A stretch of 64,000 bases of DNA from an uncultured Pelagibacteraceae bacterium (GTDB taxonomy: Bacteria; Pseudomonadota; Alphaproteobacteria; Pelagibacterales; Pelagibacteraceae), in contig CACJEG010000001.1 of the NCBI GenBank assembly GCA_902592375.1, positions 62,001-126,000 of the forward strand, given 5' to 3'. A program made the translations under genes and the position numbers. This document shows, one piece after another, positions 1-64,000 of the stretch. Positions within the stretch are counted from its first letter, which is position 1, and every line of letters begins with the position of its first letter. The notes under the pieces were generated by a model. That model saw only the letters and a program-made list of their open reading frames with translations. It was not told the origin of the DNA and did no database searches.

Positions 1-692
1 TCATAGAACTCATCCACAATTTCTGATTTTGTATAACCTAAAGCTAGTAATAAAGTAGATGAAAAAATTTTCTTTTTTCTATCAATTTTAAAATATAGAA
101 AATCCTTAACATCATATTCAAAATCTAACCATGAGCCTCTGTTAGGTATTACTCTACAATTAAACAAAAGTTTACCACTTGCATGAGTTTTTCCTTTGTC
201 ATGATCAAAAAATACACCTGGACTTCTGTGCATTTGATTAACCACAACTCTTTGAACACCGTTAGTTATAAAAGTTCCACTATTAGTCATCATAGGAACT
301 TCACCCATATAAACTTCTTGCTCTTTAGCTGATAAAATATCTTTTGTATTATTTTCTTGATCTATTTCGTAAACAACTAATCTTAGGGTACACTTAAGAG
401 CTGATGAATATGTGAGACCTCTTGCTATACATTCTTCAACATCAAATTTTGGTTTCTCTAATCTGTATGAAACATACTCTAAAGTTGCTTTGTCATTTAA
501 ATCCTCAATAGGAAAAATACTCTTAAATACTCGATCAAAACCTTTGGTAAGTTCTGCTGCCTCAACATTAAATTCTGTTAATTCTTTGTACGAATTTTTT
601 TGTACTTCAATTAAGTTAGGTATAGATAAACTCTCTTTTAGTTTACCAAAACTTTTTCGAATGTTTTTCTTTTCAGTAAAAGATAATTGCAT
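1..692 (-). CDS. rpoB: RNA polymerase beta subunit, N-terminal part (partial)
   Basis: This is the first ~230 residues of the beta subunit of RNA polymerase; the rest lies beyond the left edge. The frame stays open from the ATG at 692 to the edge, and an in-frame stop lies directly upstream of that ATG, which fixes the start. The translation begins MQLSFTEKKN and carries the beta-lobe signature HRSPGVFF near residues 155-162, preceded by a GTFITNG segment. It follows rplL on the same strand after a 56-nt gap with a hairpin, the usual rplJL-rpoBC order. The identification is secure; nothing can be said of the C-terminus. Confidence 0.97.
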   Translation of the reverse strand, partial: MQLSFTEKKNIRKSFGKLKESLSIPNLIEVQKNSYKELTEFNVEAAELTKGFDRVFKSIFPIEDLNDKATLEYVSYRLEKPKFDVEECIARGLTYSSALKCTLRLVVYEIDQENNTKDILSAKEQEVYMGEVPMMTNSGTFITNGVQRVVVNQMHRSPGVFFDHDKGKTHASGKLLFNCRVIPNRGSWLDFEYDVKDFLYFKIDRKKKIFSSTLLLALGYTKSEIVDEFY

Positions 693-703
693 CTATGTTT
701 ATA

Positions 704-729
704 AATACTGATTAAAAATAATCAGTATT
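704..729 (-). promoter_or_regulatory. rplL-rpoB intercistronic hairpin
   Basis: A perfect 10-bp inverted repeat, AATACTGATT at 704-713 and AATCAGTATT at 720-729, encloses a 6-nt loop. It lies between the rplL stop and the rpoB start. There is no good T-run after it on the minus strand, so it is more likely a processing or partial-attenuation element than a full terminator. In E. coli the same junction carries an attenuator and an RNase III site; equivalence here is inferred. Confidence 0.6.
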
Positions 730-748
730 CGAATTCTTTCTATTTAAT

Positions 749-1114
749 TTATTTAAGTTCTACTTTAGCGCCAGCAGCTTCTAACTTAGCTTTGATCTCT
801 TCAGCGTCTTTTTTGTTTACACCAGATTTAACTTCTTTTGGTGCTCCCTCTACAAGATCTTTAGCTTCTTTTAAACCTAATGAAGTAGCTGCTCTTACTT
901 CTTTGATAACATTAATTTTTTTATCACCTGCAGAAACTAACATGATTGTAAAATCATCTTTATCTTCTGCTGGAGCCGCACCACCTGCTGCTGCTGGAGC
1001 TGCTGCTGCCATTGGAGTTACACCCCATTTTTCTTCTAATTGTTTTGATAGTTCAGCTGCCTCTGCAACAGTCAAACTTGATAAATCTTCAATAATTTTG
1101 TTTAGGTCAGGCAT
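749..1114 (-). CDS. rplL: 50S ribosomal protein L7/L12
   Basis: This is the stalk protein of the large ribosomal subunit, which recruits GTPase translation factors. The 121-residue length is normal. Residues 1-30 form the dimerisation domain, residues ~35-50 are an Ala/Gly/Pro-rich hinge, and the C-terminal domain carries the conserved stretch [16 protein letters not shown]. It follows rplJ by 5 nt and precedes rpoB. The alanine-rich hinge is locally GC-rich compared with the surrounding AT-rich sequence, as the codons for Ala demand. Confidence 0.98.
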
Positions 1115-1119
1115 ATGTA

Positions 1120-1641
1120 TTACTCTTTGGGTTGTGTTTCAGAATTTTCTGCCGACAAACTACTCATTTTTTCTGAATGTGCAAGCAAAATACTGATTAA
1201 TTTAGATGCAGAAGCGTTCAAAATACCCACAATATTGGCTCTTGCTTCATCTAATGTAGGTAAACTAGCTACATTCTGGACACCAGCCTGATCTAAGACC
1301 TCGTTATCCATAATTCCACCAATTAATTTTAAGTTTTCGTTATCTTTTGCAAATTTTGAAAGAATCCTTGCAGACATTATGGCATCCTCTCCAAATGCTA
1401 CTGCTGTAGGACCAGTAAATAAATTTGATAAATCTTTACACTTAGTTTTTTCTAAAGCTAATTTTGTAATTCTGTTTTTTGTTATTTTAAAAATGATACC
1501 ATGTTCTCTCATTTTCGCTCTTAATTCATCTAACTGAGTCATAGTTAAACCTTGGTAATGGGTAACCATGACAGCTTTGCTATTTTCAAACTTACTAGTC
1601 ATTTCTTCAATATAATTTTTCTTTTGTTCTTTGCTCATCAT
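1120..1641 (-). CDS. rplJ: 50S ribosomal protein L10
   Basis: L10 anchors L7/L12 dimers to the 23S rRNA stalk base. The 173-residue protein shows the family pattern: a globular N-terminal domain containing [16 protein letters not shown] and [10 protein letters not shown], followed by a helical C-terminal tail for L7/L12 binding. The start could be either of two adjacent ATG codons at 1641 or 1638. Only 2 nt separate it from rplA, so there is no room for the separate L10 leader known in enterobacteria; any autoregulation would have to act elsewhere. Confidence 0.97.
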
Positions 1642-1643
1642 AA

Positions 1644-2333
1644 CTATATCGATTTCCCTAATTTAACTTTATATGAAACACCCATTGTCGAAGTAGCAAA
1701 AACACTTCTAATTAAATCACCTTTTAACGTGTTATTTGATTTCTCTTTTTCTAATGCATCTAAAATTGCATTATAGTTTTTTAGTAATTGATCATCACTA
1801 AAAGATTTTTTACCAATACTAACTCCAATGTTTCCATCTTTATCATTTCTAATTTCTACTTGACCAGATTTGGCATTACTTACAGCTTCTTTAATATTTT
1901 CAGACACTGAACCAAGCTTAGGATTAGGCATTAAACCTTTTGGTCCTAAAACTTTTCCTAATTTAGAAAGTTTAATCATCATTCCTGGTGTACAAATTAA
2001 TTTTTCAAAATTTAATTCTCCACCTTTAATTCTTTCAACAAACTCATCACCACCAACAATATCTGCTCCAGCATCTTTAGCATCTTGCGCTTTATTGTCT
2101 TCACAAACTACAGCAACTTTTACTTTCTTACCTGTGCCGCCAGGTAAATTAACAACTGTTCTAATATTAACTTCGCTTTTCTTTTGCTTGTGATTTATTT
2201 GAAAACTTAAATCTAATGACTCGTCAAATTTAGTTGTGCAATTTTTTTTAAGATCAGGTAATAATTTTTCGATAGTCTCTGCGCTTAAGTCTTTTGTCTT
2301 TTCAGGTAATTTTTTGTATCTTTTTGATGCCAT
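1644..2333 (-). CDS. rplA: 50S ribosomal protein L1
   Basis: L1 forms the mobile stalk near the ribosomal E site and in many bacteria represses its own rplKA mRNA. The 229-residue length is typical, and the signature GKVLGPKGLMPNPKLG sits in the middle of the protein. It overlaps rplK by one nucleotide (2333 is shared), so the two are probably translationally coupled. No separate L1-binding leader can be identified by eye because rplK itself overlaps nusG. Confidence 0.98.
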   Translation of the reverse strand: MASKRYKKLPEKTKDLSAETIEKLLPDLKKNCTTKFDESLDLSFQINHKQKKSEVNIRTVVNLPGGTGKKVKVAVVCEDNKAQDAKDAGADIVGGDEFVERIKGGELNFEKLICTPGMMIKLSKLGKVLGPKGLMPNPKLGSVSENIKEAVSNAKSGQVEIRNDKDGNIGVSIGKKSFSDDQLLKNYNAILDALEKEKSNNTLKGDLIRSVFATSTMGVSYKVKLGKSI

Positions 2334-2758
2334 TATTCTTTTACCTCAATACCCATTGATCTAGCTGATCCTGCAATAATTTTTATGGCTTCTTCAATAT
2401 CATGAGCATTTAAATCATTCATTTTTTCTTTAGCTATACTCTCTAATTGTTTTTTAGAAATTGAAGCAACAATATTTCTTCCAGGTTCTTTTGATCCACC
2501 TTTAAGTTTGACTGCCTCTTTAATATAAAAAGATGCTGGAGGTGATTTAATTTTAAAATCAAATTTTTTATCTTTATAAACAGTGATTTCTACCGGCACA
2601 GGTTTACCTGCCATTGATTTAGTTTTGTCATTAAAAGCTTTACAAAACTCCATAATATTTACACCACGTTGACCTAATGCTGGGCCAACAGGAGGAGCTG
2701 GATTAGCTTGACCGCCTTTAATTTGTAATTTTATAAATCCACTAATTTCTTTTGCCAT
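2333..2758 (-). CDS. rplK: 50S ribosomal protein L11
   Basis: L11 binds the GTPase-associated centre of 23S rRNA and is needed for the stringent response. The 141 residues include the N-terminal signature [20 protein letters not shown] (residues ~14-33) and the RNA-binding C-terminal domain with the GSARSMGI motif. It overlaps nusG and rplA by one nucleotide on each side, so it sits inside a tightly coupled block. Confidence 0.98.
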
Positions 2759-3288
2759 TAACTTACCTTCTCAACCTGATTATATTCTAAATCTACTGGT
2801 GTAGGACGACCAAATATAGAAACTGACACCTTAAGTCTAGCTTTTTCTTCATCAATTTCTTCAATCATTCCAGTAAATGAAGCAAATGGACCATCTACTA
2901 CCTGAACTTTTTCACCAACACTGTAATCTACGCCAGATTTTGGCTGAGCAACACCATCTTTAATCTGACCTAAAATCTTCTCTACTTCTTTATCTGAAAC
3001 TGGAACAGGAATACCTTTTGTGCCTAAGAAACCACTGACCCTCTTTATATTCTTAATCATGTGATAAATATTATTATCCATCTCACTTTTAATTAGTACA
3101 TATCCAGGAAAGTATTTCTTCTTTCTTTGAATTCTTTTACCTCTCTTAACCTCAGTAACATCATGAGTAGGTACAATAATCTCTTCAAACTTATCAGCAA
3201 TTTTAGCTTTATCAGCTTCCTCTTTAATTAAAGAGGCTACTTTATTCTCAAAACTAGAATGAGACTGAACAATATACCAATTTTTCAT
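2758..3288 (-). CDS. nusG: Transcription termination/antitermination protein NusG
   Basis: NusG binds RNA polymerase and couples it to ribosomes and Rho. The 176-residue protein has an N-terminal NGN domain (residues ~1-115, beginning [13 protein letters not shown]) and a C-terminal KOW domain (~124-176, with [15 protein letters not shown]). It overlaps secE by one nucleotide at 3288 and rplK at 2758. The secE-nusG-rplKAJL order is conserved across bacteria. Confidence 0.98.
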
Positions 3289-3479
3289 TAAATACTCACT
3301 TTAAGTAAAAGTTCTAAGAAAAATTTCAAAACCTGATCTAAAAGAAGAAAAAATAAAGACATAACAACTGCCATAACAAAAACCATTAAAGCACCTTGCA
3401 ATGTCTCTTTCCAAGTTGGCCAAGTAACTTTAAAAGCCTCTTGTTTCACTTCTTGTATAAATTTAATCGGGTTTCTCAT
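3288..3479 (-). CDS. secE: Preprotein translocase subunit SecE
   Basis: SecE clamps the SecY protein-conducting channel in the inner membrane. The 63-residue length matches the short, single-span form found in most alphaproteobacteria. The segment VKQEAFKVTWPTWKETLQG is the amphipathic conserved helix, followed by one membrane span at about residues 31-54. It lies just after tRNA-Trp (18-nt gap) and overlaps nusG by 1 nt. Confidence 0.95.
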   Translation of the reverse strand: MRNPIKFIQEVKQEAFKVTWPTWKETLQGALMVFVMAVVMSLFFLLLDQVLKFFLELLLKVSI

Positions 3480-3496
3480 AATTTATAAGCTCAAAT

Positions 3497-3572
3497 TGGC
3501 AGGAGCGGAGGGACTCGAACCCTCAGCCTCCGGTTTTGGAGACCGGCGCTCTACCAATTGAGCTACACTCCT
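3497..3572 (-). tRNA. tRNA-Trp (CCA anticodon)
   Basis: The minus strand folds as a 76-nt tRNA with acceptor AGGAGTG/CGCTCCT, a D-arm with AGCTCAATTGG, anticodon loop CTCCAAA (anticodon CCA, tryptophan) and a TTCGA-type T loop. The 3' CCA is encoded (3497-3499). It sits between tuf and secE, a conserved position for this tRNA. Confidence 0.97.
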
Positions 3573-3582
3573 ATTTATAGAG

Positions 3583-4773
3583 TTACTCTATAATTTTAGT
3601 TACTACTCCTGCTCCAACAGTTCTTCCACCTTCTCTAATAGCAAAGTTTAATTTCTCTGCCATTGCAATTGGTGTAATAAGTTTAACAGTAAATTTAGCA
3701 TCATCACCTGGCATAACCATTTCAGTACCAGCTGGTAATTCTACTTCACCTGTAACGTCTGTTGTTCTAAAATAAAACTGAGGTCTGTACTTAGTAAAGA
3801 ATGGAGTATGTCTTCCACCTTCATCTTTTTTAAGCACATACGCTTGAGCTTCAAATTTAGTGTGTGGAGTAATTGAACCAGGCTTACAAAGAACTTGACC
3901 TCTTTCGATATCAGTTCTTTCAATACCTCTCAATAAAATCCCAACGTTATCTCCAGCTTCACCAGAATCTAAAAGTTTTCTAAACATCTCAACTCCAGTA
4001 CAAACTGATTTTTTAGTTTCTCTAATTCCAACTATTTCAACTTCCTCACCAGTCTTAATTACACCAGACTCAACTCTTCCAGTTGCAACTGTTCCTCTAC
4101 CAGAAATTGAGAATACGTCCTCAACTGGCATCAAGAATGGTTTATCAACTTCTCTAGCTGGCTGTGGAATATGTTCATCAACAGCTTTCATTAATTCTAA
4201 AATTGAATTTTTTCCAATTTCATCATCTCTACCTTCAACTGCTGCTAAAGCTGAACCTTTAACGATTGGTGTTTTGTCACCTGGGTATTTGTATGAAGTT
4301 AAAAGCTCTCTAATTTCCTCTTCAACAAGTTCAATCATTTCTTTATCATCAACTTGGTCTACTTTGTTTAAGTAAACAACAATAGCGGGAATACCTACTT
4401 GTCTTCCTAAAAGAATGTGTTCTCTTGTTTGTGGCATTGGACCATCAGCTGCATTCACTACTAGAATTGCTCCATCCATTTGAGCAGCACCAGTGATCAT
4501 GTTTTTAACATAGTCAGCGTGACCAGGACAGTCTACGTGAGCATAGTGTCTTTTTTCAGTTTCATACTCAACGTGTGCTGTTGAAATTGTTATACCTCTC
4601 TCTTTTTCTTCAGGTGCTTTATCAATCTGATCATAAGCAACTGCAGTTCCACCGCCAGCTTGTGCTAATACATTTGTAATCGCGGCAGTAAGAGTTGTTT
4701 TACCATGGTCGACATGACCAATAGTCCCAATGTTACAGTGGGGTTTATTTCTTACAAATTTTTCTTTTGACAT
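3583..4773 (-). CDS. tuf: Elongation factor Tu
   Basis: EF-Tu carries aminoacyl-tRNA to the ribosome as a GTP complex. The 396-residue protein has the P-loop GHVDHGKT (residues 19-26), DCPGH (81-85) and NKVD (~136-139) of the GTPase domain, then two beta-barrel domains. The C-terminal segment [10 protein letters not shown] is intact. It is flanked by tRNA-Gly upstream and tRNA-Trp downstream, the arrangement of the tufB-type operon. Its codon use looks more biased toward favoured codons than neighbouring genes, as expected for a very highly expressed gene. Confidence 0.99.
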
Positions 4774-4821
4774 TACGTTTTTACCTCAGTTTTTTTTTTG
4801 TTTCTTCTAATTTTAATTTCT

Positions 4822-4895
4822 TGGAGCGGGTAAAGGGAATCGAACCCTTACATCCAGCTTGGAAGGCTAGCGTTCTACCATTGAACTACACCCGC
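4822..4895 (-). tRNA. tRNA-Gly (TCC anticodon)
   Basis: A 74-nt cloverleaf on the minus strand with acceptor GCGGGTG/TACCCGC, D-arm TAGTTCAATGGTAGA, anticodon loop CTTCCAA (anticodon TCC, glycine) and T-loop TTCGATT. The CCA end is encoded at 4822-4824. It lies between tRNA-Tyr and tuf. Confidence 0.97.
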
Positions 4896-4939
4896 ACAAC
4901 CCCAAGAGTAACACTCCATGCTATTTAAAATTTATTAAA

Positions 4940-5025
4940 TGGTGGAGGGGGAAAGATTCGAACTTTCGAAGACCGAAGTCAACGGGTTTACAGCCCGCCC
5001 CATTTGACCGCTCTGGAACCCCTCC
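4940..5025 (-). tRNA. tRNA-Tyr (GTA anticodon)
   Basis: An 86-nt class II tRNA with acceptor GGAGGGG/CCCCTCC, anticodon loop CTGTAAA (anticodon GTA, tyrosine), a long variable arm and encoded CCA (4940-4942). It is the first gene of the tRNA-tuf-secE-nusG transcription unit. The upstream leader carries a short GGGGA/TCCCC stem near 5028-5041. Confidence 0.97.
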
Positions 5026-5072
5026 TCTGGGGAAGTGTCCCCTTGTTCAATAAAGCTTCAAATAACAAGCGT

Positions 5073-5100
5073 TTTATATATTTTATTTATGCAAATGCAA
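5073..5100 (-). promoter_or_regulatory. Probable promoter of the tRNA-Tyr/tuf operon
   Basis: On the minus strand TTGCAT (5095-5100) and TATAAA (5073-5078) are separated by 16 nt, which resembles a sigma-70 -35/-10 pair. Transcription would begin near 5066, about 40 nt before tRNA-Tyr. It lies in the divergent gap to rlmB. Assigned by eye only. Confidence 0.5.
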
Positions 5101-5154
5101 CACGTGATTTAATAGGAAAATATTCAAAAAACCGTGTAAAACAGATACTAATTT

Positions 5155-5898
5155 ATGAATAAATCATCATTTTTCATTGTTGGTCAACACGCAGTTATTG
5201 AAGCTCTTAGAAATCCTAAAAGGAAGGTTTTAAGAGTTTTTTTGACTGAGGAGTCTAAAAAAAATATTCATAGAAAAAATCCAAATAAAAATATTTTGGA
5301 AGACGTTAAAGTTTACTTTAAATCCAAAAAAGAATTAGACAAATATTCTTCAAAAGAACAGTTAATGCATAATGGATATGTTGCAGAGATTGAACATTTA
5401 GATCAACCAGATCTGAAACAATTTATAAAAGTTAAAAATAATTTAACATTTGTCTGTCTTGATGAAGTTACTGATCCAAGAAATATTGGTTCGTTAATTA
5501 GAAGTGCTGCATCATTTAATATTGACGGATTAATAATCAAGGAAAGACATTTTCCACGTGATAGTAAATTAATGTATAAATCAGCTAGTGGATGCATGGA
5601 GTATATGAATATATTTCAAGTCTCTAACATTAATTCTACACTTAAAAATTTAAGAGAAAAAAATTTCTGGGTTTATGGTTTTGATGCAAAAGGTCAGAAA
5701 GATTTTACAGATATAAAGTGGGAAGGAAACAATATTCTTCTTTTTGGTTCAGAAGGATTTGGTATGAGACAGCATACAGGTAAATACGCTGATTTTTTTG
5801 TAAAAATTAATATTAATGAAGATATTGAGAGTTTGAATATATCAAATAGTGCAGCAATTGTATTTCATCACTTAAGTTATATGAAAAAAAAGAGTTGA
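5155..5898 (+). CDS. rlmB: 23S rRNA 2'-O-methyltransferase, TrmH/SpoU family (RlmB)
   Basis: SpoU-class SAM-dependent methyltransferase, most like RlmB, which methylates G2251 of 23S rRNA. The 247 residues contain a substrate-binding N-domain starting FFIVGQHAVIEAL, then the three knot motifs: DEVTDPRNIGSLIRSA (103-118), LLFGSEGFGMR (195-205) and ESLNISNSAAI (225-235). It is divergent from the tRNA-Tyr/tuf operon and is followed 33 nt later by tRNA-Thr on the same strand. Exact target specificity is inferred from similarity. Confidence 0.92.
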   Translation: MNKSSFFIVGQHAVIEALRNPKRKVLRVFLTEESKKNIHRKNPNKNILEDVKVYFKSKKELDKYSSKEQLMHNGYVAEIEHLDQPDLKQFIKVKNNLTFVCLDEVTDPRNIGSLIRSAASFNIDGLIIKERHFPRDSKLMYKSASGCMEYMNIFQVSNINSTLKNLREKNFWVYGFDAKGQKDFTDIKWEGNNILLFGSEGFGMRQHTGKYADFFVKININEDIESLNISNSAAIVFHHLSYMKKKS

Positions 5899-5931
5899 TT
5901 ATTTAACAAATAGTTAATAACTATTGCGCAT

Positions 5932-6007
5932 GCCCTTGTAGCTCAGCTGGTAGAGCAATTGATTTGTAATCAATAGGTCCGCGGTTCGAATCCGTGCGGG
6001 GGCACCA
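5932..6007 (+). tRNA. tRNA-Thr (TGT anticodon)
   Basis: A 76-nt cloverleaf with acceptor GCCCTTG/CGGGGGC (two G-T pairs), D-arm TAGCTCAGCTGGTAGAGC, anticodon loop ATTTGTAAT (anticodon TGT, threonine), T-loop TTCGAAT and encoded CCA (6005-6007). It follows rlmB directly. A short AT-rich dyad (AATAGTTA/TAACTATT, 5909-5925) lies just before it. Confidence 0.97.
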
Positions 6008-6051
6008 CTTCATTTACTTTTATCAAAATAATTTATGCAAAAGCTATTTTA

Positions 6052-6068
6052 ACCACAATAAGTGTGGT
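6052..6068 (-). terminator. Weak hairpin at the end of the nadK/small-ORF chain
   Basis: ACCACA and TGTGGT form a 6-bp stem with a 5-nt loop. On the minus strand it is followed by TAAAATAGCTTTT, only a poor T-run. It lies between the 3' end of tRNA-Thr (plus) and the last short frame of the minus-strand chain and might end either transcript. Confidence 0.3.
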
Positions 6069-6109
6069 CAGAGTGTGGACAGAACCAGGATCCCTAAAAG
6101 TTTTTTCAT
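6068..6109 (-). pseudogene. Signal-peptide-like remnant (13 codons)
   Basis: A 13-codon frame MKKLLGILVLSTL ends in TGA. It has the look of the first half of a secretory signal peptide that has lost the rest of its gene. Its ATG abuts the stop codon of the preceding 41-residue frame. Its first 30 nt match, with about four differences, the stretch at 6243-6272. It is either a decayed gene start or a leader peptide; I favour decay. Confidence 0.3.
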
Positions 6110-6111
6110 TT
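6082..6111 (-). repeat. Imperfect 30-nt direct repeat, copy A
   Basis: On the minus strand this reads AAATGAAAAAACTTTTAGGG and continues ATCCTGGTTC. Copy B at 6243-6272 shares most of these bases. Both copies begin at an ATG placed directly behind a short membrane-protein frame. The 409-nt stretch 6008-6416 has no long gene; it holds these repeats, two small frames (6110-6235 and 6276-6413) and a weak hairpin. Confidence 0.55.
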
Positions 6112-6235
6112 AAAATCCACCTCTCCAATTATCTTTATCTTCGAACCTCTCTTTTTCTTTTTTAGAGGTAGGTCTAAATAAAAAATAAACTGCAAAGACG
6201 ATAGTTAATAAAATTATAACAATCTCAAGTGTCAT
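6110..6235 (-). CDS. Small single-span membrane protein, 41 aa
   Basis: A 41-residue frame, MTLEIVIILLTIVFAVYFLF followed by a highly charged tail ending DNWRGGF. One hydrophobic span covers residues ~4-20 and a positively charged KKEKER segment follows, as in small inner-membrane proteins with a cytoplasmic tail. Its ATG overlaps the TGA of the preceding 12-codon frame (ATGA). It is unrecognised. The clear hydrophobic/charged architecture and the tight spacing are the only support for it being real. Confidence 0.5.
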   Translation of the reverse strand: MTLEIVIILLTIVFAVYFLFRPTSKKEKERFEDKDNWRGGF

Positions 6236-6270
6236 AAACTCTGAACCGCGATCCTTAAAATTTTTTTCAT
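6232..6270 (-). other. Twelve-codon frame overlapping the next small gene
   Basis: MKKILRIAVQSL then TGA; the stop overlaps the ATG of the 41-residue frame by ATGA. It resembles the start of the 13-codon frame at 6068-6109. It may be a remnant of a duplicated signal-peptide start that now couples translation of the next frame. Confidence 0.25.
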
Positions 6271-6272
6271 TT
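6243..6272 (-). repeat. Imperfect 30-nt direct repeat, copy B
   Basis: On the minus strand this reads AAATGAAAAAAATTTTAAGG and continues ATCGCGGTTC, matching copy A at 6082-6111 in about 26 of 30 positions. It lies right behind the 45-residue frame, just as copy A lies behind the 41-residue frame. Confidence 0.55.
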
Positions 6273-6275
6273 GAT

Positions 6276-6413
6276 CTACCATGCGGTTAATTTCCAACAC
6301 TCGTCAACATCTTCAATTCGAACATAACAACCCAGAAAAGACATAATTTTAAATACACAAAAACCTCCAACTAAAATAATAACTACAAGCATTATTGGAT
6401 TAATTTTTTTCAT
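6276..6413 (-). CDS. Small single-span membrane protein, 45 aa
   Basis: A 45-residue frame beginning MKKINPIMLVVIILVGGFCV, with one hydrophobic span at about residues 7-26 and a short acidic C-terminal part containing two cysteines (RIEDVDECWKLTAW). It starts 3 nt after the nadK stop, so it is probably cotranscribed with nadK. No family recognised; it could also be a signal-anchored peptide. Support is from composition and spacing only. Confidence 0.5.
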   Translation of the reverse strand: MKKINPIMLVVIILVGGFCVFKIMSFLGCYVRIEDVDECWKLTAW

Positions 6414-6416
6414 TTA

Positions 6417-7187
6417 CTAACTAGTCTCTCTTCTTATTTGTTCAATTTTAATTTTTTTTTGTAGACTTCTATTTTTATCATACAAAAGATTAAACTTAAT
6501 TTTATTATTAGTTTTTACGGTTATTGACTTAGCGTTTCTCACTTCCAAGTTATCAGCAACAGCGCTAATTGGTCTTTTTGATGGATTTAAATTTGTTATA
6601 ACAATTTTGGTTTTATCATTAACAATTTTACCCTTCCATCTTCTTGGTCTGAAAGCACTTATTGGTGATATTGATAATTTTTTTGAATGAAGACTTAAAA
6701 TAGGACCATGAACAGAAAGATTATAAGCAGTACTACCAGCTGGTGTTGATACTAAAACTCCATCAGAAACTAATTTTTTAATTATTTGTCTTGAGCCTTG
6801 CTTAATTGATAATGAAGCAGCTTGTCTGCTTTGTCTAAGTACAGAAACTTCATTAATTGCAATAGATCTTTTAATTTGATTGTTTTTATTTTTTACAATC
6901 ATTTCTAGTGGAGAAATTGAAACCAAATTTGCTTTATAAAGATTTTTTATAATGTCTTTTGAGGAAAATTTATTCATAAGAAAACCATAATTTCCAGAAT
7001 TAATCCCATAAAAATGTTTGTTATAATTTTTATTTTTTTTGAGTGTTTGAAGCATAAAGCCATCACCACCAATAACAATGATGAGATTTTCTTTTTTAAA
7101 TTTATTAGATTTTATATTTTTTAATAATAAATTTCTAATCTTTAAGGATTTTTTATTTTTATCTGAAATAATCTGAAGTTTATTCAT
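6417..7187 (-). CDS. nadK: NAD kinase
   Basis: Phosphorylates NAD to NADP using ATP or polyphosphate. The 256-residue protein has the family motifs GGDG (40-43), NE (112-113, in INEVSV) and the STPAGSTAY segment (147-155), where most homologues have TPTGSTAY. Three residues separate the gene from the following small membrane-protein frame, and tRNA-Leu ends 5 nt upstream of its ATG. The N-terminus is lysine-rich and slightly short, without a recognisable extra domain. Confidence 0.93.
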   Translation of the reverse strand: MNKLQIISDKNKKSLKIRNLLLKNIKSNKFKKENLIIVIGGDGFMLQTLKKNKNYNKHFYGINSGNYGFLMNKFSSKDIIKNLYKANLVSISPLEMIVKNKNNQIKRSIAINEVSVLRQSRQAASLSIKQGSRQIIKKLVSDGVLVSTPAGSTAYNLSVHGPILSLHSKKLSISPISAFRPRRWKGKIVNDKTKIVITNLNPSKRPISAVADNLEVRNAKSITVKTNNKIKFNLLYDKNRSLQKKIKIEQIRRETS

Positions 7188-7191
7188 TTAG

Positions 7192-7277
7192 TGGTGCCCT
7201 CGGCCAGACTCGAACTGGCACTCCGCAAGCGGCAAGGATTTTAAGTCCTTTGTGTCTACCAATTTCACCACGAGGGC
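7192..7277 (-). tRNA. tRNA-Leu (TAA anticodon)
   Basis: An 86-nt class II tRNA with acceptor GCCCTCG/CGAGGGC, anticodon loop CTTAAAA (anticodon TAA, leucine), a long variable arm and encoded CCA (7192-7194). It lies directly upstream of nadK on the same strand and may share its transcript. Confidence 0.97.
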
Positions 7278-7353
7278 ATTAATGAATTTCATGAGCTTTT
7301 ATGCTAATATTTATAATTGAACAAGTCTAATAAGTAAATTTTTATTCATAATA

Positions 7354-8370
7354 TTAAATTATTTTTGAAATAAATTTTATTACAGAAAAAAATCCCATTT
7401 TTGGTTTGATAGCAGATCCCTTTTGGTTCATATTTGAATTCTTTAAATAGTAATTATGAGCATCTAACATAAGTTCAGCAGTGCTTTTGGTAGGTACAAA
7501 ATTCAAATCTTTTTTAATTTTTGAAATATCCAATACAATATTACTTACAAGAATTTTATTATGATAATCTATAAAATTAATAAGTCTTAAAAAAGATAAT
7601 ATCTTTAAAATAATCAAGCCTAAATTTTTATTAAAATGTCTTATTTTAGATTTTGATCCAGTTTTATTTATAAGATATTCAAAAGTTTCTCTCATTGTTT
7701 CAACTTTTTCGCACCCAATATTATACACATGCTTTCCTTTTAAATTTAAAGAATTTTCAATTGCAATAAATAAATCGGACGCAGAAACAAATTGCAGTTT
7801 ATTAGAACCATCTCCTAAAATCCAAAGAGTACAATTGTCTTTTAAAAACTCAAAAAGCACTCCAAGACGATGTGCTCTTGATTTATCAACAATAATTGGA
7901 CACCTAAAAATTGAAATATTTAATTCAGAGTCTGTATCCAATAAAAGTGTCTCAACTTCAGATTTTGTTATTCCATAATAATTTTTACATGAAATTGGTT
8001 CAGTTTCACTAATTAAATAATCATAATTTTTTTCATAAAGTGAAAATGTTGAGGTAAAAATTAAATTCTCAACATTGTTATTTATAGCTGATTTTTTTAT
8101 ATTATTAGATCCTTCTACGTTTGTTTTAAATATTTTCTTTTTGTTGTGAGTATCAAATATTTCAGATGCAAAATGAAAAATTATGTTAGGTTTTTCTTTG
8201 GTAATTACTTCATCAATTTCTGCAAAATTTCCTATGTCAGCTTTATAAAAATTTACATCACTTGAATTAGACAAATCAACAAGTACTAATTCATAATTTT
8301 GCATAAAATATTCTTTAGCAAGATTGCCTAGAAAGCCATTAGATCCTGTTATTAATATTTTTTTTTTCAT
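7354..8370 (-). CDS. NAD-dependent epimerase/dehydratase (extended SDR)
   Basis: An extended short-chain dehydrogenase of the nucleotide-sugar epimerase type. The Rossmann motif GSNGFLG is at residues 9-15, a TSTFS segment near 106-110 supplies the active-site Ser/Thr, and YGITK at 132-136 is the YxxxK catalytic pair. The 338-residue length fits. The start overlaps the stop of the upstream GT87-type gene by ATGA, so both are likely used together in surface-glycan or lipid-linked sugar synthesis. The exact sugar substrate cannot be told. Confidence 0.8.
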   Translation of the reverse strand: MKKKILITGSNGFLGNLAKEYFMQNYELVLVDLSNSSDVNFYKADIGNFAEIDEVITKEKPNIIFHFASEIFDTHNKKKIFKTNVEGSNNIKKSAINNNVENLIFTSTFSLYEKNYDYLISETEPISCKNYYGITKSEVETLLLDTDSELNISIFRCPIIVDKSRAHRLGVLFEFLKDNCTLWILGDGSNKLQFVSASDLFIAIENSLNLKGKHVYNIGCEKVETMRETFEYLINKTGSKSKIRHFNKNLGLIILKILSFLRLINFIDYHNKILVSNIVLDISKIKKDLNFVPTKSTAELMLDAHNYYLKNSNMNQKGSAIKPKMGFFSVIKFISKII

Positions 8371-9500
8371 ACTGAAACTAAACTATTTTTTTTTATGTGT
8401 TTAACAAAGAAAATAATAAAAATTGTAAAAATTAAAAACATTCCAGATTGATATAACATATCATTGTCAATCCAATGTCTAATTATTCTATGAAAATAAA
8501 AGTAATAAATAGTTAAATATAAACCATATTTAGATATATCAGATTTATAATTATTAATTGTATATATTAGCAAAGGTAGCATTAAAACATAATCATAATT
8601 TGAGTGTGGCATAAAAATTAAAGGTAAGAAACAAATTACAGATAATTTAGCTAATTTATTATTTATATCTTTTATTTGATATAAAAAATAAATATTCCCA
8701 AGTAAAACTATTCCTAATTGAAGTATTTTATTTGTGACATTATTTTCCTTCAAAAAATAAATATTCATAATCGAATACAAGTCACCAGTTCTGGTATAAT
8801 TGCCTTGAAAGTTCATTATAAGTGGGTCAAAAAAATTAGAAATGAAAGGACTATTTGTGTAGTAGCTATAAAATAACCAGCCAATTATAGTTGTAAGAGA
8901 AGTTAATAATAATTTCTTAATTTTTTTTTCAACAAGTAAATTTAAAAATAACACATAACCTGTGCTATATTTTACATAGGAAATACCTGATACAATCAAA
9001 TTAAAGTTTTTAAAAAGATTTGACATTGTTAAGAAGGGTAACATTAAAAAAAATAACACCATTAAACTATTCTGACCCAGATTAAGGGTCATCCTTGTAG
9101 GATGAGAAGTTAAAAAAATTCCTATTATCAAATATGTAGATAGAGTAGATACATTATTTGACCTACAAAGAATAATTGGTATTAAAAAAGCAAAAAAAAC
9201 ATTAAGTATAATCCATATAATTTTTGCTTGTTCCCATTCAACAAGAGTTATTGGATATAATAAAATAAATAAAAAATGCCCGTATCTTCCGTGTTGACAC
9301 CCTAAAAAAACATCTCCTGTTCTCATCTGATATTCATAATGATTTATCCCATCCCAAAAAAGTTTAGATGGTTGCCACATTAAATCACAGCTATTAGATA
9401 AACCTTTAGAAATTGTTTGTATAAAAAAACTTGCAACTACAATTGATAGAAAAATAAATATTATTTTATTTCTTTTGGTTAATTCTAAAAAAAATTTCAT
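8367..9500 (-). CDS. Polytopic membrane protein, GT87/DUF2029-like
   Basis: A 377-residue integral membrane protein with roughly ten hydrophobic spans. The periplasmic loop after the first span contains the CDLMWQPSKLFWDG stretch and an Asp/Arg-containing loop, resembling GT87 (DUF2029) polyprenyl-phosphate-mannose dependent mannosyltransferases. Adjacent sugar epimerase gene (4-nt overlap) supports a glycan role. The family call rests on overall architecture and is moderate; another GT-C family is possible. Confidence 0.55.
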   Translation of the reverse strand: MKFFLELTKRNKIIFIFLSIVVASFFIQTISKGLSNSCDLMWQPSKLFWDGINHYEYQMRTGDVFLGCQHGRYGHFLFILLYPITLVEWEQAKIIWIILNVFFAFLIPIILCRSNNVSTLSTYLIIGIFLTSHPTRMTLNLGQNSLMVLFFLMLPFLTMSNLFKNFNLIVSGISYVKYSTGYVLFLNLLVEKKIKKLLLTSLTTIIGWLFYSYYTNSPFISNFFDPLIMNFQGNYTRTGDLYSIMNIYFLKENNVTNKILQLGIVLLGNIYFLYQIKDINNKLAKLSVICFLPLIFMPHSNYDYVLMLPLLIYTINNYKSDISKYGLYLTIYYFYFHRIIRHWIDNDMLYQSGMFLIFTIFIIFFVKHIKKNSLVSV

Positions 9501-9516
9501 TTTCTTTACTAAAATT

Positions 9517-9918
9517 TTAAGAAACTAGTGCTCTTTTTAAATATTTGATATCAAGATTACAATCTTTATATCCTCTCTTAACTACGTTAAAATATCTTTC
9601 TGTAGGATACATAAATGGAGTTTTTTTTAACATTGTGTAGGTCATTACTTTTTTTCCATAATAATAAAAATAATATTTTTTATAAAGAATTGGAAAATCT
9701 TCATATACGTCTAATTTTTTTTCATCACTTTTAGAAATTTCAAATAAACCACCAGGAACAATAGAGTTTTTTTTAGGCTCGATATCTGCAGCTCTATATT
9801 TGCTTCTAAAAGTTAATCTAAAATCTTTTAAATTAATTTTTTTTAAAAAAATACTATCTTTGCATCTTCGTTTCATTTGAAGATGATGAAGATTACTACC
9901 GTAAGCAAAATACAACAT
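9517..9918 (-). CDS. Gamma-glutamylcyclotransferase-like (AIG2-like) protein
   Basis: A 133-residue protein starting MLYFAYGSNLHHLQM, the YGSN signature of the gamma-glutamylcyclotransferase fold, which releases 5-oxoproline from gamma-glutamyl amines. A likely catalytic Glu lies in the DVYEDFPILYKK segment. It overlaps the upstream CinA-like gene by 1 nt (TAATG). The substrate is unknown; glutathione degradation or repair of gamma-glutamyl compounds are options. Confidence 0.75.
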   Translation of the reverse strand: MLYFAYGSNLHHLQMKRRCKDSIFLKKINLKDFRLTFRSKYRAADIEPKKNSIVPGGLFEISKSDEKKLDVYEDFPILYKKYYFYYYGKKVMTYTMLKKTPFMYPTERYFNVVKRGYKDCNLDIKYLKRALVS

Positions 9919-10667
9919 TATCTATCAACTATCTCTATTTTTTTAGCATTCACAAATTTTAAAACCTGATCATTACAATCATCAATTTTACTTTGATCTT
10001 CTGACCTTATTACTATTGAAACACCTAATTTGCCTGCATGAAAAAAAGGGTAGCTTCCTATTTCAACTTCTTGATTATCATTCTGAATTTTTGTTAAAGA
10101 GTTAGCTATTTCACTTTCAACAGTTCTTAAACTGATTGTAAGACTTTTGATAGGTTCTCCCCCTACTATACTATTGGTTAAGCCACCTAACATTGATTTT
10201 AAAATTGATGGCACACCTGGCAAAGAAAATACATTTTCAACATTAAATCCTGGTGCACCACTTGTAGGATTTAAAATTAATTTTGCATTCTCTGGCATCC
10301 AAGCCATCTTTTGTCTACCCTCATTAAATTCACCTGGCTGATAATATGCTTCTAAAATTTTATAAGCTTCTTTATGAACCTCGTATTTAATTCCAAATGC
10401 TTTAGAAACTGATTGAGCTGTAATATCATCATGAGTGGGTCCAATACCACCAGTTGTAAAAACATATTCATATTTTGATCTAAGTAAATTTAAAGTATCA
10501 ACAATAGTCTCCTCAACATCAGGTATTACTCTAACTTCTGCAATATTTACTCCAATTGAATTAAGCCAAATTGCCAAAGTTGAGGTATTTGTATCTTGAG
10601 TTCTACCAGATAAAATTTCATTACCAATAATTAAAATTGATGCATTAACTTTTACTTTTTTATCCAT
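9918..10667 (-). CDS. CinA-like molybdopterin-binding domain protein
   Basis: A 249-residue protein of the MoaB/Mog fold (COG1058) with the motifs IIGNEILSGRTQDTNT (residues ~12-27) and TTGGIGPTHDD (~71-81). It corresponds to the N-terminal half of CinA and lacks the C-terminal nicotinamide-nucleotide amidase domain. Full CinA hydrolyses ADP-ribose and NMN; whether this short version is an ADP-ribose pyrophosphatase is not visible. It is divergent from sfsA with a 20-nt gap. Confidence 0.8.
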   Translation of the reverse strand: MDKKVKVNASILIIGNEILSGRTQDTNTSTLAIWLNSIGVNIAEVRVIPDVEETIVDTLNLLRSKYEYVFTTGGIGPTHDDITAQSVSKAFGIKYEVHKEAYKILEAYYQPGEFNEGRQKMAWMPENAKLILNPTSGAPGFNVENVFSLPGVPSILKSMLGGLTNSIVGGEPIKSLTISLRTVESEIANSLTKIQNDNQEVEIGSYPFFHAGKLGVSIVIRSEDQSKIDDCNDQVLKFVNAKKIEIVDR

Positions 10668-10687
10668 ATGAAATATATAATTTAGTA

Positions 10688-11386
10688 ATGGAATTTACCA
10701 AGTCTTTAATAAAAGGCAAACTAATCAAACGTTATAAAAGGTTTTTTACTGACGTTAAGCTCAGTAAAGAAATTGTCACAGCTCATTGTCCTAACACGGG
10801 ATCAATGAAAGGATTATTAGATGAAGGTAATGAAGTTTATCTGCTTCCTAATAATGATCCAAAAAGGAAACTTAAGTATGGATTGGAAATTATTAAATCT
10901 AGAAAAAATTTAGTTGGAGTAAATACACAAATGGCAAATAGAATAGTTGAGCATGCTCTCAAAAATAATTTAGTAAATGAGCTCAAGAATAATGATATTA
11001 TAAAACCAGAGGTTTTTTTTAACAAAGAAACAAGATTTGATTTTTTATTAGAGAAAAAGGGTCAAAAAATGTTTGTTGAAGTTAAAAATGTTACTTTATT
11101 TAGAAATAAAGATATTGCTGAATTTCCAGATGCGCCAACAGCAAGGGGAACTAAGCATTTATTAACTCTTATTGATGCCATAAAAAGAAGTTATAAAACA
11201 TACTTAATTTTTTTAGTTCAAATACAAAATATGAAATATTTTAAAATAGCTAAAGATATAGACGAACAATATTATAAGAACTATTTAATAGCAAAAAAAG
11301 CTGGTGTAAATTTTTTAGCATATAGATGTGATATAAGTTCTAAAAAAATTTTTATAGATAAAAAATTAAAAATTATAGATGACTGA
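10688..11386 (+). CDS. sfsA: DNA/RNA nuclease SfsA
   Basis: A 232-residue SfsA family protein, originally described as a sugar-fermentation stimulation protein and carrying a restriction-nuclease-like fold. Family features are the N-terminal RYKRFFTDV segment, AHCPNTGSMKG (residues ~38-48), and the catalytic-like FLLEKKGQKMFVEVKNVT and FPDAPTARGTKHL stretches. It overlaps map by 8 nt. Its cellular role is poorly known. Confidence 0.9.
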   Translation: MEFTKSLIKGKLIKRYKRFFTDVKLSKEIVTAHCPNTGSMKGLLDEGNEVYLLPNNDPKRKLKYGLEIIKSRKNLVGVNTQMANRIVEHALKNNLVNELKNNDIIKPEVFFNKETRFDFLLEKKGQKMFVEVKNVTLFRNKDIAEFPDAPTARGTKHLLTLIDAIKRSYKTYLIFLVQIQNMKYFKIAKDIDEQYYKNYLIAKKAGVNFLAYRCDISSKKIFIDKKLKIIDD

Positions 11387-12149
11387 TTATAAAGAGAAAT
11401 TTGAAAAAATGAGAATTGCAGGAAATTTAGCTGCAAGAACTTTGGATATGTTAACTGAGAATATTAAAGAAGGTGTAACCACTGATTATATAGATAAACT
11501 AGGTTATGAATTTATAAAAGACAATGGAGGCTACTCTGCGCCACTATATTATAGAGGGTTTACAAAATCTTTATGTACTTCTTTAAATCATGTTGTGTGT
11601 CATGGCGTACCATCAGATAGAATTTTGCAAGAAGGTGACGCTGTAAATGTTGATATCACAGCAATTGTTGATGAGCATTATGGTGATACAAGCAGAATGT
11701 TTTGCATTGGAAAAACTCCTGTTAAGTTAAACAATCTTATAGATGCTACTTATGAGTCTATGATGAGAGCAATTAAAATTTTAAAACCTGGAATTAAATT
11801 AGGGGATATTGGTTATGAAATTCAATCTTTTGTAGAAGAAAAAGGATTTTCAGTTGTCAGAGATTTTTGTGGTCACGGAATAAGTACAACATTTCATGAG
11901 CCACCAAATATTTTACACTATGGTAAAAAAAATACAGGCATGGAATTAAAACCTGGTATGACATTTACTATAGAACCAATGATAAACGCAGGCAAATATG
12001 ATGTAAAAATGTTGAATGATGGATGGACAGCTGTTACAAAAGATAAATCTTTATCTGCACAATTTGAACATACGTTAGGAATTACTGAAAATGGTTATGA
12101 AATCTTTACAGAATCTGCTAAAGGTTATTCTAAGCCCCCATACTTATAA
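11379..12149 (+). CDS. map: Methionine aminopeptidase, type I
   Basis: Removes the initiator methionine from nascent proteins. The 256-residue protein has all metal ligands of type I MAP: D92, D103, H166, E199 and E230, with the catalytic His at residue 75 (VCHGVP). Type I is indicated by the absence of the long insert of type II. It overlaps sfsA and is followed after 3 nt by purB, so it probably leads the purine operon transcript. Confidence 0.96.
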   Translation: MTDYKEKFEKMRIAGNLAARTLDMLTENIKEGVTTDYIDKLGYEFIKDNGGYSAPLYYRGFTKSLCTSLNHVVCHGVPSDRILQEGDAVNVDITAIVDEHYGDTSRMFCIGKTPVKLNNLIDATYESMMRAIKILKPGIKLGDIGYEIQSFVEEKGFSVVRDFCGHGISTTFHEPPNILHYGKKNTGMELKPGMTFTIEPMINAGKYDVKMLNDGWTAVTKDKSLSAQFEHTLGITENGYEIFTESAKGYSKPPYL

Positions 12150-12152
12150 TTA

Positions 12153-13445
12153 ATGATTAAAAGATACTCGCGAAAAGAATTAACTGATATTTGGTCAGAA
12201 GAAAATAAATACAAAATCTGGTTAGATGTTGAGGTTGCAGCTGCAGAAGCAATGGAAAAACTTGGTCAAATTCCAAAAGGTGTTGCTTCAATAGTTAAAA
12301 AAAAAGCCAGAATTAATGTAAGCAGAATTCACAAAATAGAATCTGAGGTAAAACATGACGTAATAGCATTTCTTACCTCAGTAACTGAAAAAGCTGGAAT
12401 AAAAGCACGTTACCTACATCAAGGAATGACATCATCAGATGTTTTAGATACTAGCTTTAATATTCAATTAGTCCAATCAGGTAAAATCATTTTAAAAGAT
12501 ATAGATCAAATTTTAAAAGTTTTAAAAAAACAAGCCAAAAAATATAAATTTACACCGTGTATGGGAAGAAGCCATGGTATCCATGCTGAACCAATTACTT
12601 TTGGATTAAAATTGGCTTCGTTTTACGAGGAATTTAAAAGAAACAGAAATAGACTGAAAAATGCGATAGATGAAGTATCAACTTGCGCAATATCTGGTGC
12701 TGTTGGAACATTTGCTAACATTAATCCAAATGTTGAAAAACATGTGGCAAAAAAATTAGGACTTAAAGTTGAACCAATTTCTACACAAGTAATTCCAAGA
12801 GATAGACATGCATTTTATTTTTCTGTTTTAGGTATTATTGCAGGGTCTATTGAAAGAGTAGCAGTTGAAATAAGACATCTACAAAGAACTGAAGTTTATG
12901 AACTACAAGAATATTTTTCTAAAAATCAAAAAGGATCCTCTGCAATGCCTCATAAAAAAAATCCAATCTTAAGCGAAAATTTAACTGGCTTAGCTAGGAT
13001 GGTTAGAAGTACAGTTGTGCCAGCACTTGAAAACATAGCGCTTTGGCATGAAAGAGATATTTCTCATTCAAGTGTTGAAAGAAATATCGGACCAGATGCT
13101 AATATAACAACTGATTTTGCACTGGTTAGACTTACAAATATTTTAGATAGCATGATTGTTTATCCTAAAAAAATGCTTGAAAACTTAAATTTAACAAAAG
13201 GTTTAATTTTCTCTCAAGAAGTTATGTTGGAATTAACTAAAACAGGATTAAGCAGAGAAAAATCTTATAGATTAGTACAATCTTATGCAAAAAAATGTTT
13301 TGCACAGAATTTAAATTTAATTGACGTCATTTCATCTGATAAATTTATAATGAGTAAAATTTCCACAAAAAAAATAAAATCTATATTTAATTATTCTAAA
13401 CACTTTAAAAATGTAAATTTTATCTTTAGAAGAGTTTTTAAATAA
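12153..13445 (+). CDS. purB: Adenylosuccinate lyase
   Basis: Catalyses two fumarate-releasing steps of purine synthesis (SAICAR to AICAR and adenylosuccinate to AMP). The 430-residue protein carries TSSD (93-96), the catalytic histidine region RSHGIHAEP (H141) and the fumarase-family signature [11 protein letters not shown] (261-271). It begins a plus-strand purine block purB-purC-purS-purQ-purL. The purC start overlaps the purB stop by 1 nt. Confidence 0.97.
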
Positions 13446-14230
13446 TGAAAAAAGGTAAAAAATTATACGAAGGGAAAGCTAAAATCATTTATGCAACAAA
13501 TGATAAAAACTTAGTTATCCAATATTTTAAAGATGACGCAACTGCTTTTAATAATCAAAAAAAAACTACCATTGAAGGTAAAGGTGTTCTAAATAACAGA
13601 ATATCAGAACATATACTCTCTAACCTCTCTCAAATAGGAATTAAAAATCATTTAGTAAAAAGATTAAACATGCGTGAGCAAATTATTAAGCTAGTAGAAA
13701 TAATTCCGATCGAATTCATTGTGAGAAATGTTGCAACAGGCTCGATTACTAAAAGATTAGGTATTGAGGACGGTACTGTTTTAAAAGAACCTCTAATCGA
13801 ATACTGCTTGAAAGATGACAAGCTTGGAGATCCATTAATTTCTGAAGAGCATATCTTAGCATTTGATTGGGCATCAAAAACAGAAATAGACAAAGTTAAA
13901 AAAATGATTTTAAGAATTAATGATTTTATGATTGGGATGTTTAGAGGTGTAGGAATTAAACTTATAGATTTTAAATTAGAATTTGGAAGAATTAAAATTG
14001 ATGGAAAAAATGAAATTATTTTAGCTGATGAAATAAGTCCTGATACATGCAGATTGTGGGATAGTATTACAGAAAAAAAATTAGACAAAGATCGATTTAG
14101 AAAAGATCTTGGTGATCTAATCCCAGCCTATACGGAGGTTGCTAAAAGATTAGGTATACTACATGAACAATCTAATGTTTCGGCAGTAAATGTAACAAAA
14201 TTATCTTCAGTTAAAAGAAAGAAAAAATGA
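13445..14230 (+). CDS. purC: SAICAR synthetase
   Basis: Phosphoribosylaminoimidazole-succinocarboxamide synthase, which joins aspartate to CAIR with ATP. The 261 residues include [10 protein letters not shown] at the N-terminus, the [10 protein letters not shown] segment and the metal/nucleotide region [13 protein letters not shown]. It comes immediately before the purL/Q/S complex genes and overlaps purS by 4 nt. The C-terminal tail is lysine-rich and slightly longer than in E. coli. Confidence 0.97.
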
Positions 14231-14469
14231 AAATTTCAGTAATCATAACTCTAAAAAAAGATGTACTTGATCCACAAGGTAAAGTAATTCATCAAACTCT
14301 AGATGGAATGGGTTTTGATGATGTTAATGAAGTTAGACAAGGCAAATATTTTGAAATAGACACTAAAGAAACTGATAATGACAAAGCAAAAGCTATAGTT
14401 GAAGAAATGTGTAAAAAACTTTTGGCAAATCTTGTAATTGAAAATTATAAAATTATTGATCCAAAGTAA
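14227..14469 (+). CDS. purS: FGAM synthase subunit PurS
   Basis: The 80-residue structural subunit that bridges PurL and PurQ in the three-part formylglycinamidine synthase. The sequence ILDPQGK-like segment ([18 protein letters not shown]) and the short length are diagnostic. It overlaps purC by ATGA and precedes purQ by 3 nt. Its presence agrees with the short PurL form encoded downstream. Confidence 0.95.
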
Positions 14470-14472
14470 TTA

Positions 14473-15156
14473 ATGAAATCATCAGTTATTACTTTTCCTG
14501 GTTCAAATTGTGACAGAGACATGGATGTCGCTTTGAAGAAGTTTGGATTCAAAAATAAAATGGTTTGGCATGCTGATGCTGAGTTACCAAAAAGTGATTT
14601 AGTTGTATTGCCAGGTGGTTTTTCATATGGGGACTACTTAAGATGTGGAAGTATGGCATCTAAATCAAAAATAATGCAGTCTGTAATTAATTTTGCAAAT
14701 TCAGGAGGTTTGGTTATGGGTATCTGTAATGGATTTCAAATATTAGTAGAAACTGGTTTAGTTCCAGGCGTTTTGCTTAGAAATAAATATTTGGAATTTA
14801 TATGTAAAAACGTTTTTGTAAAAATCAACGATAAACAAAATAAATATTTTAAAAATGTTAATAATGACGTTTTAGAATTTCATATAGCTCATAATGAAGG
14901 AAATTATTTTTGTACCAATGATCAATTAAAAAAAATTGAAGATAATAATCAAATAGCTATTAATTATTGTGATGAAAATGGAAATATAGAAGATCAATTT
15001 AATCCTAATGGATCTATAAAAAATATTGCCGGTATATTTAATAAAGAAAAAAATGTTCTGGGAATGATGCCTCATCCTGAAAGAATGATTGATACATCTT
15101 TATCTGGTGAGGATGGATCTATATTTTTTAAAAACTTAATAAAAAACTTAAAATGA
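14473..15156 (+). CDS. purQ: FGAM synthase, glutaminase subunit PurQ
   Basis: Class I glutamine amidotransferase that supplies ammonia to PurL. The 227-residue protein has the nucleophile Cys85 in GICNGFQ and the His/Glu pair in MMPHPER near the C-terminus. The N-terminal FPGSNCDRD segment is typical. It overlaps purL by ATGA. Confidence 0.97.
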   Translation: MKSSVITFPGSNCDRDMDVALKKFGFKNKMVWHADAELPKSDLVVLPGGFSYGDYLRCGSMASKSKIMQSVINFANSGGLVMGICNGFQILVETGLVPGVLLRNKYLEFICKNVFVKINDKQNKYFKNVNNDVLEFHIAHNEGNYFCTNDQLKKIEDNNQIAINYCDENGNIEDQFNPNGSIKNIAGIFNKEKNVLGMMPHPERMIDTSLSGEDGSIFFKNLIKNLK

Positions 15157-17345
15157 TTGTAAATGAACAAGTAGCAGTTGATCATGGCCTAAAGAAAGAT
15201 GAATACGCTAAAATTTGTGAACTGTTAAAAAGAACTCCAAATATCACTGAATTAGGTATTTTTTCTGCAATGTGGAATGAGCATTGTTCTTATAAATCAT
15301 CAAGATTACATTTAAAAAAGCTACCTACTAAAGGTAAGAAAGTTATTCAAGGTCCGGGAGAAAATGCTGGTGTTATCGATATTGAGGATAATGATGCAAT
15401 AGTTTTTAAAATAGAAAGTCACAATCACCCTTCATTTATTGAGCCATATCAAGGTGCTGCTACTGGTGTTGGGGGAATAATGAGAGATGTATTTACAATG
15501 GGCGCAAGACCAATAGCTAACTTAAACTCTATTCATTTTGGGTCTCCGCAACATAAAAAAACGAAAAATTTATTAAGAGGTGTTGTTCATGGAATAGGTG
15601 GTTATGGAAATTGTATGGGTGTTCCTACAATTGCTGGTCAAACAAGTTTTGATAGTTCATATAATGGAAATATTTTAGTTAACGCAATGACATTAGGATT
15701 GGTCAAAAAAGATAAGATTTTTTACTCTAAAGCAGCAGGTTTAAACAAACCAGTTATTTATGTTGGATCTAAAACTGGAAGAGATGGAATACATGGTGCA
15801 AGTATGGCTTCAGCAAATTTTGATGAAAAAATTGAGGAAAAAAAACCAACAGTTCAAGTTGGAGATCCGTTTACTGAAAAACTTTTACTTGAAGCTTGTT
15901 TAGAGTTAATGGCTGGAGACTCAATTATAGCCATTCAAGATATGGGTGCAGCTGGTTTAACTTCTTCAAGTGTTGAAATGGCTTCAAAGGGAAATCTTGG
16001 AATAGAAATTAATCTCAGCAAAGTACCTTGTAGAGAAGCCAAAATGACACCTTATGAAATAATGCTCTCAGAGAGCCAAGAAAGAATGTTGATCGTATTG
16101 GAAAACGGTAAAGAAGAACAAGCAAAAAAAATATTTGATAAATGGAATTTAGATTTTGCAGTAATTGGAAAAACTACTAAATCAAAAAAAATAGAACTTT
16201 ATTTTAATGAAAAAAAAGTTGCGGATATTCCAGTTAATACTTTAGTTGAAAACTCTCCTATGTATGATCGAAAATGGAAAAAATCCAAACTTCCTAAAAA
16301 AAATAAAATTAAAAAAGAAGATATTAAACATTTAAAAATTATTGATACTTTAAAAAAAATTTTAGCAAATCCAAATATATGTAGCAAAGAATGGATTTGG
16401 CAACAGTATGATCATACAGTCATGGGTGACACAATACAAAAGCCTGGTGGAGATGCTGGAGTTGTACGGGTTCACGGAACAAATAAAGCTGTAGCTGCCT
16501 CTGTAGATTCTTCTGCAGTTTATTGCTGGGCGCATCCTTTAACTGGTGGAAAGCAAGTAGTATGTGAAAGTTTTAGAAACCTTATATCCGTAGGGGCTAA
16601 ACCAATTGCTATTACTAACTGTTTAAATTTTGGGAGTCCTGAAAATGAAGAAAACATGGGTGAGTTTGTTGAATGTGTTCAAGGAATCAGTGAAGCAAGT
16701 GAATATTTAAAATTCCCAGTAGTTTCAGGAAATGTTTCTTTTTATAATCAAACCAAAGATGAAGGTATTAAACCTACTCCTGCTATTGGAGGTATCGGTT
16801 TAATAAAAAACTATAATAAAATGATCACTATGGATTTTAAAGAAATTGGTAATATAGCTTTAGTTATTGGAAAGACAGAGGGGCATATAGATCAAAGTAT
16901 GTTTGCAAGAAACATTTTAAATGAAAAAAATGGTCCTCCTCCTGAAATAAATCTATTTAACGAAAAAAACAATGGAGAAACTTTATTAAAACTTGTTGAA
17001 AATAATCTTATTAAAAGTGCTCATGATGTTTCTTTAGGTGGTATCATTACTGCTGTAGCTAAAATGTGTATAAAAGGTAAAAAAGGAATTAATTTAAATA
17101 AACCAAAATATTTGATTAATGAAATGGAGTATTTCTTCGGCGAAGATCAGGGTAGATATATTATAGAAATTAACAAAAAAGATTCTAAAAAAGTAACTGA
17201 TATATTGAATAAAAATGCAGTCCATTTTGATGAACTTGGCACAATTATTGAAAATGAAGTATATATTAACGATAAGACAAAAGTTACAATTGACGAATTA
17301 TCAACTTCAAATAAAAGTTGGTTAAGCAACTATATGAGTAAATAA
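15153..17345 (+). CDS. purL: FGAM synthase subunit PurL (short type)
   Basis: ATP-dependent formylglycinamide ribonucleotide amidotransferase synthetase subunit. At 730 residues it is the small PurL that needs PurS and PurQ, both encoded just upstream. Motifs include the SHNHPSFIEPYQGAATG substrate loop near residue 90 and paired AIRS-like domains (GDAGVVRVHGT, LTGGKQVV). It overlaps bolA by 1 nt. Confidence 0.97.
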   Translation: MIVNEQVAVDHGLKKDEYAKICELLKRTPNITELGIFSAMWNEHCSYKSSRLHLKKLPTKGKKVIQGPGENAGVIDIEDNDAIVFKIESHNHPSFIEPYQGAATGVGGIMRDVFTMGARPIANLNSIHFGSPQHKKTKNLLRGVVHGIGGYGNCMGVPTIAGQTSFDSSYNGNILVNAMTLGLVKKDKIFYSKAAGLNKPVIYVGSKTGRDGIHGASMASANFDEKIEEKKPTVQVGDPFTEKLLLEACLELMAGDSIIAIQDMGAAGLTSSSVEMASKGNLGIEINLSKVPCREAKMTPYEIMLSESQERMLIVLENGKEEQAKKIFDKWNLDFAVIGKTTKSKKIELYFNEKKVADIPVNTLVENSPMYDRKWKKSKLPKKNKIKKEDIKHLKIIDTLKKILANPNICSKEWIWQQYDHTVMGDTIQKPGGDAGVVRVHGTNKAVAASVDSSAVYCWAHPLTGGKQVVCESFRNLISVGAKPIAITNCLNFGSPENEENMGEFVECVQGISEASEYLKFPVVSGNVSFYNQTKDEGIKPTPAIGGIGLIKNYNKMITMDFKEIGNIALVIGKTEGHIDQSMFARNILNEKNGPPPEINLFNEKNNGETLLKLVENNLIKSAHDVSLGGIITAVAKMCIKGKKGINLNKPKYLINEMEYFFGEDQGRYIIEINKKDSKKVTDILNKNAVHFDELGTIIENEVYINDKTKVTIDELSTSNKSWLSNYMSK

Positions 17346-17575
17346 TGGCGATGGATTTAAAGGAAATTGAGAATTTTATAAAAGAGGCAATGCCTGATGC
17401 AATTGTTGAAATACAAGATTTAGCAGGTGATGGAAATCATTATTCAGCAACAGTTACGTCATCTCAATTTTCTGGAAAAAGTAAAATTGAGCAACATAAA
17501 ATGGTTTACAACTCATTAAAAGGTAGAATGGGTAATGAACTGCATGCATTAGCAATTAAAACAAAGGAGAGTTAA
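17345..17575 (+). CDS. BolA family protein
   Basis: A 76-residue BolA-like protein with the DLAGDGNHYSATVTSSQF and FSGKSKIEQHKMVYNSL segments. BolA proteins bind CGFS glutaredoxins and share [2Fe-2S] clusters with them, and a CGFS glutaredoxin gene follows directly. It is cotranscribed with purL (1-nt overlap). The role in iron-sulfur trafficking is inferred from the pair. Confidence 0.93.
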   Translation: MAMDLKEIENFIKEAMPDAIVEIQDLAGDGNHYSATVTSSQFSGKSKIEQHKMVYNSLKGRMGNELHALAIKTKES

Positions 17576-17914
17576 ATGGATCAACAAACAAATGATTTAA
17601 TAAAAAATGAAATTGAAAACAACGAAGTATGTTTGTTTATGAAAGGCACACCTGATGCTCCTCAATGTGGATTTTCAATGGCTACCTCAAATATTTTAAA
17701 AATACTAGAAGTAAATTTTAAAGGTATAAATGTTTTAGAAAATCAAAATTTAAGAGAGGGTATTAAGGTTTTTAGTGATTGGCCAACAATCCCGCAACTT
17801 TATGTGAAAAATGAATTTATAGGTGGATGTGACATTGTTAAAGAAATGTACGAAAGTGGTGAGTTAGCAAAACTTTTTGAAAGCAGAAATATAAATTTTA
17901 AACCTAAGAGTTAA
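17576..17914 (+). CDS. grxD: Monothiol glutaredoxin (Grx4 type)
   Basis: A 112-residue monothiol glutaredoxin with MKGTPDAPQCGFS (CGFS at 31-34), the WPTIPQLYV cis-proline loop and GGCDIV glutathione-binding segment. It delivers iron-sulfur clusters with BolA, whose gene ends just before it with no gap. Its stop codon abuts that of the convergent rpsD, leaving no intergenic space for a terminator. Confidence 0.96.
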   Translation: MDQQTNDLIKNEIENNEVCLFMKGTPDAPQCGFSMATSNILKILEVNFKGINVLENQNLREGIKVFSDWPTIPQLYVKNEFIGGCDIVKEMYESGELAKLFESRNINFKPKS

Positions 17915-18532
17915 TTATCTAGAATAATATTCAATTACTAAATTAGGTTCCATAACTATTGGATATGGAACTTCCTCAAACTTCGGAATTCTTACAAATT
18001 TTAATTTTTTATTTTTTTCGTCCATTTGAATATATTCAGGAGTTTCTCTTTCTTTATTTGCAAGAGCAATATCGATTATTGCAAGTTGTTTAGACTTATC
18101 TCTTATCTCAATTGTATCTTCTTCTCTAACTAGGTAACTTCCAATATTTACTTTTTTACCATTTACTCTCACATGACCATGGTTGATTAATTGTCTAGCT
18201 GAAAAAATTGTTGTTGCAAATTTTGCTCTGTAAATTACTGCATCTAATCTTCTTTCAAGAAGACCAATCAAATTTTCTCCAGTATCACCTTTAAGCATTA
18301 CAGCTTTTTTATATATATTTCTAAATTGTCTCTCGTTAATGTTGCCATAATAGGCTTTTAGTTTTTGCTTTGCTTGAAGCTGTATTCCATAATCAGACGG
18401 CTTTGATGTTTTGGTTTGACCATGTTGTCCTGGTCCATAAGCTCTAGTATTAAAAGGACTTTTGGGTCTACCCCATAGGTTAACTTTTAATCTTCTGTCT
18501 ACTTTATGTTTAGAGTTTAATCTTTTTGTCAT
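17915..18532 (-). CDS. rpsD: 30S ribosomal protein S4
   Basis: Primary 16S rRNA-binding protein of the small subunit. The 205 residues contain an N-terminal domain with [19 protein letters not shown] and the S4 RNA-binding domain (~92-155, with [14 protein letters not shown] and [16 protein letters not shown]). It stands apart from other ribosomal genes, as is common in alphaproteobacteria, and is convergent with grxD with no gap. Confidence 0.98.
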
Positions 18533-18572
18533 TTGATAGTGGGCTTTATAAACTTACTCATCATTTTGTCAA

Positions 18573-19286
18573 TCAACGTTTTTTACCTAAACTTGCAAAT
18601 ACACCTGATAAAATACGTGTTTCTTTAGTTGATAATTCCATCCTATAAAAAATATTCCTCAAGTTTTCAAGCATTATCGGTTTCTTCTCTTTTGATTTAA
18701 AAAAATTAATCTCTTCAAGATTCTGTATACATAGGTTTGCCATAGCAACTATGTCTTTTTTAGATGCTGATTTAACTTTATTTGATTTCTTAAAAGAAGA
18801 TGCTTTTGAATTAATTATGCTTGATAGATATTGAGCAATTATTATTAAGCTGTGTGATAGGTTTAATGATTTAAAATCAGGATTAGTTGGAATTTGAAGA
18901 GTATAATTTGCATAGCTTATTTCATTGTTTGACAAACCAGATGCTTCTGAACCAAATAAAAAAGCTATTTTCTTTTTATAATTAATTTTTTTTAAATCCT
19001 CTAATTGGATATGTTTAATATTTTTATTTCTAAATCGTGCTGATGTTGCAATTACAATATCAATATTTTTTAAAGGTTTTTCTAAATTTTCAAAATTTTT
19101 AGCCTTATTAATTATATTTTTTGCTCCTACTGAAGTTGCTAAAATTTTATCATTTGGAAATATTGGTTTGGGATCAATAACAATAAGTTTGTTAAAATTA
19201 AAATTTTTCATTCCTCTTGCACATGCTCCTATATTTTCTGACAGTTGAGGTTTGTGTAAAATGAAAGAAATATTATTAACAGACAT
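18573..19286 (-). CDS. RNA 2'-O-methyltransferase, TrmJ-like (SPOUT)
   Basis: A 237-residue SPOUT methyltransferase. Motifs are ENIGACARGMKNF (17-29), FGSEASGL (111-118) and PTNPDFKSLNLSHS (133-146), the pattern of TrmJ, which methylates residue 32 of tRNAs, rather than RlmB. The C-terminal helical extension also fits TrmJ. It overlaps the DUF1989 gene by 1 nt (TAATG). Substrate is inferred. Confidence 0.87.
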   Translation of the reverse strand: MSVNNISFILHKPQLSENIGACARGMKNFNFNKLIVIDPKPIFPNDKILATSVGAKNIINKAKNFENLEKPLKNIDIVIATSARFRNKNIKHIQLEDLKKINYKKKIAFLFGSEASGLSNNEISYANYTLQIPTNPDFKSLNLSHSLIIIAQYLSSIINSKASSFKKSNKVKSASKKDIVAMANLCIQNLEEINFFKSKEKKPIMLENLRNIFYRMELSTKETRILSGVFASLGKKR

Positions 19287-20149
19287 TAATCTATGCCATG
19301 ATTTCTGTTATAATTGGAAATAGCTGATGGTTTAATATCATTTAAATATTTTGAATCTACTGTCCAAATAGAAACTTTTAATGGATAACATTTTGCAACA
19401 TCGGATGAGTGCTCAGATCCACAATCACCTCCTGGACAAGCAGAAAGAGCACCCAATAAATCTGTTTCAGCAAAAAATTCTAAATAATCACCAGGTCTAA
19501 CTGGACTTGCTTTCATAAAGTATTGTTTAGTATCATTGGTAAATCCAGTTAACATAAAAACATTTAATACATCATGAACTATTTTTTCTGCATGATCTAA
19601 TTGAACATTTTTTTCTTTAACCAAGGCTCTTGTTAAATTTGAATGACAACAAAAATGATAATCGTTATCACTCAAAAGTTTTGATGTATATGGATCGCAT
19701 CTGGTACCAATTACATCATGAACAGACCCTCCATCTTTATCATAACCATACCAATCTAATGTATCCCAGGTTATTGTTGCTAATGATCTTAAATATGGAA
19801 AACTACTAAACATTTTATCTCCAACAGAAAGATGAGTTCCATAGAGTGCTCTTGTTTTTCCTGAGTAGAATTTTTCCTCTAAATTACTCAAATTAAATAA
19901 ATTTAAATCACCTACTTGAGGTCCCTCTACACTTTCGATTCTAAAAAACTCTCCAAATTTAACCTCAAAAGTTTTTGCATCTCTCGGGGGTATTATTACT
20001 TCATCTTTTTTAACCAGGTGTTTTCTAGCAGAATGTAAAATACTTAAATTTTTTTCTTCTATATTGGTATTTGGGTAACAAACTATTGGTTTTGCTCCTA
20101 TTCTATCATTTAGATCAGATGGTTTTTCTGAAAATTTTTTAATTTTCAT
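19286..20149 (-). CDS. DUF1989 (urea carboxylase-associated) family protein
   Basis: A 287-residue DUF1989 protein. Visible family features are the metal-site-like SACPGGDCGSEHSSD segment near the C-terminus, and GEFFRIESVEGPQVGDLNLFN and RCDPYTSKLL stretches. Some relatives act as carboxyguanidine deiminase subunits in guanidine use, but no guanidine or urea genes are nearby. It is sandwiched between cimA and trmJ-like genes (2-nt and 1-nt spacing), so an amino-acid-related role is possible. Function unknown. Confidence 0.75.
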   Translation of the reverse strand: MKIKKFSEKPSDLNDRIGAKPIVCYPNTNIEEKNLSILHSARKHLVKKDEVIIPPRDAKTFEVKFGEFFRIESVEGPQVGDLNLFNLSNLEEKFYSGKTRALYGTHLSVGDKMFSSFPYLRSLATITWDTLDWYGYDKDGGSVHDVIGTRCDPYTSKLLSDNDYHFCCHSNLTRALVKEKNVQLDHAEKIVHDVLNVFMLTGFTNDTKQYFMKASPVRPGDYLEFFAETDLLGALSACPGGDCGSEHSSDVAKCYPLKVSIWTVDSKYLNDIKPSAISNYNRNHGID

Positions 20150-20151
20150 TC

Positions 20152-21753
20152 TTACGAACTTCCGGGAGCTTTATCCTTAAATAACTTATAATCTAAACTA
20201 TCAACAAGAGCTTTAAAAGATGCATCAATGATATTTGGTGATACTCCAATAGTAAACCAATTAACGCCCTTCGAATCTGTACTTTCAATACTAACCCTTG
20301 TTACAGCTTCTGTACCAGTATTTAAAATTCTAACTTTATAGTCAACCAATCTTAAATCTTTTAAATATTCTGAATATTTAGCAAGCTTATTAACGTTCTT
20401 TCTAATTGCATTATCAAGAGCATTAACAGGCCCGTTTCCTTGTCCTTCACACAAAATTTTGTCTCCATCTACTTCTAATTGAGCTTTTGCATATGAAACT
20501 ATTTCTCCTGCATTATCTTTCTTTACTGAAACATCATATTCATTAATAGAAATATATCTTGGTATCTCCCCCATTAATCTTCGAGCTAACAACTCAAAGG
20601 ATGCGTCAGCACCATCATAACTATAACCAATAAATTCTCGATCTTTCACTTCATCTAAAAGTTTTTTAATTTTAGGATCACTTTTCTCAACTTTAATTCC
20701 TATTGAATTCAATCTTGACATTATATTAGATTGTCCCGATTGATCTGAAACAACTATATTTCTAGAGTTTCCGACTTCTTCTGGATTTATGTGCTCATAA
20801 GTTTTAGGATCTTTTTGAACAGCTGAAACATGCATTCCACCCTTATGAGAAAAAGCAGAAGCCCCTACATAAGGTAAATGTTTATTGGGTTTTCTGTTTA
20901 AAATTTCATCTAATAATCTTGAGCATTGAGTTAAATTTTTTAAATTTTCCCTTTTAATATTTAATTTAAATTTATCTGAAAAATCTTTCTTTAAAAAAAA
21001 TGAAGGAATTAATGACATTAAATTTGCATTTCCACATCTTTCCCCTAGTCCATTTATAGTTCCTTGAACTTGTCTAACCCCCGCTTGAACTGCAGCAAGA
21101 CTATTTGCTACTGCATTTTCAGTGTCATTATGAGCATGTATTCCTAAATTTTCTCCTGGAATGTGTTTAGTTACTTCATGAACAATTTTGGTTACTTCAT
21201 GAGGAAGTGTGCCCCCATTCGTATCACATAATACTATCCATCTAGCACCATTATCAAAGGCCGCTTTTAAACATGCTATTGCATATTCTGGATTAGCTTT
21301 ATATCCATCAAAAAAATGTTCAGCATCAAACATGAACTCTTTTCCAGATTTAACGATGTGTTTTGTGCTTTCACTTATATTCATTAAATTCTGCTCATTA
21401 CTTATTCCTAAAGCGACATCCACTTGAAAATCCCATGATTTTCCAAACAAGCAAACAGAAGTACTTTTTGAATTTATTAAAGATGAGAGCATGGGATCAT
21501 TTTCTGCACTATGCTCTGATTTTTTAGTCATTCCGAATGCGGTTAATTTCGTTGATTTGAAGTTATGATCTTTATTGAAAAACTCAGTATCGGTTGGATT
21601 TGCTCCTGGCCATCCACCCTCAACATAATCCACACCCAATTTATCTAAGGCTGATGAGATTTTTTCCTTATCATCAATTGAAAAATCTACACCTTGAGTT
21701 TGTGCACCATCACGTAATGTTGTGTCAAATATATAAAGTTGTTCTTTACTCAT
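20152..21753 (-). CDS. cimA: (R)-citramalate synthase
   Basis: Condenses acetyl-CoA and pyruvate to citramalate, the threonine-independent entry to isoleucine. The 533-residue protein has the HMGL-like catalytic domain with DTTLRDGAQ (10-18) and GIHAHND (204-210), and a LeuA-type C-terminal allosteric dimer domain (~400-525). The two-domain layout and the sequence GGWPGANPTDTEFF favour CimA over 2-isopropylmalate synthase. It overlaps cysS by ATGA. Confidence 0.9.
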   Translation of the reverse strand: MSKEQLYIFDTTLRDGAQTQGVDFSIDDKEKISSALDKLGVDYVEGGWPGANPTDTEFFNKDHNFKSTKLTAFGMTKKSEHSAENDPMLSSLINSKSTSVCLFGKSWDFQVDVALGISNEQNLMNISESTKHIVKSGKEFMFDAEHFFDGYKANPEYAIACLKAAFDNGARWIVLCDTNGGTLPHEVTKIVHEVTKHIPGENLGIHAHNDTENAVANSLAAVQAGVRQVQGTINGLGERCGNANLMSLIPSFFLKKDFSDKFKLNIKRENLKNLTQCSRLLDEILNRKPNKHLPYVGASAFSHKGGMHVSAVQKDPKTYEHINPEEVGNSRNIVVSDQSGQSNIMSRLNSIGIKVEKSDPKIKKLLDEVKDREFIGYSYDGADASFELLARRLMGEIPRYISINEYDVSVKKDNAGEIVSYAKAQLEVDGDKILCEGQGNGPVNALDNAIRKNVNKLAKYSEYLKDLRLVDYKVRILNTGTEAVTRVSIESTDSKGVNWFTIGVSPNIIDASFKALVDSLDYKLFKDKAPGSS

Positions 21754-23105
21754 TTAAATTTCCAAGTGGTTTTACCATCTTTATCCTCTATTAAAACACC
21801 TTTGTCTAAAAGCTCTTTTCTAATTTTATCAGCTTCTTCGTAATTTTTGTTCTCTCTTGCCTTATTTCTTTCCTGAATTTTTTGTAAAATTTCTTTTTCA
21901 GAAATTAAAGCTTTGTTAATTTTAAAATTAAGCCAATTTTCTTTACTTTCATTTAATAGTCCTACAAATTGACAAGCAGAAACAAATAAAGATTTATCCT
22001 CATCGTTACCTTTTTGAGCTTTGTCATATAATTGATGTAGATTAGCAATATATCCAGGGGTGTTTAAATCATCGTAAAGTGGCTGAAGAATTTCATCAGA
22101 AACTTTAATATTATTTTCAATATCTAAATATGAATTGTACCATTTATTTATAGTATTTTGACAATCGTCCAGAAGTTTATCATTCCAATCTAATGGCTGT
22201 TTATAATGAGCACTTAGTAACGCTAATCTCAAAACTTGACCACTTATCTTATTTCTAAAATCTTTTATTTTTAAAATATTTCCCTGAGACTTAGCCATCT
22301 TTTCATTAGACATAGTAATGAATGCATTATGCATCCAAAATTTTGCAAATATTTTTGTATCATTTGCACATCTTGATTGAGCTATTTCATTTTCATGATG
22401 AGGAAATAACAAATCTATACCACCACCGTGAACATCAAACTCATCTCCTAAAAATTTCTTTGACATTGCAGAACACTCTAGATGCCATCCTGGCCTTCCT
22501 TTTCCCCATGGAGATTCCCATGAAGGTTCATCATCTACTGAAGGTTTCCATAACACAAAATCTTCCGAATTTTTTTTATTTTCACTGACTTCTACTCTTG
22601 ATCCAGCAATTAGTTCATCTAGTTTTTTATTTGATAGCTGACCATAATCATTAAATTTTTTAACCTCAAAATAAACGTGCTTATTATTTTCATAAGCAAA
22701 TCCTTTTTTTATTAATTCAGAAATCATTTCAACCATCAAATCTATATTTTCTGTTGCTTTAGGTTGGTGGGTTGGCTCTTCACAAATTAAGTAATTACAA
22801 TCTTCACTAAAACTTTTAGTTACTTTGCTTGTTAATTCTGAAATTGAAATATTATTTTCTTTTGAAGATTTAATAATTTTATCATCTACATCAGTAATAT
22901 TTCTCACATAAGTAACTTTAGGATAATTTTTTTTAAAAATTTTAAATAAAATATCGAATACAACTATTGGTCTTGCGTTCCCAATATGAGGATCGTCATA
23001 AACAGTTGGACCACACACATACATTCTAATGTTATTTTTATCTAGTGGAACAAACTTCTCTTTTTTATTTGTTAGATTATTTGTTAAAAAAATATCTTTA
23101 CTCAT
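21750..23105 (-). CDS. cysS: Cysteinyl-tRNA synthetase
   Basis: Class I synthetase charging tRNA-Cys. The 451-residue protein has CGPTVYD (31-37), the HIGH motif as PHIGNAR (39-45), zinc ligands C31, C211, H236 and E240, and a KMSKS loop written KMAKS (269-273). It starts 20 nt after a probable terminator behind nadE and overlaps cimA by 4 nt. Confidence 0.97.
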   Translation of the reverse strand: MSKDIFLTNNLTNKKEKFVPLDKNNIRMYVCGPTVYDDPHIGNARPIVVFDILFKIFKKNYPKVTYVRNITDVDDKIIKSSKENNISISELTSKVTKSFSEDCNYLICEEPTHQPKATENIDLMVEMISELIKKGFAYENNKHVYFEVKKFNDYGQLSNKKLDELIAGSRVEVSENKKNSEDFVLWKPSVDDEPSWESPWGKGRPGWHLECSAMSKKFLGDEFDVHGGGIDLLFPHHENEIAQSRCANDTKIFAKFWMHNAFITMSNEKMAKSQGNILKIKDFRNKISGQVLRLALLSAHYKQPLDWNDKLLDDCQNTINKWYNSYLDIENNIKVSDEILQPLYDDLNTPGYIANLHQLYDKAQKGNDEDKSLFVSACQFVGLLNESKENWLNFKINKALISEKEILQKIQERNKARENKNYEEADKIRKELLDKGVLIEDKDGKTTWKFK

Positions 23106-23123
23106 TATTTTAGGAATATACTT

Positions 23124-23148
23124 AAAAAATAGATTTGTGAATCTATTT
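23124..23148 (-). terminator. Intrinsic terminator after nadE
   Basis: A perfect 9-bp stem, AAATAGATT (23127-23135) and AATCTATTT (23140-23148), with a 4-nt loop, runs into a T-run of six on the minus strand. It begins 3 nt beyond the nadE stop codon. cysS, on the same strand, starts only about 20 nt later, so its promoter must overlap this element or rely on readthrough. Confidence 0.6.
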
Positions 23149-23150
23149 GA

Positions 23151-23888
23151 TTAATTTGGAATTTTGCATACAGGAATTGGCTCCATTTTATGCAAATTTT
23201 GTTTTCTAATAGTTTCGTATTTAGCTCGATTAGCTGAATTAGGATTGTCCATGGCTTCTTCTAACTCCTCATATTTTAGTCCAAGTTGGCCTTCGTCTGT
23301 TCTTCCGTCATCCCATAAACCATCTGTGGGGGCCGCATCTATAATTTCTTTTAAAATTCCAAGTTCTTTTCCAAGTTCCCAAACTTCTGTTTTATTACAA
23401 TCAGCTATAGGAGATATATCTACCCCACCATCTCCATATTTTGTATAAAACCCAACACCAAAATCTTCAACTTTATTTCCAGTTCCAACTACTATTCCTT
23501 TATTCGCTGCAGCAACTTGATAAAGAGTTGTCATTCTTAATCTAGCCCTAGAGTTTGCCATTCCATGTTCATTATCAAAATTTGATAAACTGGAACTAAA
23601 AGCCAAAAATAACTCATCTAAATTTATAGTATGTGCCTCAACATTATTAAAATTTTTAACTAACCACTCTTGATGCTTTAAACTTAAATCATGTTGATGT
23701 GATTTCTGTTTAATTGGCATTGACAAAACAATAGTTTTTAAACCTGTCATTGCGCTTAATGTACTAGAAACTGACGAATCTATTCCTCCAGAAATTCCTA
23801 TAACCAAAGACTCTGCCTTTCTTGGCATATTATTTGCATAATCTTTAATCCAATTAGAAATAAATTTTATTTTTTCTGGAGCATTCAT
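23151..23888 (-). CDS. nadE: NAD synthetase (ammonia-dependent type)
   Basis: Makes NAD from nicotinate adenine dinucleotide. The PP-loop SGGIDSS is at residues 33-39. At 245 residues it has no glutaminase domain, so it uses ammonia. Further motifs are GTGNKVEDFGVGFYTKYGDGG and the SPIADCNKTEV segment. It is followed by a hairpin terminator. Confidence 0.93.
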   Translation of the reverse strand: MNAPEKIKFISNWIKDYANNMPRKAESLVIGISGGIDSSVSSTLSAMTGLKTIVLSMPIKQKSHQHDLSLKHQEWLVKNFNNVEAHTINLDELFLAFSSSLSNFDNEHGMANSRARLRMTTLYQVAAANKGIVVGTGNKVEDFGVGFYTKYGDGGVDISPIADCNKTEVWELGKELGILKEIIDAAPTDGLWDDGRTDEGQLGLKYEELEEAMDNPNSANRAKYETIRKQNLHKMEPIPVCKIPN

Positions 23889-23926
23889 GATTTCAAAGTA
23901 TTAGATATTTAAAATTTTACAATGTC

Positions 23927-25306
23927 TTAAGATGCCGCTCTATCTGCATTTTTAGAATAAGAGCTATTCTTTTTAATCTCATCTGAAATCAAGAATGCTA
24001 ATTCTAGAGCTTGGTTTGCATTTAGTCTTGGGTCACAATGTGTATGATATCTTGATGATAAGTCTTTTTCTGATATCTTTTGTGCTCCACCAATACACTC
24101 TGTTACATCTTGTCCAGTTAATTCAATATGCAAACCACCAGCGTAACTTCCTTCGCTTTGGTGACATGCAAAAACATTTTTAACTTCTTTTAAAACACTG
24201 TTAAATGGTCTTGTTTTAAATCCCGTTGCAGCTTTTACTGTATTTCCATGGCAAGGATCACATGACCAAATTACATTTATACCTTCTTTTTTTATTGCCC
24301 TAATTAATTTTGGTAAAAATTTTGAAACATTATCTGCACCAAATCTTGATATTAATGTGATTTTACCTTTTTCATTCTTAGGATTTATTTTATTACATAG
24401 ATCAATTAAATCATCAGCCTTTAAGGTAGGTCCACATTTAATTCCTATTGGATTTTCTATACCCCTACAAAACTCAACATGACCACCATCCAATTGTCTT
24501 GTTCTATCTCCAATCCAAACAAAGTGAGCAGATGTGTCATGATTTTCTCCAGTAGTCGAATCTACTCTTGTCATAGTCTCTTCAAATGGGAGCAATAAAG
24601 CTTCATGTGAAGTCCAAAAATTAACCGTTTTTAATCTTCTATTAAATTCTGAGGTAATTCCACATGCATCCATAAAAGCTAGTGCATTTGCAATATTATC
24701 CTCTAATTCTTTAAATCTTTTTAATTCAGGTGAATTTTTGATAAAACCTAAATTCCAATTGTGGACATTCTTAAGATCTGCAAAACCTCCATGACAAAAT
24801 GCTCTTATAAGGTTTAAAGTTGCAGCTGATTGTGAATATGCTTTAAATAATCTTTTAGGATCTGGAACTCTAGCCTTTTCAGTAAATTCCATGGCATTTA
24901 TGTTGTCACCTAAATAGCTTGGAAGCTCTACCCCATCTTTTATTTCTGTTGGTGCACTTCTAGGTTTAGAAAATTGACCAGCTATTCTTCCAACTTTTAC
25001 TACTGGTAATGATGCTGAGTAAGTTAAAACTAATGACATTTGCAACATTAGTTTAAAAGTATCTCTAATATTATCTGGATTAAATTCTGCAAAACTTTCA
25101 GCACAATCTCCACCCTGAAGTAAAAATGCTTTTCCATCCACAACATCAGCTAACTGACTTTTTAGATGTCTTGTTTCTCCAGCAAATACTAACGGAGGAA
25201 ATGTTCCTATCTTGTCCAAAACTTTATCCAGTTCTTTTTTATCTGGATATTCTGGAATATGTTTTACAGGATATTTTCTCCAACTATTTTTTTTCCAACT
25301 TTTCAT
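23927..25306 (-). CDS. 3-deoxy-D-arabino-heptulosonate 7-phosphate synthase, class II
   Basis: First enzyme of the shikimate pathway, condensing PEP and erythrose-4-phosphate. The sequence is of the class II (plant/actinobacterial) type, with the LQGGDCAESF motif near residues 63-72, a Cys metal ligand at ~68, and KCGPTLKADDL and CDPCHGNT segments. The ATG at 25306 is preferred to the TTG two codons upstream. The length, about 459 residues, is normal. Confidence 0.93.
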   Translation of the reverse strand: MKSWKKNSWRKYPVKHIPEYPDKKELDKVLDKIGTFPPLVFAGETRHLKSQLADVVDGKAFLLQGGDCAESFAEFNPDNIRDTFKLMLQMSLVLTYSASLPVVKVGRIAGQFSKPRSAPTEIKDGVELPSYLGDNINAMEFTEKARVPDPKRLFKAYSQSAATLNLIRAFCHGGFADLKNVHNWNLGFIKNSPELKRFKELEDNIANALAFMDACGITSEFNRRLKTVNFWTSHEALLLPFEETMTRVDSTTGENHDTSAHFVWIGDRTRQLDGGHVEFCRGIENPIGIKCGPTLKADDLIDLCNKINPKNEKGKITLISRFGADNVSKFLPKLIRAIKKEGINVIWSCDPCHGNTVKAATGFKTRPFNSVLKEVKNVFACHQSEGSYAGGLHIELTGQDVTECIGGAQKISEKDLSSRYHTHCDPRLNANQALELAFLISDEIKKNSSYSKNADRAAS

Positions 25307-25341
25307 ATTCAACCCAGAAGTGTTTTAACAGAGTTTAAAGT

Positions 25342-27162
25342 TTATTCAACAGTGACAGATTTAGCCAAATTTCTAGGCTTATCAATGTCATAACCTTTTT
25401 TAAGAGCAGAGTAATAAGCAAGTTTTTGAAGTGGAATAGTCAAAAGGAATGGAAGCAAGTCATCATTTGTGTTTTCAACTTCAATAGTTTCCCAAATATT
25501 TTCTGACACAACTTCATCTTTACTTTTGTTGGTTATCAATAATACCTTCGCTCCTCTAGCAATAACTTCCTGCATATTAGAAATTGTTTTTTTATAATAA
25601 TTATCTCTAGGAGCCAAAACCACTACAGGCATTCCCTCCTCTATTAAAGCTAATGGCCCATGTTTCATTTCACCTGCTGGATATCCTTCAGCATGAACGT
25701 ATGAAAGCTCTTTAAGTTTTAATGCACCTTCCAAAGCTATCGGATATGAATAACCTCTTCCTAAGAACATTGAACCTTTAGCTTCATTAAATGTTGAGGA
25801 TATTGCCTGAATATCATGATCATGTAATAAAGTTTTTTCTATTAATCCCGGTAGATCTTTTAAGTCTCTAATCTTTTCTTGATACTCTTTTTTTTCAATT
25901 TCATTTCTCATTGATCCAAGTTTTAAAGCCAAAATATATAAAACTAGTATTTGACCTAGAAATGCTTTTGTTGATGCAACTCCTATTTCAGGACCACAAT
26001 GAATTGGTAAAACAAAATTAGAGTCTCTAGCAATTGAGCTTTCAATTACATTAACTACCGCACATGTCTTCATATTATTTTTATTACAAAGATCTAAGGC
26101 TGCATAAGTATCTGCTGTTTCACCTGATTGTGAAACAAAGACATATAAAGTATCTTTTTTGAACCTATTTTTTCTGTATCTAAATTCTGATGCTATATCT
26201 ATGTTAACATCCAAGTTTGTAAGTTCCTCAAACCAATATTTAGCCATTAAACAAGAGTGGTATGCAGTTCCACATCCAATTAAAGTTATTGAATTAATCT
26301 CCTCTATTTTCCATGGAAAATTAAAAATATTTATCTCTTTATTTACATTATCTACATATTCTTTTATTCCAGTTTTAATTGTTGTTGGTTGTTCTTCAAT
26401 TTCTTTTGCCATAAAGTGTTTAAAATCACCTTTGTCATAACTTGCTTCATCTGATGATAATTCTAATATTTTTTTATTAACTTTTTTTCCTTCCTCATTA
26501 AAAAAAAGAACTTGATCCTTTTTTACAACACAAAATTCACCATCATCAAGATACGTAATCTTATTCGTCATAGATTTCAAAGCATAAGAGTCTGATCCTA
26601 AATAGTTTTCATTTGGACCATAGCCAACAGCTAATGGTGATCCTCTTCTAGCACCAACTATTAAGTCTGGTATATCTTTAAAAACTATTCCAAGAGCAAA
26701 GCTACCATGAAGTTGTTTTAATGTTTTAGTAATAGCTTCTTCTAATTCTAAAGTCTTTAAATGTTCCGTTATTAAATGAACAATTACTTCTGTATCTGTC
26801 TGTGATTTAAAATTGTGACCTTTGTTAATTAAATGTTTTTTTAATATTGTAGAGTTTTCAATAATTCCATTATGAACTACTGAAACGTTATGAGAGGAAT
26901 GAGGATGTGCATTTAAACTATTTGGAATTCCATGAGTAGCCCATCTTACATGTCCTATACCAATATTTCCTTTTAAGTTTTTTAAATCAAAATTATTTTC
27001 TAAATTATCAACTCTTCCCTCTGATTTTACTTCATTAATTTCACCATCTGAAAGTGTGGCTATACCAGCTGAGTCATATCCTCTGTATTCTAATTTTTTT
27101 AATGAATTAATTATATTTACAGAAACAGGTTTGTTGCTAGATATTCCAATAATTCCACACAT
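25342..27162 (-). CDS. glmS: Glucosamine-fructose-6-phosphate aminotransferase
   Basis: Makes glucosamine-6-phosphate from fructose-6-phosphate and glutamine. The 606-residue protein has the catalytic Cys2 (MCGIIGI), a glutaminase domain (1-~235), and two SIS isomerase domains with SQSGETADT (~350) and the C-terminal DKPRNLAKSVTVE. It starts 3 nt after the stop of the GlmU acetyltransferase gene upstream on the same strand, pairing two steps of UDP-GlcNAc synthesis. Confidence 0.97.
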   Translation of the reverse strand: MCGIIGISSNKPVSVNIINSLKKLEYRGYDSAGIATLSDGEINEVKSEGRVDNLENNFDLKNLKGNIGIGHVRWATHGIPNSLNAHPHSSHNVSVVHNGIIENSTILKKHLINKGHNFKSQTDTEVIVHLITEHLKTLELEEAITKTLKQLHGSFALGIVFKDIPDLIVGARRGSPLAVGYGPNENYLGSDSYALKSMTNKITYLDDGEFCVVKKDQVLFFNEEGKKVNKKILELSSDEASYDKGDFKHFMAKEIEEQPTTIKTGIKEYVDNVNKEINIFNFPWKIEEINSITLIGCGTAYHSCLMAKYWFEELTNLDVNIDIASEFRYRKNRFKKDTLYVFVSQSGETADTYAALDLCNKNNMKTCAVVNVIESSIARDSNFVLPIHCGPEIGVASTKAFLGQILVLYILALKLGSMRNEIEKKEYQEKIRDLKDLPGLIEKTLLHDHDIQAISSTFNEAKGSMFLGRGYSYPIALEGALKLKELSYVHAEGYPAGEMKHGPLALIEEGMPVVVLAPRDNYYKKTISNMQEVIARGAKVLLITNKSKDEVVSENIWETIEVENTNDDLLPFLLTIPLQKLAYYSALKKGYDIDKPRNLAKSVTVE

Positions 27163-27165
27163 AAA

Positions 27166-27777
27166 TTATTTTTTCTTTCTTTTATAATTCTTAACTTCTA
27201 ATTGTGGCGATCTTGTTAATGCTAAAGATTTTGTTCTAACATTCTTTGTAATTACCGAGCCAGCTCCAACAATACTATCTTTATTTATAGTAACTGGAGC
27301 AACTAAAGAAGAATTTGAACCTATAAATACTTTATCTTTAATTTTTGTCTTATTCTTATTTACTCCATCATAATTACAAGTTATTGTGCCTGCTCCAATA
27401 TTTACTAATTTTCCTATTTGAGCATCTCCTACATAAGATAAATGATTAACTTTAGATTTATTTCCTAAAGTACTTTTTTTAATCTCTACAAAATTACCTA
27501 CTTTGGATCCCTCTTTTAAAATTGTGTTGGGTCTTATTCTGGCATATGGACCAATCTCAACTTTATTTTCAATTTTACACGACTCTAAATGTGAAAAAGA
27601 TTTTATTATTACATTGTTCCCAATTTTAACATTAGAGCCAATAACAACATAAGGTTCTATTGTTACTTTCTTTCCAATCTTTGTATCTTTTGAAAAAAAA
27701 ATAGTTTCAGGACCAACCATTTTAACTCCAGATTTTATAAATTTCTCTCTAAGTTTTTTTTGAGTTGAGTCTTTCAT
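27166..27777 (-). CDS. Stand-alone GlmU-type glucosamine-1-phosphate acetyltransferase domain
   Basis: A 203-residue left-handed beta-helix protein matching only the C-terminal half of GlmU, which acetylates glucosamine-1-phosphate. The repeat core runs from residue ~20 to 180. Active-site segments are NHLSYVGD (111-118, H112) and TCNYDG (133-138). The start coincides with the usual linker between the two GlmU domains (GVKMVGPETIFFS), and there is no uridylyltransferase half upstream before the divergent gph gene. It precedes glmS by 3 nt. The missing half must be encoded elsewhere or replaced. Confidence 0.88.
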   Translation of the reverse strand: MKDSTQKKLREKFIKSGVKMVGPETIFFSKDTKIGKKVTIEPYVVIGSNVKIGNNVIIKSFSHLESCKIENKVEIGPYARIRPNTILKEGSKVGNFVEIKKSTLGNKSKVNHLSYVGDAQIGKLVNIGAGTITCNYDGVNKNKTKIKDKVFIGSNSSLVAPVTINKDSIVGAGSVITKNVRTKSLALTRSPQLEVKNYKRKKK

Positions 27778-27846
27778 TTTGATCTTATTTATATTAAGTA
27801 TATTGTTTGATTAATTCACAATTTATTTCTTTAAAATACTTTAATA

Positions 27847-28512
27847 ATGAAACAAAAATTTACAATTTTATTTGATTTAGATGGTACATTAGTAGATACA
27901 GCTCCAGATTTAATACGAGCACATAACCATGTAATGAAAAAATTTGGTTATCCTACAAAAACTTTAGGAGAATTAAAAAATGCTGTTGGAAAAGGAGCAA
28001 AAGCTATGATGGCAAAAGCTAACGGTCAATGGAAGTGGTTTGATGAAAAAATTCAAAACGAAATGACTGATGAATTTTTATCTTATTATGGAAAAAATAT
28101 TTTACATGAAAGTAAATTAATTAATGGTGTTAAGGAATTTTTAAATTGGTGTAAAAAAGAAAATATTTCTATGGCAGTATGCACTAATAAAACTGAACAC
28201 TTAGCAGTTGATCTTTTAAAAAAAATTGGGATTTATGATTATTTTGAATATGTTGCAGGTTATAATACTTTTGAATATTGCAAACCTGACCCTCGACATT
28301 TAACAACTACAATTGAAATTTTAGATGGTGATAAAAATAAATCAATTATGATCGGTGACAGTGAGACAGATGCTAATGCTGCTAAGGCTGCTGAAATTCC
28401 AATAATATTACTAAAATATGGATATACAGAAAAAAGATCTGAGGAAATTTATCATAATCACATTATAAAAGACTTTGTAGGCATTGAGAAAATAGTATCG
28501 GAATATCTTTAA
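27847..28512 (+). CDS. gph: Phosphoglycolate phosphatase-like HAD hydrolase
   Basis: A 221-residue HAD-superfamily phosphatase. Motif I is FDLDGTLVD (9-17, nucleophile D10), motif II is CTNKT, and motif IV is IGDSETD. The alpha-helical cap after motif I is of the Gph type, and VDTAPDLIRAHN resembles phosphoglycolate phosphatases, which clear 2-phosphoglycolate. It is divergent from the glmU-domain gene. Substrate is inferred; other sugar phosphates are possible. Confidence 0.8.
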   Translation: MKQKFTILFDLDGTLVDTAPDLIRAHNHVMKKFGYPTKTLGELKNAVGKGAKAMMAKANGQWKWFDEKIQNEMTDEFLSYYGKNILHESKLINGVKEFLNWCKKENISMAVCTNKTEHLAVDLLKKIGIYDYFEYVAGYNTFEYCKPDPRHLTTTIEILDGDKNKSIMIGDSETDANAAKAAEIPIILLKYGYTEKRSEEIYHNHIIKDFVGIEKIVSEYL

Positions 28513-28565
28513 TATTGATTAATTTATTTTAACTATTAAAACAAAATCACAAATAAGGAGTAATT

Positions 28566-30068
28566 TTGTTATTACACACAGTTAAAGTATATCCATCAAA
28601 AATTAATCTTCCAAAGAAGAAACAGCTTGCATGGAAAATTGCAGAGATAGCAAGCGATAATGCTAAATTAAATAAAGATGCTATTGAAATGGTTATCAAT
28701 AGAATTATTGATAATGCTTCTGTTGCAATTGCTTCATTAAATAGAAGGCCAGTAATCTCATCTAGAGAAATGGCTTTAAGACACCCTAGAAAAAATGGTG
28801 CAACTTTATTTGGTGTAAACTCAAAATTAAAATTTGATTGTGAATGGGCAGCATGGTCAAATGCTACAGCTGTTAGAGAATTAGATTTTCATGATACTTT
28901 CTTAGCTGCAGATTATAGTCATCCAGGTGACAACATTTCTCCTCTAATAAGTGTAGCACAACAAAACAAAAAAAGCGGATTGGATTTATTAAAAGGAATA
29001 ATTACTGCATATGAAGTTCAGGTAAATTTAGTCAAAGGTATTTGTTTGCATAAGCATAAGGTGGACCACATTGCTCATTTAGGCCCTAGTGTTGCTGCTG
29101 GATTAGGAACAATGCTAAAATTAAATACTGAAACTATATATCAAGCTGTTCAACAGGCATTACATACATCAATATCTACAAGACAATCTAGAAAAGGAGA
29201 AATTTCAAGTTGGAAAGCTTATGCTCCTGCTCATGCTGGTAAGCTTGCTATCGAAGCTGTAGATAGAACTATGAGAGGTGAAGGTGCTCCAAGTCCAATA
29301 TATGAGGGTGAAGATAGTGTAATAGCAAGAATATTGGATGGAAAAAAAGCAAACTACAAAGTCCCTTTACCAAAAAAAGGTGAGAGTAAAAAAGCTATCT
29401 TAGAGACATATACAAAAGAATATTCTGCAGAATATCAATCGCAAGCATTAATAGATCTAGCTAAAAAGCTAAAAACAAAAATTAATAATTTAAATTATAT
29501 TAAAAAAATTGATATTTTTACAAGTCATCACACTCATTATGTAATCGGAACAGGTGCTAATGATCCACAAAAAATGGATCCCAAGGCTAGTAGAGAAACA
29601 TTAGATCATTCTATAATGTATATATTTGCTGTAGCTTTAGAAGACGGAGATTGGCATCATGTTAAATCTTATACTAAAGCAAGAGCAAATAGAAAAAGTA
29701 CAATTAAAATTTGGAGATCAATTAAAACATATGAAGATAAAAAATGGACAAAGAAATATCATGATCCAAATCCAAAAAATAAAGCTTTTGGAGCTAAAGT
29801 AGTTGTAACACTTAACAATGGAAAAAAAATAACAGAGGAACTTGATAGAGCAGATGCACATCCATATGGAGCAAGACCGTTTAAGAGAGAAAATTATATA
29901 AATAAATTTTTAACTTTAACTGAGGGTATTTTGGATAAAAAAGAAAGCAACCGTTTTTTAAAAACAGTACAAAATTTAAGAAACTTAAAATCAGGTCAAC
30001 TTCATAAATTGAATATTGAAGTAAGAAGAAATAAATTAAAACAAAATAATAAAAAAGGAATTTTTTAA
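28566..30068 (+). CDS. prpD: 2-methylcitrate dehydratase
   Basis: Second enzyme of the methylcitrate cycle for propionyl-CoA. The 500-residue MmgE/PrpD protein has the PrpD features HPGDN (in [10 protein letters not shown]), HLGPSVAAG, and [14 protein letters not shown]. The start is a TTG at 28566, supported by a strong AAGGAG five nt upstream and by homologue-like N-terminus HTVKVYPSK. It overlaps prpB by 1 nt. Confidence 0.92.
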
Positions 30069-30964
30069 TGCACTTTGTAGAAAAAGAACCAAGTCAAAAA
30101 AGATTAGATTTTGATCAAAAATTAAAATCAAATAAAATATTAAGAGTTCCAGGTGCATACAATCCTTTGACAGCAAAGCTTATAGAAGAAATTGGATATG
30201 ATGCAGTTTATATATCCGGTGGAGTAATGGCTAATGATCTTGGTTTTCCCGATATTGGCTTAACAACTCTACAAGATGTTAGCACAAGATCTTATCTAAT
30301 TTCAAGAGTAACTAATCTTCCAACAATAGTTGATATCGATACAGGATTTAAATCTTGTAAAGAAACTATAGAAACATTTGAAGAATTTGGAATAACGGGT
30401 GTCCACTTAGAGGATCAAATTGAAAGAAAAAGATGTGGGCATCTTGATAATAAAGAACTTATTTCAACTGATGCTATGGTTAAAAAAATTAAAGAATGTG
30501 TTGCAACAAAAAAAGATCAAAATTTTAAAATTATAGCTCGTTCAGATGCTAAAAGTGTTGAAGGTTTAGATAAAATGATTGAAAGATGCAAAGCCTACAT
30601 TGATGCTGGTGCTGAAATTATTTTCCCAGAAGCTCTTCAAGATGAAAAAGATTTTGAAAAAGTTCGTAAAGAATTGTCTGGGTACTTGTTAGCTAATATG
30701 ACTGAATTTGGTAAATCAAAATTGTTTAATTACAAAGAATTAGAAAATTTTGGGTATAATATAGTTATTTATCCAGTAACCTCACAAAGATTAGCAATGA
30801 AAAATGTCGAAGATGGATTAAGAGACATTTATGCAAATGGACATCAAAATAATATTATTGATAAGATGCAAACTAGGAAAAGACTTTACGAATTAGTCGA
30901 TTATGAAAAATATAATTCATTAGATGAAAAAATTTATAATTTTAGTACGGAAGGACATGAATAA
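30068..30964 (+). CDS. prpB: 2-methylisocitrate lyase
   Basis: Cleaves 2-methylisocitrate to pyruvate and succinate. The 298-residue isocitrate-lyase-family protein has the catalytic loop KRCGH (121-125, Cys123), the VDIDTGF magnesium site and HLEDQIERK. It overlaps prpD and prpC by 1 nt each (TAATG), so the three are coupled. Confidence 0.94.
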   Translation: MHFVEKEPSQKRLDFDQKLKSNKILRVPGAYNPLTAKLIEEIGYDAVYISGGVMANDLGFPDIGLTTLQDVSTRSYLISRVTNLPTIVDIDTGFKSCKETIETFEEFGITGVHLEDQIERKRCGHLDNKELISTDAMVKKIKECVATKKDQNFKIIARSDAKSVEGLDKMIERCKAYIDAGAEIIFPEALQDEKDFEKVRKELSGYLLANMTEFGKSKLFNYKELENFGYNIVIYPVTSQRLAMKNVEDGLRDIYANGHQNNIIDKMQTRKRLYELVDYEKYNSLDEKIYNFSTEGHE

Positions 30965-32088
30965 TGAGTGATGATATTAAAAAAGGCTTACTAGGTATTG
31001 TTGTAGATGAAACAGAAGTTTCAAAAGTAATGCCAGAAATAAATTCTCTTACTTATAGAGGGTATGCAGCTCAAGATTTATGTGAATATTGTAGATTTGA
31101 GGAAGTTGCATATCTTATTCTTAATAAGGATCTCCCGAATACTATCCAACTTAGACAATTTGAAAAAGAAGAAAGAAACAACAGAGAACTAACAAAAAAT
31201 TTATATGAAATAATCAAACACATGCCAAAGAAATCTCATCCAATGGATGTTGCAAGAACAGCTGTGAGTGTAATGGGATTAGAGGATAAAGAAACTACAG
31301 ATTCTTCACCAGAAGCAAATATGAGAAAAGCTCTAAGAATTTTTGCAAAAACTCCAACTGCCTTAGCTGCTTTTTATAGAATAAGAAAAGGTAAAAAAAT
31401 AATTAAACCTAAAAAAACATTAACTTTTGCTGAAAACTTTTTTTATATGTGCTTTGGAAAAGTTCCTCAAAAAGAGATAGTCAAAGCTTTTGATGTATCT
31501 TTAATTTTATATGCAGAACATAGCTTTAATGTTTCAACTTTTACAGCAAGAACAATTACTAGTAGCTTATCTGACATACACGGAGCAATTACAGGTGCAA
31601 TTGCAAGTTTAAAAGGCCCACTTCACGGCGGTGCTAATGAAGAAGTGATGCATATGATGAATAAAATTAAAAAGCCTGAAAATGCCCTAAAATGGATTAA
31701 CAACGCCTTGAAAAATAAAGAGGTTGTGATGGGATTTGGGCATAGGGTTTATAAATCAGGTGACTCTAGAGTTCCAACCATGAGGAAATATTTTGCAAAA
31801 GTTGCAAAAATTAAGAAAGATAAAAAATTCGAGAAAATTTACGATATTGTTGAAAGGGTAATGATAAAAGAAAAAAACATATATCCTAATGTAGACTATC
31901 CTACAGGACCTACTTATCATTTAATGGGATTTGAAACTGATTTTTTTACTCCAATATTTGTAATTTCAAGAATTACTGGTTGGTCTGCTCATATAATGGA
32001 GCAACATGCTGCTAATAAACTTATTAGACCTTTAGCTAGTTACAAAGGTAGCAAGCATCGAAAAGTGATGCAGTTAAATCAAAGATAA
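30964..32088 (+). CDS. prpC: 2-methylcitrate synthase
   Basis: Condenses propionyl-CoA with oxaloacetate. A citrate-synthase-family protein of 374 residues, short as in PrpC. Catalytic segments are LYAEHSFNVSTFTAR, PLHGGANEEV and GFGHRVYK. The N-terminal GLLGIVVDETEVSKV is PrpC-like. It is the last gene of the prpDBC set; prpE and a prpR regulator are not adjacent. It is convergent with nrdB with an 8-nt gap. Confidence 0.92.
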   Translation: MSDDIKKGLLGIVVDETEVSKVMPEINSLTYRGYAAQDLCEYCRFEEVAYLILNKDLPNTIQLRQFEKEERNNRELTKNLYEIIKHMPKKSHPMDVARTAVSVMGLEDKETTDSSPEANMRKALRIFAKTPTALAAFYRIRKGKKIIKPKKTLTFAENFFYMCFGKVPQKEIVKAFDVSLILYAEHSFNVSTFTARTITSSLSDIHGAITGAIASLKGPLHGGANEEVMHMMNKIKKPENALKWINNALKNKEVVMGFGHRVYKSGDSRVPTMRKYFAKVAKIKKDKKFEKIYDIVERVMIKEKNIYPNVDYPTGPTYHLMGFETDFFTPIFVISRITGWSAHIMEQHAANKLIRPLASYKGSKHRKVMQLNQR

Positions 32089-32096
32089 TTTTAAGA

Positions 32097-33104
32097 TTAA
32101 CTAAAAGCTTCTGCCCAAGTACCCTGAGTTGATGCTTTAGAATATTCAGTCGCTCTACCTTCAAAGAAATTCATATGCTCAACTGCATTTAGCATTGTAT
32201 CCAACCAAGTTAATGGATTTTTTTGAACATCATAAATTGGTTCTAATCCTAATTGAATAAGTCGTCTATTCGCAATGAACCTAATATAATCTTTAACTTC
32301 TTGAGCAGTTAAACCTTCCATTGGACCCATTTCAAAAGCTAAATCAATAAAAGCGTCTTCATGCTCAACAATTATTCTACAAGCTTCATAAAGTTCTTTT
32401 TTAAGTTTAGGTGTCCAGATTTCAGGATTTTCTTTTATAAACTCCTTAAAAATTCTGATCATAGAATTACAATGAAGCGTTTCATCTCTTACAGACCAAG
32501 TAACTATCTGACCCATTCCTTTCATTTTATTGTGTCTTGGAAAATTCAATAAAATTGCAAAACTTGCAAACAACTGCAATCCTTCTGTAAAAGCACTAAA
32601 CACTGCAACTGTTTTTGCAATGTCTTCTTTAGAATTAACATTGAAACCCTGCATGTAATCGTACTTATCTTTCATCTCTTTGTATTTCATGAAAGCTGAG
32701 TATTCTGATTCAGGCATACCAATTGTATCTAAAAGATGAGAATAGGCTGCTACATGGACTGTTTCCATTGCAGCAAATGCTGTCATCATCATTAATACTT
32801 CTGTTGGTTTAAATACAGTTGTGTAATGTCTTAAATAACAATTATTAACTTCTACATCTGCTTGAGTAAAAAATCTAAAAATTTGTGTTAATAGATTTTT
32901 TTCCGGTTGAGACAAGTTTTTTTGCCAATCTCTAACATCGTCTCCTAAAGGAACTTCTTCTGGTAACCAGTGTATTCTTTGTTGAGTTAACCAGGCATCA
33001 TAACACCATGGATATCTAAATGGTTTATAAACAGGGTTCTCTACTAATAGACCCATTTTTTTTGGTTGAATAATTTCTTTGTTGATTTTTTCTGCTACTG
33101 ACAT
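32097..33104 (-). CDS. nrdB: Ribonucleotide reductase class I, beta subunit
   Basis: Holds the diiron-tyrosyl radical cofactor. From the ATG at 33104 (335 aa), the first di-iron helix has D83, E114, H117 and the radical Tyr121 in ETVHVAAY; later ligands lie in AFTEGLQL and RDETLHCN. That start is chosen because AGGAG stands about 8 nt upstream; a GTG three codons earlier lies inside that signal. It overlaps the nrdA stop by 10 nt. Confidence 0.94.
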   Translation of the reverse strand: MSVAEKINKEIIQPKKMGLLVENPVYKPFRYPWCYDAWLTQQRIHWLPEEVPLGDDVRDWQKNLSQPEKNLLTQIFRFFTQADVEVNNCYLRHYTTVFKPTEVLMMMTAFAAMETVHVAAYSHLLDTIGMPESEYSAFMKYKEMKDKYDYMQGFNVNSKEDIAKTVAVFSAFTEGLQLFASFAILLNFPRHNKMKGMGQIVTWSVRDETLHCNSMIRIFKEFIKENPEIWTPKLKKELYEACRIIVEHEDAFIDLAFEMGPMEGLTAQEVKDYIRFIANRRLIQLGLEPIYDVQKNPLTWLDTMLNAVEHMNFFEGRATEYSKASTQGTWAEAFS

Positions 33105-35035
33105 GATAAACACTCCTCGTACTCCGGCTGCTCGTTAGATTGTTGATTTTTAGATTTATAAACGTTTGCTGTAATATCGGTTGATTTAGCATCATTGATA
33201 TTTTCAGCTCTTTGAATTGATTTTGATCTACAGTAATAAAGGCTTTTTAAACCTTTCTTCCATGCATCAAAATGAATTTTATGTAATTCTTTTTTATGAA
33301 CATCTGCTGGTAAAAATAAATTTACCGATTGAGCTTGTGAAATATAAGGGGTTCTGTCACCACTAAGTTCAATAATCCAATTTTGATTAAGCTCAAATGC
33401 TGTTTTAAATACATCTTTTTCTAAATCAGTTAAGAAATCTAAGTGACTAACAGATCCTTGATTAGTAGTGATTGTAGACCATGTTTCGTCATCGTTTTTA
33501 CCGTGATTTTGTAATATTTCTTCTAAATATCTATTTCTAACATTGAAAGATCCTGACAAAGTTTTGTGTGTGTAGCTATTAGCTGCAATGGGTTCTACTC
33601 CTGGAGATGCTCCACCACAAATAATTGAAATTGAAGCTGTTGGAGCTATTGCTGTTTTGTTTGAAAATCTTTCCTTATAGCCATACTCAGCTGCATCTGG
33701 ACAAGCTCCTCTTTCTTCAGCCAAATCTTTAGATGCTTGGTTTACTTTTTCATCAATATTTTTAAATATTTTTTTATTCCATGATTTTGCCATTACTGAC
33801 TCTAGAGGAATTCTATTTTTTTGTAAGAATGAGTGAAAGCCCATTACACCTAAACCAACACTTCTTTCTCTTTCTGCTGAATATTTTGCATCTTTAAACT
33901 GATCAGGTGCTTTGTTAATAAAATCTGATAAGACGTTATCTAAAAATCTCATCACATCATTAATCATATCTGGATCATCTTTCCATTCATCATACTTTTC
34001 TAAATTTAAAGAAGATAAACAGCATACAGCAGTTCTATCTCTTCCATCTTTATCAATTCCTGTTGGCAAAGTTATTTCACTGCACAAATTAGAGGTTTTA
34101 ACCGTAAGGTTTGCTAACTTATGGTGCTGTGGAATTTGTCTATTAACAGTATCAATATAAATAATATACGGTTCTCCTGTTTCTATTCTTGCAGTTAACA
34201 ATCTGATCCATAAATTTCTTGCCGAAATAGTTTGTTGTATAGTTCCATCAGCAGGACTTTTTAATGCCCATTGTTCATCAGTTTCAACTGCTCTCATAAA
34301 TGCATCTGAAACTAAAACACCATGATGTAGATTTAGTGCTTTTCTATTTGGGTCTCCGCCTGTGGGTCTTCTCATCTCTATAAATTCTTCGATCTCAGGA
34401 TGATCAATTGGAAGATAACAAGCTGCTGACCCTCTTCTTAATGAACCTTGACTAATTGCCATTGTTAATGAATCCATAACTTTGATAAACGGAATTATTC
34501 CTGAAGTTTTTCCAACTTTTCCAATTTTTTCTCCAATAGATCTTAAGTTGCCCCAGTAACTTCCTATTCCGCCACCCTTAGCAGCTAGCCAAACATTCTC
34601 GCTCCAAAGATCTAAAATTCCACCCAAACTGTCTGAAGCTTCATTTAAAAAACACGAAATTGGTAAACCTCTTTTTGTTCCGCCATTTGATAAAACTGGT
34701 GTAGCAGGCATAAACCAAAGGTTACTGATATAATTATAAATTCTTTGTGCATGTAAGTTATCATCTGAGTATGTGCTAGCTACTCTTGCAAATAAGTCTT
34801 GATAAGATTCATTTGGACCCAGATATCTATCTTTCAAAGTTGCTTTTCCAAAATCAGTTAAGTTTGAATCTTTTGATCTATCAATTTTAATTATGATACC
34901 TTTGTCATTTTGAAACAGTTCTGTTTCATTATTTAATGAAAAAAGATCTGGTCTATTTCCTTTAGAAACTTCTTTAACTTCTGGGCTATATTCAGAGACA
35001 GCTTTTTTAAGGGCTTGGGAGAGAATCTTATTCAT
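33095..35035 (-). CDS. nrdA: Ribonucleotide reductase class I, alpha subunit
   Basis: The catalytic subunit that reduces ribonucleotides. The 646-residue protein has the catalytic-site region SNLCSEITLPT with its conserved Cys, the AKGGGIGSYWG loop, the PTASISIICGGASPGVEP segment and the C-terminal ECLSCQ redox cysteines. The N-terminus seems to lack a clear ATP-cone allosteric domain: about 70 residues precede the RNR core. A palindrome upstream may be a NrdR box. Confidence 0.94.
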   Translation of the reverse strand: MNKILSQALKKAVSEYSPEVKEVSKGNRPDLFSLNNETELFQNDKGIIIKIDRSKDSNLTDFGKATLKDRYLGPNESYQDLFARVASTYSDDNLHAQRIYNYISNLWFMPATPVLSNGGTKRGLPISCFLNEASDSLGGILDLWSENVWLAAKGGGIGSYWGNLRSIGEKIGKVGKTSGIIPFIKVMDSLTMAISQGSLRRGSAACYLPIDHPEIEEFIEMRRPTGGDPNRKALNLHHGVLVSDAFMRAVETDEQWALKSPADGTIQQTISARNLWIRLLTARIETGEPYIIYIDTVNRQIPQHHKLANLTVKTSNLCSEITLPTGIDKDGRDRTAVCCLSSLNLEKYDEWKDDPDMINDVMRFLDNVLSDFINKAPDQFKDAKYSAERERSVGLGVMGFHSFLQKNRIPLESVMAKSWNKKIFKNIDEKVNQASKDLAEERGACPDAAEYGYKERFSNKTAIAPTASISIICGGASPGVEPIAANSYTHKTLSGSFNVRNRYLEEILQNHGKNDDETWSTITTNQGSVSHLDFLTDLEKDVFKTAFELNQNWIIELSGDRTPYISQAQSVNLFLPADVHKKELHKIHFDAWKKGLKSLYYCRSKSIQRAENINDAKSTDITANVYKSKNQQSNEQPEYEECLSCQ

Positions 35036-35067
35036 AAGTTTTAATATATTTTGTTATTTAGGCGAAA

Positions 35068-35082
35068 ACAACTATATGTTGT
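35068..35082. promoter_or_regulatory. Possible NrdR-type box upstream of nrdA
   Basis: The near-palindrome ACAACTATATGTTGT lies 32 nt upstream of the nrdA start, resembling NrdR boxes (roughly ACACTATATATNGTGT). A second typical box at 31-32 bp spacing was not found; AGTATACT at 35097-35104 is ~25 bp away and off phase. Weak support, by eye. Confidence 0.35.
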
Positions 35083-35214
35083 AGGCGCTTACATTCAGTA
35101 TACTAAATAAACGTTTAATCAATGGAACATTTATAGAACGCGACAATATGAATATCAATAAAAAAATTAGAATAATTTCAAGAAATTAACATAAAAAGGT
35201 TGAGAAAGTAACAA

Positions 35215-36669
35215 ATGAACAAAAGTATTAAAATAGATCCCTATGGTTTTAGAGAATATGACGCCCGATGGTTGTATGAAAAAGACATAAACCAATCAGG
35301 GATCGAGAATCTAGGAAAAGGACTTGGAACACAGATAAAAATACATGCCAAAAAAGATAATCCTAGAATCATAGTAGGCCATGATTATCGCTCTTATAGT
35401 GAGGAAATAAAAACAGCTCTTAAAAAAGGATTGTTGTCTACGGGATGCAATATAGAAGATATTGGTTTGTCATTATCTCCAATGGTTTATTTTGCACAAT
35501 TTAATTTAGATGCAGATGCAGTTGCAATGATAACAGCAAGCCATAATGAAAATGGTTGGACTGGTGTGAAAATGGGTATCAAAAAAGGACTAACTCATGC
35601 ACCTGAAGAAATGAAGGAATTAAAAGAAATTACCTTAAATGAAAAATTTACAAAAGGTAAAGGTAATGAAAAACAAATAAAAAATTTTGATAGAATTTAC
35701 AAGGAAGACTTAATTAGTAAAAATAAAATTAAAAAAAAAATAAAAGCTGTTGTGGCTTGTGGAAATGGAACAGCAGGTGTTTTTGCCCCGGATATTCTAA
35801 GAGGTATTGGATGTGAGGTAATAGAGTTAGATTGTAACCTGGATTGGAATTTTCCTAAATACAATCCAAATCCAGAGGATCTGGAAATGCTTCACGAAAT
35901 AGCAAAAGTAGTTAAAGAAAACAATGCTGATATAGGTTTTGGATTTGATGGTGATGGAGATAGAGTTGGTGTAATTGATGATAAAGGTAATGAAATATTT
36001 TCAGATAAAATTGGTCTTCTAATTGCTAGAAATTTATCAAGCAAACATAAAAAATCAAAGTTTGTAGTTGATGTAAAATCAACAGGTTTATACTCAAAAG
36101 ATAAAATCTTATTAAAAAACAACTGTGAAACAATTTATTGGAAAACAGGTCATTCTCATATTAAACGAAAAGTGAATACTGAAAAAGCTTTGGCAGGGTT
36201 TGAAAAAAGTGGACATTTTTTCTTTAATCAGCCATTAGGTTTTGGATATGATGATGGTATCAATTCAGCAATTCAAGTATGTCACTTACTAGATAATCAA
36301 AATAAAAAAATGAGTGAAATTATTAGTGAATTACCTAATACATTTCAAACGCCTACAATGGCACCTTTTTGCAAAGATGAAGAGAAATATATTGTTGTTG
36401 AAGAACTAGTTAAACAAATTAAAAATTTACAAGAAAACAAAACTGAAATTGATGGCCAAGTTATTAATGATATTTTAACTGTTAATGGAGTTAGGTTTTC
36501 ATTTGAAGATGGTTCTTGGGGGCTTATAAGAGCTTCTTCAAACAAACCATCTTTAGTTATTGTTACTGAAAGCCCGACATCAGATGAAAGAAAGAAAAAA
36601 ATATTTGATTTTATTGACAATTTATTAAAAAAAACTGGAAAAATCGGCGAATATGATCAAAAAATTTAG
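35215..36669 (+). CDS. Phosphomannomutase/phosphoglucomutase
   Basis: A 484-residue alpha-D-phosphohexomutase that interconverts hexose-1- and 6-phosphates. The phosphoserine is S109 in TASHNENGWTG, the magnesium loop is GFDGDGDRVG near residue 245, and the sugar-binding loop GFEKSGHFFFN is present. It most resembles ManB/AlgC-type enzymes. The N-terminal FREYDARWLY resembles the PMM/PGM FREYDIRG motif. It is convergent with the GT2 gene and may feed GDP-mannose or UDP-glucose pathways. Confidence 0.9.
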   Translation: MNKSIKIDPYGFREYDARWLYEKDINQSGIENLGKGLGTQIKIHAKKDNPRIIVGHDYRSYSEEIKTALKKGLLSTGCNIEDIGLSLSPMVYFAQFNLDADAVAMITASHNENGWTGVKMGIKKGLTHAPEEMKELKEITLNEKFTKGKGNEKQIKNFDRIYKEDLISKNKIKKKIKAVVACGNGTAGVFAPDILRGIGCEVIELDCNLDWNFPKYNPNPEDLEMLHEIAKVVKENNADIGFGFDGDGDRVGVIDDKGNEIFSDKIGLLIARNLSSKHKKSKFVVDVKSTGLYSKDKILLKNNCETIYWKTGHSHIKRKVNTEKALAGFEKSGHFFFNQPLGFGYDDGINSAIQVCHLLDNQNKKMSEIISELPNTFQTPTMAPFCKDEEKYIVVEELVKQIKNLQENKTEIDGQVINDILTVNGVRFSFEDGSWGLIRASSNKPSLVIVTESPTSDERKKKIFDFIDNLLKKTGKIGEYDQKI

Positions 36670-36683
36670 ATTAAATGAGTTTC

Positions 36684-37523
36684 TTATTCATATGGTCTAT
36701 AAAATGATTTTGATAAAAAATAAGAATTTAACAAACCCTTAACTCTCATAAAATATATATCTCTTTTTGATTTATTAAATATTGCTAGAAAAATAAGTGT
36801 TTTTATTACTGAAGTAATTAAATTAGGAAAAGTTTTAATAAAAGCATTTAAATATCCATAATGTTTTTTATTAAAATAAAACTTAGACCACATCCAATGC
36901 CAATTTCTACTTTTTTCCATTTCAATATCTTCTCTATCTCCATGGGATAGGCCACTTAAATGATTTACCTTAGTATTTATTAAAAATATTTTTTTCTTAT
37001 ACTTATGAACTCTTACACATAAATCTATCTCCTCAAGATATAAAAAAATATTTTCATCAAAAAACCCTACTTCTTTCATTTCCTCTTTGTCTAAGAGCAT
37101 AGCAAATCCTTTTACATGATATTTTTCAATAATATCACTAGATCCAAATATATTCTCATCTGTATCTTCTAAAGAGCAAGGTGCTGCAATTGCAAATTTT
37201 TTATCTTTTAATTGTTTTGTCATATCAGGAATTGTATTTGAATTTATTTGTGCATCTGGATTTAGAATAAACAAATATCTCGTATCAGAGTTATCAATTC
37301 CATAATTATTACCATTTCCATACCCCAAATTGCTATCCATGATATAACATTTTAAATTATTGTATTTTTTCTCCAATAACTCCTTAAGTTGATGGTTGGA
37401 ACTGTTTTCAACAATAATTTTTTTTGAATCTTTCGGTAAGTTTTCTAAACAGCTTTCAATAAGTTTTTCACTTTTATACGTAGTAATTATAAAAGTAATA
37501 TCTTTTTCTAAAATTTGGCTCAT
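36684..37523 (-). CDS. Glycosyltransferase family 2
   Basis: A 279-residue GT-A fold glycosyltransferase, resembling rhamnosyltransferase-like GT2 proteins. It has FIITTYKSEKLIESCL (N-terminal strand/helix), the DxD-like region ILNPDAQINSN and the acceptor-site FFDENIFLYLEEIDLCVRV. A C-terminal hydrophobic stretch is present. Probable role in cell-surface polysaccharide assembly; donor and acceptor unknown. Confidence 0.82.
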   Translation of the reverse strand: MSQILEKDITFIITTYKSEKLIESCLENLPKDSKKIIVENSSNHQLKELLEKKYNNLKCYIMDSNLGYGNGNNYGIDNSDTRYLFILNPDAQINSNTIPDMTKQLKDKKFAIAAPCSLEDTDENIFGSSDIIEKYHVKGFAMLLDKEEMKEVGFFDENIFLYLEEIDLCVRVHKYKKKIFLINTKVNHLSGLSHGDREDIEMEKSRNWHWMWSKFYFNKKHYGYLNAFIKTFPNLITSVIKTLIFLAIFNKSKRDIYFMRVKGLLNSYFLSKSFYRPYE

Positions 37524-37678
37524 AAATTAATTTATAAAGTGTAATAAGAACTAATCAAAATGTTAAAAAGATTTAATTTCTAGTATGAATTGATTTTTTT
37601 GAATACTTTTACATGTTATTTAAAATTAAAAGAATAAAGATAAAGTTAAAGTCAACTATTATTTAAGCTCTTAAAATT

Positions 37679-38746
37679 TTAATTTTTTTGATCAATATTA
37701 TTTTCAATACTTTCGGTAGATGGGCTATCTTCTTTTTTTGAAACTTCATCACTGTAAAATTTTCTAATAAGCTCTTCTTCTTTTAATCGTTGTTCTTCAT
37801 CAAATTTTTTCTCCCATTCTTTCATTCGCCTATTTTCCTCTTCAATTCTTTCTTTTTGAGCCTCTTCAGCTAATCTGATCCTTTCGTTTTCTTCTTCAAT
37901 TCTTTTTTGTCTTTCCTCTTCTAATTTCAATTCTCTTTCTCTTTGACGCCTTTCATTTTCTTTATTTATTCTCTCACGTTCAGCTTCTTTAAGTTCTTTT
38001 TCTTTATTTCTTAATTCCTCTTCTTTGGCTCTTTGCTCAGCCTCCTCTTTTAAAATCTGTCTTTGAATTTCCTGCTGTCTTTCTGTTTCTAGATCTCTTA
38101 ATCTTTCTTCCATTTCTTTAAGTTTTTCTTGTTCATATTTCAGCTTCCTAGCTGCCTCTCTTAATCTTTGTTCTTCCTCAAGTCTATTTTTCCTTTCAAT
38201 TTCTTTTAATCTTATTTTTTCTTGTCTTTCCTTTTCTTTTTCATCTCTTTTCTTTTGAGCTTCAATTTCTTTATTTTTTAATTCTTCTTCTTTAATTTTA
38301 AAATTTTCTTCTCTAATTCTTTGTCTTTCTAACATTTTAAGCCTTAGATCCTCTTGTTTGAGCTTTCTTGCTTCCTCTCTAAGTTTTCTTGTTTCCTCGT
38401 CTTTAATTTTTTTCTGTTCTATTTTAATTCTCTGGGCTTCTATTTTTTGTCTTTTTTCTTCATTCTTTTTTTCTTGCTTTTCATTTTCGATGATTAATTT
38501 TTTTTGAAAAAGAAGTTTCTTTCTTTCTTCTTTTAATTCATTTTGTTTAGCTTTTTTAGCTAACTTTTTTTCTAAAATTAATTCTCTTTTCTTATCTTTT
38601 TCTAACTGCTTTTGTAGTGCTAGATCTTTTTTAACTTTATTTTTTTTTATATTATTTAGTAAAGAGGAGAATTTTTTTTTTGATTTATCAAATGGATCAA
38701 ATAAATTTTTTTTAATTTTTTTATTAATGTCTTTTATTGAAACCAT
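37679..38746 (-). CDS. Long charged coiled-coil protein, unknown
   Basis: A 355-residue protein almost wholly made of Lys/Glu/Arg/Leu heptad-like repeats (for example REEARKLK, RLREAARKLK, RIEEENER), with a short non-repetitive start (MVSIKDINKKIKKNLFDPF) and an acidic C-terminus. It predicts a long coiled coil with no membrane span or signal peptide. The ATG at 38746 is preferred to a TTG five codons upstream. No family recognised; low-complexity similarity searches would give many false hits. Possibly structural or cytoskeletal. Confidence 0.75.
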   Translation of the reverse strand: MVSIKDINKKIKKNLFDPFDKSKKKFSSLLNNIKKNKVKKDLALQKQLEKDKKRELILEKKLAKKAKQNELKEERKKLLFQKKLIIENEKQEKKNEEKRQKIEAQRIKIEQKKIKDEETRKLREEARKLKQEDLRLKMLERQRIREENFKIKEEELKNKEIEAQKKRDEKEKERQEKIRLKEIERKNRLEEEQRLREAARKLKYEQEKLKEMEERLRDLETERQQEIQRQILKEEAEQRAKEEELRNKEKELKEAERERINKENERRQRERELKLEEERQKRIEEENERIRLAEEAQKERIEEENRRMKEWEKKFDEEQRLKEEELIRKFYSDEVSKKEDSPSTESIENNIDQKN

Positions 38747-38831
38747 AATTAAAAGTATCAATTAGTATTAAAACTCTAAATATGATGTATGGCTAAATTG
38801 AGTTTTTCAAAAATCTAAATACAACTTTAGA

Positions 38832-38860
38832 TTGTTACTGTTTAAATTAGTTAATAAAAT
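38832..38860 (+). promoter_or_regulatory. Promoter-like pair on the plus strand
   Basis: TTGTTA (38832-38837) and TAAAAT (38855-38860) lie 17 nt apart on the plus strand. No plus-strand gene follows; the next element downstream is the two-hairpin module ending in a terminator. Transcription would start near 38867. Confidence 0.4.
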
Positions 38861-38866
38861 TCATTT

Positions 38867-38955
38867 ACAACTATTAAGTGTTAATGAAATTTATGAGAAT
38901 CAACTATTTTGATTCTTGAGGTGATGGAGGGAGACTGAAGTCACCTCTTTTTTTT
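38867..38955 (+). ncRNA. Candidate small RNA with two hairpins
   Basis: This ~89-nt plus-strand segment lies between two minus-strand genes. Hairpin 1 is AGAATCA/TGATTCT (38896-38902, 38910-38916, 7-nt loop); hairpin 2 is the terminator stem GAGGTGA/TCACCTC. A promoter-like pair stands just upstream and no open reading frame of note is present. It is either an independent small RNA or an antisense transcript near the end of the TSUP gene. The boundaries are estimates. Confidence 0.45.
38918..38955 (+). terminator. Intrinsic terminator, orphan on the plus strand
   Basis: GAGGTGA (38918-38924) pairs with TCACCTC (38941-38947), followed at once by eight T. This is the strongest terminator in the window, and it faces the plus strand although both flanking genes are on the minus strand. 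Confidence 0.7.
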
Positions 38956-38960
38956 GGTTG

Positions 38961-39746
38961 TTATAATTTTAAGTATTCGTAAAAAAATTTAATTGACACC
39001 ACTAAAAGAAAAATTCCAAAAAACTTACTAATTTTATTCTTATCAATACTATGAACTGTTTTAGCTCCTATCCTAGCCATAAAAGTTGTAATTGGTATAA
39101 ATATTAAAAAGGCTGGTATATTTATAAAACCAATACTTAATGGAAGACTTGAGTTTAAATAACTTCCTGAAATTAAAAAACCTATTGCTCCAAATAAAGC
39201 AATTAAAAAACCTATAGCTGCTGCACTTCCTATTGCTTTATTTATTGAATAACCAAAAAACTTAAGGATAGGAACATTCATTACAGCTCCTCCTATACCC
39301 ATTGGAGCAGATATAAACCCAACAAGAAAACCAAGAATTATTTTTAGATGTAATTTCATTTTAACAATTATGTTTTGTTCCTTTTCTTTTATTAAAAGTA
39401 AGTAAATTCCTAAAAATAAAATCATTACAGAAAAAAATAAAACTAAGGATTTAGTTTTTAAAGACGCTGCAAAAGCAGTACCAACAACAACACCTAGTAC
39501 AACAAACAAACCATAGTTTTTAACAATATCGAAATCAACAGCTTTGAATTTGTGATGTGTTAAAACCGAAACTGTAGATGTTGGAATTATAATTGCAAAT
39601 GAAGTTCCAACAGCAAGGTGCATAACATATTGGGGATCGATTTCTAAAGAACCAAAAATAAAATATAAAAAAGGAACAGTAATTAAACCTCCACCAATAC
39701 CAAATAATCCTGCAACAAAACCAACTGGTATTGCTGTTAAAGCCAT
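38961..39746 (-). CDS. TSUP family (TauE/SafE-like) membrane transporter
   Basis: A 261-residue integral membrane protein with about eight spans and two similar halves, GLFGIGGGLITVPFL and APMGIGGAVMNVPIL, the duplicated TSUP signature. The family moves sulfonates, sulfite or organic anions; the substrate cannot be told. No nearby sulfur genes point to one. The coding sequence ends 6 nt from the opposite-strand terminator. Confidence 0.82.
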   Translation of the reverse strand: MALTAIPVGFVAGLFGIGGGLITVPFLYFIFGSLEIDPQYVMHLAVGTSFAIIIPTSTVSVLTHHKFKAVDFDIVKNYGLFVVLGVVVGTAFAASLKTKSLVLFFSVMILFLGIYLLLIKEKEQNIIVKMKLHLKIILGFLVGFISAPMGIGGAVMNVPILKFFGYSINKAIGSAAAIGFLIALFGAIGFLISGSYLNSSLPLSIGFINIPAFLIFIPITTFMARIGAKTVHSIDKNKISKFFGIFLLVVSIKFFYEYLKL

Positions 39747-39786
39747 TAATAAAATAATATAACTATATTCGTTTGTTAATATTGAA

Positions 39787-40779
39787 TTAAGCAGACTGCC
39801 CTACTCTAGTATCTACATTATTGTATTTAATTTTATCCATAATGTGATCAATTTTTTTCACATCAGCATCTCTTACACACATGTTTTCACTTAAATATCT
39901 TTTCCAATAACTTGCACCTGTCTGACCATGAAATAGGCCAAGAGTATGTCTCATAATTTGATTTAATCTTGTTCCCTTTTTTAATTCTTCTTTAACATAA
40001 GGAATGAGTTGTTCAATTACATCTTGTCTACTTCGAACATCTTCATTATTGAATATTTCTCTTTCAATATCTGCTAATAAATAAGGGGTATGATATGCAG
40101 CTCTTCCTATCATTACACCATCTGTTTTTTCTAAATGAGGTTTTATTTCATCTACTGAAGTTATTCCTCCATTGATAATAATCTCTTCATTTGGAAAATC
40201 TTTTTTTAATTTATAAACATAATCGTATTTTAAAGGAGGAATATTTAAATTTTGCTTAGGTGTAAATTTACCTAACATTGCTTTTCTTGCATGAATGATA
40301 AAAGTTTTAACCCCTGTTGCTTTTAGAGTAGAAATGAAACTATGTAAATTTTCATAATCTTCTACATCATCATAACCAATTCTTGTTTTTATAGTTACTG
40401 GTAGTTTTGTAACAGATTGCATTTTACTTAAACAATCTGCCACTAAATTTGGCTCTTTCATTAAACAAGCACCAAATCTATTTTTTTCAACTTTTTTACT
40501 AGGGCAACCTAAGTTTAGATTGATTTCATCATAACCAAAATCTTCACCTACTTTAGTGGCTTCAGCTAAAAGTTTTGGAGAAGAGCCTCCTAATTGAAGT
40601 GCTACAGGTTTTTCATTAATATTAAACTCTAATAACTTTTTTTTATCTCCTCTATTTATAGCTTCGTCTACTACCATCTCAGTATAAAGCAGAGTGTTTT
40701 TAGATATTAATCTAAGAAAAAATCGTTCATGACGATCTGTGCAATCCATCATAGGAGCAACTGATACTAACCTATTCAT
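39787..40779 (-). CDS. dusA: tRNA-dihydrouridine synthase A
   Basis: FMN-dependent reductase making dihydrouridine in tRNA D loops. The 330-residue protein has VAPMMDCTDRHERFF at the N-terminus, the catalytic Cys92 in GCPSKKV (91-97) and the FMN-site GGITSV and GRAAYH segments. The DusA-type N-terminal DRHERFF is diagnostic. It is followed upstream on the same strand by rpoZ. Confidence 0.94.
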   Translation of the reverse strand: MNRLVSVAPMMDCTDRHERFFLRLISKNTLLYTEMVVDEAINRGDKKKLLEFNINEKPVALQLGGSSPKLLAEATKVGEDFGYDEINLNLGCPSKKVEKNRFGACLMKEPNLVADCLSKMQSVTKLPVTIKTRIGYDDVEDYENLHSFISTLKATGVKTFIIHARKAMLGKFTPKQNLNIPPLKYDYVYKLKKDFPNEEIIINGGITSVDEIKPHLEKTDGVMIGRAAYHTPYLLADIEREIFNNEDVRSRQDVIEQLIPYVKEELKKGTRLNQIMRHTLGLFHGQTGASYWKRYLSENMCVRDADVKKIDHIMDKIKYNNVDTRVGQSA

Positions 40780-40801
40780 GGTATAACTTTATATTATTTT
40801 T

Positions 40802-41338
40802 TTATGAGTTTGAAGCTTCAGTGTCGTCTGAAGATACGTCTGCTTCTTGATTTTCTAATTCTGGCACTTCATCTAAAGAAACTTCTCCTTGCTCATTCAT
40901 TGTTTCTTCACCTACTGAATTATCAACGTCTGCTGTAGCTGTTTCAGATAGCTCGGCCAAATCTTCTTTTGTTACTTGAATTTTTTCTGGAGTTTTTCTT
41001 GCTCTTTTAGATGGTAAAATTGGGGTACCACTTTTTGAAATTTCACCTTTATATAGATTTTCAAAATCATCACCTATTTCTTCATCATCCTCTGCGGTAT
41101 CATCAACTTGTTCAACGTGTTTTCTAAGTTTGTAAACAGCACTATCAGTTAAATCTGAAACTTTAATTTTTTCTTCTGCAATTTCTCTTAATGAAATAAC
41201 AGTATTTTTATCGTTATCTCTATCAATTGTTGGTTCTATTCCTGCATTAAGTTGAGTAGCTCTTTCTTTAGCAACAAGTACTAATTCGTAAGGACTCTCT
41301 ACTTTATCTATACAGTCTTCTACGGTAACTCTAGCCAT
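40802..41338 (-). CDS. rpoZ: RNA polymerase omega subunit with long acidic tail
   Basis: The small omega subunit that helps assemble RNA polymerase. Residues 1-~70 are the conserved fold (MARVTVEDCIDKVESPYELV and SLREIAEEKI). The rest of the 178-residue protein is a strongly acidic, Ser/Thr/Glu-rich tail, much longer than the ~91 residues of E. coli omega. There is no frameshift, so the extension appears genuine. Its job is unknown. Confidence 0.92.
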   Translation of the reverse strand: MARVTVEDCIDKVESPYELVLVAKERATQLNAGIEPTIDRDNDKNTVISLREIAEEKIKVSDLTDSAVYKLRKHVEQVDDTAEDDEEIGDDFENLYKGEISKSGTPILPSKRARKTPEKIQVTKEDLAELSETATADVDNSVGEETMNEQGEVSLDEVPELENQEADVSSDDTEASNS

Positions 41339-41382
41339 GCGGAGTATCTACACAGTGAGTCTTTAAAAATCAAGGGCTATTT

Positions 41383-42588
41383 TTATAAATAATGAGGATT
41401 TAGCTTTTTTTTAACCAAATAAAGAAGAATAATTGAGCTAAAGATATAGGTTCCTGAAACAACGGCTATATCTTCAATTGAAAAACCAATATCAATCAAA
41501 AATCCAAATAAAGCTGTACCGAAAGCTGTTGAAAATACCATTAATGCAGTTGTTAAGGCCTTTATAGATCCAATATATTTAACACCATAAATCTCAGCCC
41601 AAGTTGAGGAACCAAGAACGTTTGCTAGGCCATTGGTTACTCCAAGTAAACCAAAAAATACAAAAGAAGATAATGGTGCATTAAAATAGTAAAGAACTGC
41701 AGTTGAAAAAAAAAGTGGAACATTCATATAAATTAATAATTTTCTACTTGAAAATTTATCAATTAAAAAACCAGATATAAAAAGAGTAATCACTGATAAA
41801 ATTGAATAAGCCATAAATGATTGTGCAATCACATAAGGTCCCCAATCTTTAGAAGAGGATATAAAAGACTGATAAACAAAAGATCCTGTTGCAATCCATG
41901 GCATTGCTAACATCGTCATACAAATGATGTAAAATCTATAATCTTTTAAAACTTCTATTCTTTTCCATTGTTTAATTTCTTTATTATTTTCTTCAATTTT
42001 AGATTCTTCTCTAGTATCAAGCTTAACGTCTTTAACTAAAAGAAAAGTTGCGACAGGTAGAACAAGTATAACTAAAATAGAAATTGAAACCCAAATATCT
42101 CTCCATTCTATAAAAGTTAATAAAAAAACAATTAAAACTGGCATTATAAATTCAGCTAATGACAATCCTAACCAACCTGTACTTAAAGCCCTACCTCTAT
42201 TTTTTTCAAAAAAACGAGATATTGTTGTTGTAGCTGTGTGACTTGATAATCCTTGTCCAGCTAAACGCATTAAAAAAATTCCTACAAATAAAAAAATAAC
42301 TGATGAAATTTTTGAAAATATAAAACAGGATGCTGATAAAAAAATTATTACATAAGATGCAAACTTTAATATATTTACATCATCAATTTTTTTTCCAATC
42401 CAAACTAAAACAATACTACTTAATAAAGTAGCTGATGCATAAATTGAGCCAAATTGTCCATGTGTAATTGATAAGGCGTCTCTTATACTAGAATTAAATA
42501 GGCCAAGAAAAAAACTCTGTCCAAAACTGGAAAAAAATGTAAAGATAAATCCAAATACAATTACTTTTAAACTTAAACTTTTAAACAT
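41383..42588 (-). CDS. Major facilitator superfamily transporter
   Basis: A 401-residue protein with about twelve spans in two bundles, and the RFFEKNRGRALSTGW segment between spans of the N-half typical of an MFS cytosolic loop. The acidic/lysine stretch EESKIEENNKEIKQWKRIEV marks the central loop. Substrate is unrecognised. It stands divergent from a hydroxyacid dehydrogenase with only 11 nt between them, hinting at a link. Confidence 0.85.
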   Translation of the reverse strand: MFKSLSLKVIVFGFIFTFFSSFGQSFFLGLFNSSIRDALSITHGQFGSIYASATLLSSIVLVWIGKKIDDVNILKFASYVIIFLSASCFIFSKISSVIFLFVGIFLMRLAGQGLSSHTATTTISRFFEKNRGRALSTGWLGLSLAEFIMPVLIVFLLTFIEWRDIWVSISILVILVLPVATFLLVKDVKLDTREESKIEENNKEIKQWKRIEVLKDYRFYIICMTMLAMPWIATGSFVYQSFISSSKDWGPYVIAQSFMAYSILSVITLFISGFLIDKFSSRKLLIYMNVPLFFSTAVLYYFNAPLSSFVFFGLLGVTNGLANVLGSSTWAEIYGVKYIGSIKALTTALMVFSTAFGTALFGFLIDIGFSIEDIAVVSGTYIFSSIILLYLVKKKLNPHYL

Positions 42589-42599
42589 AGAAAAAAATT

Positions 42600-43475
42600 A
42601 TGACTTGTAATGTTGCTTTCATAGGTCTTGGGGTTATGGGCTACCCAATGGCTGGATATATATCAAAAGCCGGACACAATGTAACTGTTTTTAATAGAAC
42701 TAAATCTAAAGCTGAAAAATGGATTGGTGAATATAAAGGTAAAATGGCCAATACACCTGCGGAGGCCGCAGATGGTGCTGATTTCATTTTTACATGTGTT
42801 GGTAATGATGATGATTTAAGAGAAGTAGCAACTGGAAAAAATGGATTATTTGACACAGCAAAAGCTGGGTCTATTTTTATTGATAACTCAACTGTATCTG
42901 CAGAAGTATCAAGAGAATTAAATAAAAAAGCAAATGATAAAGGGTTTAGTTTTTTGGATGCTCCTATTTCAGGAGGACAAGCTGGCGCTGAAGGTGGAAT
43001 ACTAACAGTAATGGTTGGTGGAGATGAAGAGGTGTTTAAAAAAGCTGAGCCTGTAATTGATTGTTACAGTAAAAAAGTAAAATTAATTGGTCCTTGTGGA
43101 AGTGGTCAGTTAACAAAGATGATGAACCAAATGTGTATTGCTGGAACAGTTCAAGGTTTATCAGAAGCTATAAATTTTGGAATTAACGCCGGTTTAGATA
43201 TGGATAAAGTTATGGAAACAATATCTAAAGGTGCTGCACAATCTTGGCAGATGGAAAATAGATACCGAACTATGACTGATGATAAGTTTGATTATGGTTT
43301 TGCTATTGATTGGATGAGAAAAGATTTAAAAATTGCAATCGAGGAAGCAAAAAAAAATGGTTCACCTGTGCCTATAACAGAAATTATTGATGGCTATTAT
43401 GCTGAAGTTCAAGAAATGGGTGGAAATCGTTGGGATAGCTCAGGTTTGATTGCTCGATTAAAAAAGAAAAAATAA
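42600..43475 (+). CDS. 3-hydroxyisobutyrate dehydrogenase-like beta-hydroxyacid dehydrogenase
   Basis: A 291-residue NAD(P)-dependent dehydrogenase. It has GLGVMGYPMA (residues ~9-18) as the Rossmann start, the substrate loop DAPISGGQAGAEGG and the catalytic Lys region GQLTKMMNQ. Candidates are 3-hydroxyisobutyrate, tartronate semialdehyde or glyoxylate reductases; the sequence does not separate them. It leads a plus-strand run with a PNPOx-like protein and a small membrane protein. Confidence 0.88.
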   Translation: MTCNVAFIGLGVMGYPMAGYISKAGHNVTVFNRTKSKAEKWIGEYKGKMANTPAEAADGADFIFTCVGNDDDLREVATGKNGLFDTAKAGSIFIDNSTVSAEVSRELNKKANDKGFSFLDAPISGGQAGAEGGILTVMVGGDEEVFKKAEPVIDCYSKKVKLIGPCGSGQLTKMMNQMCIAGTVQGLSEAINFGINAGLDMDKVMETISKGAAQSWQMENRYRTMTDDKFDYGFAIDWMRKDLKIAIEEAKKNGSPVPITEIIDGYYAEVQEMGGNRWDSSGLIARLKKKK

Positions 43476-43480
43476 TATTT

Positions 43481-44086
43481 GTGACGGATACAGTTCCTTA
43501 TTACGAGGACTTTGCAGAGATCAAAAAGAAAATTTGGTCGATGTTAGATAATGCAGTTAAAGACAGAGGTTCTCCTTTTCGAATACCAGTATTTATTTGT
43601 GGTAATCAATCAGACTTTGATGGACGAATTGTAGTTCTTAGAAAATCTGATCAATCAAATAATCTAGTACAATATCATAGTGATATACGATCAGATAAAA
43701 TTGAAAAGTTAAAAGCAAATAAAAATGCAGCAATGTTATTTTACGATAAAGATGAAAAAATACAGGTTAGATTGAAAGTTGAATGTACGGTTAATCACAA
43801 TAATGATGTAACAAAAGAATCTTGGTCTAAAACCCAACATATTAGTAGAAAATGTTATTTGGTTGATAATGGTCCAGGAACTGAGTCAGATTTACCAACG
43901 TCCGGTCTAAAACCAGAATTAGATAATTTTGATTACACCAAAGAACAAAGTGAAGAGGGTTATAAAAACTTTACTGTTATTCAGTGCAAAATTAAATCTA
44001 TAGAATGGCTTTATTTAGCAGCTAAAGGCCATCGAAGAGCAAAGTTTAATTTAGAAAATAAAAAAGATACCTGGTTAGTTCCATAG
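43481..44086 (+). CDS. Pyridoxamine 5'-phosphate oxidase-like flavoprotein
   Basis: A 201-residue PNPOx-fold protein with the FMN-binding like segments GRIVVLRKSD and QYHSDIRSDKIEKL and a C-terminal HRRAKF basic motif. The start is a GTG at 43481, 5 nt after the preceding stop. It may be a genuine pyridoxal-phosphate oxidase or one of the many flavin-binding relatives; the typical PdxH C-terminal tail RLHDR is not clear. Confidence 0.72.
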   Translation: MTDTVPYYEDFAEIKKKIWSMLDNAVKDRGSPFRIPVFICGNQSDFDGRIVVLRKSDQSNNLVQYHSDIRSDKIEKLKANKNAAMLFYDKDEKIQVRLKVECTVNHNNDVTKESWSKTQHISRKCYLVDNGPGTESDLPTSGLKPELDNFDYTKEQSEEGYKNFTVIQCKIKSIEWLYLAAKGHRRAKFNLENKKDTWLVP

Positions 44087-44290
44087 ATGGTTACTGGATA
44101 TATATTTACAGTATTTCTTATAATTTTAGGATTAGCTGTAATGAGATTTGGGAGTATTCATTTTAAAAAATTTAAAGAGGGTAAGACCAAAATTAAATCT
44201 AAGTTAAGTGGGCAATTATCTTTCTTAATTTTATTTATAGTAATAATTGGATTGATCATTTATTCGGTGAACGATCTATTATTTAACTAA
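44087..44290 (+). CDS. Small two-span membrane protein, 67 aa
   Basis: A 67-residue protein with hydrophobic segments at about residues 3-21 and 44-63 joined by a basic loop (KKFKEGKTKIKSK). It begins immediately after the stop of the PNPOx-like gene. No family recognised. Convergent with the DUF1330 gene. Confidence 0.6.
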   Translation: MVTGYIFTVFLIILGLAVMRFGSIHFKKFKEGKTKIKSKLSGQLSFLILFIVIIGLIIYSVNDLLFN

Positions 44291-44303
44291 ACCAATTATT
44301 CTT

Positions 44304-44594
44304 TCAAATACCTTTAATAATTATATTTGTACCTTCGGAATTATCTAATCTTATTTGTTTTATTGGTTTGTATTCTTCAGAATTGTACCATTCTAATGCT
44401 TTTTCATATGTAGGAAATTTAAGAATAATAATTCTAGGAAAATTTGTTTCACCATCAAAAATTTGAAATTCACCAGCTCTTACTAAAAACTCTCCACCAA
44501 ATTTTTTTACGAGTGGCGTAACCTTTTCAATATATTCTTTATAATTTTCAGGATTAGTTACTTTTAATTGAGCTATCACGTAACCTGCTGGCAT
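44304..44594 (-). CDS. DUF1330 family protein
   Basis: A 96-residue ferredoxin-fold (dimeric alpha/beta barrel) protein with MPAGYVIAQLKVTNPENYKEY at the start (split here only for length) and GGEFLVRAGEF, as in DUF1330. Function unknown. It follows the gamma-carbonic anhydrase-like gene on the same strand after a 9-nt gap. Confidence 0.82.
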   Translation of the reverse strand: MPAGYVIAQLKVTNPENYKEYIEKVTPLVKKFGGEFLVRAGEFQIFDGETNFPRIIILKFPTYEKALEWYNSEEYKPIKQIRLDNSEGTNIIIKGI

Positions 44595-44603
44595 ATATCT
44601 CCT

Positions 44604-45116
44604 TTAAAAAATTGATTTCGAATATTTTTTCCAATTATCTTGATAATGTTTTGTGTTTTCAAACACTGCTTTTTTTTCTTCCTCTGAAACTTCTCTAATA
44701 ACTTTACCTGGTGAGCCAACAACCAAAGAGTTATCTGGTATGACTTTATTTTCAGTTATTAAAGCTTTTGCACCTATGATACAATTTTTACCAATATTAG
44801 CTTTATTTAAGATAACAGCTCCAATTCCAATTAAACTGTTGTCTCCAATAGTGCATCCATGAAGCATAACTAAATGGCCAACAGTAACATTTTTTCCTAC
44901 CTTTAAAGGACATCCAGGATCTGTGTGCAATACGCTTCCATCTTGTACATTAGATCCTTCACCAATATGAATATTTTCAATATCTCCTCTAAGCACTGCA
45001 TTAAACCAAATACTTGTATTTTTTTCTAAAGTAACATCCCCTATTATTGTAGCATTTGGAGCTACCCAATTTTCGCCAGAGTTTTTTGGTTTTTTATCTT
45101 TTAAATCATAAAACAT
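44604..45116 (-). CDS. Gamma-carbonic anhydrase family protein
   Basis: A 170-residue left-handed beta-helix trimer of the gamma-class carbonic anhydrase/YrdA family. Zinc-ligand histidines are H64, H81 and H86 (in VLHTD and VGHLVMLHG). The C-terminal helix PGKVIREVSEEEKKAV is typical. Such proteins may be real carbonic anhydrases or acyltransferase-like relatives; the sequence alone does not decide. Confidence 0.88.
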   Translation of the reverse strand: MFYDLKDKKPKNSGENWVAPNATIIGDVTLEKNTSIWFNAVLRGDIENIHIGEGSNVQDGSVLHTDPGCPLKVGKNVTVGHLVMLHGCTIGDNSLIGIGAVILNKANIGKNCIIGAKALITENKVIPDNSLVVGSPGKVIREVSEEEKKAVFENTKHYQDNWKKYSKSIF

Positions 45117-45135
45117 AATCTATATATTTTACATT

Positions 45136-45690
45136 ATGCCTATTCAAACTCCAATATGTGATTTTGGTCAAAAAGCTATTCCATTTGAATTAAAATCTAC
45201 TGATAATAAAATTCTGTCTTTAAATGATATCAAAGGTGAAAATGGAACTTTGATAATGTTCATTTGCAATCATTGTCCATACGTAAAAGCTATTACAAAA
45301 GAATTAGTTGAAGATTGTAGTGAATTGAAAAAAATTGGTATCAACTCAGTTGCTATATGCTCAAATGACTTTGTTAATTATCCAGACGACTCATTTGATA
45401 ACATGATCAAGTTTTCAAATGAAAATCATTTCAATTTTCCTTACTTACATGATGAAACTCAAGAAACCGCTAAAGCATATGATGCTGTATGTACTCCAGA
45501 TTTCTTTGGCTACAATAAAAATCTAAAACTTCAATACAGAGGACGATTAAGAGAACTTAAAAAATTTATTCCAGTTAAAGACGGAGAAAGTGATCTGCTA
45601 ACAGCTATGAGACAAATAGCTGAAACTGGAAAAGGTCCTGAAGATCAAATACCTAGTGCGGGCTGTGGTATTAAATGGAAGTATGATTAA
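45136..45690 (+). CDS. Thioredoxin-fold protein (AhpC/TSA-like)
   Basis: A 184-residue protein with a thioredoxin-type fold and the motif CNHCPYV (44-50) at the position of the active-site CxxC. It lacks a secretory signal, so it is cytoplasmic. Related proteins are called peroxiredoxin-like or thioredoxin-family proteins; reductase partner unknown. It is followed by the GT4 gene with a 1-nt overlap (TAATG). Confidence 0.78.
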   Translation: MPIQTPICDFGQKAIPFELKSTDNKILSLNDIKGENGTLIMFICNHCPYVKAITKELVEDCSELKKIGINSVAICSNDFVNYPDDSFDNMIKFSNENHFNFPYLHDETQETAKAYDAVCTPDFFGYNKNLKLQYRGRLRELKKFIPVKDGESDLLTAMRQIAETGKGPEDQIPSAGCGIKWKYD

Positions 45691-46772
45691 TGTATCTAAT
45701 TGTAACTAGATCATTCCCACCTGAGCTTGGTGGTATGCAAAATCTAATGTGGGGCCTTTCAAGAGAACTGTCTAAAAACTTTATGATAAAAGTTTTTGCA
45801 GATCATATAGAAAGTCATAAAGAATTTGATGAGCAAGCCTCTTTTTCGATAGAAAGAGTTGGAGGAATTAAATTGCTTAGAAAATATAGAAAAGCACAAT
45901 TAATTAATGAATATATCAAAGAAAATAAAATAGATGGTGTTATTGCTGATCATTGGAAAAGTTTAGAACTTATTAAAACTTCTAAAAAAAAATACTGTTT
46001 AATTCACAGTAAAGAAATCAACCATCCTAAAGGTTCTAGTCAAAATAAAAGAGTGGTTAGTGTTTTAAATAATATTGAAAAAGTTATAGCAAATTCTCAG
46101 TTTACAAAAAATCTAGCAATTGAACATGGAGTTAATGCAAATAAAGTAATTGTAATAAATCCAGGTGTGGACCCTGCCGAGGAATTAAACAAAAAAACTT
46201 TAGATAAAGTTGAAAGTATACTTAAAGTTAAAAATCCAAGGCTAATTACTATTTCAAGATTTGATAAACGTAAAAATCACGAAAAAATAGTAATGGCTTT
46301 GAGAAATTTAAAACAAATTTATCCTGACATTGTTTACATATGTGTTGGATATGGAGAGGAAGAAGAAAATATTAAGAAACTGGTGAAAGAACTAGATCTT
46401 GAGGCACAAGTTATGTTTTTTAAAGATATTAGTAATGATTTAAAAAATGCTTTAGTTTCAAAATCAAATATCTTTGTAATGCCATCCATAATCCATAAAA
46501 AATCAGTTGAAGGTTTTGGTATTGCATATGTTGAGGCTGCACAATACGGTATTCCATCCATTGGTGGTAAAGATGGTGGTGCTGCAGATGCAATTAATCA
46601 TGAAAAAACTGGTTTAATATGTGATGGTAACAATCTTGATGATATTTATTCCTCAATTAATTTAATGTTAGAAAATAAAAAATATTTAGAGCTTGGGAAA
46701 AATGCAAAGGAATTTGCGAACAAATTTGAATGGTCAAAAATAATTGAAGAATACAAAAAGATACTAAATTGA
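45690..46772 (+). CDS. Glycosyltransferase family 4
   Basis: A 360-residue GT-B glycosyltransferase. N-half features FPPELGGMQNLMWGLSREL; the C-half has the ISRFDKRKNH donor-binding start and the EGFGIAYVEAAQYGIPSI motif with its E-x7-E. It overlaps the EamA gene by 4 nt. Probable role in cell-surface glycan synthesis. Confidence 0.88.
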   Translation: MYLIVTRSFPPELGGMQNLMWGLSRELSKNFMIKVFADHIESHKEFDEQASFSIERVGGIKLLRKYRKAQLINEYIKENKIDGVIADHWKSLELIKTSKKKYCLIHSKEINHPKGSSQNKRVVSVLNNIEKVIANSQFTKNLAIEHGVNANKVIVINPGVDPAEELNKKTLDKVESILKVKNPRLITISRFDKRKNHEKIVMALRNLKQIYPDIVYICVGYGEEEENIKKLVKELDLEAQVMFFKDISNDLKNALVSKSNIFVMPSIIHKKSVEGFGIAYVEAAQYGIPSIGGKDGGAADAINHEKTGLICDGNNLDDIYSSINLMLENKKYLELGKNAKEFANKFEWSKIIEEYKKILN

Positions 46773-47659
46773 TTTCAAATAATAAATTAGCAATTTTTTT
46801 AATTATAATCTCAGTTTTTTGTGGAACACTAATGTTAACCTTTTTAAAATTAGCACAAGAAGAAGTTAATGTTTATGTTACAGGGTTTTTTAGATTTTTA
46901 TTTGGTTTCCTAATTATTTTACCCTATATGCTAAAATCTAAATTTACAGTTTTTAAAACAAATCATCACAAAAAACATTTTTTAAGAGCGGTTTTAAATT
47001 TACCTTCAATGCTGTTATATTTTTCAGCTTTAGTAATGATGCCAATTGAAAAAGCTACAGCAATATCTTTTGTTGTTCCTTTCATAGTAACAATATTGGC
47101 AGTTTTATTTTTAGGAGAAAAAATTTACATATACAGGAGTTTTGCACTGGTTTTAGGATTTATAGGAATGTTAATAATTTTAAGACCAGGAATAATTGAA
47201 ATCTCTCTTGGAGTTTATATGGCACTGGCATCGTCTTTTATGTGGTCAATAGTAATTATAATTACAAAAACTATCGCAAAAGAGGATAGTTCGATTACGA
47301 TTTTATCTTATGGATACACATATATGACAATTTTTAGTTTCATTATTGCGTTATTTTATTGGCAAACACCTAGTTTTCAAACTTTGATTTATTTATTTTT
47401 TGCTGGTTTATTTGGTACATTGTTACATCTTTGCATAAATCATGCATACAAATTAGTAGATGTGAGCATGACACAACCATACTCGTTTCTAAGCTTAGTG
47501 TTTGCTTCTTTAATTGGCTATTATGTTTTTAGTGAAACACCTGATCTATTCACTTGGATTGGTGCTAGTGTTATATTTTTAGGTGTTTTAATCATGTCAT
47601 ATCGTGAAATGAAGCTTGATAAAGAAATTATTAGAAAACGTATAGATATTAAATCTTAA
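46769..47659 (+). CDS. EamA/DMT-superfamily transporter
   Basis: A 296-residue protein with about ten membrane spans in two EamA repeats. It starts at a TTG (46769) that overlaps the TGA of the GT4 gene. The family exports metabolites such as amino acids or nucleotides. The C-terminal tail RKRIDIKS is cytoplasmic. It overlaps tctA by 4 nt at the convergent 3' ends. Confidence 0.83.
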   Translation: MISNNKLAIFLIIISVFCGTLMLTFLKLAQEEVNVYVTGFFRFLFGFLIILPYMLKSKFTVFKTNHHKKHFLRAVLNLPSMLLYFSALVMMPIEKATAISFVVPFIVTILAVLFLGEKIYIYRSFALVLGFIGMLIILRPGIIEISLGVYMALASSFMWSIVIIITKTIAKEDSSITILSYGYTYMTIFSFIIALFYWQTPSFQTLIYLFFAGLFGTLLHLCINHAYKLVDVSMTQPYSFLSLVFASLIGYYVFSETPDLFTWIGASVIFLGVLIMSYREMKLDKEIIRKRIDIKS

Positions 47660-49155
47660 TTTTTCCTCTTAAAGGTTTTGTAAATATGCCAAACTACAAT
47701 TAAAATTGTAGTTGCTAGGATACATGCAGTTAATGTTCTGTCCCACAAAAATTCCCACGAACCATTACTCAGTAACAAAGACCTTCTAAGATTTTCTTCC
47801 ATCAATCCACCAAGTACAAAAGCTAATATCAAAGGTGGCATTGGGAAATCATATAACCTTAAAAAAGTTGCTACTACAGCAATCCCAATCATTAAATAAA
47901 TATCAAAATTATTAAATGACATTACGTAAATCCCAGTAACGGAGAAAAATAAAATAAGAGGAATTAGATAATTTTTAGGAACAGCAAGAATTCTAGCGAT
48001 ATAAGGTATAAGTGGTAAATTTAATATCAATAAAATTACCATTCCAATATACATAGACATAATTATTGACCAAAAAATCTCTGGATTTGTCATGTAAAGT
48101 CTTGGACCGGGTTGAACCCCAAAACCTAAAAGAGCCCCTAGCATTACAGCTGTAGTTCCGCTCCCTGGAATTCCCAAAGTAAGCATTGGCACAAAAGAAC
48201 CTGAGCAAGCTGCATTATTTGCAGTTTCTGGTGCGGATAAACCATTTACACTGCCTTTACCAAATTTTTCTTTTTCCTGATCACTAACTACGTTTCGTTC
48301 CATTCCATAAGCTAAAAAAGATGCAATTGTTGCACCTGCTCCAGGTAAAACACCAATTAAAAAACCAATTACTGATGATCTTGGTATTGTTTTATACATT
48401 TTAGTTCGTTCTTCTTTATTTATCTTAATTGAGCCTAATTCAGTTAATGAAACTTGTTTAGCAGCACTGGTTGGATCATTTCTTTTTAAAATAATTGTTA
48501 ATGCTTCGCTCATTGCAAAAGTTGCCATCACAACAAGTACGAAACTAATTCCGTCAGTTAAGTTCATATTATTAAATGTATATCTTGTAATATCAGACAA
48601 ACTATCTTGACCAACTGAAGCTAACATCAAACCTAAAACAACCATCATCATTGCTTTTAAAAATTGTCCTTTAGATGAAAAAGCGGCAATGGCAGTTAAT
48701 CCTAAAATCATCAAAGCAAAATAATCAGGTGATCTAAAAGATAAACTTACTTTGGATAAGCTTGGTGCCATGAATAACAAATAAATTGCAGATAATGTAC
48801 CACCTGCAAAGGAACTCCATGCTGCAATAGCTAAAGCTTTTCCAGCTTTACCTTGTTGAGCCATTGGATAACCATCAAATGAAGTTGCAACTGTTCCAGG
48901 AACACCGGGGGCATTTAATAATATTGAAGAAGTCGAACCACCAAATACTGCTCCATAATAAACTCCAGCCATCAAAATTAACCCAGTTGCAGGTTCAAAA
49001 CCATATGTAATAGGTATCATTAAAGCAATTGCAGTCATTGGACCAAGACCAGGAAGCATTCCAATGATTGTTCCAAAAAAACAACCAACCATTACCATTA
49101 ATATATTTTGAAGTGTAAGTGCTGTTGTTAATCCAATTAGTATTCCTTCAATCAT
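47656..49155 (-). CDS. tctA: Tripartite tricarboxylate transporter, large membrane subunit TctA
   Basis: A 499-residue polytopic protein with about eleven spans, containing the TctA features GMLPGLGPMTAIALMIP and GVLPGAGATIASFLAYG. It is the main permease of the TctABC uptake system for tricarboxylates and similar organic acids. It overlaps tctB by ATGA. The order is tctC-tctB-tctA on the minus strand. Confidence 0.94.
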   Translation of the reverse strand: MIEGILIGLTTALTLQNILMVMVGCFFGTIIGMLPGLGPMTAIALMIPITYGFEPATGLILMAGVYYGAVFGGSTSSILLNAPGVPGTVATSFDGYPMAQQGKAGKALAIAAWSSFAGGTLSAIYLLFMAPSLSKVSLSFRSPDYFALMILGLTAIAAFSSKGQFLKAMMMVVLGLMLASVGQDSLSDITRYTFNNMNLTDGISFVLVVMATFAMSEALTIILKRNDPTSAAKQVSLTELGSIKINKEERTKMYKTIPRSSVIGFLIGVLPGAGATIASFLAYGMERNVVSDQEKEKFGKGSVNGLSAPETANNAACSGSFVPMLTLGIPGSGTTAVMLGALLGFGVQPGPRLYMTNPEIFWSIIMSMYIGMVILLILNLPLIPYIARILAVPKNYLIPLILFFSVTGIYVMSFNNFDIYLMIGIAVVATFLRLYDFPMPPLILAFVLGGLMEENLRRSLLLSNGSWEFLWDRTLTACILATTILIVVWHIYKTFKRKN

Positions 49156-49622
49156 CCCATAACTCCAATTGATTGTAAGAATGGATCTCTTAAATAAATA
49201 TCAAGAATACCATGAAGCAAGTACATAAAGGCAGCAACAAATGGAAAGGATAATAAAAACATTAAAATCCACCTTCGTTCTCCTAAAAAATAATATGAAG
49301 CAAATAAAAATAATGAAGTAGTTAAAAAATAACCAACTTTTAAAATTGTAGCTCCGTAAATAATAGCGATTAATATAAGTATACCTGTTTTTTTATACTC
49401 TAAATTTTTATGCTCTACTTTAATTGTATTTGGGTCTGGTAAAATGAGTTTTAATCCAGAAAAAAATAAACCTGCATAACCTAAATAAATTGGAAATGTT
49501 CTAGCATTAAATGGAGCATTTTCATCGAATGTAAAAACTTGAATTTGATAAGCTAAATATAAATAAAATGCTGAAAAAACAAAAAAGAGCAGTGATATAA
49601 TTTTTGTAGTATTTATATTCAC
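49152..49622 (-). CDS. tctB: Tripartite tricarboxylate transporter, small membrane subunit TctB
   Basis: A 156-residue protein with four spans, the TctB form. It starts at a GTG (49622), 28 nt after the tctC stop with a short hairpin between. It pairs with TctA in the membrane. The sequence is poorly conserved in the family; the call rests partly on position. Confidence 0.85.
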   Translation of the reverse strand: MNINTTKIISLLFFVFSAFYLYLAYQIQVFTFDENAPFNARTFPIYLGYAGLFFSGLKLILPDPNTIKVEHKNLEYKKTGILILIAIIYGATILKVGYFLTTSLFLFASYYFLGERRWILMFLLSFPFVAAFMYLLHGILDIYLRDPFLQSIGVMG

Positions 49623-49638
49623 TGCTCTAATTTTAATT

Positions 49639-49655
49639 TCTAACCAAAGGTTAGA
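49639..49655 (-). promoter_or_regulatory. Hairpin at the tctC-tctB junction
   Basis: TCTAACC and GGTTAGA form a 7-bp stem with a 3-nt loop that overlaps the tctC stop codon at 49651-49653. There is no T-run on the minus strand. Likely an mRNA-stabilising or translation-modulating element after the binding-protein gene. Confidence 0.45.
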
Positions 49656-50631
49656 TAACTCCTAATTTTTTCATAAGAGCTGTCATTTCTTCAGTTTGCT
49701 TTTCTAAGAAAGATACAAACTTACCTTCTGGGTTATAAATATTAACCCAAGCATTTCTTGCTCTTACTGTTTCCCATTCAGGAGTTTTTTGTACATCGCC
49801 TAGCATTTTAGCAATTGCTGCTTTATCAGCATTGCTCATACCTGGAGGGCCAAAGAAACCTCTCCAGTTAACGAATTGTACATCATACCCTTGTTCTTTA
49901 AGAGTTGGTGCATCTGGTGCATCCGAAACTCTTGAAGGAGCAGTAATACCAATAATTGTTACTTGGTCTCTTGCACCCATCAATTCACCTAAACCAGTTG
50001 AAATGATTTGAGTTTCTCCAGATAAAAGTCCAGCTAAAGCTTTTCCACCAGCATCATAAGGAATGTATGTAACAGCATTTGGATCTGCACCAGCAGCTTG
50101 GAATGCTAAAGCACCAATTAAATGGTCCATACTTCCTCTTACTGATCCACCAGCCATTTTGATTGAGCTTGGATCTTTTTTGTATGCATCAACTACATCT
50201 TTAAAGTTTTTGTAAGGTGAGTTTTTTGCAACTGCAATAGCACCGTAGTCACCAATTACACCAGCAATTGGCACAACATCTTTATAAGACAAAGTTCCGC
50301 TACCTTTTACATAACCTTCGTGTCTAGTAATTGATCTTAGTACTAATGGTGTAGATTGAACTAAAACTGTGTTAGCAGGTTTAGTATTAATCATGTAAGC
50401 AAGTGCTTTACCACCACCACCACCTGACATATTTTCAAATGATGCACTTTTTAACATACCAGCTTTTGTTAAAGCCTCTCCAGTACCTCTAGCAGTTCCA
50501 TCCCAACCACCACCAGCACCACCACCAATTACAAAGTGCAATTTGTCAATTGCTACTGAGCTTGTAGTTGTTGCTGAGAATAATAGGATTGCTGAGAATA
50601 ATACTGAAAATAGTTTTTTTATGTTTTTCAT
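49651..50631 (-). CDS. tctC: Tripartite tricarboxylate transporter, binding protein TctC
   Basis: Periplasmic binding protein of a TTT transporter. The first ~27 residues (MKNIKKLFSVLFSAILLFSA and on) form a signal peptide; the mature domain shows GGGAGGGWDGTARGTGEAL and ESMG-like segments of the Bug fold. It is 326 residues, a normal length. A strong Shine-Dalgarno (AGGAAG) precedes it. It is divergent from the IclR gene, sharing a 119-nt control region. Confidence 0.93.
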   Translation of the reverse strand: MKNIKKLFSVLFSAILLFSATTTSSVAIDKLHFVIGGGAGGGWDGTARGTGEALTKAGMLKSASFENMSGGGGGKALAYMINTKPANTVLVQSTPLVLRSITRHEGYVKGSGTLSYKDVVPIAGVIGDYGAIAVAKNSPYKNFKDVVDAYKKDPSSIKMAGGSVRGSMDHLIGALAFQAAGADPNAVTYIPYDAGGKALAGLLSGETQIISTGLGELMGARDQVTIIGITAPSRVSDAPDAPTLKEQGYDVQFVNWRGFFGPPGMSNADKAAIAKMLGDVQKTPEWETVRARNAWVNIYNPEGKFVSFLEKQTEEMTALMKKLGVI

Positions 50632-50709
50632 TATTCTTCCTCTCTCTGTTAATAATGATTGGATTTAATTTATTTTATTAACTACTGTCTAAACAATTAA
50701 TTAGTATTG

Positions 50710-50724
50710 TTCTATTGAATAGAA
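50710..50724. promoter_or_regulatory. Palindromic operator 1, iclR/tctC control region
   Basis: TTCTATTGAATAGAA, a perfect palindrome with a central G, extends outward to 19 bp (arms of nine). It is paired with an almost identical site 22 bp away, centre to centre, a two-helix-turn phasing. It lies between the divergent tctC and iclR starts. Confidence 0.7.
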
Positions 50725-50731
50725 CATGTTA

Positions 50732-50746
50732 TTCTATTCAATAGAA
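50732..50746. promoter_or_regulatory. Palindromic operator 2, iclR/tctC control region
   Basis: TTCTATTCAATAGAA, perfect except for the central C, extends to 17 bp. It ends 4 nt before the iclR ATG (50751), so binding would block iclR expression itself. Same sequence as operator 1 except for the central base. Confidence 0.7.
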
Positions 50747-50750
50747 TTGT

Positions 50751-51449
50751 ATGAAATCAAACAAAAATGCTATTGGTGTTGAAGCAGTAAATAAAGCTTT
50801 AGAAATATTAAATTGTTTTACAGAAAAAAATGAGGCTCTTACTGTTACAAAGATAGCTAAAATAACTGGAGATCATAAAAGCAGAATTTCAAGAATTTCA
50901 AAATCACTTGAAAACTTTGGCTATATTAGAAAAATAAAAAGCGGAGAATTTAAAATAGGACACTCTATACCTAGATTGTATGAAATTTACGAAAGTAGTT
51001 TTAATTTAAAAAATTCAATAAAAACAGAATTGGATTTCATCTCATCAAAAACAAAAGAAACAGCAAGTTTTTTTGTAAGACAAAATGATGTACGGGTTTG
51101 TATTCAATCTAGTGCTCCTAGTAAATCGATTAGACACTTAGAACAAATAGGAGGTAAAAAACCATTGAATAAAGGATCAAGTGGTCATGTTTTATCAGCC
51201 TATAATAATTTAGAAATTAATGACAAAGATAAAGTTTTAAAAAATGGTTACGCTATGACTTTTGGTGAAAGGGATCCTGAAATGGCATCTGTGTCAGTTC
51301 CAATCTTTAGAAAAAAAAATCAAATTCTTGGAGCGTTAACTATTGCAGGACATATTTCTAACTTTAACAAAAAAAACTGTATCAGTTTCTTGAATGTACT
51401 TAGGTCTTCTAGAGTAAAAATTGAAAAGAATTTAATTAAAACCCAATAA
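50751..51449 (+). CDS. IclR family transcriptional regulator
   Basis: A 232-residue IclR protein: N-terminal winged helix-turn-helix (residues ~1-65, with LTVTKIAKITGDHKSRISR) and a C-terminal effector domain (~75-225, containing GSSGHVLSAY and ASVSVPIF). It is divergent from tctCBA and stands next to two palindromic sites, so it most likely controls the transporter and itself. The start overlaps nothing upstream. It is followed by an AbrB-type membrane protein with a 1-nt overlap. Confidence 0.92.
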   Translation: MKSNKNAIGVEAVNKALEILNCFTEKNEALTVTKIAKITGDHKSRISRISKSLENFGYIRKIKSGEFKIGHSIPRLYEIYESSFNLKNSIKTELDFISSKTKETASFFVRQNDVRVCIQSSAPSKSIRHLEQIGGKKPLNKGSSGHVLSAYNNLEINDKDKVLKNGYAMTFGERDPEMASVSVPIFRKKNQILGALTIAGHISNFNKKNCISFLNVLRSSRVKIEKNLIKTQ

Positions 51450-52501
51450 TGTTAAAACAAACCAGTCAAATTTTCACAATAAAATTTATTTCTGTTTTAA
51501 TAATTTCTTTTCCTAGCGCAATTATTGCCGACTATTTTAATATTCCTCTAGCTTGGTTTTTAGGACCTATGATTATAACCTCAATTGCTGCTTTATCTGG
51601 TCTAAAAATTATCATGCCTAAAATTGTATTAAGTTTTATCTTGATAATTTTAGGTTTGCATATTGGAAATTACATAGACCAAAATCTATTTAATCAAATG
51701 TTTGATTGGATTTGGACTTCATTAATTATGTTAATCTACATACTAATTTGTATTTTAGTCGTTGCTAAATACCTCCAAAAATTTGCAAGTTATAGTGAAA
51801 AAGCCTCAATATTTTCAGCAGCACCTGGTGCACTGGGTCCTTTAATGATTTTAGCAGAAAATGAAAAAACAGATTTATCTCAAGTTGCAACTTCTCACTT
51901 AATTAGATTAATCATCATAATAACTGTCATTCCATTTATTATAGTTAATAATACTGAAAACAGTATTTTGTTAAATGATGACTTCAATTATTTAGCTCAA
52001 AATCATTTAAATTTAGTTTTACTTATTATTATATCTTTGTTTTTTATTTTTGTTTTTGATAAAATTAGAATTCCTGCAGCTTTACTATCTGGAACATTGT
52101 TTGCGAGTGGTTTGTTGCAAATTACTGATATAGCTTCTTATAAATTACCAGATGAAACAGTAAATTTTTGTCTGCTAATTCTTGGCTCTTCAGTTGGTTG
52201 TAGATTTGCTGAAAAAACTATTAAAGAGATAGCTAATAATTCTCTTCATAGTATTGTGGCTACTTCTATTTTGGTAGTATTAGGTTTGGCTGCAGCATAT
52301 ATTGCAACATTTTTTGTTGAGACAAATATTTTAACTTTAATATTATCTTTTAGCCCTGGTGGAATTTATGAAGTAGCAGTTATAGCAATTGCTTTTGATT
52401 TAGATCCAGACTTTGTTGCTTTTCACCATATAATAAGATTACTTTTCATACTTTTCACAGTTCCTATATTTTTAAGAGTAATTGAAAAAATTAAGAAATA
52501 A
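51449..52501 (+). CDS. AbrB/AmoA-family membrane protein (PF05145-like)
   Basis: A 350-residue polytopic protein of two similar halves with roughly ten spans, containing GPMIITSIAALSG and SPGGIYEVAVIA, of the membrane protein family often misannotated as AbrB regulator or ammonia monooxygenase. Its function is unknown; transport is likely. The gene overlaps iclR by one nt (TAATG). It overlaps the convergent GT9 gene by 11 nt. Confidence 0.72.
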   Translation: MLKQTSQIFTIKFISVLIISFPSAIIADYFNIPLAWFLGPMIITSIAALSGLKIIMPKIVLSFILIILGLHIGNYIDQNLFNQMFDWIWTSLIMLIYILICILVVAKYLQKFASYSEKASIFSAAPGALGPLMILAENEKTDLSQVATSHLIRLIIIITVIPFIIVNNTENSILLNDDFNYLAQNHLNLVLLIIISLFFIFVFDKIRIPAALLSGTLFASGLLQITDIASYKLPDETVNFCLLILGSSVGCRFAEKTIKEIANNSLHSIVATSILVVLGLAAAYIATFFVETNILTLILSFSPGGIYEVAVIAIAFDLDPDFVAFHHIIRLLFILFTVPIFLRVIEKIKK

Positions 52502-53432
52502 TTTCAGAAAGTCTTTCAAAAACTTTTTCTGCTGAAAGTTTAGATAATTCAGGAGCTTGTATTGCTTTAAAATTTTCTCTTTCAATACTTACTTTAAAAG
52601 GAGTTGTGTGAGATCCAAATAAAGCGATTCCTTTTGATCCTAAGTGTGCTGTCATATGTGCTGGTCCAGTATCATTTGCAATAACAAATGAACTATCTTT
52701 AATTAATGTTGCTAACTGAGAAATATCTAAAGCTTTACCATTATCTAAAACGCAAAGCGCATTAATATTTGATGCTTCTTTAATTTCACTCGGTCCAGGT
52801 GCAATTACTACTTTAAATTTGTTATCTGACTTTTCATTAATTATAGCAATTAACTCATTATAATAAGGCCATTTCTTTGAAGTTAAATGAGGAGAACAAA
52901 AAGGAAAAAGAAGAATATATTTGTCTAATTGATGGTGATTTTTTATTTGAGATATGTCTGTTGTGCTCCATGAAAAATCAGGATTTAAAGTATGATTTGT
53001 ATTTATGCCTGAACTTTTTAATTGATAATCAAATCTAGATAGAACAGACTCTTTATCAAAATCTTCTTTTGTAGTTCCTTCAGGTAAAGTAGTTTCTGTA
53101 GAAGACCAAATTTCTTTTGTTGCTTTTGGAAATAAAATTTTTTTATAAAAGGCTGTTCTACTTGAATTCTGTAGATCATAAACTTTAGAAAAATTATATT
53201 TTTTTATATTTTTCATTAATGAATATAAATAAATTAGGTTTAGTCTTGATAATCGCTTATCTAAAATAACATCAGAAATATGTGGATTTTTTTTAAATAA
53301 ATCAAAATACGGTTTAGTTGTTAGCAAATAAATTTTATCTTCTTTATAATTCTCAGAAATATCTTGAATTGCACCACAAGCTTGAGCTATATCACCCAAA
53401 GAACCATGTTTAATGATTAAAATATTAGACAT
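52491..53432 (-). CDS. Glycosyltransferase family 9 (heptosyltransferase-like)
   Basis: A 313-residue GT-B protein of the ADP-heptose:LPS heptosyltransferase family. It begins ILIIKHGSLGDI and has the C-terminal donor-site VIANDTGPAHMTAHLGSKGIALFG. It probably builds LPS core in the inner membrane's cytoplasmic side. It is divergent from the DUF6165-like gene by 32 nt. Overlaps the AbrB-type gene at their 3' ends. Confidence 0.88.
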   Translation of the reverse strand: MSNILIIKHGSLGDIAQACGAIQDISENYKEDKIYLLTTKPYFDLFKKNPHISDVILDKRLSRLNLIYLYSLMKNIKKYNFSKVYDLQNSSRTAFYKKILFPKATKEIWSSTETTLPEGTTKEDFDKESVLSRFDYQLKSSGINTNHTLNPDFSWSTTDISQIKNHHQLDKYILLFPFCSPHLTSKKWPYYNELIAIINEKSDNKFKVVIAPGPSEIKEASNINALCVLDNGKALDISQLATLIKDSSFVIANDTGPAHMTAHLGSKGIALFGSHTTPFKVSIERENFKAIQAPELSKLSAEKVFERLSEIIS

Positions 53433-53464
53433 ATTTTTAACAATTTAACATAGTATAAAATTTA

Positions 53465-53854
53465 ATGAATAAAATTATAGTAGAAGTATCGGTAGGTGAG
53501 CTTTTAGACAAAATTTCAATCTTAGAAATTAAAAAAGAAAAAATTAAAGACCCTGAAAAACTAAAATTCATATCAAATGAACATTCGATTCTTAAAGATC
53601 AATTAGAAAAAAATGTTAAATCTGACGATAAACTAAATAAATTATTCCAAGATTTAAAAGAAATTAATGCCAAGTTGTGGGTTATAGAAGATGACAAAAG
53701 AGATTGTGAAAAAAACAAAGACTTTGGCGATAAATTTATAAAATTATCAAGAGATGTTCATTTTTTAAATGATGACCGGGCAAAAATTAAATTAGAAATG
53801 AATAATCACACTGGTTCAAGCATTAAAGAAATTAAAGAATATACTAGCTACTAA
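53465..53854 (+). CDS. DUF6165-like small protein
   Basis: A 129-residue soluble, largely helical protein starting NKIIVEVSVGELLDKISILE, with a charged helical middle and KLWVIEDDKRDCEKN. It resembles the DUF6165 family often found beside LPS glycosyltransferases in SAR11-type genomes. Function unknown. Its end overlaps the convergent PhyH gene by 11 nt. Confidence 0.62.
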   Translation: MNKIIVEVSVGELLDKISILEIKKEKIKDPEKLKFISNEHSILKDQLEKNVKSDDKLNKLFQDLKEINAKLWVIEDDKRDCEKNKDFGDKFIKLSRDVHFLNDDRAKIKLEMNNHTGSSIKEIKEYTSY

Positions 53855-54632
53855 AAACTTTAGGAAACCAATCATCTCTCATCAAATCTCCCGTTTTTAA
53901 ATCAATTCCATCAAATGGAGGTGACGTTGGCCCTCCTCTATCAATATATTTTACATCATCGCCAATAAATCGCATCGAAAATGCTCTACGTGATTTAGAA
54001 GAATTGTTTCCTGTTGAACCATGTACAGTTTTAAAATTAAACAAAACAGCATCCCCTAAACTTAGTTCTGGAATTAAAATATTTTTTTCAAATTCTTTTG
54101 ATGGTGGTAAATCCATAAAAGTACTATCATCATCATACCATGATTGGTTATTGGACCATTTTGTTGGTTTAATTAATTTTGACCATTTGTGAGAACCTAA
54201 AATTAATTTAAGATTATTTTTTTGATCAACTTCATCCAATGGAATCCAAAAACTTCCAGTATCATTGCCATCAACACAGTAATAAGGCATATCTTGATGC
54301 CAAGGTGTCTCTTTATAAGTACCCGGATCCTTAATAAAAATGTGTTCATGAAAAATTTGAGTAGATTTAGAGTTGGTTGCTTCAGCCAATATTTGAGCTC
54401 CAGGTGAATTATACAAACAATCTTTAAATTCTTCTATCCTTTCCCAGTTGCAATAATCCTCAAAAAATCTTCCATTATCATCAGTTACATTTTCTCTTCC
54501 GTGTTTACTTGGACTATTTAAAACTTTTTGAAATCCTTTTCTAAGTGGCTCAATCCAATCTTTAAATACATCCTTAATTATGATTACACCATCATTTTGA
54601 TAATCATTAATTTGTTTATCTGATAAAAACAT
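53844..54632 (-). CDS. PhyH-type Fe(II)/2-oxoglutarate dioxygenase
   Basis: A 262-residue phytanoyl-CoA dioxygenase-like protein. The iron ligands are H112 and D114 (WHQD, 111-114) and H204 (TVHGST), and the 2-oxoglutarate Arg lies in KSRRAFS (~216). It starts 2 nt after the stop of the ABC permease, so it probably acts on the transporter's substrate, for example hydroxylating an amino acid or related compound. Substrate unknown. Confidence 0.85.
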   Translation of the reverse strand: MFLSDKQINDYQNDGVIIIKDVFKDWIEPLRKGFQKVLNSPSKHGRENVTDDNGRFFEDYCNWERIEEFKDCLYNSPGAQILAEATNSKSTQIFHEHIFIKDPGTYKETPWHQDMPYYCVDGNDTGSFWIPLDEVDQKNNLKLILGSHKWSKLIKPTKWSNNQSWYDDDSTFMDLPPSKEFEKNILIPELSLGDAVLFNFKTVHGSTGNNSSKSRRAFSMRFIGDDVKYIDRGGPTSPPFDGIDLKTGDLMRDDWFPKVFSS

Positions 54633-54634
54633 TT

Positions 54635-55312
54635 TTATTGTTGAAAGCTGTACTTTTTCTCTAAATATTTAATCACATTGTGAATGATAAAAGTCATGAA
54701 CAAATAAATTCCACCAGCAACAATAAATACTTCGATTGGTTTAAAAGTTGTTGAAATTATATATTTAGCGACACCAGTTAAATCCATCAAAGTTACTGTA
54801 CTTGCTAAAGAAGTCCCTTTCATCATTAGTATTATTTCATTTCCGTATGCTGGTAATGATTGTCGGATGGCGATTGGAATTTGAATTTTATAAAAAATTA
54901 TTTTGTTTGATATCCCTAAACTTTTTCCAGCTTCAATAATGCCTAGTTTTATTGTTTGAAATGCTGATCTTAAAATTTCAGAGGTATATGCTCCAGTATT
55001 TAAAGTAAATGCTATTATTGCACACCAATAAGGTTCTTTTAAAATAACCCAAAGGAAAGTTGTTCTTAAATATTCGATTTGTCCTAACCCAAAATAAATT
55101 ATGAAAATCTGGACCAATAATGGTGTTCCTCTAAATATATATGAATAGCCATAAGCAAATTTATTGATAAACATATTTTTATTTAATCTTAAAATTGCAA
55201 AGAAAAGACCTAGGAATAATCCAAAAAATAATGATGCAGATAATAATTTTAAAGTAACTACAGTTGCTCCTAAAAGCTTAGGGAAACTAGTAATCATTAA
55301 ATCAAAATCCAT
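54635..55312 (-). CDS. Amino-acid ABC transporter permease (HisM/GlnP-like)
   Basis: A 225-residue permease with about five spans. The EAA loop EAGKSLGISNKIIFYKIQIP contacts the ATPase. It starts at 55312, overlapping the previous permease by 1 nt. No ATP-binding protein gene follows; the PhyH gene does. The partner ATPase must be elsewhere. Confidence 0.9.
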   Translation of the reverse strand: MDFDLMITSFPKLLGATVVTLKLLSASLFFGLFLGLFFAILRLNKNMFINKFAYGYSYIFRGTPLLVQIFIIYFGLGQIEYLRTTFLWVILKEPYWCAIIAFTLNTGAYTSEILRSAFQTIKLGIIEAGKSLGISNKIIFYKIQIPIAIRQSLPAYGNEIILMMKGTSLASTVTLMDLTGVAKYIISTTFKPIEVFIVAGGIYLFMTFIIHNVIKYLEKKYSFQQ

Positions 55313-56004
55313 TAATACCCCCTACTATATCTTACTTCTAACTTGTTAATTAACTTCATGCTCACGTAAGTAAGTAAAAGATATAAAACTGCCGCAAAAG
55401 AATAAAAAAACAGCGGATCTCGAGTTGAGCCAGCTGCAATATAAGACTGTCTCATTATTTCTACTAATCCTGTTACTGAAATTAGAGATGTGTCTTTTAA
55501 TGTTATTTGCCAAACATTACTTAAATTTGGGATAGCTAACCTTAGCATTTGAGGTAAAATTATTTTATAAAACTGCCCAAACTTATTTATTCCAAGAACC
55601 TTTGCTGCTTCAAACTGGCCTTTGTCTATTGATTGAATTGCTCCCCGAAATACTTCAGTTGAATAAGCACCAGAAATAATACCAATAGCCATTGAACCAG
55701 TAATAAATGCGTTAATCTCTATGTATTCATAATAACCAAAAATTGAAGCTACATACATAATTGCACCGCTTCCCCCAAAGAAGAAAAGGTATATTACTAA
55801 TAGTTCAGGCACACCACGGATTACTGTTGTATAAAAATTACCAACTAAATTTAAAGTTTTATATTTTGAGAGTTTTAAAGGAGTAAAAATTAAAGCAAAA
55901 AGAAAACCAACAAGCATTGCCGTAACAGATACAGCTACAGTCATTAAGGTTGCGTAAAATAACTCGTCACCCCAACCTGTTTTACCAAATGCGAGAAGTT
56001 CCAT
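55312..56004 (-). CDS. Amino-acid ABC transporter permease (HisQ-like)
   Basis: A 230-residue permease with about five spans and the loop EAAKVLGINKFGQFYKIILP. It pairs with the downstream permease as a heterodimer. A strong 11-bp hairpin lies between the binding-protein gene and this one. Confidence 0.9.
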   Translation of the reverse strand: MELLAFGKTGWGDELFYATLMTVAVSVTAMLVGFLFALIFTPLKLSKYKTLNLVGNFYTTVIRGVPELLVIYLFFFGGSGAIMYVASIFGYYEYIEINAFITGSMAIGIISGAYSTEVFRGAIQSIDKGQFEAAKVLGINKFGQFYKIILPQMLRLAIPNLSNVWQITLKDTSLISVTGLVEIMRQSYIAAGSTRDPLFFYSFAAVLYLLLTYVSMKLINKLEVRYSRGY

Positions 56005-56010
56005 ATAGAT

Positions 56011-56035
56011 TGGCGACTATATATTATAGTCGCCA
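56011..56035 (-). promoter_or_regulatory. Perfect hairpin between binding-protein and permease genes
   Basis: TGGCGACTATA (56011-56021) and TATAGTCGCCA (56025-56035) form a perfect 11-bp stem with a 3-nt loop. No T-run follows on the minus strand. It lies 13 nt downstream of the binding-protein stop and 6 nt before the permease start, a typical place for a stabilising element that keeps binding-protein mRNA abundant. Confidence 0.65.
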
Positions 56036-56048
56036 GATCTGAAATTAA

Positions 56049-56900
56049 TTACATAGAAGCGTCGAAACCAAAGTGCTTAATAGCAAGTTTGCTAATAATT
56101 CCTTGTTTTCTAGCTTTGTTAATTGCTTTATTGAAGTCTTTTAAGATTTTGGCATCTCTTTTTCCAATCGCACTATCGTTAGCTTGTCTGATACCAACAC
56201 CTACACCATTACCAAATGCACCACCTGAAAAAGTTGGTCCAACTAATACAACTGGTTTACCTGATTTGTCTGCATAATCTGTAAATGCAACAGCTGCAGC
56301 TAAAGCAACATCACATCTTCCAGAGGTTAGATCTAGGTTAACTTCATCTTGAGTTTTATAAGTTCTAACATTTACACTTCCTACATCACCAGACTCTAAA
56401 AAGTTTTGGTGAATTGTTCCTGTTTGAGTACAAACCGTTTTACCAGCAAGTGCTCCTGTTAATGTTTTAAGAGCTTTTTTAACATCAGATCCACCCAATG
56501 ATAAATTAATTCCTTCTGGTGTATCCATACCCTCTAAACTTGAGCCTTTCATTACTGCTAGAGAAGCTACTTCGTCAGCATAACCTTGTGAAAAAGTAAT
56601 TGTTTTTTGTCTTTCAGCAGTAATAGACATTCCAGCCATAATCGCATCAAATTTTCTCATTACTAAAGCAGGAATCATTCCATCCCAATCTTGTTCAACA
56701 ATCGTACACTCATACTTCATAATTGTACAAAGTTCTTGAGCAAGCTCGACCTCAAAACCAATAAGATTACCTGATGCATCTTTTGAATTCCATGGAGGGT
56801 AAGCGCCTTCAGTTCCAATTTTTATTTTTTCAGCAGAAACATTTCCGATGATAAATAAAGAAGCAAGAACTGTTAAAATAGTTTTTTTGAATATATTCAT
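56049..56900 (-). CDS. Amino-acid ABC transporter binding protein (HisJ/ArgT-like)
   Basis: Periplasmic binding protein with a signal peptide at residues 1-23 (cleavage after NVSA near residue 23), then the SBP_bac_3 core with GAYPPWNSKDASGNLIGFEVELA and KYECTIVEQDWDGMIPAL. It resembles Lys/Arg/Orn/His or opine binders. Two permease genes follow; no ATPase gene. It lies beside the spermidine gene on the same strand with a 59-nt gap. Confidence 0.9.
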   Translation of the reverse strand: MNIFKKTILTVLASLFIIGNVSAEKIKIGTEGAYPPWNSKDASGNLIGFEVELAQELCTIMKYECTIVEQDWDGMIPALVMRKFDAIMAGMSITAERQKTITFSQGYADEVASLAVMKGSSLEGMDTPEGINLSLGGSDVKKALKTLTGALAGKTVCTQTGTIHQNFLESGDVGSVNVRTYKTQDEVNLDLTSGRCDVALAAAVAFTDYADKSGKPVVLVGPTFSGGAFGNGVGVGIRQANDSAIGKRDAKILKDFNKAINKARKQGIISKLAIKHFGFDASM

Positions 56901-56959
56901 TATTTTCTCCTTTAATTAAGAAGAATTATTTCACAAATTTAAATAAGAAAAAAGAAAAA

Positions 56960-58000
56960 TTAATGATTAATTGATGAAGAAAAATTCCAAGAGCAATCAA
57001 AACTAGGTATGTAAACTCTTGATAATTTTGCATTCCCAAAATTTTGGTTGAAGACATTTAACCAATTTTCAACCTGATGTGGTTTTTTGTCCTGACTACC
57101 TACTTGAGCAGTGATAACTCCTTTAGGTTTTAATATTCTGACTAATGAATCCATATTTTTTGCAGCTAAGTCTATACAAAATTGATCGTCATTTAGATCA
57201 ACAAAAATATGATCGTAAGTATCATCACTTACTGATTTAATACTTTCAAAAGCATCGCCCCAAACACATTTAACTGAATTTTTTTCTGTTGCTTTCTTGC
57301 CAATATCTCCAAGGTGTTTATTACAAACATCTACTACTTCGGGATCTAGTTCATACCAATCTATAAAGTTAAAATTTTTTGAAATACATTCTCTTGCAAC
57401 TCCGCCATCTCCGCCACCAATAATTGCTGCTCGTTCATTGTCTTTATTTAAATTTAAACCAGACCCTACAAAAGTTGAACTGTATAAATGCTCATCAGTT
57501 GAAGCCACCTGTATTTCACCATCAATAAACAAAGATTTACCAAATTGTTCTAAATCTAAAATTTCAATGTGTTGACCTACTTTAGATTTAAAATCTTCTA
57601 AAACATCATTTACTACATACGATTTTTGTAAGCCTGGCGAACTGTAAATGTCATGATAAAGAGATTTTGTATCTCTATTAAATTCTTTTTTAACTATTCT
57701 TTTGTGTTCAAATTCTTTCTTTATAATATCTATCGCCACTGAGGGGTTTACTTTTCCACATGTAAAGAAATCAAAACTTATAATTCCTTTTTCTGGAAAT
57801 GTATGAAAACTAATGTGACTTTCTGCTAATAAAGCAAGAATTGTAAAACCCTGAGGTTCAAATTTATATTTAGATATATTGAGAATTGTTACTTTTGCAG
57901 CTTTTGCAATATCATTAATTACTTTTTCAAATACAGAAGGATCATATTCTTTTGTTGTACCAATAATGTCTAGAGTTATGTGTTCTCCAACTTTAGTCAT
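56960..58000 (-). CDS. Fused S-adenosylmethionine decarboxylase / spermidine synthase
   Basis: A 346-residue fusion. Residues 1-~125 are a SpeD/SpeH-type domain; the processing site is ESHIS with Ser61, H66 and C81 (FTCG) as in pyruvoyl AdoMetDC, and T53 replaces the usual Ser. Residues ~126-346 form a SpeE-like domain with GGGDGG (195-200), GDA (248-250) and VDLNDD (267-272, D268). The usual DPxGPA and YHE motifs are altered. MTA from this reaction would feed the adjacent mtn genes. It overlaps nothing; 3 nt follow the aldolase gene. Confidence 0.88.
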   Translation of the reverse strand: MTKVGEHITLDIIGTTKEYDPSVFEKVINDIAKAAKVTILNISKYKFEPQGFTILALLAESHISFHTFPEKGIISFDFFTCGKVNPSVAIDIIKKEFEHKRIVKKEFNRDTKSLYHDIYSSPGLQKSYVVNDVLEDFKSKVGQHIEILDLEQFGKSLFIDGEIQVASTDEHLYSSTFVGSGLNLNKDNERAAIIGGGDGGVARECISKNFNFIDWYELDPEVVDVCNKHLGDIGKKATEKNSVKCVWGDAFESIKSVSDDTYDHIFVDLNDDQFCIDLAAKNMDSLVRILKPKGVITAQVGSQDKKPHQVENWLNVFNQNFGNAKLSRVYIPSFDCSWNFSSSINH

Positions 58001-58003
58001 TAG

Positions 58004-58636
58004 CTATCCTCTTTTATAATTCTTTGCTTTGGATAAAACTTTTTTCATTTCATTAATTGAAAGAATCTTTGGCTTACCCAATTTAAGGCTCGTTATATAC
58101 TGAAGCGATATATTTTCAACCTCTTCAGCAAGTTCAAATGCTTTTGATAAACTTTCTTCAAATGCAATCTGTCCGTGATTTGAAATTAAACAAGCTTTTC
58201 GACCCTTTAAAGCTTTCAAAATATTTTTTGACAATTCTCTTGTTCCAAATGTTGCGTATTTTGCACATTTGATATCATGACCTCCAGCCATTGCTACCAT
58301 ATAATGAAAAGAAGGTATTCCTCTCTTGTGAGTAGAAACTGCTGTAGCACATGTTGAGTGTGCATGAACAATTGCTTTTGCTTCTTTTTTATTTCTGTAG
58401 ATATCTTGATGAAACTTCCACTCAGATGAAGGAATTCCTTTTTTTTTATCAAAGTACCCATCTAGGGAAACAAAAACTATATCATTGTTCTTTAATGATA
58501 AGTATTTTTTTCCTGAAGGAGTAATTAAAAAACCATCTTTGTACCTTGATGAGATATTGCCAGATCTTAATGCTGATAAATTTTTTGAATTCAGCATTTT
58601 TGAATATTTTATTATTTCAGATCTTAAATTTTTCAT
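58004..58636 (-). CDS. Class II aldolase, FucA-like (probable methylthioribulose-1-phosphate aldolase)
   Basis: A 210-residue zinc aldolase. It has E72 in PSSEWKF, H91 and H93 in VHAHSTC, and H154 in SNHGQIA; the spacing matches E. coli FucA (E73, H92, H94, H155), as do HYMVAMAGG and YATFGTRELS. It lacks the Glu of MtnB-type dehydratases at the matching place. With mtnA and mtnP it would cleave methylthioribulose-1-phosphate to DHAP and methylthioacetaldehyde. It overlaps mtnA by ATGA. MtnB or fuculose-phosphate aldolase are alternatives. Confidence 0.8.
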   Translation of the reverse strand: MKNLRSEIIKYSKMLNSKNLSALRSGNISSRYKDGFLITPSGKKYLSLKNNDIVFVSLDGYFDKKKGIPSSEWKFHQDIYRNKKEAKAIVHAHSTCATAVSTHKRGIPSFHYMVAMAGGHDIKCAKYATFGTRELSKNILKALKGRKACLISNHGQIAFEESLSKAFELAEEVENISLQYITSLKLGKPKILSINEMKKVLSKAKNYKRG

Positions 58637-59703
58637 TTAAATAATCTTTTTAAACCATCAAAAGAAGCTTCGGCAATCCCTCTTTCAGTAATTAATCCTG
58701 TCACATATTTTGCAGGTGTTACATCAAAAGCTAAATTCATAGCTTTACTATTAGTTGGGTATATCAAAACTTTCTTAATTTCATTGTTCTCATCTATACC
58801 TTCAACATGAGATAATTCCTCTGAATTTCTTTCTTCAATGGGAATATCTTTTGCATCTTTGATGTCCCAATCAATTGTTGAACTTGGAAGGGCTACATAA
58901 AAAGGAACATTATTGTCATGGGCAGCCAATGCTTTAAGATAAGTTCCAATTTTATTACAAACGTCTCCATTGGATAAAGTTCTATCAGTACCTACAATAC
59001 ACATGTCAACTTCACCTCTCTGCATTAAAATACCTCCTGTATTATCAGCGATAATAGTATTGGGGATTTCCTCTTCGTTTAATTCGTATGAAGTTAAGTT
59101 TGCGCCTTGATTTCTTGGCCTTGTTTCATCTACCCATACATGAACTGGTATTCCTTTTTTATGAGCATGGTAAATTGGCGATGTTGCTGTACCCCAATTA
59201 ATAGTTGCTAACCAACCAGCATTACAATGTGTTAATATGTTTATTGTCTCTTTCTTTTTATTATAAATTTCTTCAATTATTTTTAATCCATTAATACCAA
59301 TATTTTCACAAAATTTTTCATCTTCATCACATATTTCTTTTGCCTCATTTAAAGCTATACTTAATATTTGATCACTGTTAATTCCTGATAATTTTTTTAT
59401 CATTCGGTCTACAGCCCACTTTAAATTAATAGCAGTAGGTCTTGATTGAATTAATTCTTTTGCACTTTTTTTTATAAATTCTGGATCATTATTTTCTTGA
59501 ACTGCCAAAGCTAGACCATAAGCAGCTGTTGCTCCGATTAGAGGTGCGCCTCTTACCTCCATTATTTTAATTGCATTAATTGAATCTTTTACTGTCTTTA
59601 GTTCTTTGATTTTAAATTGGTGAGGAAGTTTTGTTTGATCAATAATCTTAACAACATTATTTTCAAACCAAATAGTTCGATACTCTTTTCCTTCTATTCT
59701 CAT
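58633..59703 (-). CDS. mtnA: Methylthioribose-1-phosphate isomerase
   Basis: Isomerises MTR-1-phosphate to methylthioribulose-1-phosphate. The 356-residue eIF2B-fold protein has RGAPLIG (51-57), the catalytic Cys160 in THCNAG and Asp240 in VGTDR. Both catalytic positions match the characterised enzyme of this family. It overlaps mtnP by 4 nt and the aldolase by 4 nt, so the set is translationally coupled. Confidence 0.96.
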   Translation of the reverse strand: MRIEGKEYRTIWFENNVVKIIDQTKLPHQFKIKELKTVKDSINAIKIMEVRGAPLIGATAAYGLALAVQENNDPEFIKKSAKELIQSRPTAINLKWAVDRMIKKLSGINSDQILSIALNEAKEICDEDEKFCENIGINGLKIIEEIYNKKKETINILTHCNAGWLATINWGTATSPIYHAHKKGIPVHVWVDETRPRNQGANLTSYELNEEEIPNTIIADNTGGILMQRGEVDMCIVGTDRTLSNGDVCNKIGTYLKALAAHDNNVPFYVALPSSTIDWDIKDAKDIPIEERNSEELSHVEGIDENNEIKKVLIYPTNSKAMNLAFDVTPAKYVTGLITERGIAEASFDGLKRLFK

Positions 59704-60572
59704 TTACTTAAAACTCTACCTGCAACAGTTTTTAATTTATTTATAGTCTTTTTTGTTCTTTTTTCTGGAGCAGTAATAATTGCTACATCTAAACAATTAT
59801 TTGTTGGGTCATTTGGGTCAATATGATCTTCAAAATTATCAATTAAATTTTTAATCATAACTTTTGCTTTTTCAGCATTACCTAATAAAACTTTGATTAC
59901 TTGTTGAACGTCAACGTTTTCATGATCTGGATGCCAACAGTCAAAATCAGTTACCATTGAAACAGATGCATATCTAATTTCAGCCTCCCTTGCTAATTTT
60001 GCCTCAGGCATATTTGTCATTCCAATTACATCTGCTTTCCAAGATCTATATAAATTAGACTCTGCTAATGTAGAAAATTGAGGCCCTTCCATAACTACAT
60101 ATGTTCCATTTCTTTGATAATCAATGTTTGATTTTTTAATTGCTTCTTCGCATGCATTCATTAATCCGTTAGAGGTTGGGTGAGCCATTGATACGTGAGC
60201 AACAATCTCGTCATCAAAAAAAGTTTTATTTCTTGCAAAAGTCCTATCTATAAATTGGTCTACAATTACAAATTTTCCAGGAGGTAGATTTTCTTTAAGA
60301 GAACCAACAGCTGATACGGAAACAATATCTGTTACACCTAATTGTTTAAGTGCATCTATATTTGCTCTAAAATTTATATTTGAGGGAGAAACAAAATGTC
60401 CTCTACCGTGTCTTGGTAAAAAATATACTTCCTTACTATTATATTTAGTTTTTAAAATTTGATCAGAAGATTTTCCCCAGGGTGTTTGTAAATCAAGTAA
60501 TTCTCTATCTTTAAATTCCTCGACATCATAAAGACCACTACCACCAATTATTGCTAATTTATTTGTTGTCAT
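59700..60572 (-). CDS. mtnP: 5'-methylthioadenosine phosphorylase
   Basis: Cleaves MTA with phosphate to adenine and methylthioribose-1-phosphate. The 290-residue protein has IIGGSGLYD at the start, the PRHGRGH segment, and MTNMPEAKLAREAEI, and the TDFDCWHPDHE substrate region. It leads the salvage operon. It starts 41 nt from the divergent apt, whose substrate adenine it produces. Confidence 0.94.
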   Translation of the reverse strand: MTTNKLAIIGGSGLYDVEEFKDRELLDLQTPWGKSSDQILKTKYNSKEVYFLPRHGRGHFVSPSNINFRANIDALKQLGVTDIVSVSAVGSLKENLPPGKFVIVDQFIDRTFARNKTFFDDEIVAHVSMAHPTSNGLMNACEEAIKKSNIDYQRNGTYVVMEGPQFSTLAESNLYRSWKADVIGMTNMPEAKLAREAEIRYASVSMVTDFDCWHPDHENVDVQQVIKVLLGNAEKAKVMIKNLIDNFEDHIDPNDPTNNCLDVAIITAPEKRTKKTINKLKTVAGRVLSK

Positions 60573-60613
60573 ACTTAAAAAATTATTTATTTATAGTTTT
60601 ATATTTAACTATT

Positions 60614-61141
60614 ATGAATTTAAAAGATTATATTAGATCTATTCCTGATTATCCAAAAAAAGGTATTTTATTTAGAGATATAACTACCTTAATCAAAAAT
60701 GAAAATGCATTTGCAGAGACAATTAACCAAATTATTGAAAGATCAAAAAAGTATAATTTTACAAAAATAGCAGCTATTGAGTCTAGAGGTTTTGTATTTG
60801 CATCAGCTGTTTCGTTTGTTCTTAAAAAACCATTTATTATGCTTAGAAAAAAAAATAAGTTACCTGCGGATGTTCACTCAGTAGATTTTGAGCTTGAATA
60901 TGGAACAGCAACAATAGAAGTGCACAAAGATTCTATAAATGAAGAAGATAAAGTTTTAATAATAGATGATCTTATTGCAACTGGGGGTACGGCTGAAGCA
61001 GCCGCAAAATTAGTCAAAATTTCAAAAGGTAAAGTTGCAGCATTTGTATTTGTAATAAATCTATTTGATTTAGGTGGATCAGATAATTTAGTAAAAGGTA
61101 ATTATAAAGTTGAAAGTTTAATTGATTTTCCTGGGCATTAA
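60614..61141 (+). CDS. apt: Adenine phosphoribosyltransferase
   Basis: Turns adenine and PRPP into AMP. From the ATG at 60614 the protein has 175 residues, with IRSIPDYPKKGILFRDIT, ESRGF and the PRPP loop VLIIDDLIATGGTAEAA. An upstream hydrophobic stretch in the same frame (from 60551) is not used. It sits divergent from mtnP, recovering the adenine that mtnP releases. Confidence 0.95.
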   Translation: MNLKDYIRSIPDYPKKGILFRDITTLIKNENAFAETINQIIERSKKYNFTKIAAIESRGFVFASAVSFVLKKPFIMLRKKNKLPADVHSVDFELEYGTATIEVHKDSINEEDKVLIIDDLIATGGTAEAAAKLVKISKGKVAAFVFVINLFDLGGSDNLVKGNYKVESLIDFPGH

Positions 61142-61145
61142 AATT

Positions 61146-61943
61146 TTAAGAAATCCAGTCAGAATATAAATCTTTATTAATCTCTAAATATCTTGGATAA
61201 GTTTTATCAACATCAATTTTTATTAATTTTTGATTTGGATCTATAAAATAAATTTTATTTTCTATTTGTTTTTTAAGTTTTTCAATATTGTCTAAATCTT
61301 TATATTCACTATGAGCATAATTTTTTATTTTTTTTATAATTTTTTCAGGTTTTTTTAAAAAAGAAAAATGCCATCCCCCATTATTTAAGATCTGTGTTTT
61401 AAAAAAAATTCTTCTAAAAAAACCTCTTCTTAAAAATCTTTTATTTCTTAACCACTGAGGAGATTTCAAATACCTCTTGTAGCAGATTGATGAACCAAGC
61501 CAATTTTCACTATAAAGTAAGTTCAATTTATATATAAAAAATCTTTGTTTAAAAATTGCAAATTTATTTATTTTTATTTCATTTAATAACTCAAGATTCG
61601 GGATTTCATCTGCGTCAGAAATTAAAATTAAGTCATTTGGAGAACATTCTGTTAATGCTCGAGATATTGCATTTCTATTAAAGTTTTCCCTATAAAAATT
61701 TGGACTCCACCCTTTTTTGTAATTTTTAACTTCTTTAGGAATGTCATCTACAACTAAATAATTTATTTTTCTCTCAAATTTTTTAAATTTATTGATGTCA
61801 AAATTTAATTTTTTTTCTTCACCTGCGTGATTTCTGGTAGCTTCAACTATAACAAATTTGTCTACATATTTATCTAATATGTTAAATCTTAAATCTAAAT
61901 TTAGATCTTCATCAAAATACATTACGCAATCAAATATATTCAT
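61146..61943 (-). CDS. Glycosyltransferase family 17-like protein
   Basis: A 265-residue protein starting MNIFDCVMYFDEDLNLDLRF, with VIVEATRNHAGEEK and DLILISDADEIPN, the GT17 (beta-1,4-GlcNAc transferase) pattern with a DAD-like metal site. The ATG at 61943 is chosen over an upstream in-frame start. No membrane span. Probable role in cell-surface glycan; donor unknown. Convergent with apt by a 4-nt gap. Confidence 0.78.
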   Translation of the reverse strand: MNIFDCVMYFDEDLNLDLRFNILDKYVDKFVIVEATRNHAGEEKKLNFDINKFKKFERKINYLVVDDIPKEVKNYKKGWSPNFYRENFNRNAISRALTECSPNDLILISDADEIPNLELLNEIKINKFAIFKQRFFIYKLNLLYSENWLGSSICYKRYLKSPQWLRNKRFLRRGFFRRIFFKTQILNNGGWHFSFLKKPEKIIKKIKNYAHSEYKDLDNIEKLKKQIENKIYFIDPNQKLIKIDVDKTYPRYLEINKDLYSDWIS

Positions 61944-62009
61944 AATTTTAATAACTTTTTTATGATATGTTCTGCTTCTGAAATAGCACAAAAATAAAGG
62001 GTTAAAAAC

Positions 62010-62018
62010 TTATCCACA
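62010..62018 (+). promoter_or_regulatory. Perfect DnaA-box-like site upstream of guaC
   Basis: TTATCCACA, a perfect match to the DnaA box consensus, lies about 51 nt before the guaC ATG. It overlaps the left arm of an 8-bp inverted repeat (AGGTTATA 62018-62025 and TATAACCT 62053-62060) around an AT-rich loop. Only one clear box was found in this 125-nt gap, so a full origin is not shown. Confidence 0.4.
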
Positions 62019-62068
62019 GGTTATATATTTGTTTGAAATAAGTTTTATTACTTATAACCTTGGGCCAT

Positions 62069-63103
62069 ATGAGAATTGAGGAAGAACTTAAGCTAGATTA
62101 TTCCGATGTATTGTTTAGGCCAAAAAGAAGTACTTTAAAAAGTCGTAAAGACGTAAATCTTCTACGAACTTATCGATTCAAATATAGCAAGAATGAATGG
62201 TCAGGTATTCCAGTAATGGCTGCAAATATGGATGGTGTTGGAGAATTAGGTGTTGCTGAAAAATTAAATGAATATGGGATGATTACATCATTAACAAAAC
62301 AACATGATATTAAAAAACTTAAACAAAATAAAAATATTAAAAAAATCTATCCTAATATCGCACTTAGCGTTGGTATTAAAAAAGAAGATTTTCAAAATTT
62401 AGATAAAGTATTAAAAGAATTTAGTTTTTTTAAATTCATTTGTATTGATGTTGCGAATGGATACACAGAACATTTTACCAATTTTATTAAATCAGTAAGA
62501 GATAAATATCCCACAAAAACAATCATTGCTGGTAACGTCGTAACAGCAGATATGACTCAAGAGTTAGTTTTAAGTGGAGCTGATATTGTTAAAGTTGGTA
62601 TTGGACCTGGAAGTGTTTGCACAACAAGAATTCAAACTGGAGTTGGTTATCCACAATTAAGTGCAGTAATCGAATGTGCTGATGCGGCTCATGGACTTGG
62701 CGCACATGTGATTGCAGATGGTGGATGCACTTGTCCTGGTGATGTTGCTAAAGGTTTTGGAGGTGGAGCAGATTTTGTAATGCTTGGCGGTATGCTTGCA
62801 GGACATGATGAAGGTAATGGTAAAATTGTCAAAGTTAACGGAGAAAAATATATAGAGTTCTATGGATCTAGTTCTGAAGTTGCTAATAAAAAACATTATG
62901 GTGGACTATCAGATTATCGAAGTAGTGAAGGAAGAAAAGTAAGAGTAAAATATAGAGGCAAAATAAACGATACTATTTTAAATATTCTTGGTGGTATAAG
63001 AAGTAGCTGTACTTATGTTGGCGCTCCTTCACTAAAACAATTAAGTAAATGTACAACTTTCGTTAGAGTATCCAATCAATTTAATGATAGTTTAATTAAA
63101 TAA
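62069..63103 (+). CDS. guaC: GMP reductase
   Basis: NADPH-dependent conversion of GMP to IMP. A 344-residue IMPDH/GMPR barrel without CBS domains; the active-site Cys lies in KVGIGPGSVCTTR, and DGGCTCPGDVAKGFGGGADFVMLGG follows. The ATG at 62069 is chosen rather than the TTG at 62060. It sits beside purine salvage genes (apt, xanthine-type phosphoribosyltransferase). Confidence 0.92.
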   Translation: MRIEEELKLDYSDVLFRPKRSTLKSRKDVNLLRTYRFKYSKNEWSGIPVMAANMDGVGELGVAEKLNEYGMITSLTKQHDIKKLKQNKNIKKIYPNIALSVGIKKEDFQNLDKVLKEFSFFKFICIDVANGYTEHFTNFIKSVRDKYPTKTIIAGNVVTADMTQELVLSGADIVKVGIGPGSVCTTRIQTGVGYPQLSAVIECADAAHGLGAHVIADGGCTCPGDVAKGFGGGADFVMLGGMLAGHDEGNGKIVKVNGEKYIEFYGSSSEVANKKHYGGLSDYRSSEGRKVRVKYRGKINDTILNILGGIRSSCTYVGAPSLKQLSKCTTFVRVSNQFNDSLIK

Positions 63104-63104
63104 T

Positions 63105-63623
63105 TTATTTTTCAAACTTAAAATCTTTTATATTTGTAGTTTCATATTTCTCAAAAGGCATATGTATCCAAGGAGAGTCTTTTAAATAATCTACAGAATA
63201 GTCAGGTTTAAATTTTGAAGTTGATTTGTGCCATAAAACTGCAGTTTTAATTTTTTGGTCAAAATAAAAACCATAAAAATGTTCTAACCATTTAATACTT
63301 TTTATTAAAGTTTTTCCAGAGTCAGCTAAATCATCAACTAACAAAACATGTGAGCCTAAATTTGGAGTAGTTTTCGCTAAATCTCTTGAAAAAGTAAACT
63401 GTCCTTGTTGATTTTTTATATCGTCACTATCACCATGGTAAGATTCTACAGATAGAATGGCTAAAGGGACATTAAAAAGTCTACTAAAAATATCTCCAAC
63501 CCTTAGTCCACCTTTTGCAATACAAATTATTTGATTAAAATTTAAATTATCATCATGGATTTTTTTAGCTAATTGCTCTATCTTTTTATGATAATCTTCC
63601 CAAGTTATATAAATATCTTTCAT
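63105..63623 (-). CDS. Purine-type phosphoribosyltransferase (Gpt-like)
   Basis: A 172-residue phosphoribosyltransferase with the PRPP-binding loop HVLLVDDLADSGKTL and IICIAKGGLRVGDI. The size and sequence fit xanthine/guanine or hypoxanthine phosphoribosyltransferases. It is convergent with guaC with a 1-nt gap and next to tRNA-Met (5-nt gap). Base specificity is not certain. Confidence 0.8.
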   Translation of the reverse strand: MKDIYITWEDYHKKIEQLAKKIHDDNLNFNQIICIAKGGLRVGDIFSRLFNVPLAILSVESYHGDSDDIKNQQGQFTFSRDLAKTTPNLGSHVLLVDDLADSGKTLIKSIKWLEHFYGFYFDQKIKTAVLWHKSTSKFKPDYSVDYLKDSPWIHMPFEKYETTNIKDFKFEK

Positions 63624-63628
63624 AATTT

Positions 63629-63705
63629 TGGTAGCGGGAAGTGGGATCGAACCACTGACCTCGGGCTTATGAGTCCCGCGCTCTAACCAACTGAGCTACC
63701 CCGCC
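63629..63705 (-). tRNA. tRNA-Met (CAT anticodon, elongator-like)
   Basis: A 77-nt cloverleaf with acceptor GGCGGGG/TCCCGCT, anticodon loop CTCATAA (anticodon CAT), T-loop TTCGATC and encoded CCA (63629-63631). Sequence matches alphaproteobacterial elongator tRNA-Met; a lysidine-type tRNA-Ile is less likely. It lies just upstream of the phosphoribosyltransferase gene. Confidence 0.9.
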
Positions 63706-63773
63706 TTAATTGATAAATGGTTTATAATATAAATCTTTATTGTTTCAATAAACTTTTTTAAATCAAATCTAAA

Positions 63774-63983
63774 CTAAATAATAAAATAAATAGCTAATGA
63801 GCTAACTAAACCAGCTAAAATAATTGAAAAAACAATTCTTTTTTTTAAAGTTCTTTTTTGGTCTAATCGAACTCTGTTTAGTAAAATATTTACATTAGTA
63901 GTTTTAATTTTATCTAATTCAAAATCTTTATTTTTAGGAATATCAATATTAAATAATGATGTACCTTGATCATTTTTTTTCAC
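63774..63983 (-). CDS. Small single-span membrane protein, 69 aa
   Basis: A 69-residue protein with a hydrophilic N-terminal half (MKKNDQGTSLFNIDIPKNKD and on) and one C-terminal span at about residues 50-68 (a tail anchor). The start is a GTG at 63983, which overlaps the stop of the partial upstream frame by 4 nt (GTGA). Function unknown. Confidence 0.6.
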   Translation of the reverse strand: MKKNDQGTSLFNIDIPKNKDFELDKIKTTNVNILLNRVRLDQKRTLKKRIVFSIILAGLVSSLAIYFII

Positions 63984-64000
63984 ACTTTATTTAACCAGCT
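63980..64000 (-). CDS. C-terminal end of a gene truncated by the window edge
   Basis: The last 21 nt read on the minus strand as SWLNKV followed by TGA, ending in a GTGA overlap with the next small gene. Such overlaps are common here, so it is probably the 3' end of a real gene continuing beyond the right edge. Too short to identify. Confidence 0.3.
   Translation of the reverse strand, partial: SWLNKV

Follow-up and report, generated by a model that had tools for sequence, protein, structure and literature searches.

A cluster of genes in the window, by which we mean the whole 64,000-nucleotide stretch of DNA analyzed here, is most likely (with a probability of roughly 80%) a module for handling a by-product of polyamine synthesis, in which 5'-methylthioadenosine (MTA) from the fusion enzyme SpeDE would be disposed of via MtnP, Apt, MtnA and a small class II aldolase. 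The window belongs to a Pelagibacteraceae (SAR11) genome that is 94.66% complete, with about 5% of the genome missing. Our reading is based on observed family identities, gene order and conservation, on the catalytic residues and phylogenetic place of the aldolase, and on the absence of MtnB-, MtnC- and MtnD-grade proteins.

Gene organization of the locus

The module and its immediate neighbor comprise the following genes:

56049..56900, minus strand: family 3 periplasmic amino-acid-type binding protein (PF00497, 110.8 bits; TIGR01096, 222.8 bits, under the cut-off of 256.35)
56960..58000, minus strand: speDE, S-adenosylmethionine decarboxylase-aminopropyltransferase fusion, the MTA maker, 346 aa (TIGR03330, 98.3 bits, cut-off 75.65; PF01564, 88.2 bits, cut-off 22.9)
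58004..58636, minus strand: FucA-like class II aldolase, 210 aa (Aldolase_II PF00596, 160.7 bits, cut-off 22.2), a proposed Ald2-like aldolase for methylthioribulose-1-P and 5-deoxyribulose-1-P
58633..59703, minus strand: mtnA, methylthioribose-1-phosphate isomerase, 356 aa (TIGR00512, 425.1 bits, cut-off 279)
59700..60572, minus strand: mtnP, S-methyl-5'-thioadenosine phosphorylase, 290 aa (NF006492, 444.8 bits, cut-off 437; TIGR01694, 307.6 bits, cut-off 274.85)
60614..61141, plus strand: apt, adenine phosphoribosyltransferase, divergent from mtnP (TIGR01090, 198.5 bits, cut-off 185.85); the start is a hand-chosen ATG, the mechanical ORF beginning at 60551

The original prediction described four minus-strand genes joined by two 4-nt overlaps and a 3-nt gap, and the ORF coordinates and family matches agree with it: mtnP and mtnA overlap at 59700-59703, mtnA and the aldolase gene at 58633-58636, and positions 58001-58003 separate the aldolase gene from speDE. 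It also placed the maker and the breaker of MTA side by side, and the profile scores confirm both the SpeDE and the MtnP families, the mtnP product being the sole PF01048 match genome-wide. The speDE ORF joins an N-terminal AdoMetDC domain (TIGR03330) to a C-terminal aminopropyltransferase domain (Spermine_synth, PF01564), as is characteristic of the SAR11-type SpeD-SpeE fusion, and it scores below the cut-off of the speE equivalog TIGR00417 (97.4 against 249.55). The clustering of mtnP, mtnA and a class II aldolase gene corresponds to the MtnP variant of the DHAP shunt. The apt gene beside mtnP did not figure in the original prediction. The binding-protein gene lies 59 nt past speDE on the same strand and is kept in 68 of 72 testable loci; its link to the module is putative.

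Promoter and terminator scans gave signals no better than the shuffle level, and the operon structure is therefore argued from spacing and conservation. The only match to Rfam at the gathering threshold between 52000 and 64000 was a tRNA.

Identity of the small aldolase

The aldolase carries residues E72, H91, H93 and H154, the Glu/His/His/His ligand set of class II enzymes, together with the motifs HYMVAMAGG and YATFGTREL. At the position where three alphaproteobacterial MtnB sequences have Glu, the alignment shows His111. The predicted FucA ligands and motifs are present and the MtnB-like Glu is absent. No NCBIfam model names the protein above its own cut-off: it reaches 187.8 of the 400.25 bits required for fucA (TIGR01086), 208.6 of 264 for PRK08087, and 61.5 of 137.05 for mtnB (TIGR03328). 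The nearest solved structures are those of E. coli FucA (176 bits). The aldolase also matches PDB 6btd at 125.4 bits, an entry that we take to be DrdA.

In the phylogeny, 22 SAR11-labelled sequences and six mtn-linked alphaproteobacterial sequences form one clade (98/94), and all unlinked or sugar-linked sequences fall outside it. MtnB is split from the aldolase with 100/100 support; two of the trees were quick ones with SH-aLRT support only. The original prediction would have failed had the enzyme grouped with MtnB or with true fuculose-phosphate aldolases; it groups with neither, and instead joins the mtn-linked alphaproteobacterial aldolases. The proposed comparison with characterized enzymes thus excluded MtnB by score and by tree, but it did not unite the SAR11 proteins with Ald2. 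The one characterized Ald2 that could be placed in the tree is E. coli L159 (strain S88), recognized because its gene comes after mtnK-mtnA; it forms a pair with E. coli FucA (100/99) outside the SAR11 clade. Because of this pairing, orthology to a tested Ald2 is unproven, and we describe the window aldolase as Ald2-like by context and residues.

Outside the family, 79 genomes carry a small aldolase (82 matches less G000, G207 and G098), and the contexts of 38 were inspected. Four contexts from a plasmid search were inspected, three sugar-linked and one unannotated; similar small aldolases on Ruegeria, Thalassospira and Chelatococcus plasmids adjoin FGGY kinase and sugar ABC genes.

Search for classical methionine salvage

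Across the whole genome, at its 94.66% completeness, MtnD (ARD) and MtnC gave no match, and no protein matched the MtnB model TIGR03328 above its cut-off. The class II aldolases of the genome are the window aldolase and two proteins closest to PRK07044. Among 60 Pelagibacteraceae genomes ARD was never found above cut-off, with two matches below it. Because the genome is without MtnD, MtnC and an MtnB-grade protein, the DHAP shunt is the best-supported route, as had been predicted over the classical one; the absence of an MtnB-C-D route using the same intermediate is a working criterion for the shunt and not a strict one, as B. thuringiensis has both.

The words 'salvage' and 'recycles' in the original prediction claim more than the evidence shows. 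A single strong PF01053 protein was found in the genome, and it resembles cystathionine beta-lyase rather than a homoserine sulfhydrylase (a second match above cut-off, L086, scores 39.7 bits), and the E. coli shunt is reported to leave the methylthio group as 2-methylthioethanol (PMC10986504). We lean toward the view that the methylthio group is discarded rather than salvaged.

Conservation across SAR11 relatives

Related loci were collected from 80 of 153 confirmed relatives, the scan using peptides from the protein encoded in the window. SpeDE follows the aldolase in the same orientation and at most 45 nt away in all 75 of these 80 loci that have at least 300 nt past the aldolase, and a divergent apt lies no more than 120 nt from mtnP in 59 of 60 testable loci. 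The genes also tend to be lost together: among 11 genomes without a SpeDE match, seven of which belong to one genus, MtnA and the aldolase are missing as well in 10, and the 11th (G299) is cut by a contig end. Both genome sets used, of 60 Pelagibacteraceae and of 289 genomes, are samples in which related genomes are not independent, a dependence that the Fisher p calculated in the analysis leaves out of account.

Spacing is more variable upstream. The distance between mtnA and the aldolase gene exceeds 400 nt in 19 of 76 testable relatives and that between mtnP and mtnA exceeds 60 nt in 29 of 68 loci showing both; one of four distances scored as 61-400 nt is an artefact of a split MtnA match in L010. 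Because these gaps are wide in many relatives, a single transcript is not general. The 'one apparent operon' of the original prediction is consequently upheld in its spacing and conserved order, but not as a rule for the group or by the promoter and terminator scans. The genes inserted in the two gaps differ between genomes (a weak alpha/beta hydrolase, a PF00291 PLP enzyme, SMR, an enoyl-CoA hydratase with a CoA-binding protein, and Ldh_2). Because of this variation, and because those scanned resemble passengers, we rejected them as a clue to the fate of the aldehyde. In L076 and L199 a PhyH dioxygenase gene separates mtnP from mtnA, a rare arrangement.

A swappable slot between apt and speDE

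SAR11 lineages fill this position with different genes, a new observation that could not be made from the window alone. In 49 SpeDE-bearing genomes the slot holds the small aldolase (26), an NF006192 fusion (18), a short nucleosidase-like protein (4) or a remnant (1; G334, labelled by hand). Aldolase matches below 40% identity, and nucleosidase matches below 40% beside mtnP, were dropped before counting; among unfiltered slots none had both an aldolase and a fusion match at E up to 1e-5. The replacement of the small aldolase is not a dehydratase but a class II aldolase/short-chain dehydrogenase fusion, which was absent outside the slot in the genomes checked (G000, G207 and G098). The shunt genes were not found in the four genomes with the nucleosidase-like slot or in the sampled genus g227.

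One such fusion, L180, scores 886.3 bits against NF006192 (cut-off 639) and 456.8 against TIGR02632, RhaD_aldol-ADH, short of its cut-off of 567.75. Elsewhere in Alphaproteobacteria, contexts were inspected in 20 of 57 fusion-bearing genomes (17 best matches and three lower ones). In 12 of these the fusion has mtnA or mtnP close by; 11 of the 12 genomes lack the small aldolase, and mtnK was found in none of the 20, including the eight unlinked to mtnA or mtnP. The fusion is probably a second methylthioribulose-1-P aldolase with a built-in aldehyde dehydrogenase. With less assurance than for the module itself, we favor a fuller proposal: that the fusion is an independently recruited DHAP-shunt enzyme that would cleave methylthioribulose-1-P (and 5-deoxyribulose-1-P) and process the aldehyde within a single protein chain, probably by oxidizing it, like RhaEW with lactaldehyde, and that three cassettes for MTA disposal, built on the small aldolase, on the fusion or on the nucleosidase only, replace one another at this constant position in SAR11 lineages.

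Proposed pathway and alternatives

In the pathway that we propose, SpeDE would decarboxylate SAM and transfer the aminopropyl group, releasing MTA. MtnP would phosphorolyse MTA to adenine and methylthioribose-1-P, Apt would convert the adenine to AMP, and MtnA would isomerize the sugar phosphate to methylthioribulose-1-P. We infer that the genes are co-transcribed in the window and that the aldolase cleaves methylthioribulose-1-P to DHAP, for central metabolism, and 2-methylthioacetaldehyde. The aldehyde would most likely be reduced or oxidized and then lost, not rebuilt into methionine. MtnP, MtnA and the aldolase probably also process 5'-deoxyadenosine, yielding acetaldehyde. Elsewhere in SAR11 the slot fusion probably performs the aldolase reaction, or the sugar part may be given up, the nucleosidase-like protein alone being kept.

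It is possible, though we doubt it, that the cassette serves mainly for 5'-deoxyadenosine from radical SAM enzymes, as a DrdA-type disposal of 5-deoxyribose with MTA secondary; this and the MTA reading are not mutually exclusive. The match to 6btd fits such a role, characterized DHAP-shunt enzymes are reported to accept both substrates (PMC10986504), and B. thuringiensis DrdA cleaves 5-deoxyribulose-1-P (PMC6079011). However, the constant partner of the cassette is the MTA maker, both in the invariant position of SpeDE and in the co-loss of mtnA and the aldolase gene. The same neighbor argues against the scavenging of exogenous MTA from phytoplankton for purine and carbon. Prochlorococcus is reported to release MTA under phosphate limitation (PMC11698098) and apt almost always adjoins mtnP, but the adjoining transporter belongs to the amino-acid type, 4 of 72 testable loci lack it, and no nucleoside transporter was recognized among annotated neighbors, which makes this explanation unlikely.

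Chance placement of an enzyme for L-fuculose-1-P or another ordinary sugar phosphate is very improbable. The FucA structures and the sugar-linked plasmid relatives speak for it; against it, sugar-linked sequences lie outside the SAR11 clade, no kinase sits beside the aldolase, SpeDE is kept as a neighbor in all 75 testable loci, and the fucA cut-off is missed by far. Least credible is an MtnB (methylthioribulose-1-P dehydratase) in a methionine-regenerating pathway: the superfamily is shared and TIGR03328 does register the protein, but far under its cut-off, and we rejected the methionine cycle on the HMM score, the missing Glu, the tree and the missing MtnC and MtnD.

Relation to known systems

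The SpeD-SpeE fusion and the DHAP shunt have each been published, and we found no published text on the shunt in SAR11. SAR11 bacteria require reduced sulfur (PMC8437039), yet genes that would split MTA into a methylthio-aldehyde and DHAP occur in 26 of the 49 SpeDE-bearing Pelagibacteraceae sampled, or in 44 of 49 should the fusion catalyze this reaction too. If MTA is indeed split in this way, these ocean heterotrophs would steadily generate small methylthio compounds as they make polyamines, and the exchange of cassettes would be a natural experiment on the fate of a polyamine by-product in streamlined ocean cells. MTA destruction beside SpeDE would also pull the SpeE reaction forwards, which is relevant to the suggestion that SpeE of SAR11 works in reverse (PMC8437039).

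The MtnP-variant shunt of Rhodospirillum rubrum and Rhodopseudomonas palustris uses the same three enzymes (MtnP-MtnA-Ald2), already described in one operon for R. rubrum (PMC5893883). The SAR11 genes are additionally linked to speDE and apt, and they occur in a streamlined heterotroph from the ocean, in contrast to the mostly terrestrial shunt holders of the published survey (PMC5893883). An ethylene or methanethiol branch belongs to the known shunt and would be hypothetical in SAR11; in R. palustris the methylthio group returns to methionine via methanethiol, released by an enzyme given as unknown in PMC5893883. R. palustris without rlp1 and ald2 is reported to grow poorly in air when MTA is its sulfur source (PMC5893883). 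The MtnK variant of E. coli ATCC 25922 (mtnK-mtnA-ald2) shares MtnA and a FucA-like aldolase and ends in DHAP and 2-methylthioacetaldehyde (PMC10986504). It has a nucleosidase and a kinase where SAR11 has MtnP, its aldolase (strain S88) pairs with FucA, and it supports growth on external deoxynucleosides (PMC10986504, PMC12632272).

The SpeD-SpeE fusions of Ca. Pelagibacter HTCC1062 and HTCC7211 have the domain order seen in the window and are reported as functional decarboxylase and spermidine/spermine/thermospermine synthase (PMC11107197); neighboring MTA genes are not dealt with in the available part of that paper. DrdK-DrdI-DrdA of Bacillus thuringiensis (PMC6079011) shares the trio of kinase or phosphorylase, isomerase and FucA-like aldolase. 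It was proposed for 5-deoxyribose, and the available text mentions neither a polyamine gene nor an aldolase-dehydrogenase fusion.

If the slot fusion does the same reaction as the small aldolase, a function could be assigned to a widespread family whose NCBI name refers to its domains only, and the fusion would supply the aldehyde-processing step left to a 'putative alcohol dehydrogenase' in PMC5893883. Its domain layout is that of RhaEW, a rhamnulose-1-P aldolase/NAD-dependent lactaldehyde dehydrogenase (PMC3870299). RhaEW is described as always lying in rha loci (PMC3870299), but the SAR11 fusion has mtnA as its companion.

Gene order of the proposed MTA module

The window is SAR11, since 78 of the 80 loci kept from 153 confirmed relatives of its 210-aa class II aldolase (the small aldolase) are titled Pelagibacteraceae, Pelagibacterales or Candidatus Pelagibacter. 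The other two are unclassified proteobacterial MAGs (L053 and the alphaproteobacterial L080), and the closest kept relative is 99% identical. The host assembly comprises 23 contigs and 1,247,213 bases at 94.66% completeness. ORF coordinates bore out the minus-strand order mtnP, mtnA, aldolase, speDE of the original prediction, including its two 4-nt overlaps and 3-nt gap. An apt gene, absent from the earlier gene list, lies beside them.

60614-61141, plus strand: apt (198.5 bits, cut-off 185.85), 41 nt from mtnP on the far side from mtnA
59700-60572, minus strand: mtnP
58633-59703, minus strand: mtnA
58004-58636, minus strand: small aldolase
56960-58000, minus strand: speDE, the MTA-making SpeD-SpeE fusion
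53844-56900, minus strand: amino-acid-type ABC transporter genes and a PhyH-type dioxygenase

SpeDE follows the aldolase on the same strand within 45 nt in all 75 loci (of 80) that extend 300 nt or more past it, and apt is divergent from mtnP, at most 120 nt away, in 59/60. Where the 5' flank reaches 1200 nt or more (76 loci), mtnA lies within 60 nt of the aldolase in 52, at 61–400 nt in four (one a split-match artefact), farther in 19 and unseen in one. The distance from mtnP to mtnA is at most 60 nt in 39 of the 69 loci with sufficient room, larger in 29 and unseen in one. These spacings therefore make aldolase-speDE and apt-mtnP the firmest links of the module, with looser linkage upstream to mtnA and mtnP. 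In 18 loci (L027, L031 and L063 among them), 2.5–4.9 kb of mostly opposite-strand genes, including a PF00291 PLP enzyme, part mtnA from aldolase-speDE. The transporter binding protein downstream of speDE was found in 68 of 72 testable loci; a carbon-nitrogen hydrolase takes its place in some deeper relatives.

The small aldolase and the methionine cycle

The predicted ligands E72, H91, H93 and H154 are identical across all 27 aligned rows, save for an Asp at the first position in AraD, and the window has H111 where three MtnB rows have Glu, so the claimed lack of an MtnB-like Glu stands. The window aldolase shares Y112 and the C-terminal Y207 with FucA and E. coli Ald2. In a tree of 71 rows, with the AraD row too long to place, MtnB separates at 100/100 and the window aldolase groups with neither MtnB nor E. 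coli FucA, as the original prediction would have it. A 98/94 clade joins 22 rows labelled SAR11 (L080 counted among them) to six mtn-linked alphaproteobacterial rows; two of the six (L121, L122) are nested among SAR11 rows, and SAR11 is therefore not a single clade in this tree. A seventh mtn-linked row attaches at 93/84. Outside lie three sugar-linked plasmid rows, all 10 unlinked rows, E. coli FucA and E. coli Ald2. Because the latter two pair at 100/99, the tree does not support one clade for the characterised Ald2 enzymes and the SAR11 aldolase, and an Ald2 label would not be straightforward. Outside Pelagibacteraceae, mtnA or mtnP lies within 3 kb of the small aldolase in 28 of 38 fetched contexts.

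The suggested absence of mtnC and mtnD extends genome-wide, with no MtnC or MtnD (ARD) match in the host genome. Likewise, none of its proteins reaches the MtnB cut-off (window aldolase 61.5 bits against 137.05). Two of its three PF00596 matches are proteins other than the window aldolase, both nearest PRK07044 (bits/cut-off 260/207 and 180.6/207). Across 60 Pelagibacteraceae genomes, ARD is above cut-off in none, with two lower matches at 21–22 bits. MtnP alone matches PF01048 in the host genome, and so no separate MTA/SAH nucleosidase was found there.

A swappable slot between apt and speDE

Of the 60 Pelagibacteraceae genomes, 49 gave a SpeDE match, 43 an MtnA match and 27 a small aldolase match. 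We typed the space between apt and speDE in 48 fetched speDE neighbourhoods plus the window. Type A (26/49) holds the small aldolase, split in G333 into two pieces with a stop. Type B (18/49; L180-L193, L204-L207) holds a protein of ~676 aa, beside speDE on the opposite strand, in which a class II aldolase is joined to a short-chain dehydrogenase (in L180, PF00596 78.6 bits, PF13561 135 bits, NF006192 886.3/639). An intact or contig-truncated mtnA flanks the other side of this fusion in 17/18; in the eighteenth, G297, the contig starts within the fusion and mtnA was not detected. Type C (4/49; L194, L195, L196, L222) holds only a short PF01048 protein (~175 aa), for which NCBIfam gives nucleosidase models as top matches, under their cut-offs; in G318 this assignment depends on a fragment of 29 residues where the contig ends. 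Neither mtnA nor the small aldolase was found in these four genomes. In L222 the PF01048 protein is a contig-end piece only. The last slot (G334) is a module in decay, with mtnP and a 44-residue aldolase piece (L197:3935-4066) and without mtnA. No slot of the 49 holds both small aldolase and fusion.

Slot types require 6 changes on the SpeDE tree versus a shuffled mean of 19.1; branches with strong support impose a minimum of three for type B and three for type C. On the MtnA tree, types A and B require four, two of them forced. Such counts suggest that MTA cassettes have been exchanged repeatedly among SAR11 lineages, although recombination of speDE itself may be the alternative. The type A genome G310 sits inside a type B clade, and the type C genome G312 inside the window's own genus. 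Type C is scattered over the SpeDE tree.

The fusion elsewhere in the class

At thresholds of E ≤1e-80 for the fusion and ≤1e-20 for the small aldolase, 57 and 82 of 289 sampled class genomes carried them, respectively. Both occurred in 6 versus 16 expected (one-sided Fisher 3.6e-4, kinship uncorrected). In 12 of 20 fetched fusion contexts (17 best matches and three lower), mtnA or mtnP precedes the fusion on its own strand by no more than 3 kb, in 11 of them by no more than 130 nt, and apt is also present in several; Tistrella mobilis pTM3 has the order mtnP-mtnA-fusion. The small aldolase was unmatched in 11 of these 12 genomes (exception G200); in the 28 genomes whose small aldolase is mtn-linked, the fusion was never matched. 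Plasmids of Mariluticola halotolerans and Shinella sumterensis (L280, L282) carry the fusion beside a sugar-binding regulator and sugar ABC transporter, with mtnK-mtnA ~4-5 kb beyond, an arrangement resembling a methylthioribose or 5-deoxyribose uptake cluster.

The other eight contexts are not mtn-linked. The fusion in L276 neighbours an FGGY kinase, an iron alcohol dehydrogenase and a glycerol-phosphate dehydrogenase, and no mtn gene occurs within 6 kb of the fusion on R. etli p42a. Linked and unlinked rows intermix in the fusion tree, where a long branch leads to a clade of the SAR11 rows alone. The family is therefore not exclusively an MTA family.

Invariant in 36 aligned rows are E124, H138, H140 and H199, presumably metal ligands, and S561, Y574 and K578, which we take to be dehydrogenase residues. 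RhaEW, a characterised relative, yields DHAP and uses NAD+ to oxidise the aldehyde released with it (PMC3870299). On the RhaEW model, DHAP and methylthioacetate are the expected products of the SAR11 fusion, which may instead reduce the aldehyde to methylthioethanol.

Sulfur fate and relation to published work

SAR11 requires a reduced sulfur source (PMC8437039). In R. palustris the DHAP shunt, which cleaves methylthioribulose-1-P to DHAP and 2-methylthioacetaldehyde, leads to methanethiol through enzymes described as not known, and methanethiol to methionine, presumably via O-acetylhomoserine sulfhydrylase (PMC5893883); in E. coli the methylthio group finishes as 2-methylthioethanol (PMC10986504). 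The top PF01053 protein of the host genome comes closest to cystathionine beta-lyase (357.6/365.9) and falls far short of the cut-offs of the sulfhydrylase models. A second protein above the PF01053 cut-off (L086) looks, we presume, like a cysteine desulfurase. We lean, with low weight, towards the methylthio group being discarded rather than salvaged.

The SpeDE fusion and its activities (PMC11107197, PMC8437039) and the shunt (PMC5893883, PMC10986504, PMC12632272, PMC6302742, PMC8102628, PMC6079011) are already published. The accessible portion of the open-licence PMC literature yielded no account of the shunt in SAR11 or of an mtn-linked aldolase/dehydrogenase fusion. PMC8437039 is indexed with one 'methylthioribose' and one 'mtnA' missing from its main text, and so SAR11 mtnA may already be named in its other material. 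New relative to this work are the swapping of slot contents and the fusion that stands in for the small aldolase; the window's cluster itself follows the known pattern.

Co-loss with SpeDE

Ten of the 11 Pelagibacteraceae genomes (of 60) without a SpeDE match also lack MtnA and small aldolase matches; G299, the exception, carries apt-mtnP-mtnA-aldolase where a contig ends. Seven (G292, G305, G314, G323, G331, G339, G345) share one genus code, g227, in which all three proteins were unmatched in every sampled genome at the thresholds used, and the independent co-loss events are therefore few. Three others (G328, G340, G341) are 76–93% complete. The reverse dependence is loose, since SpeDE is retained without the shunt in type C and in the decaying module of G334.
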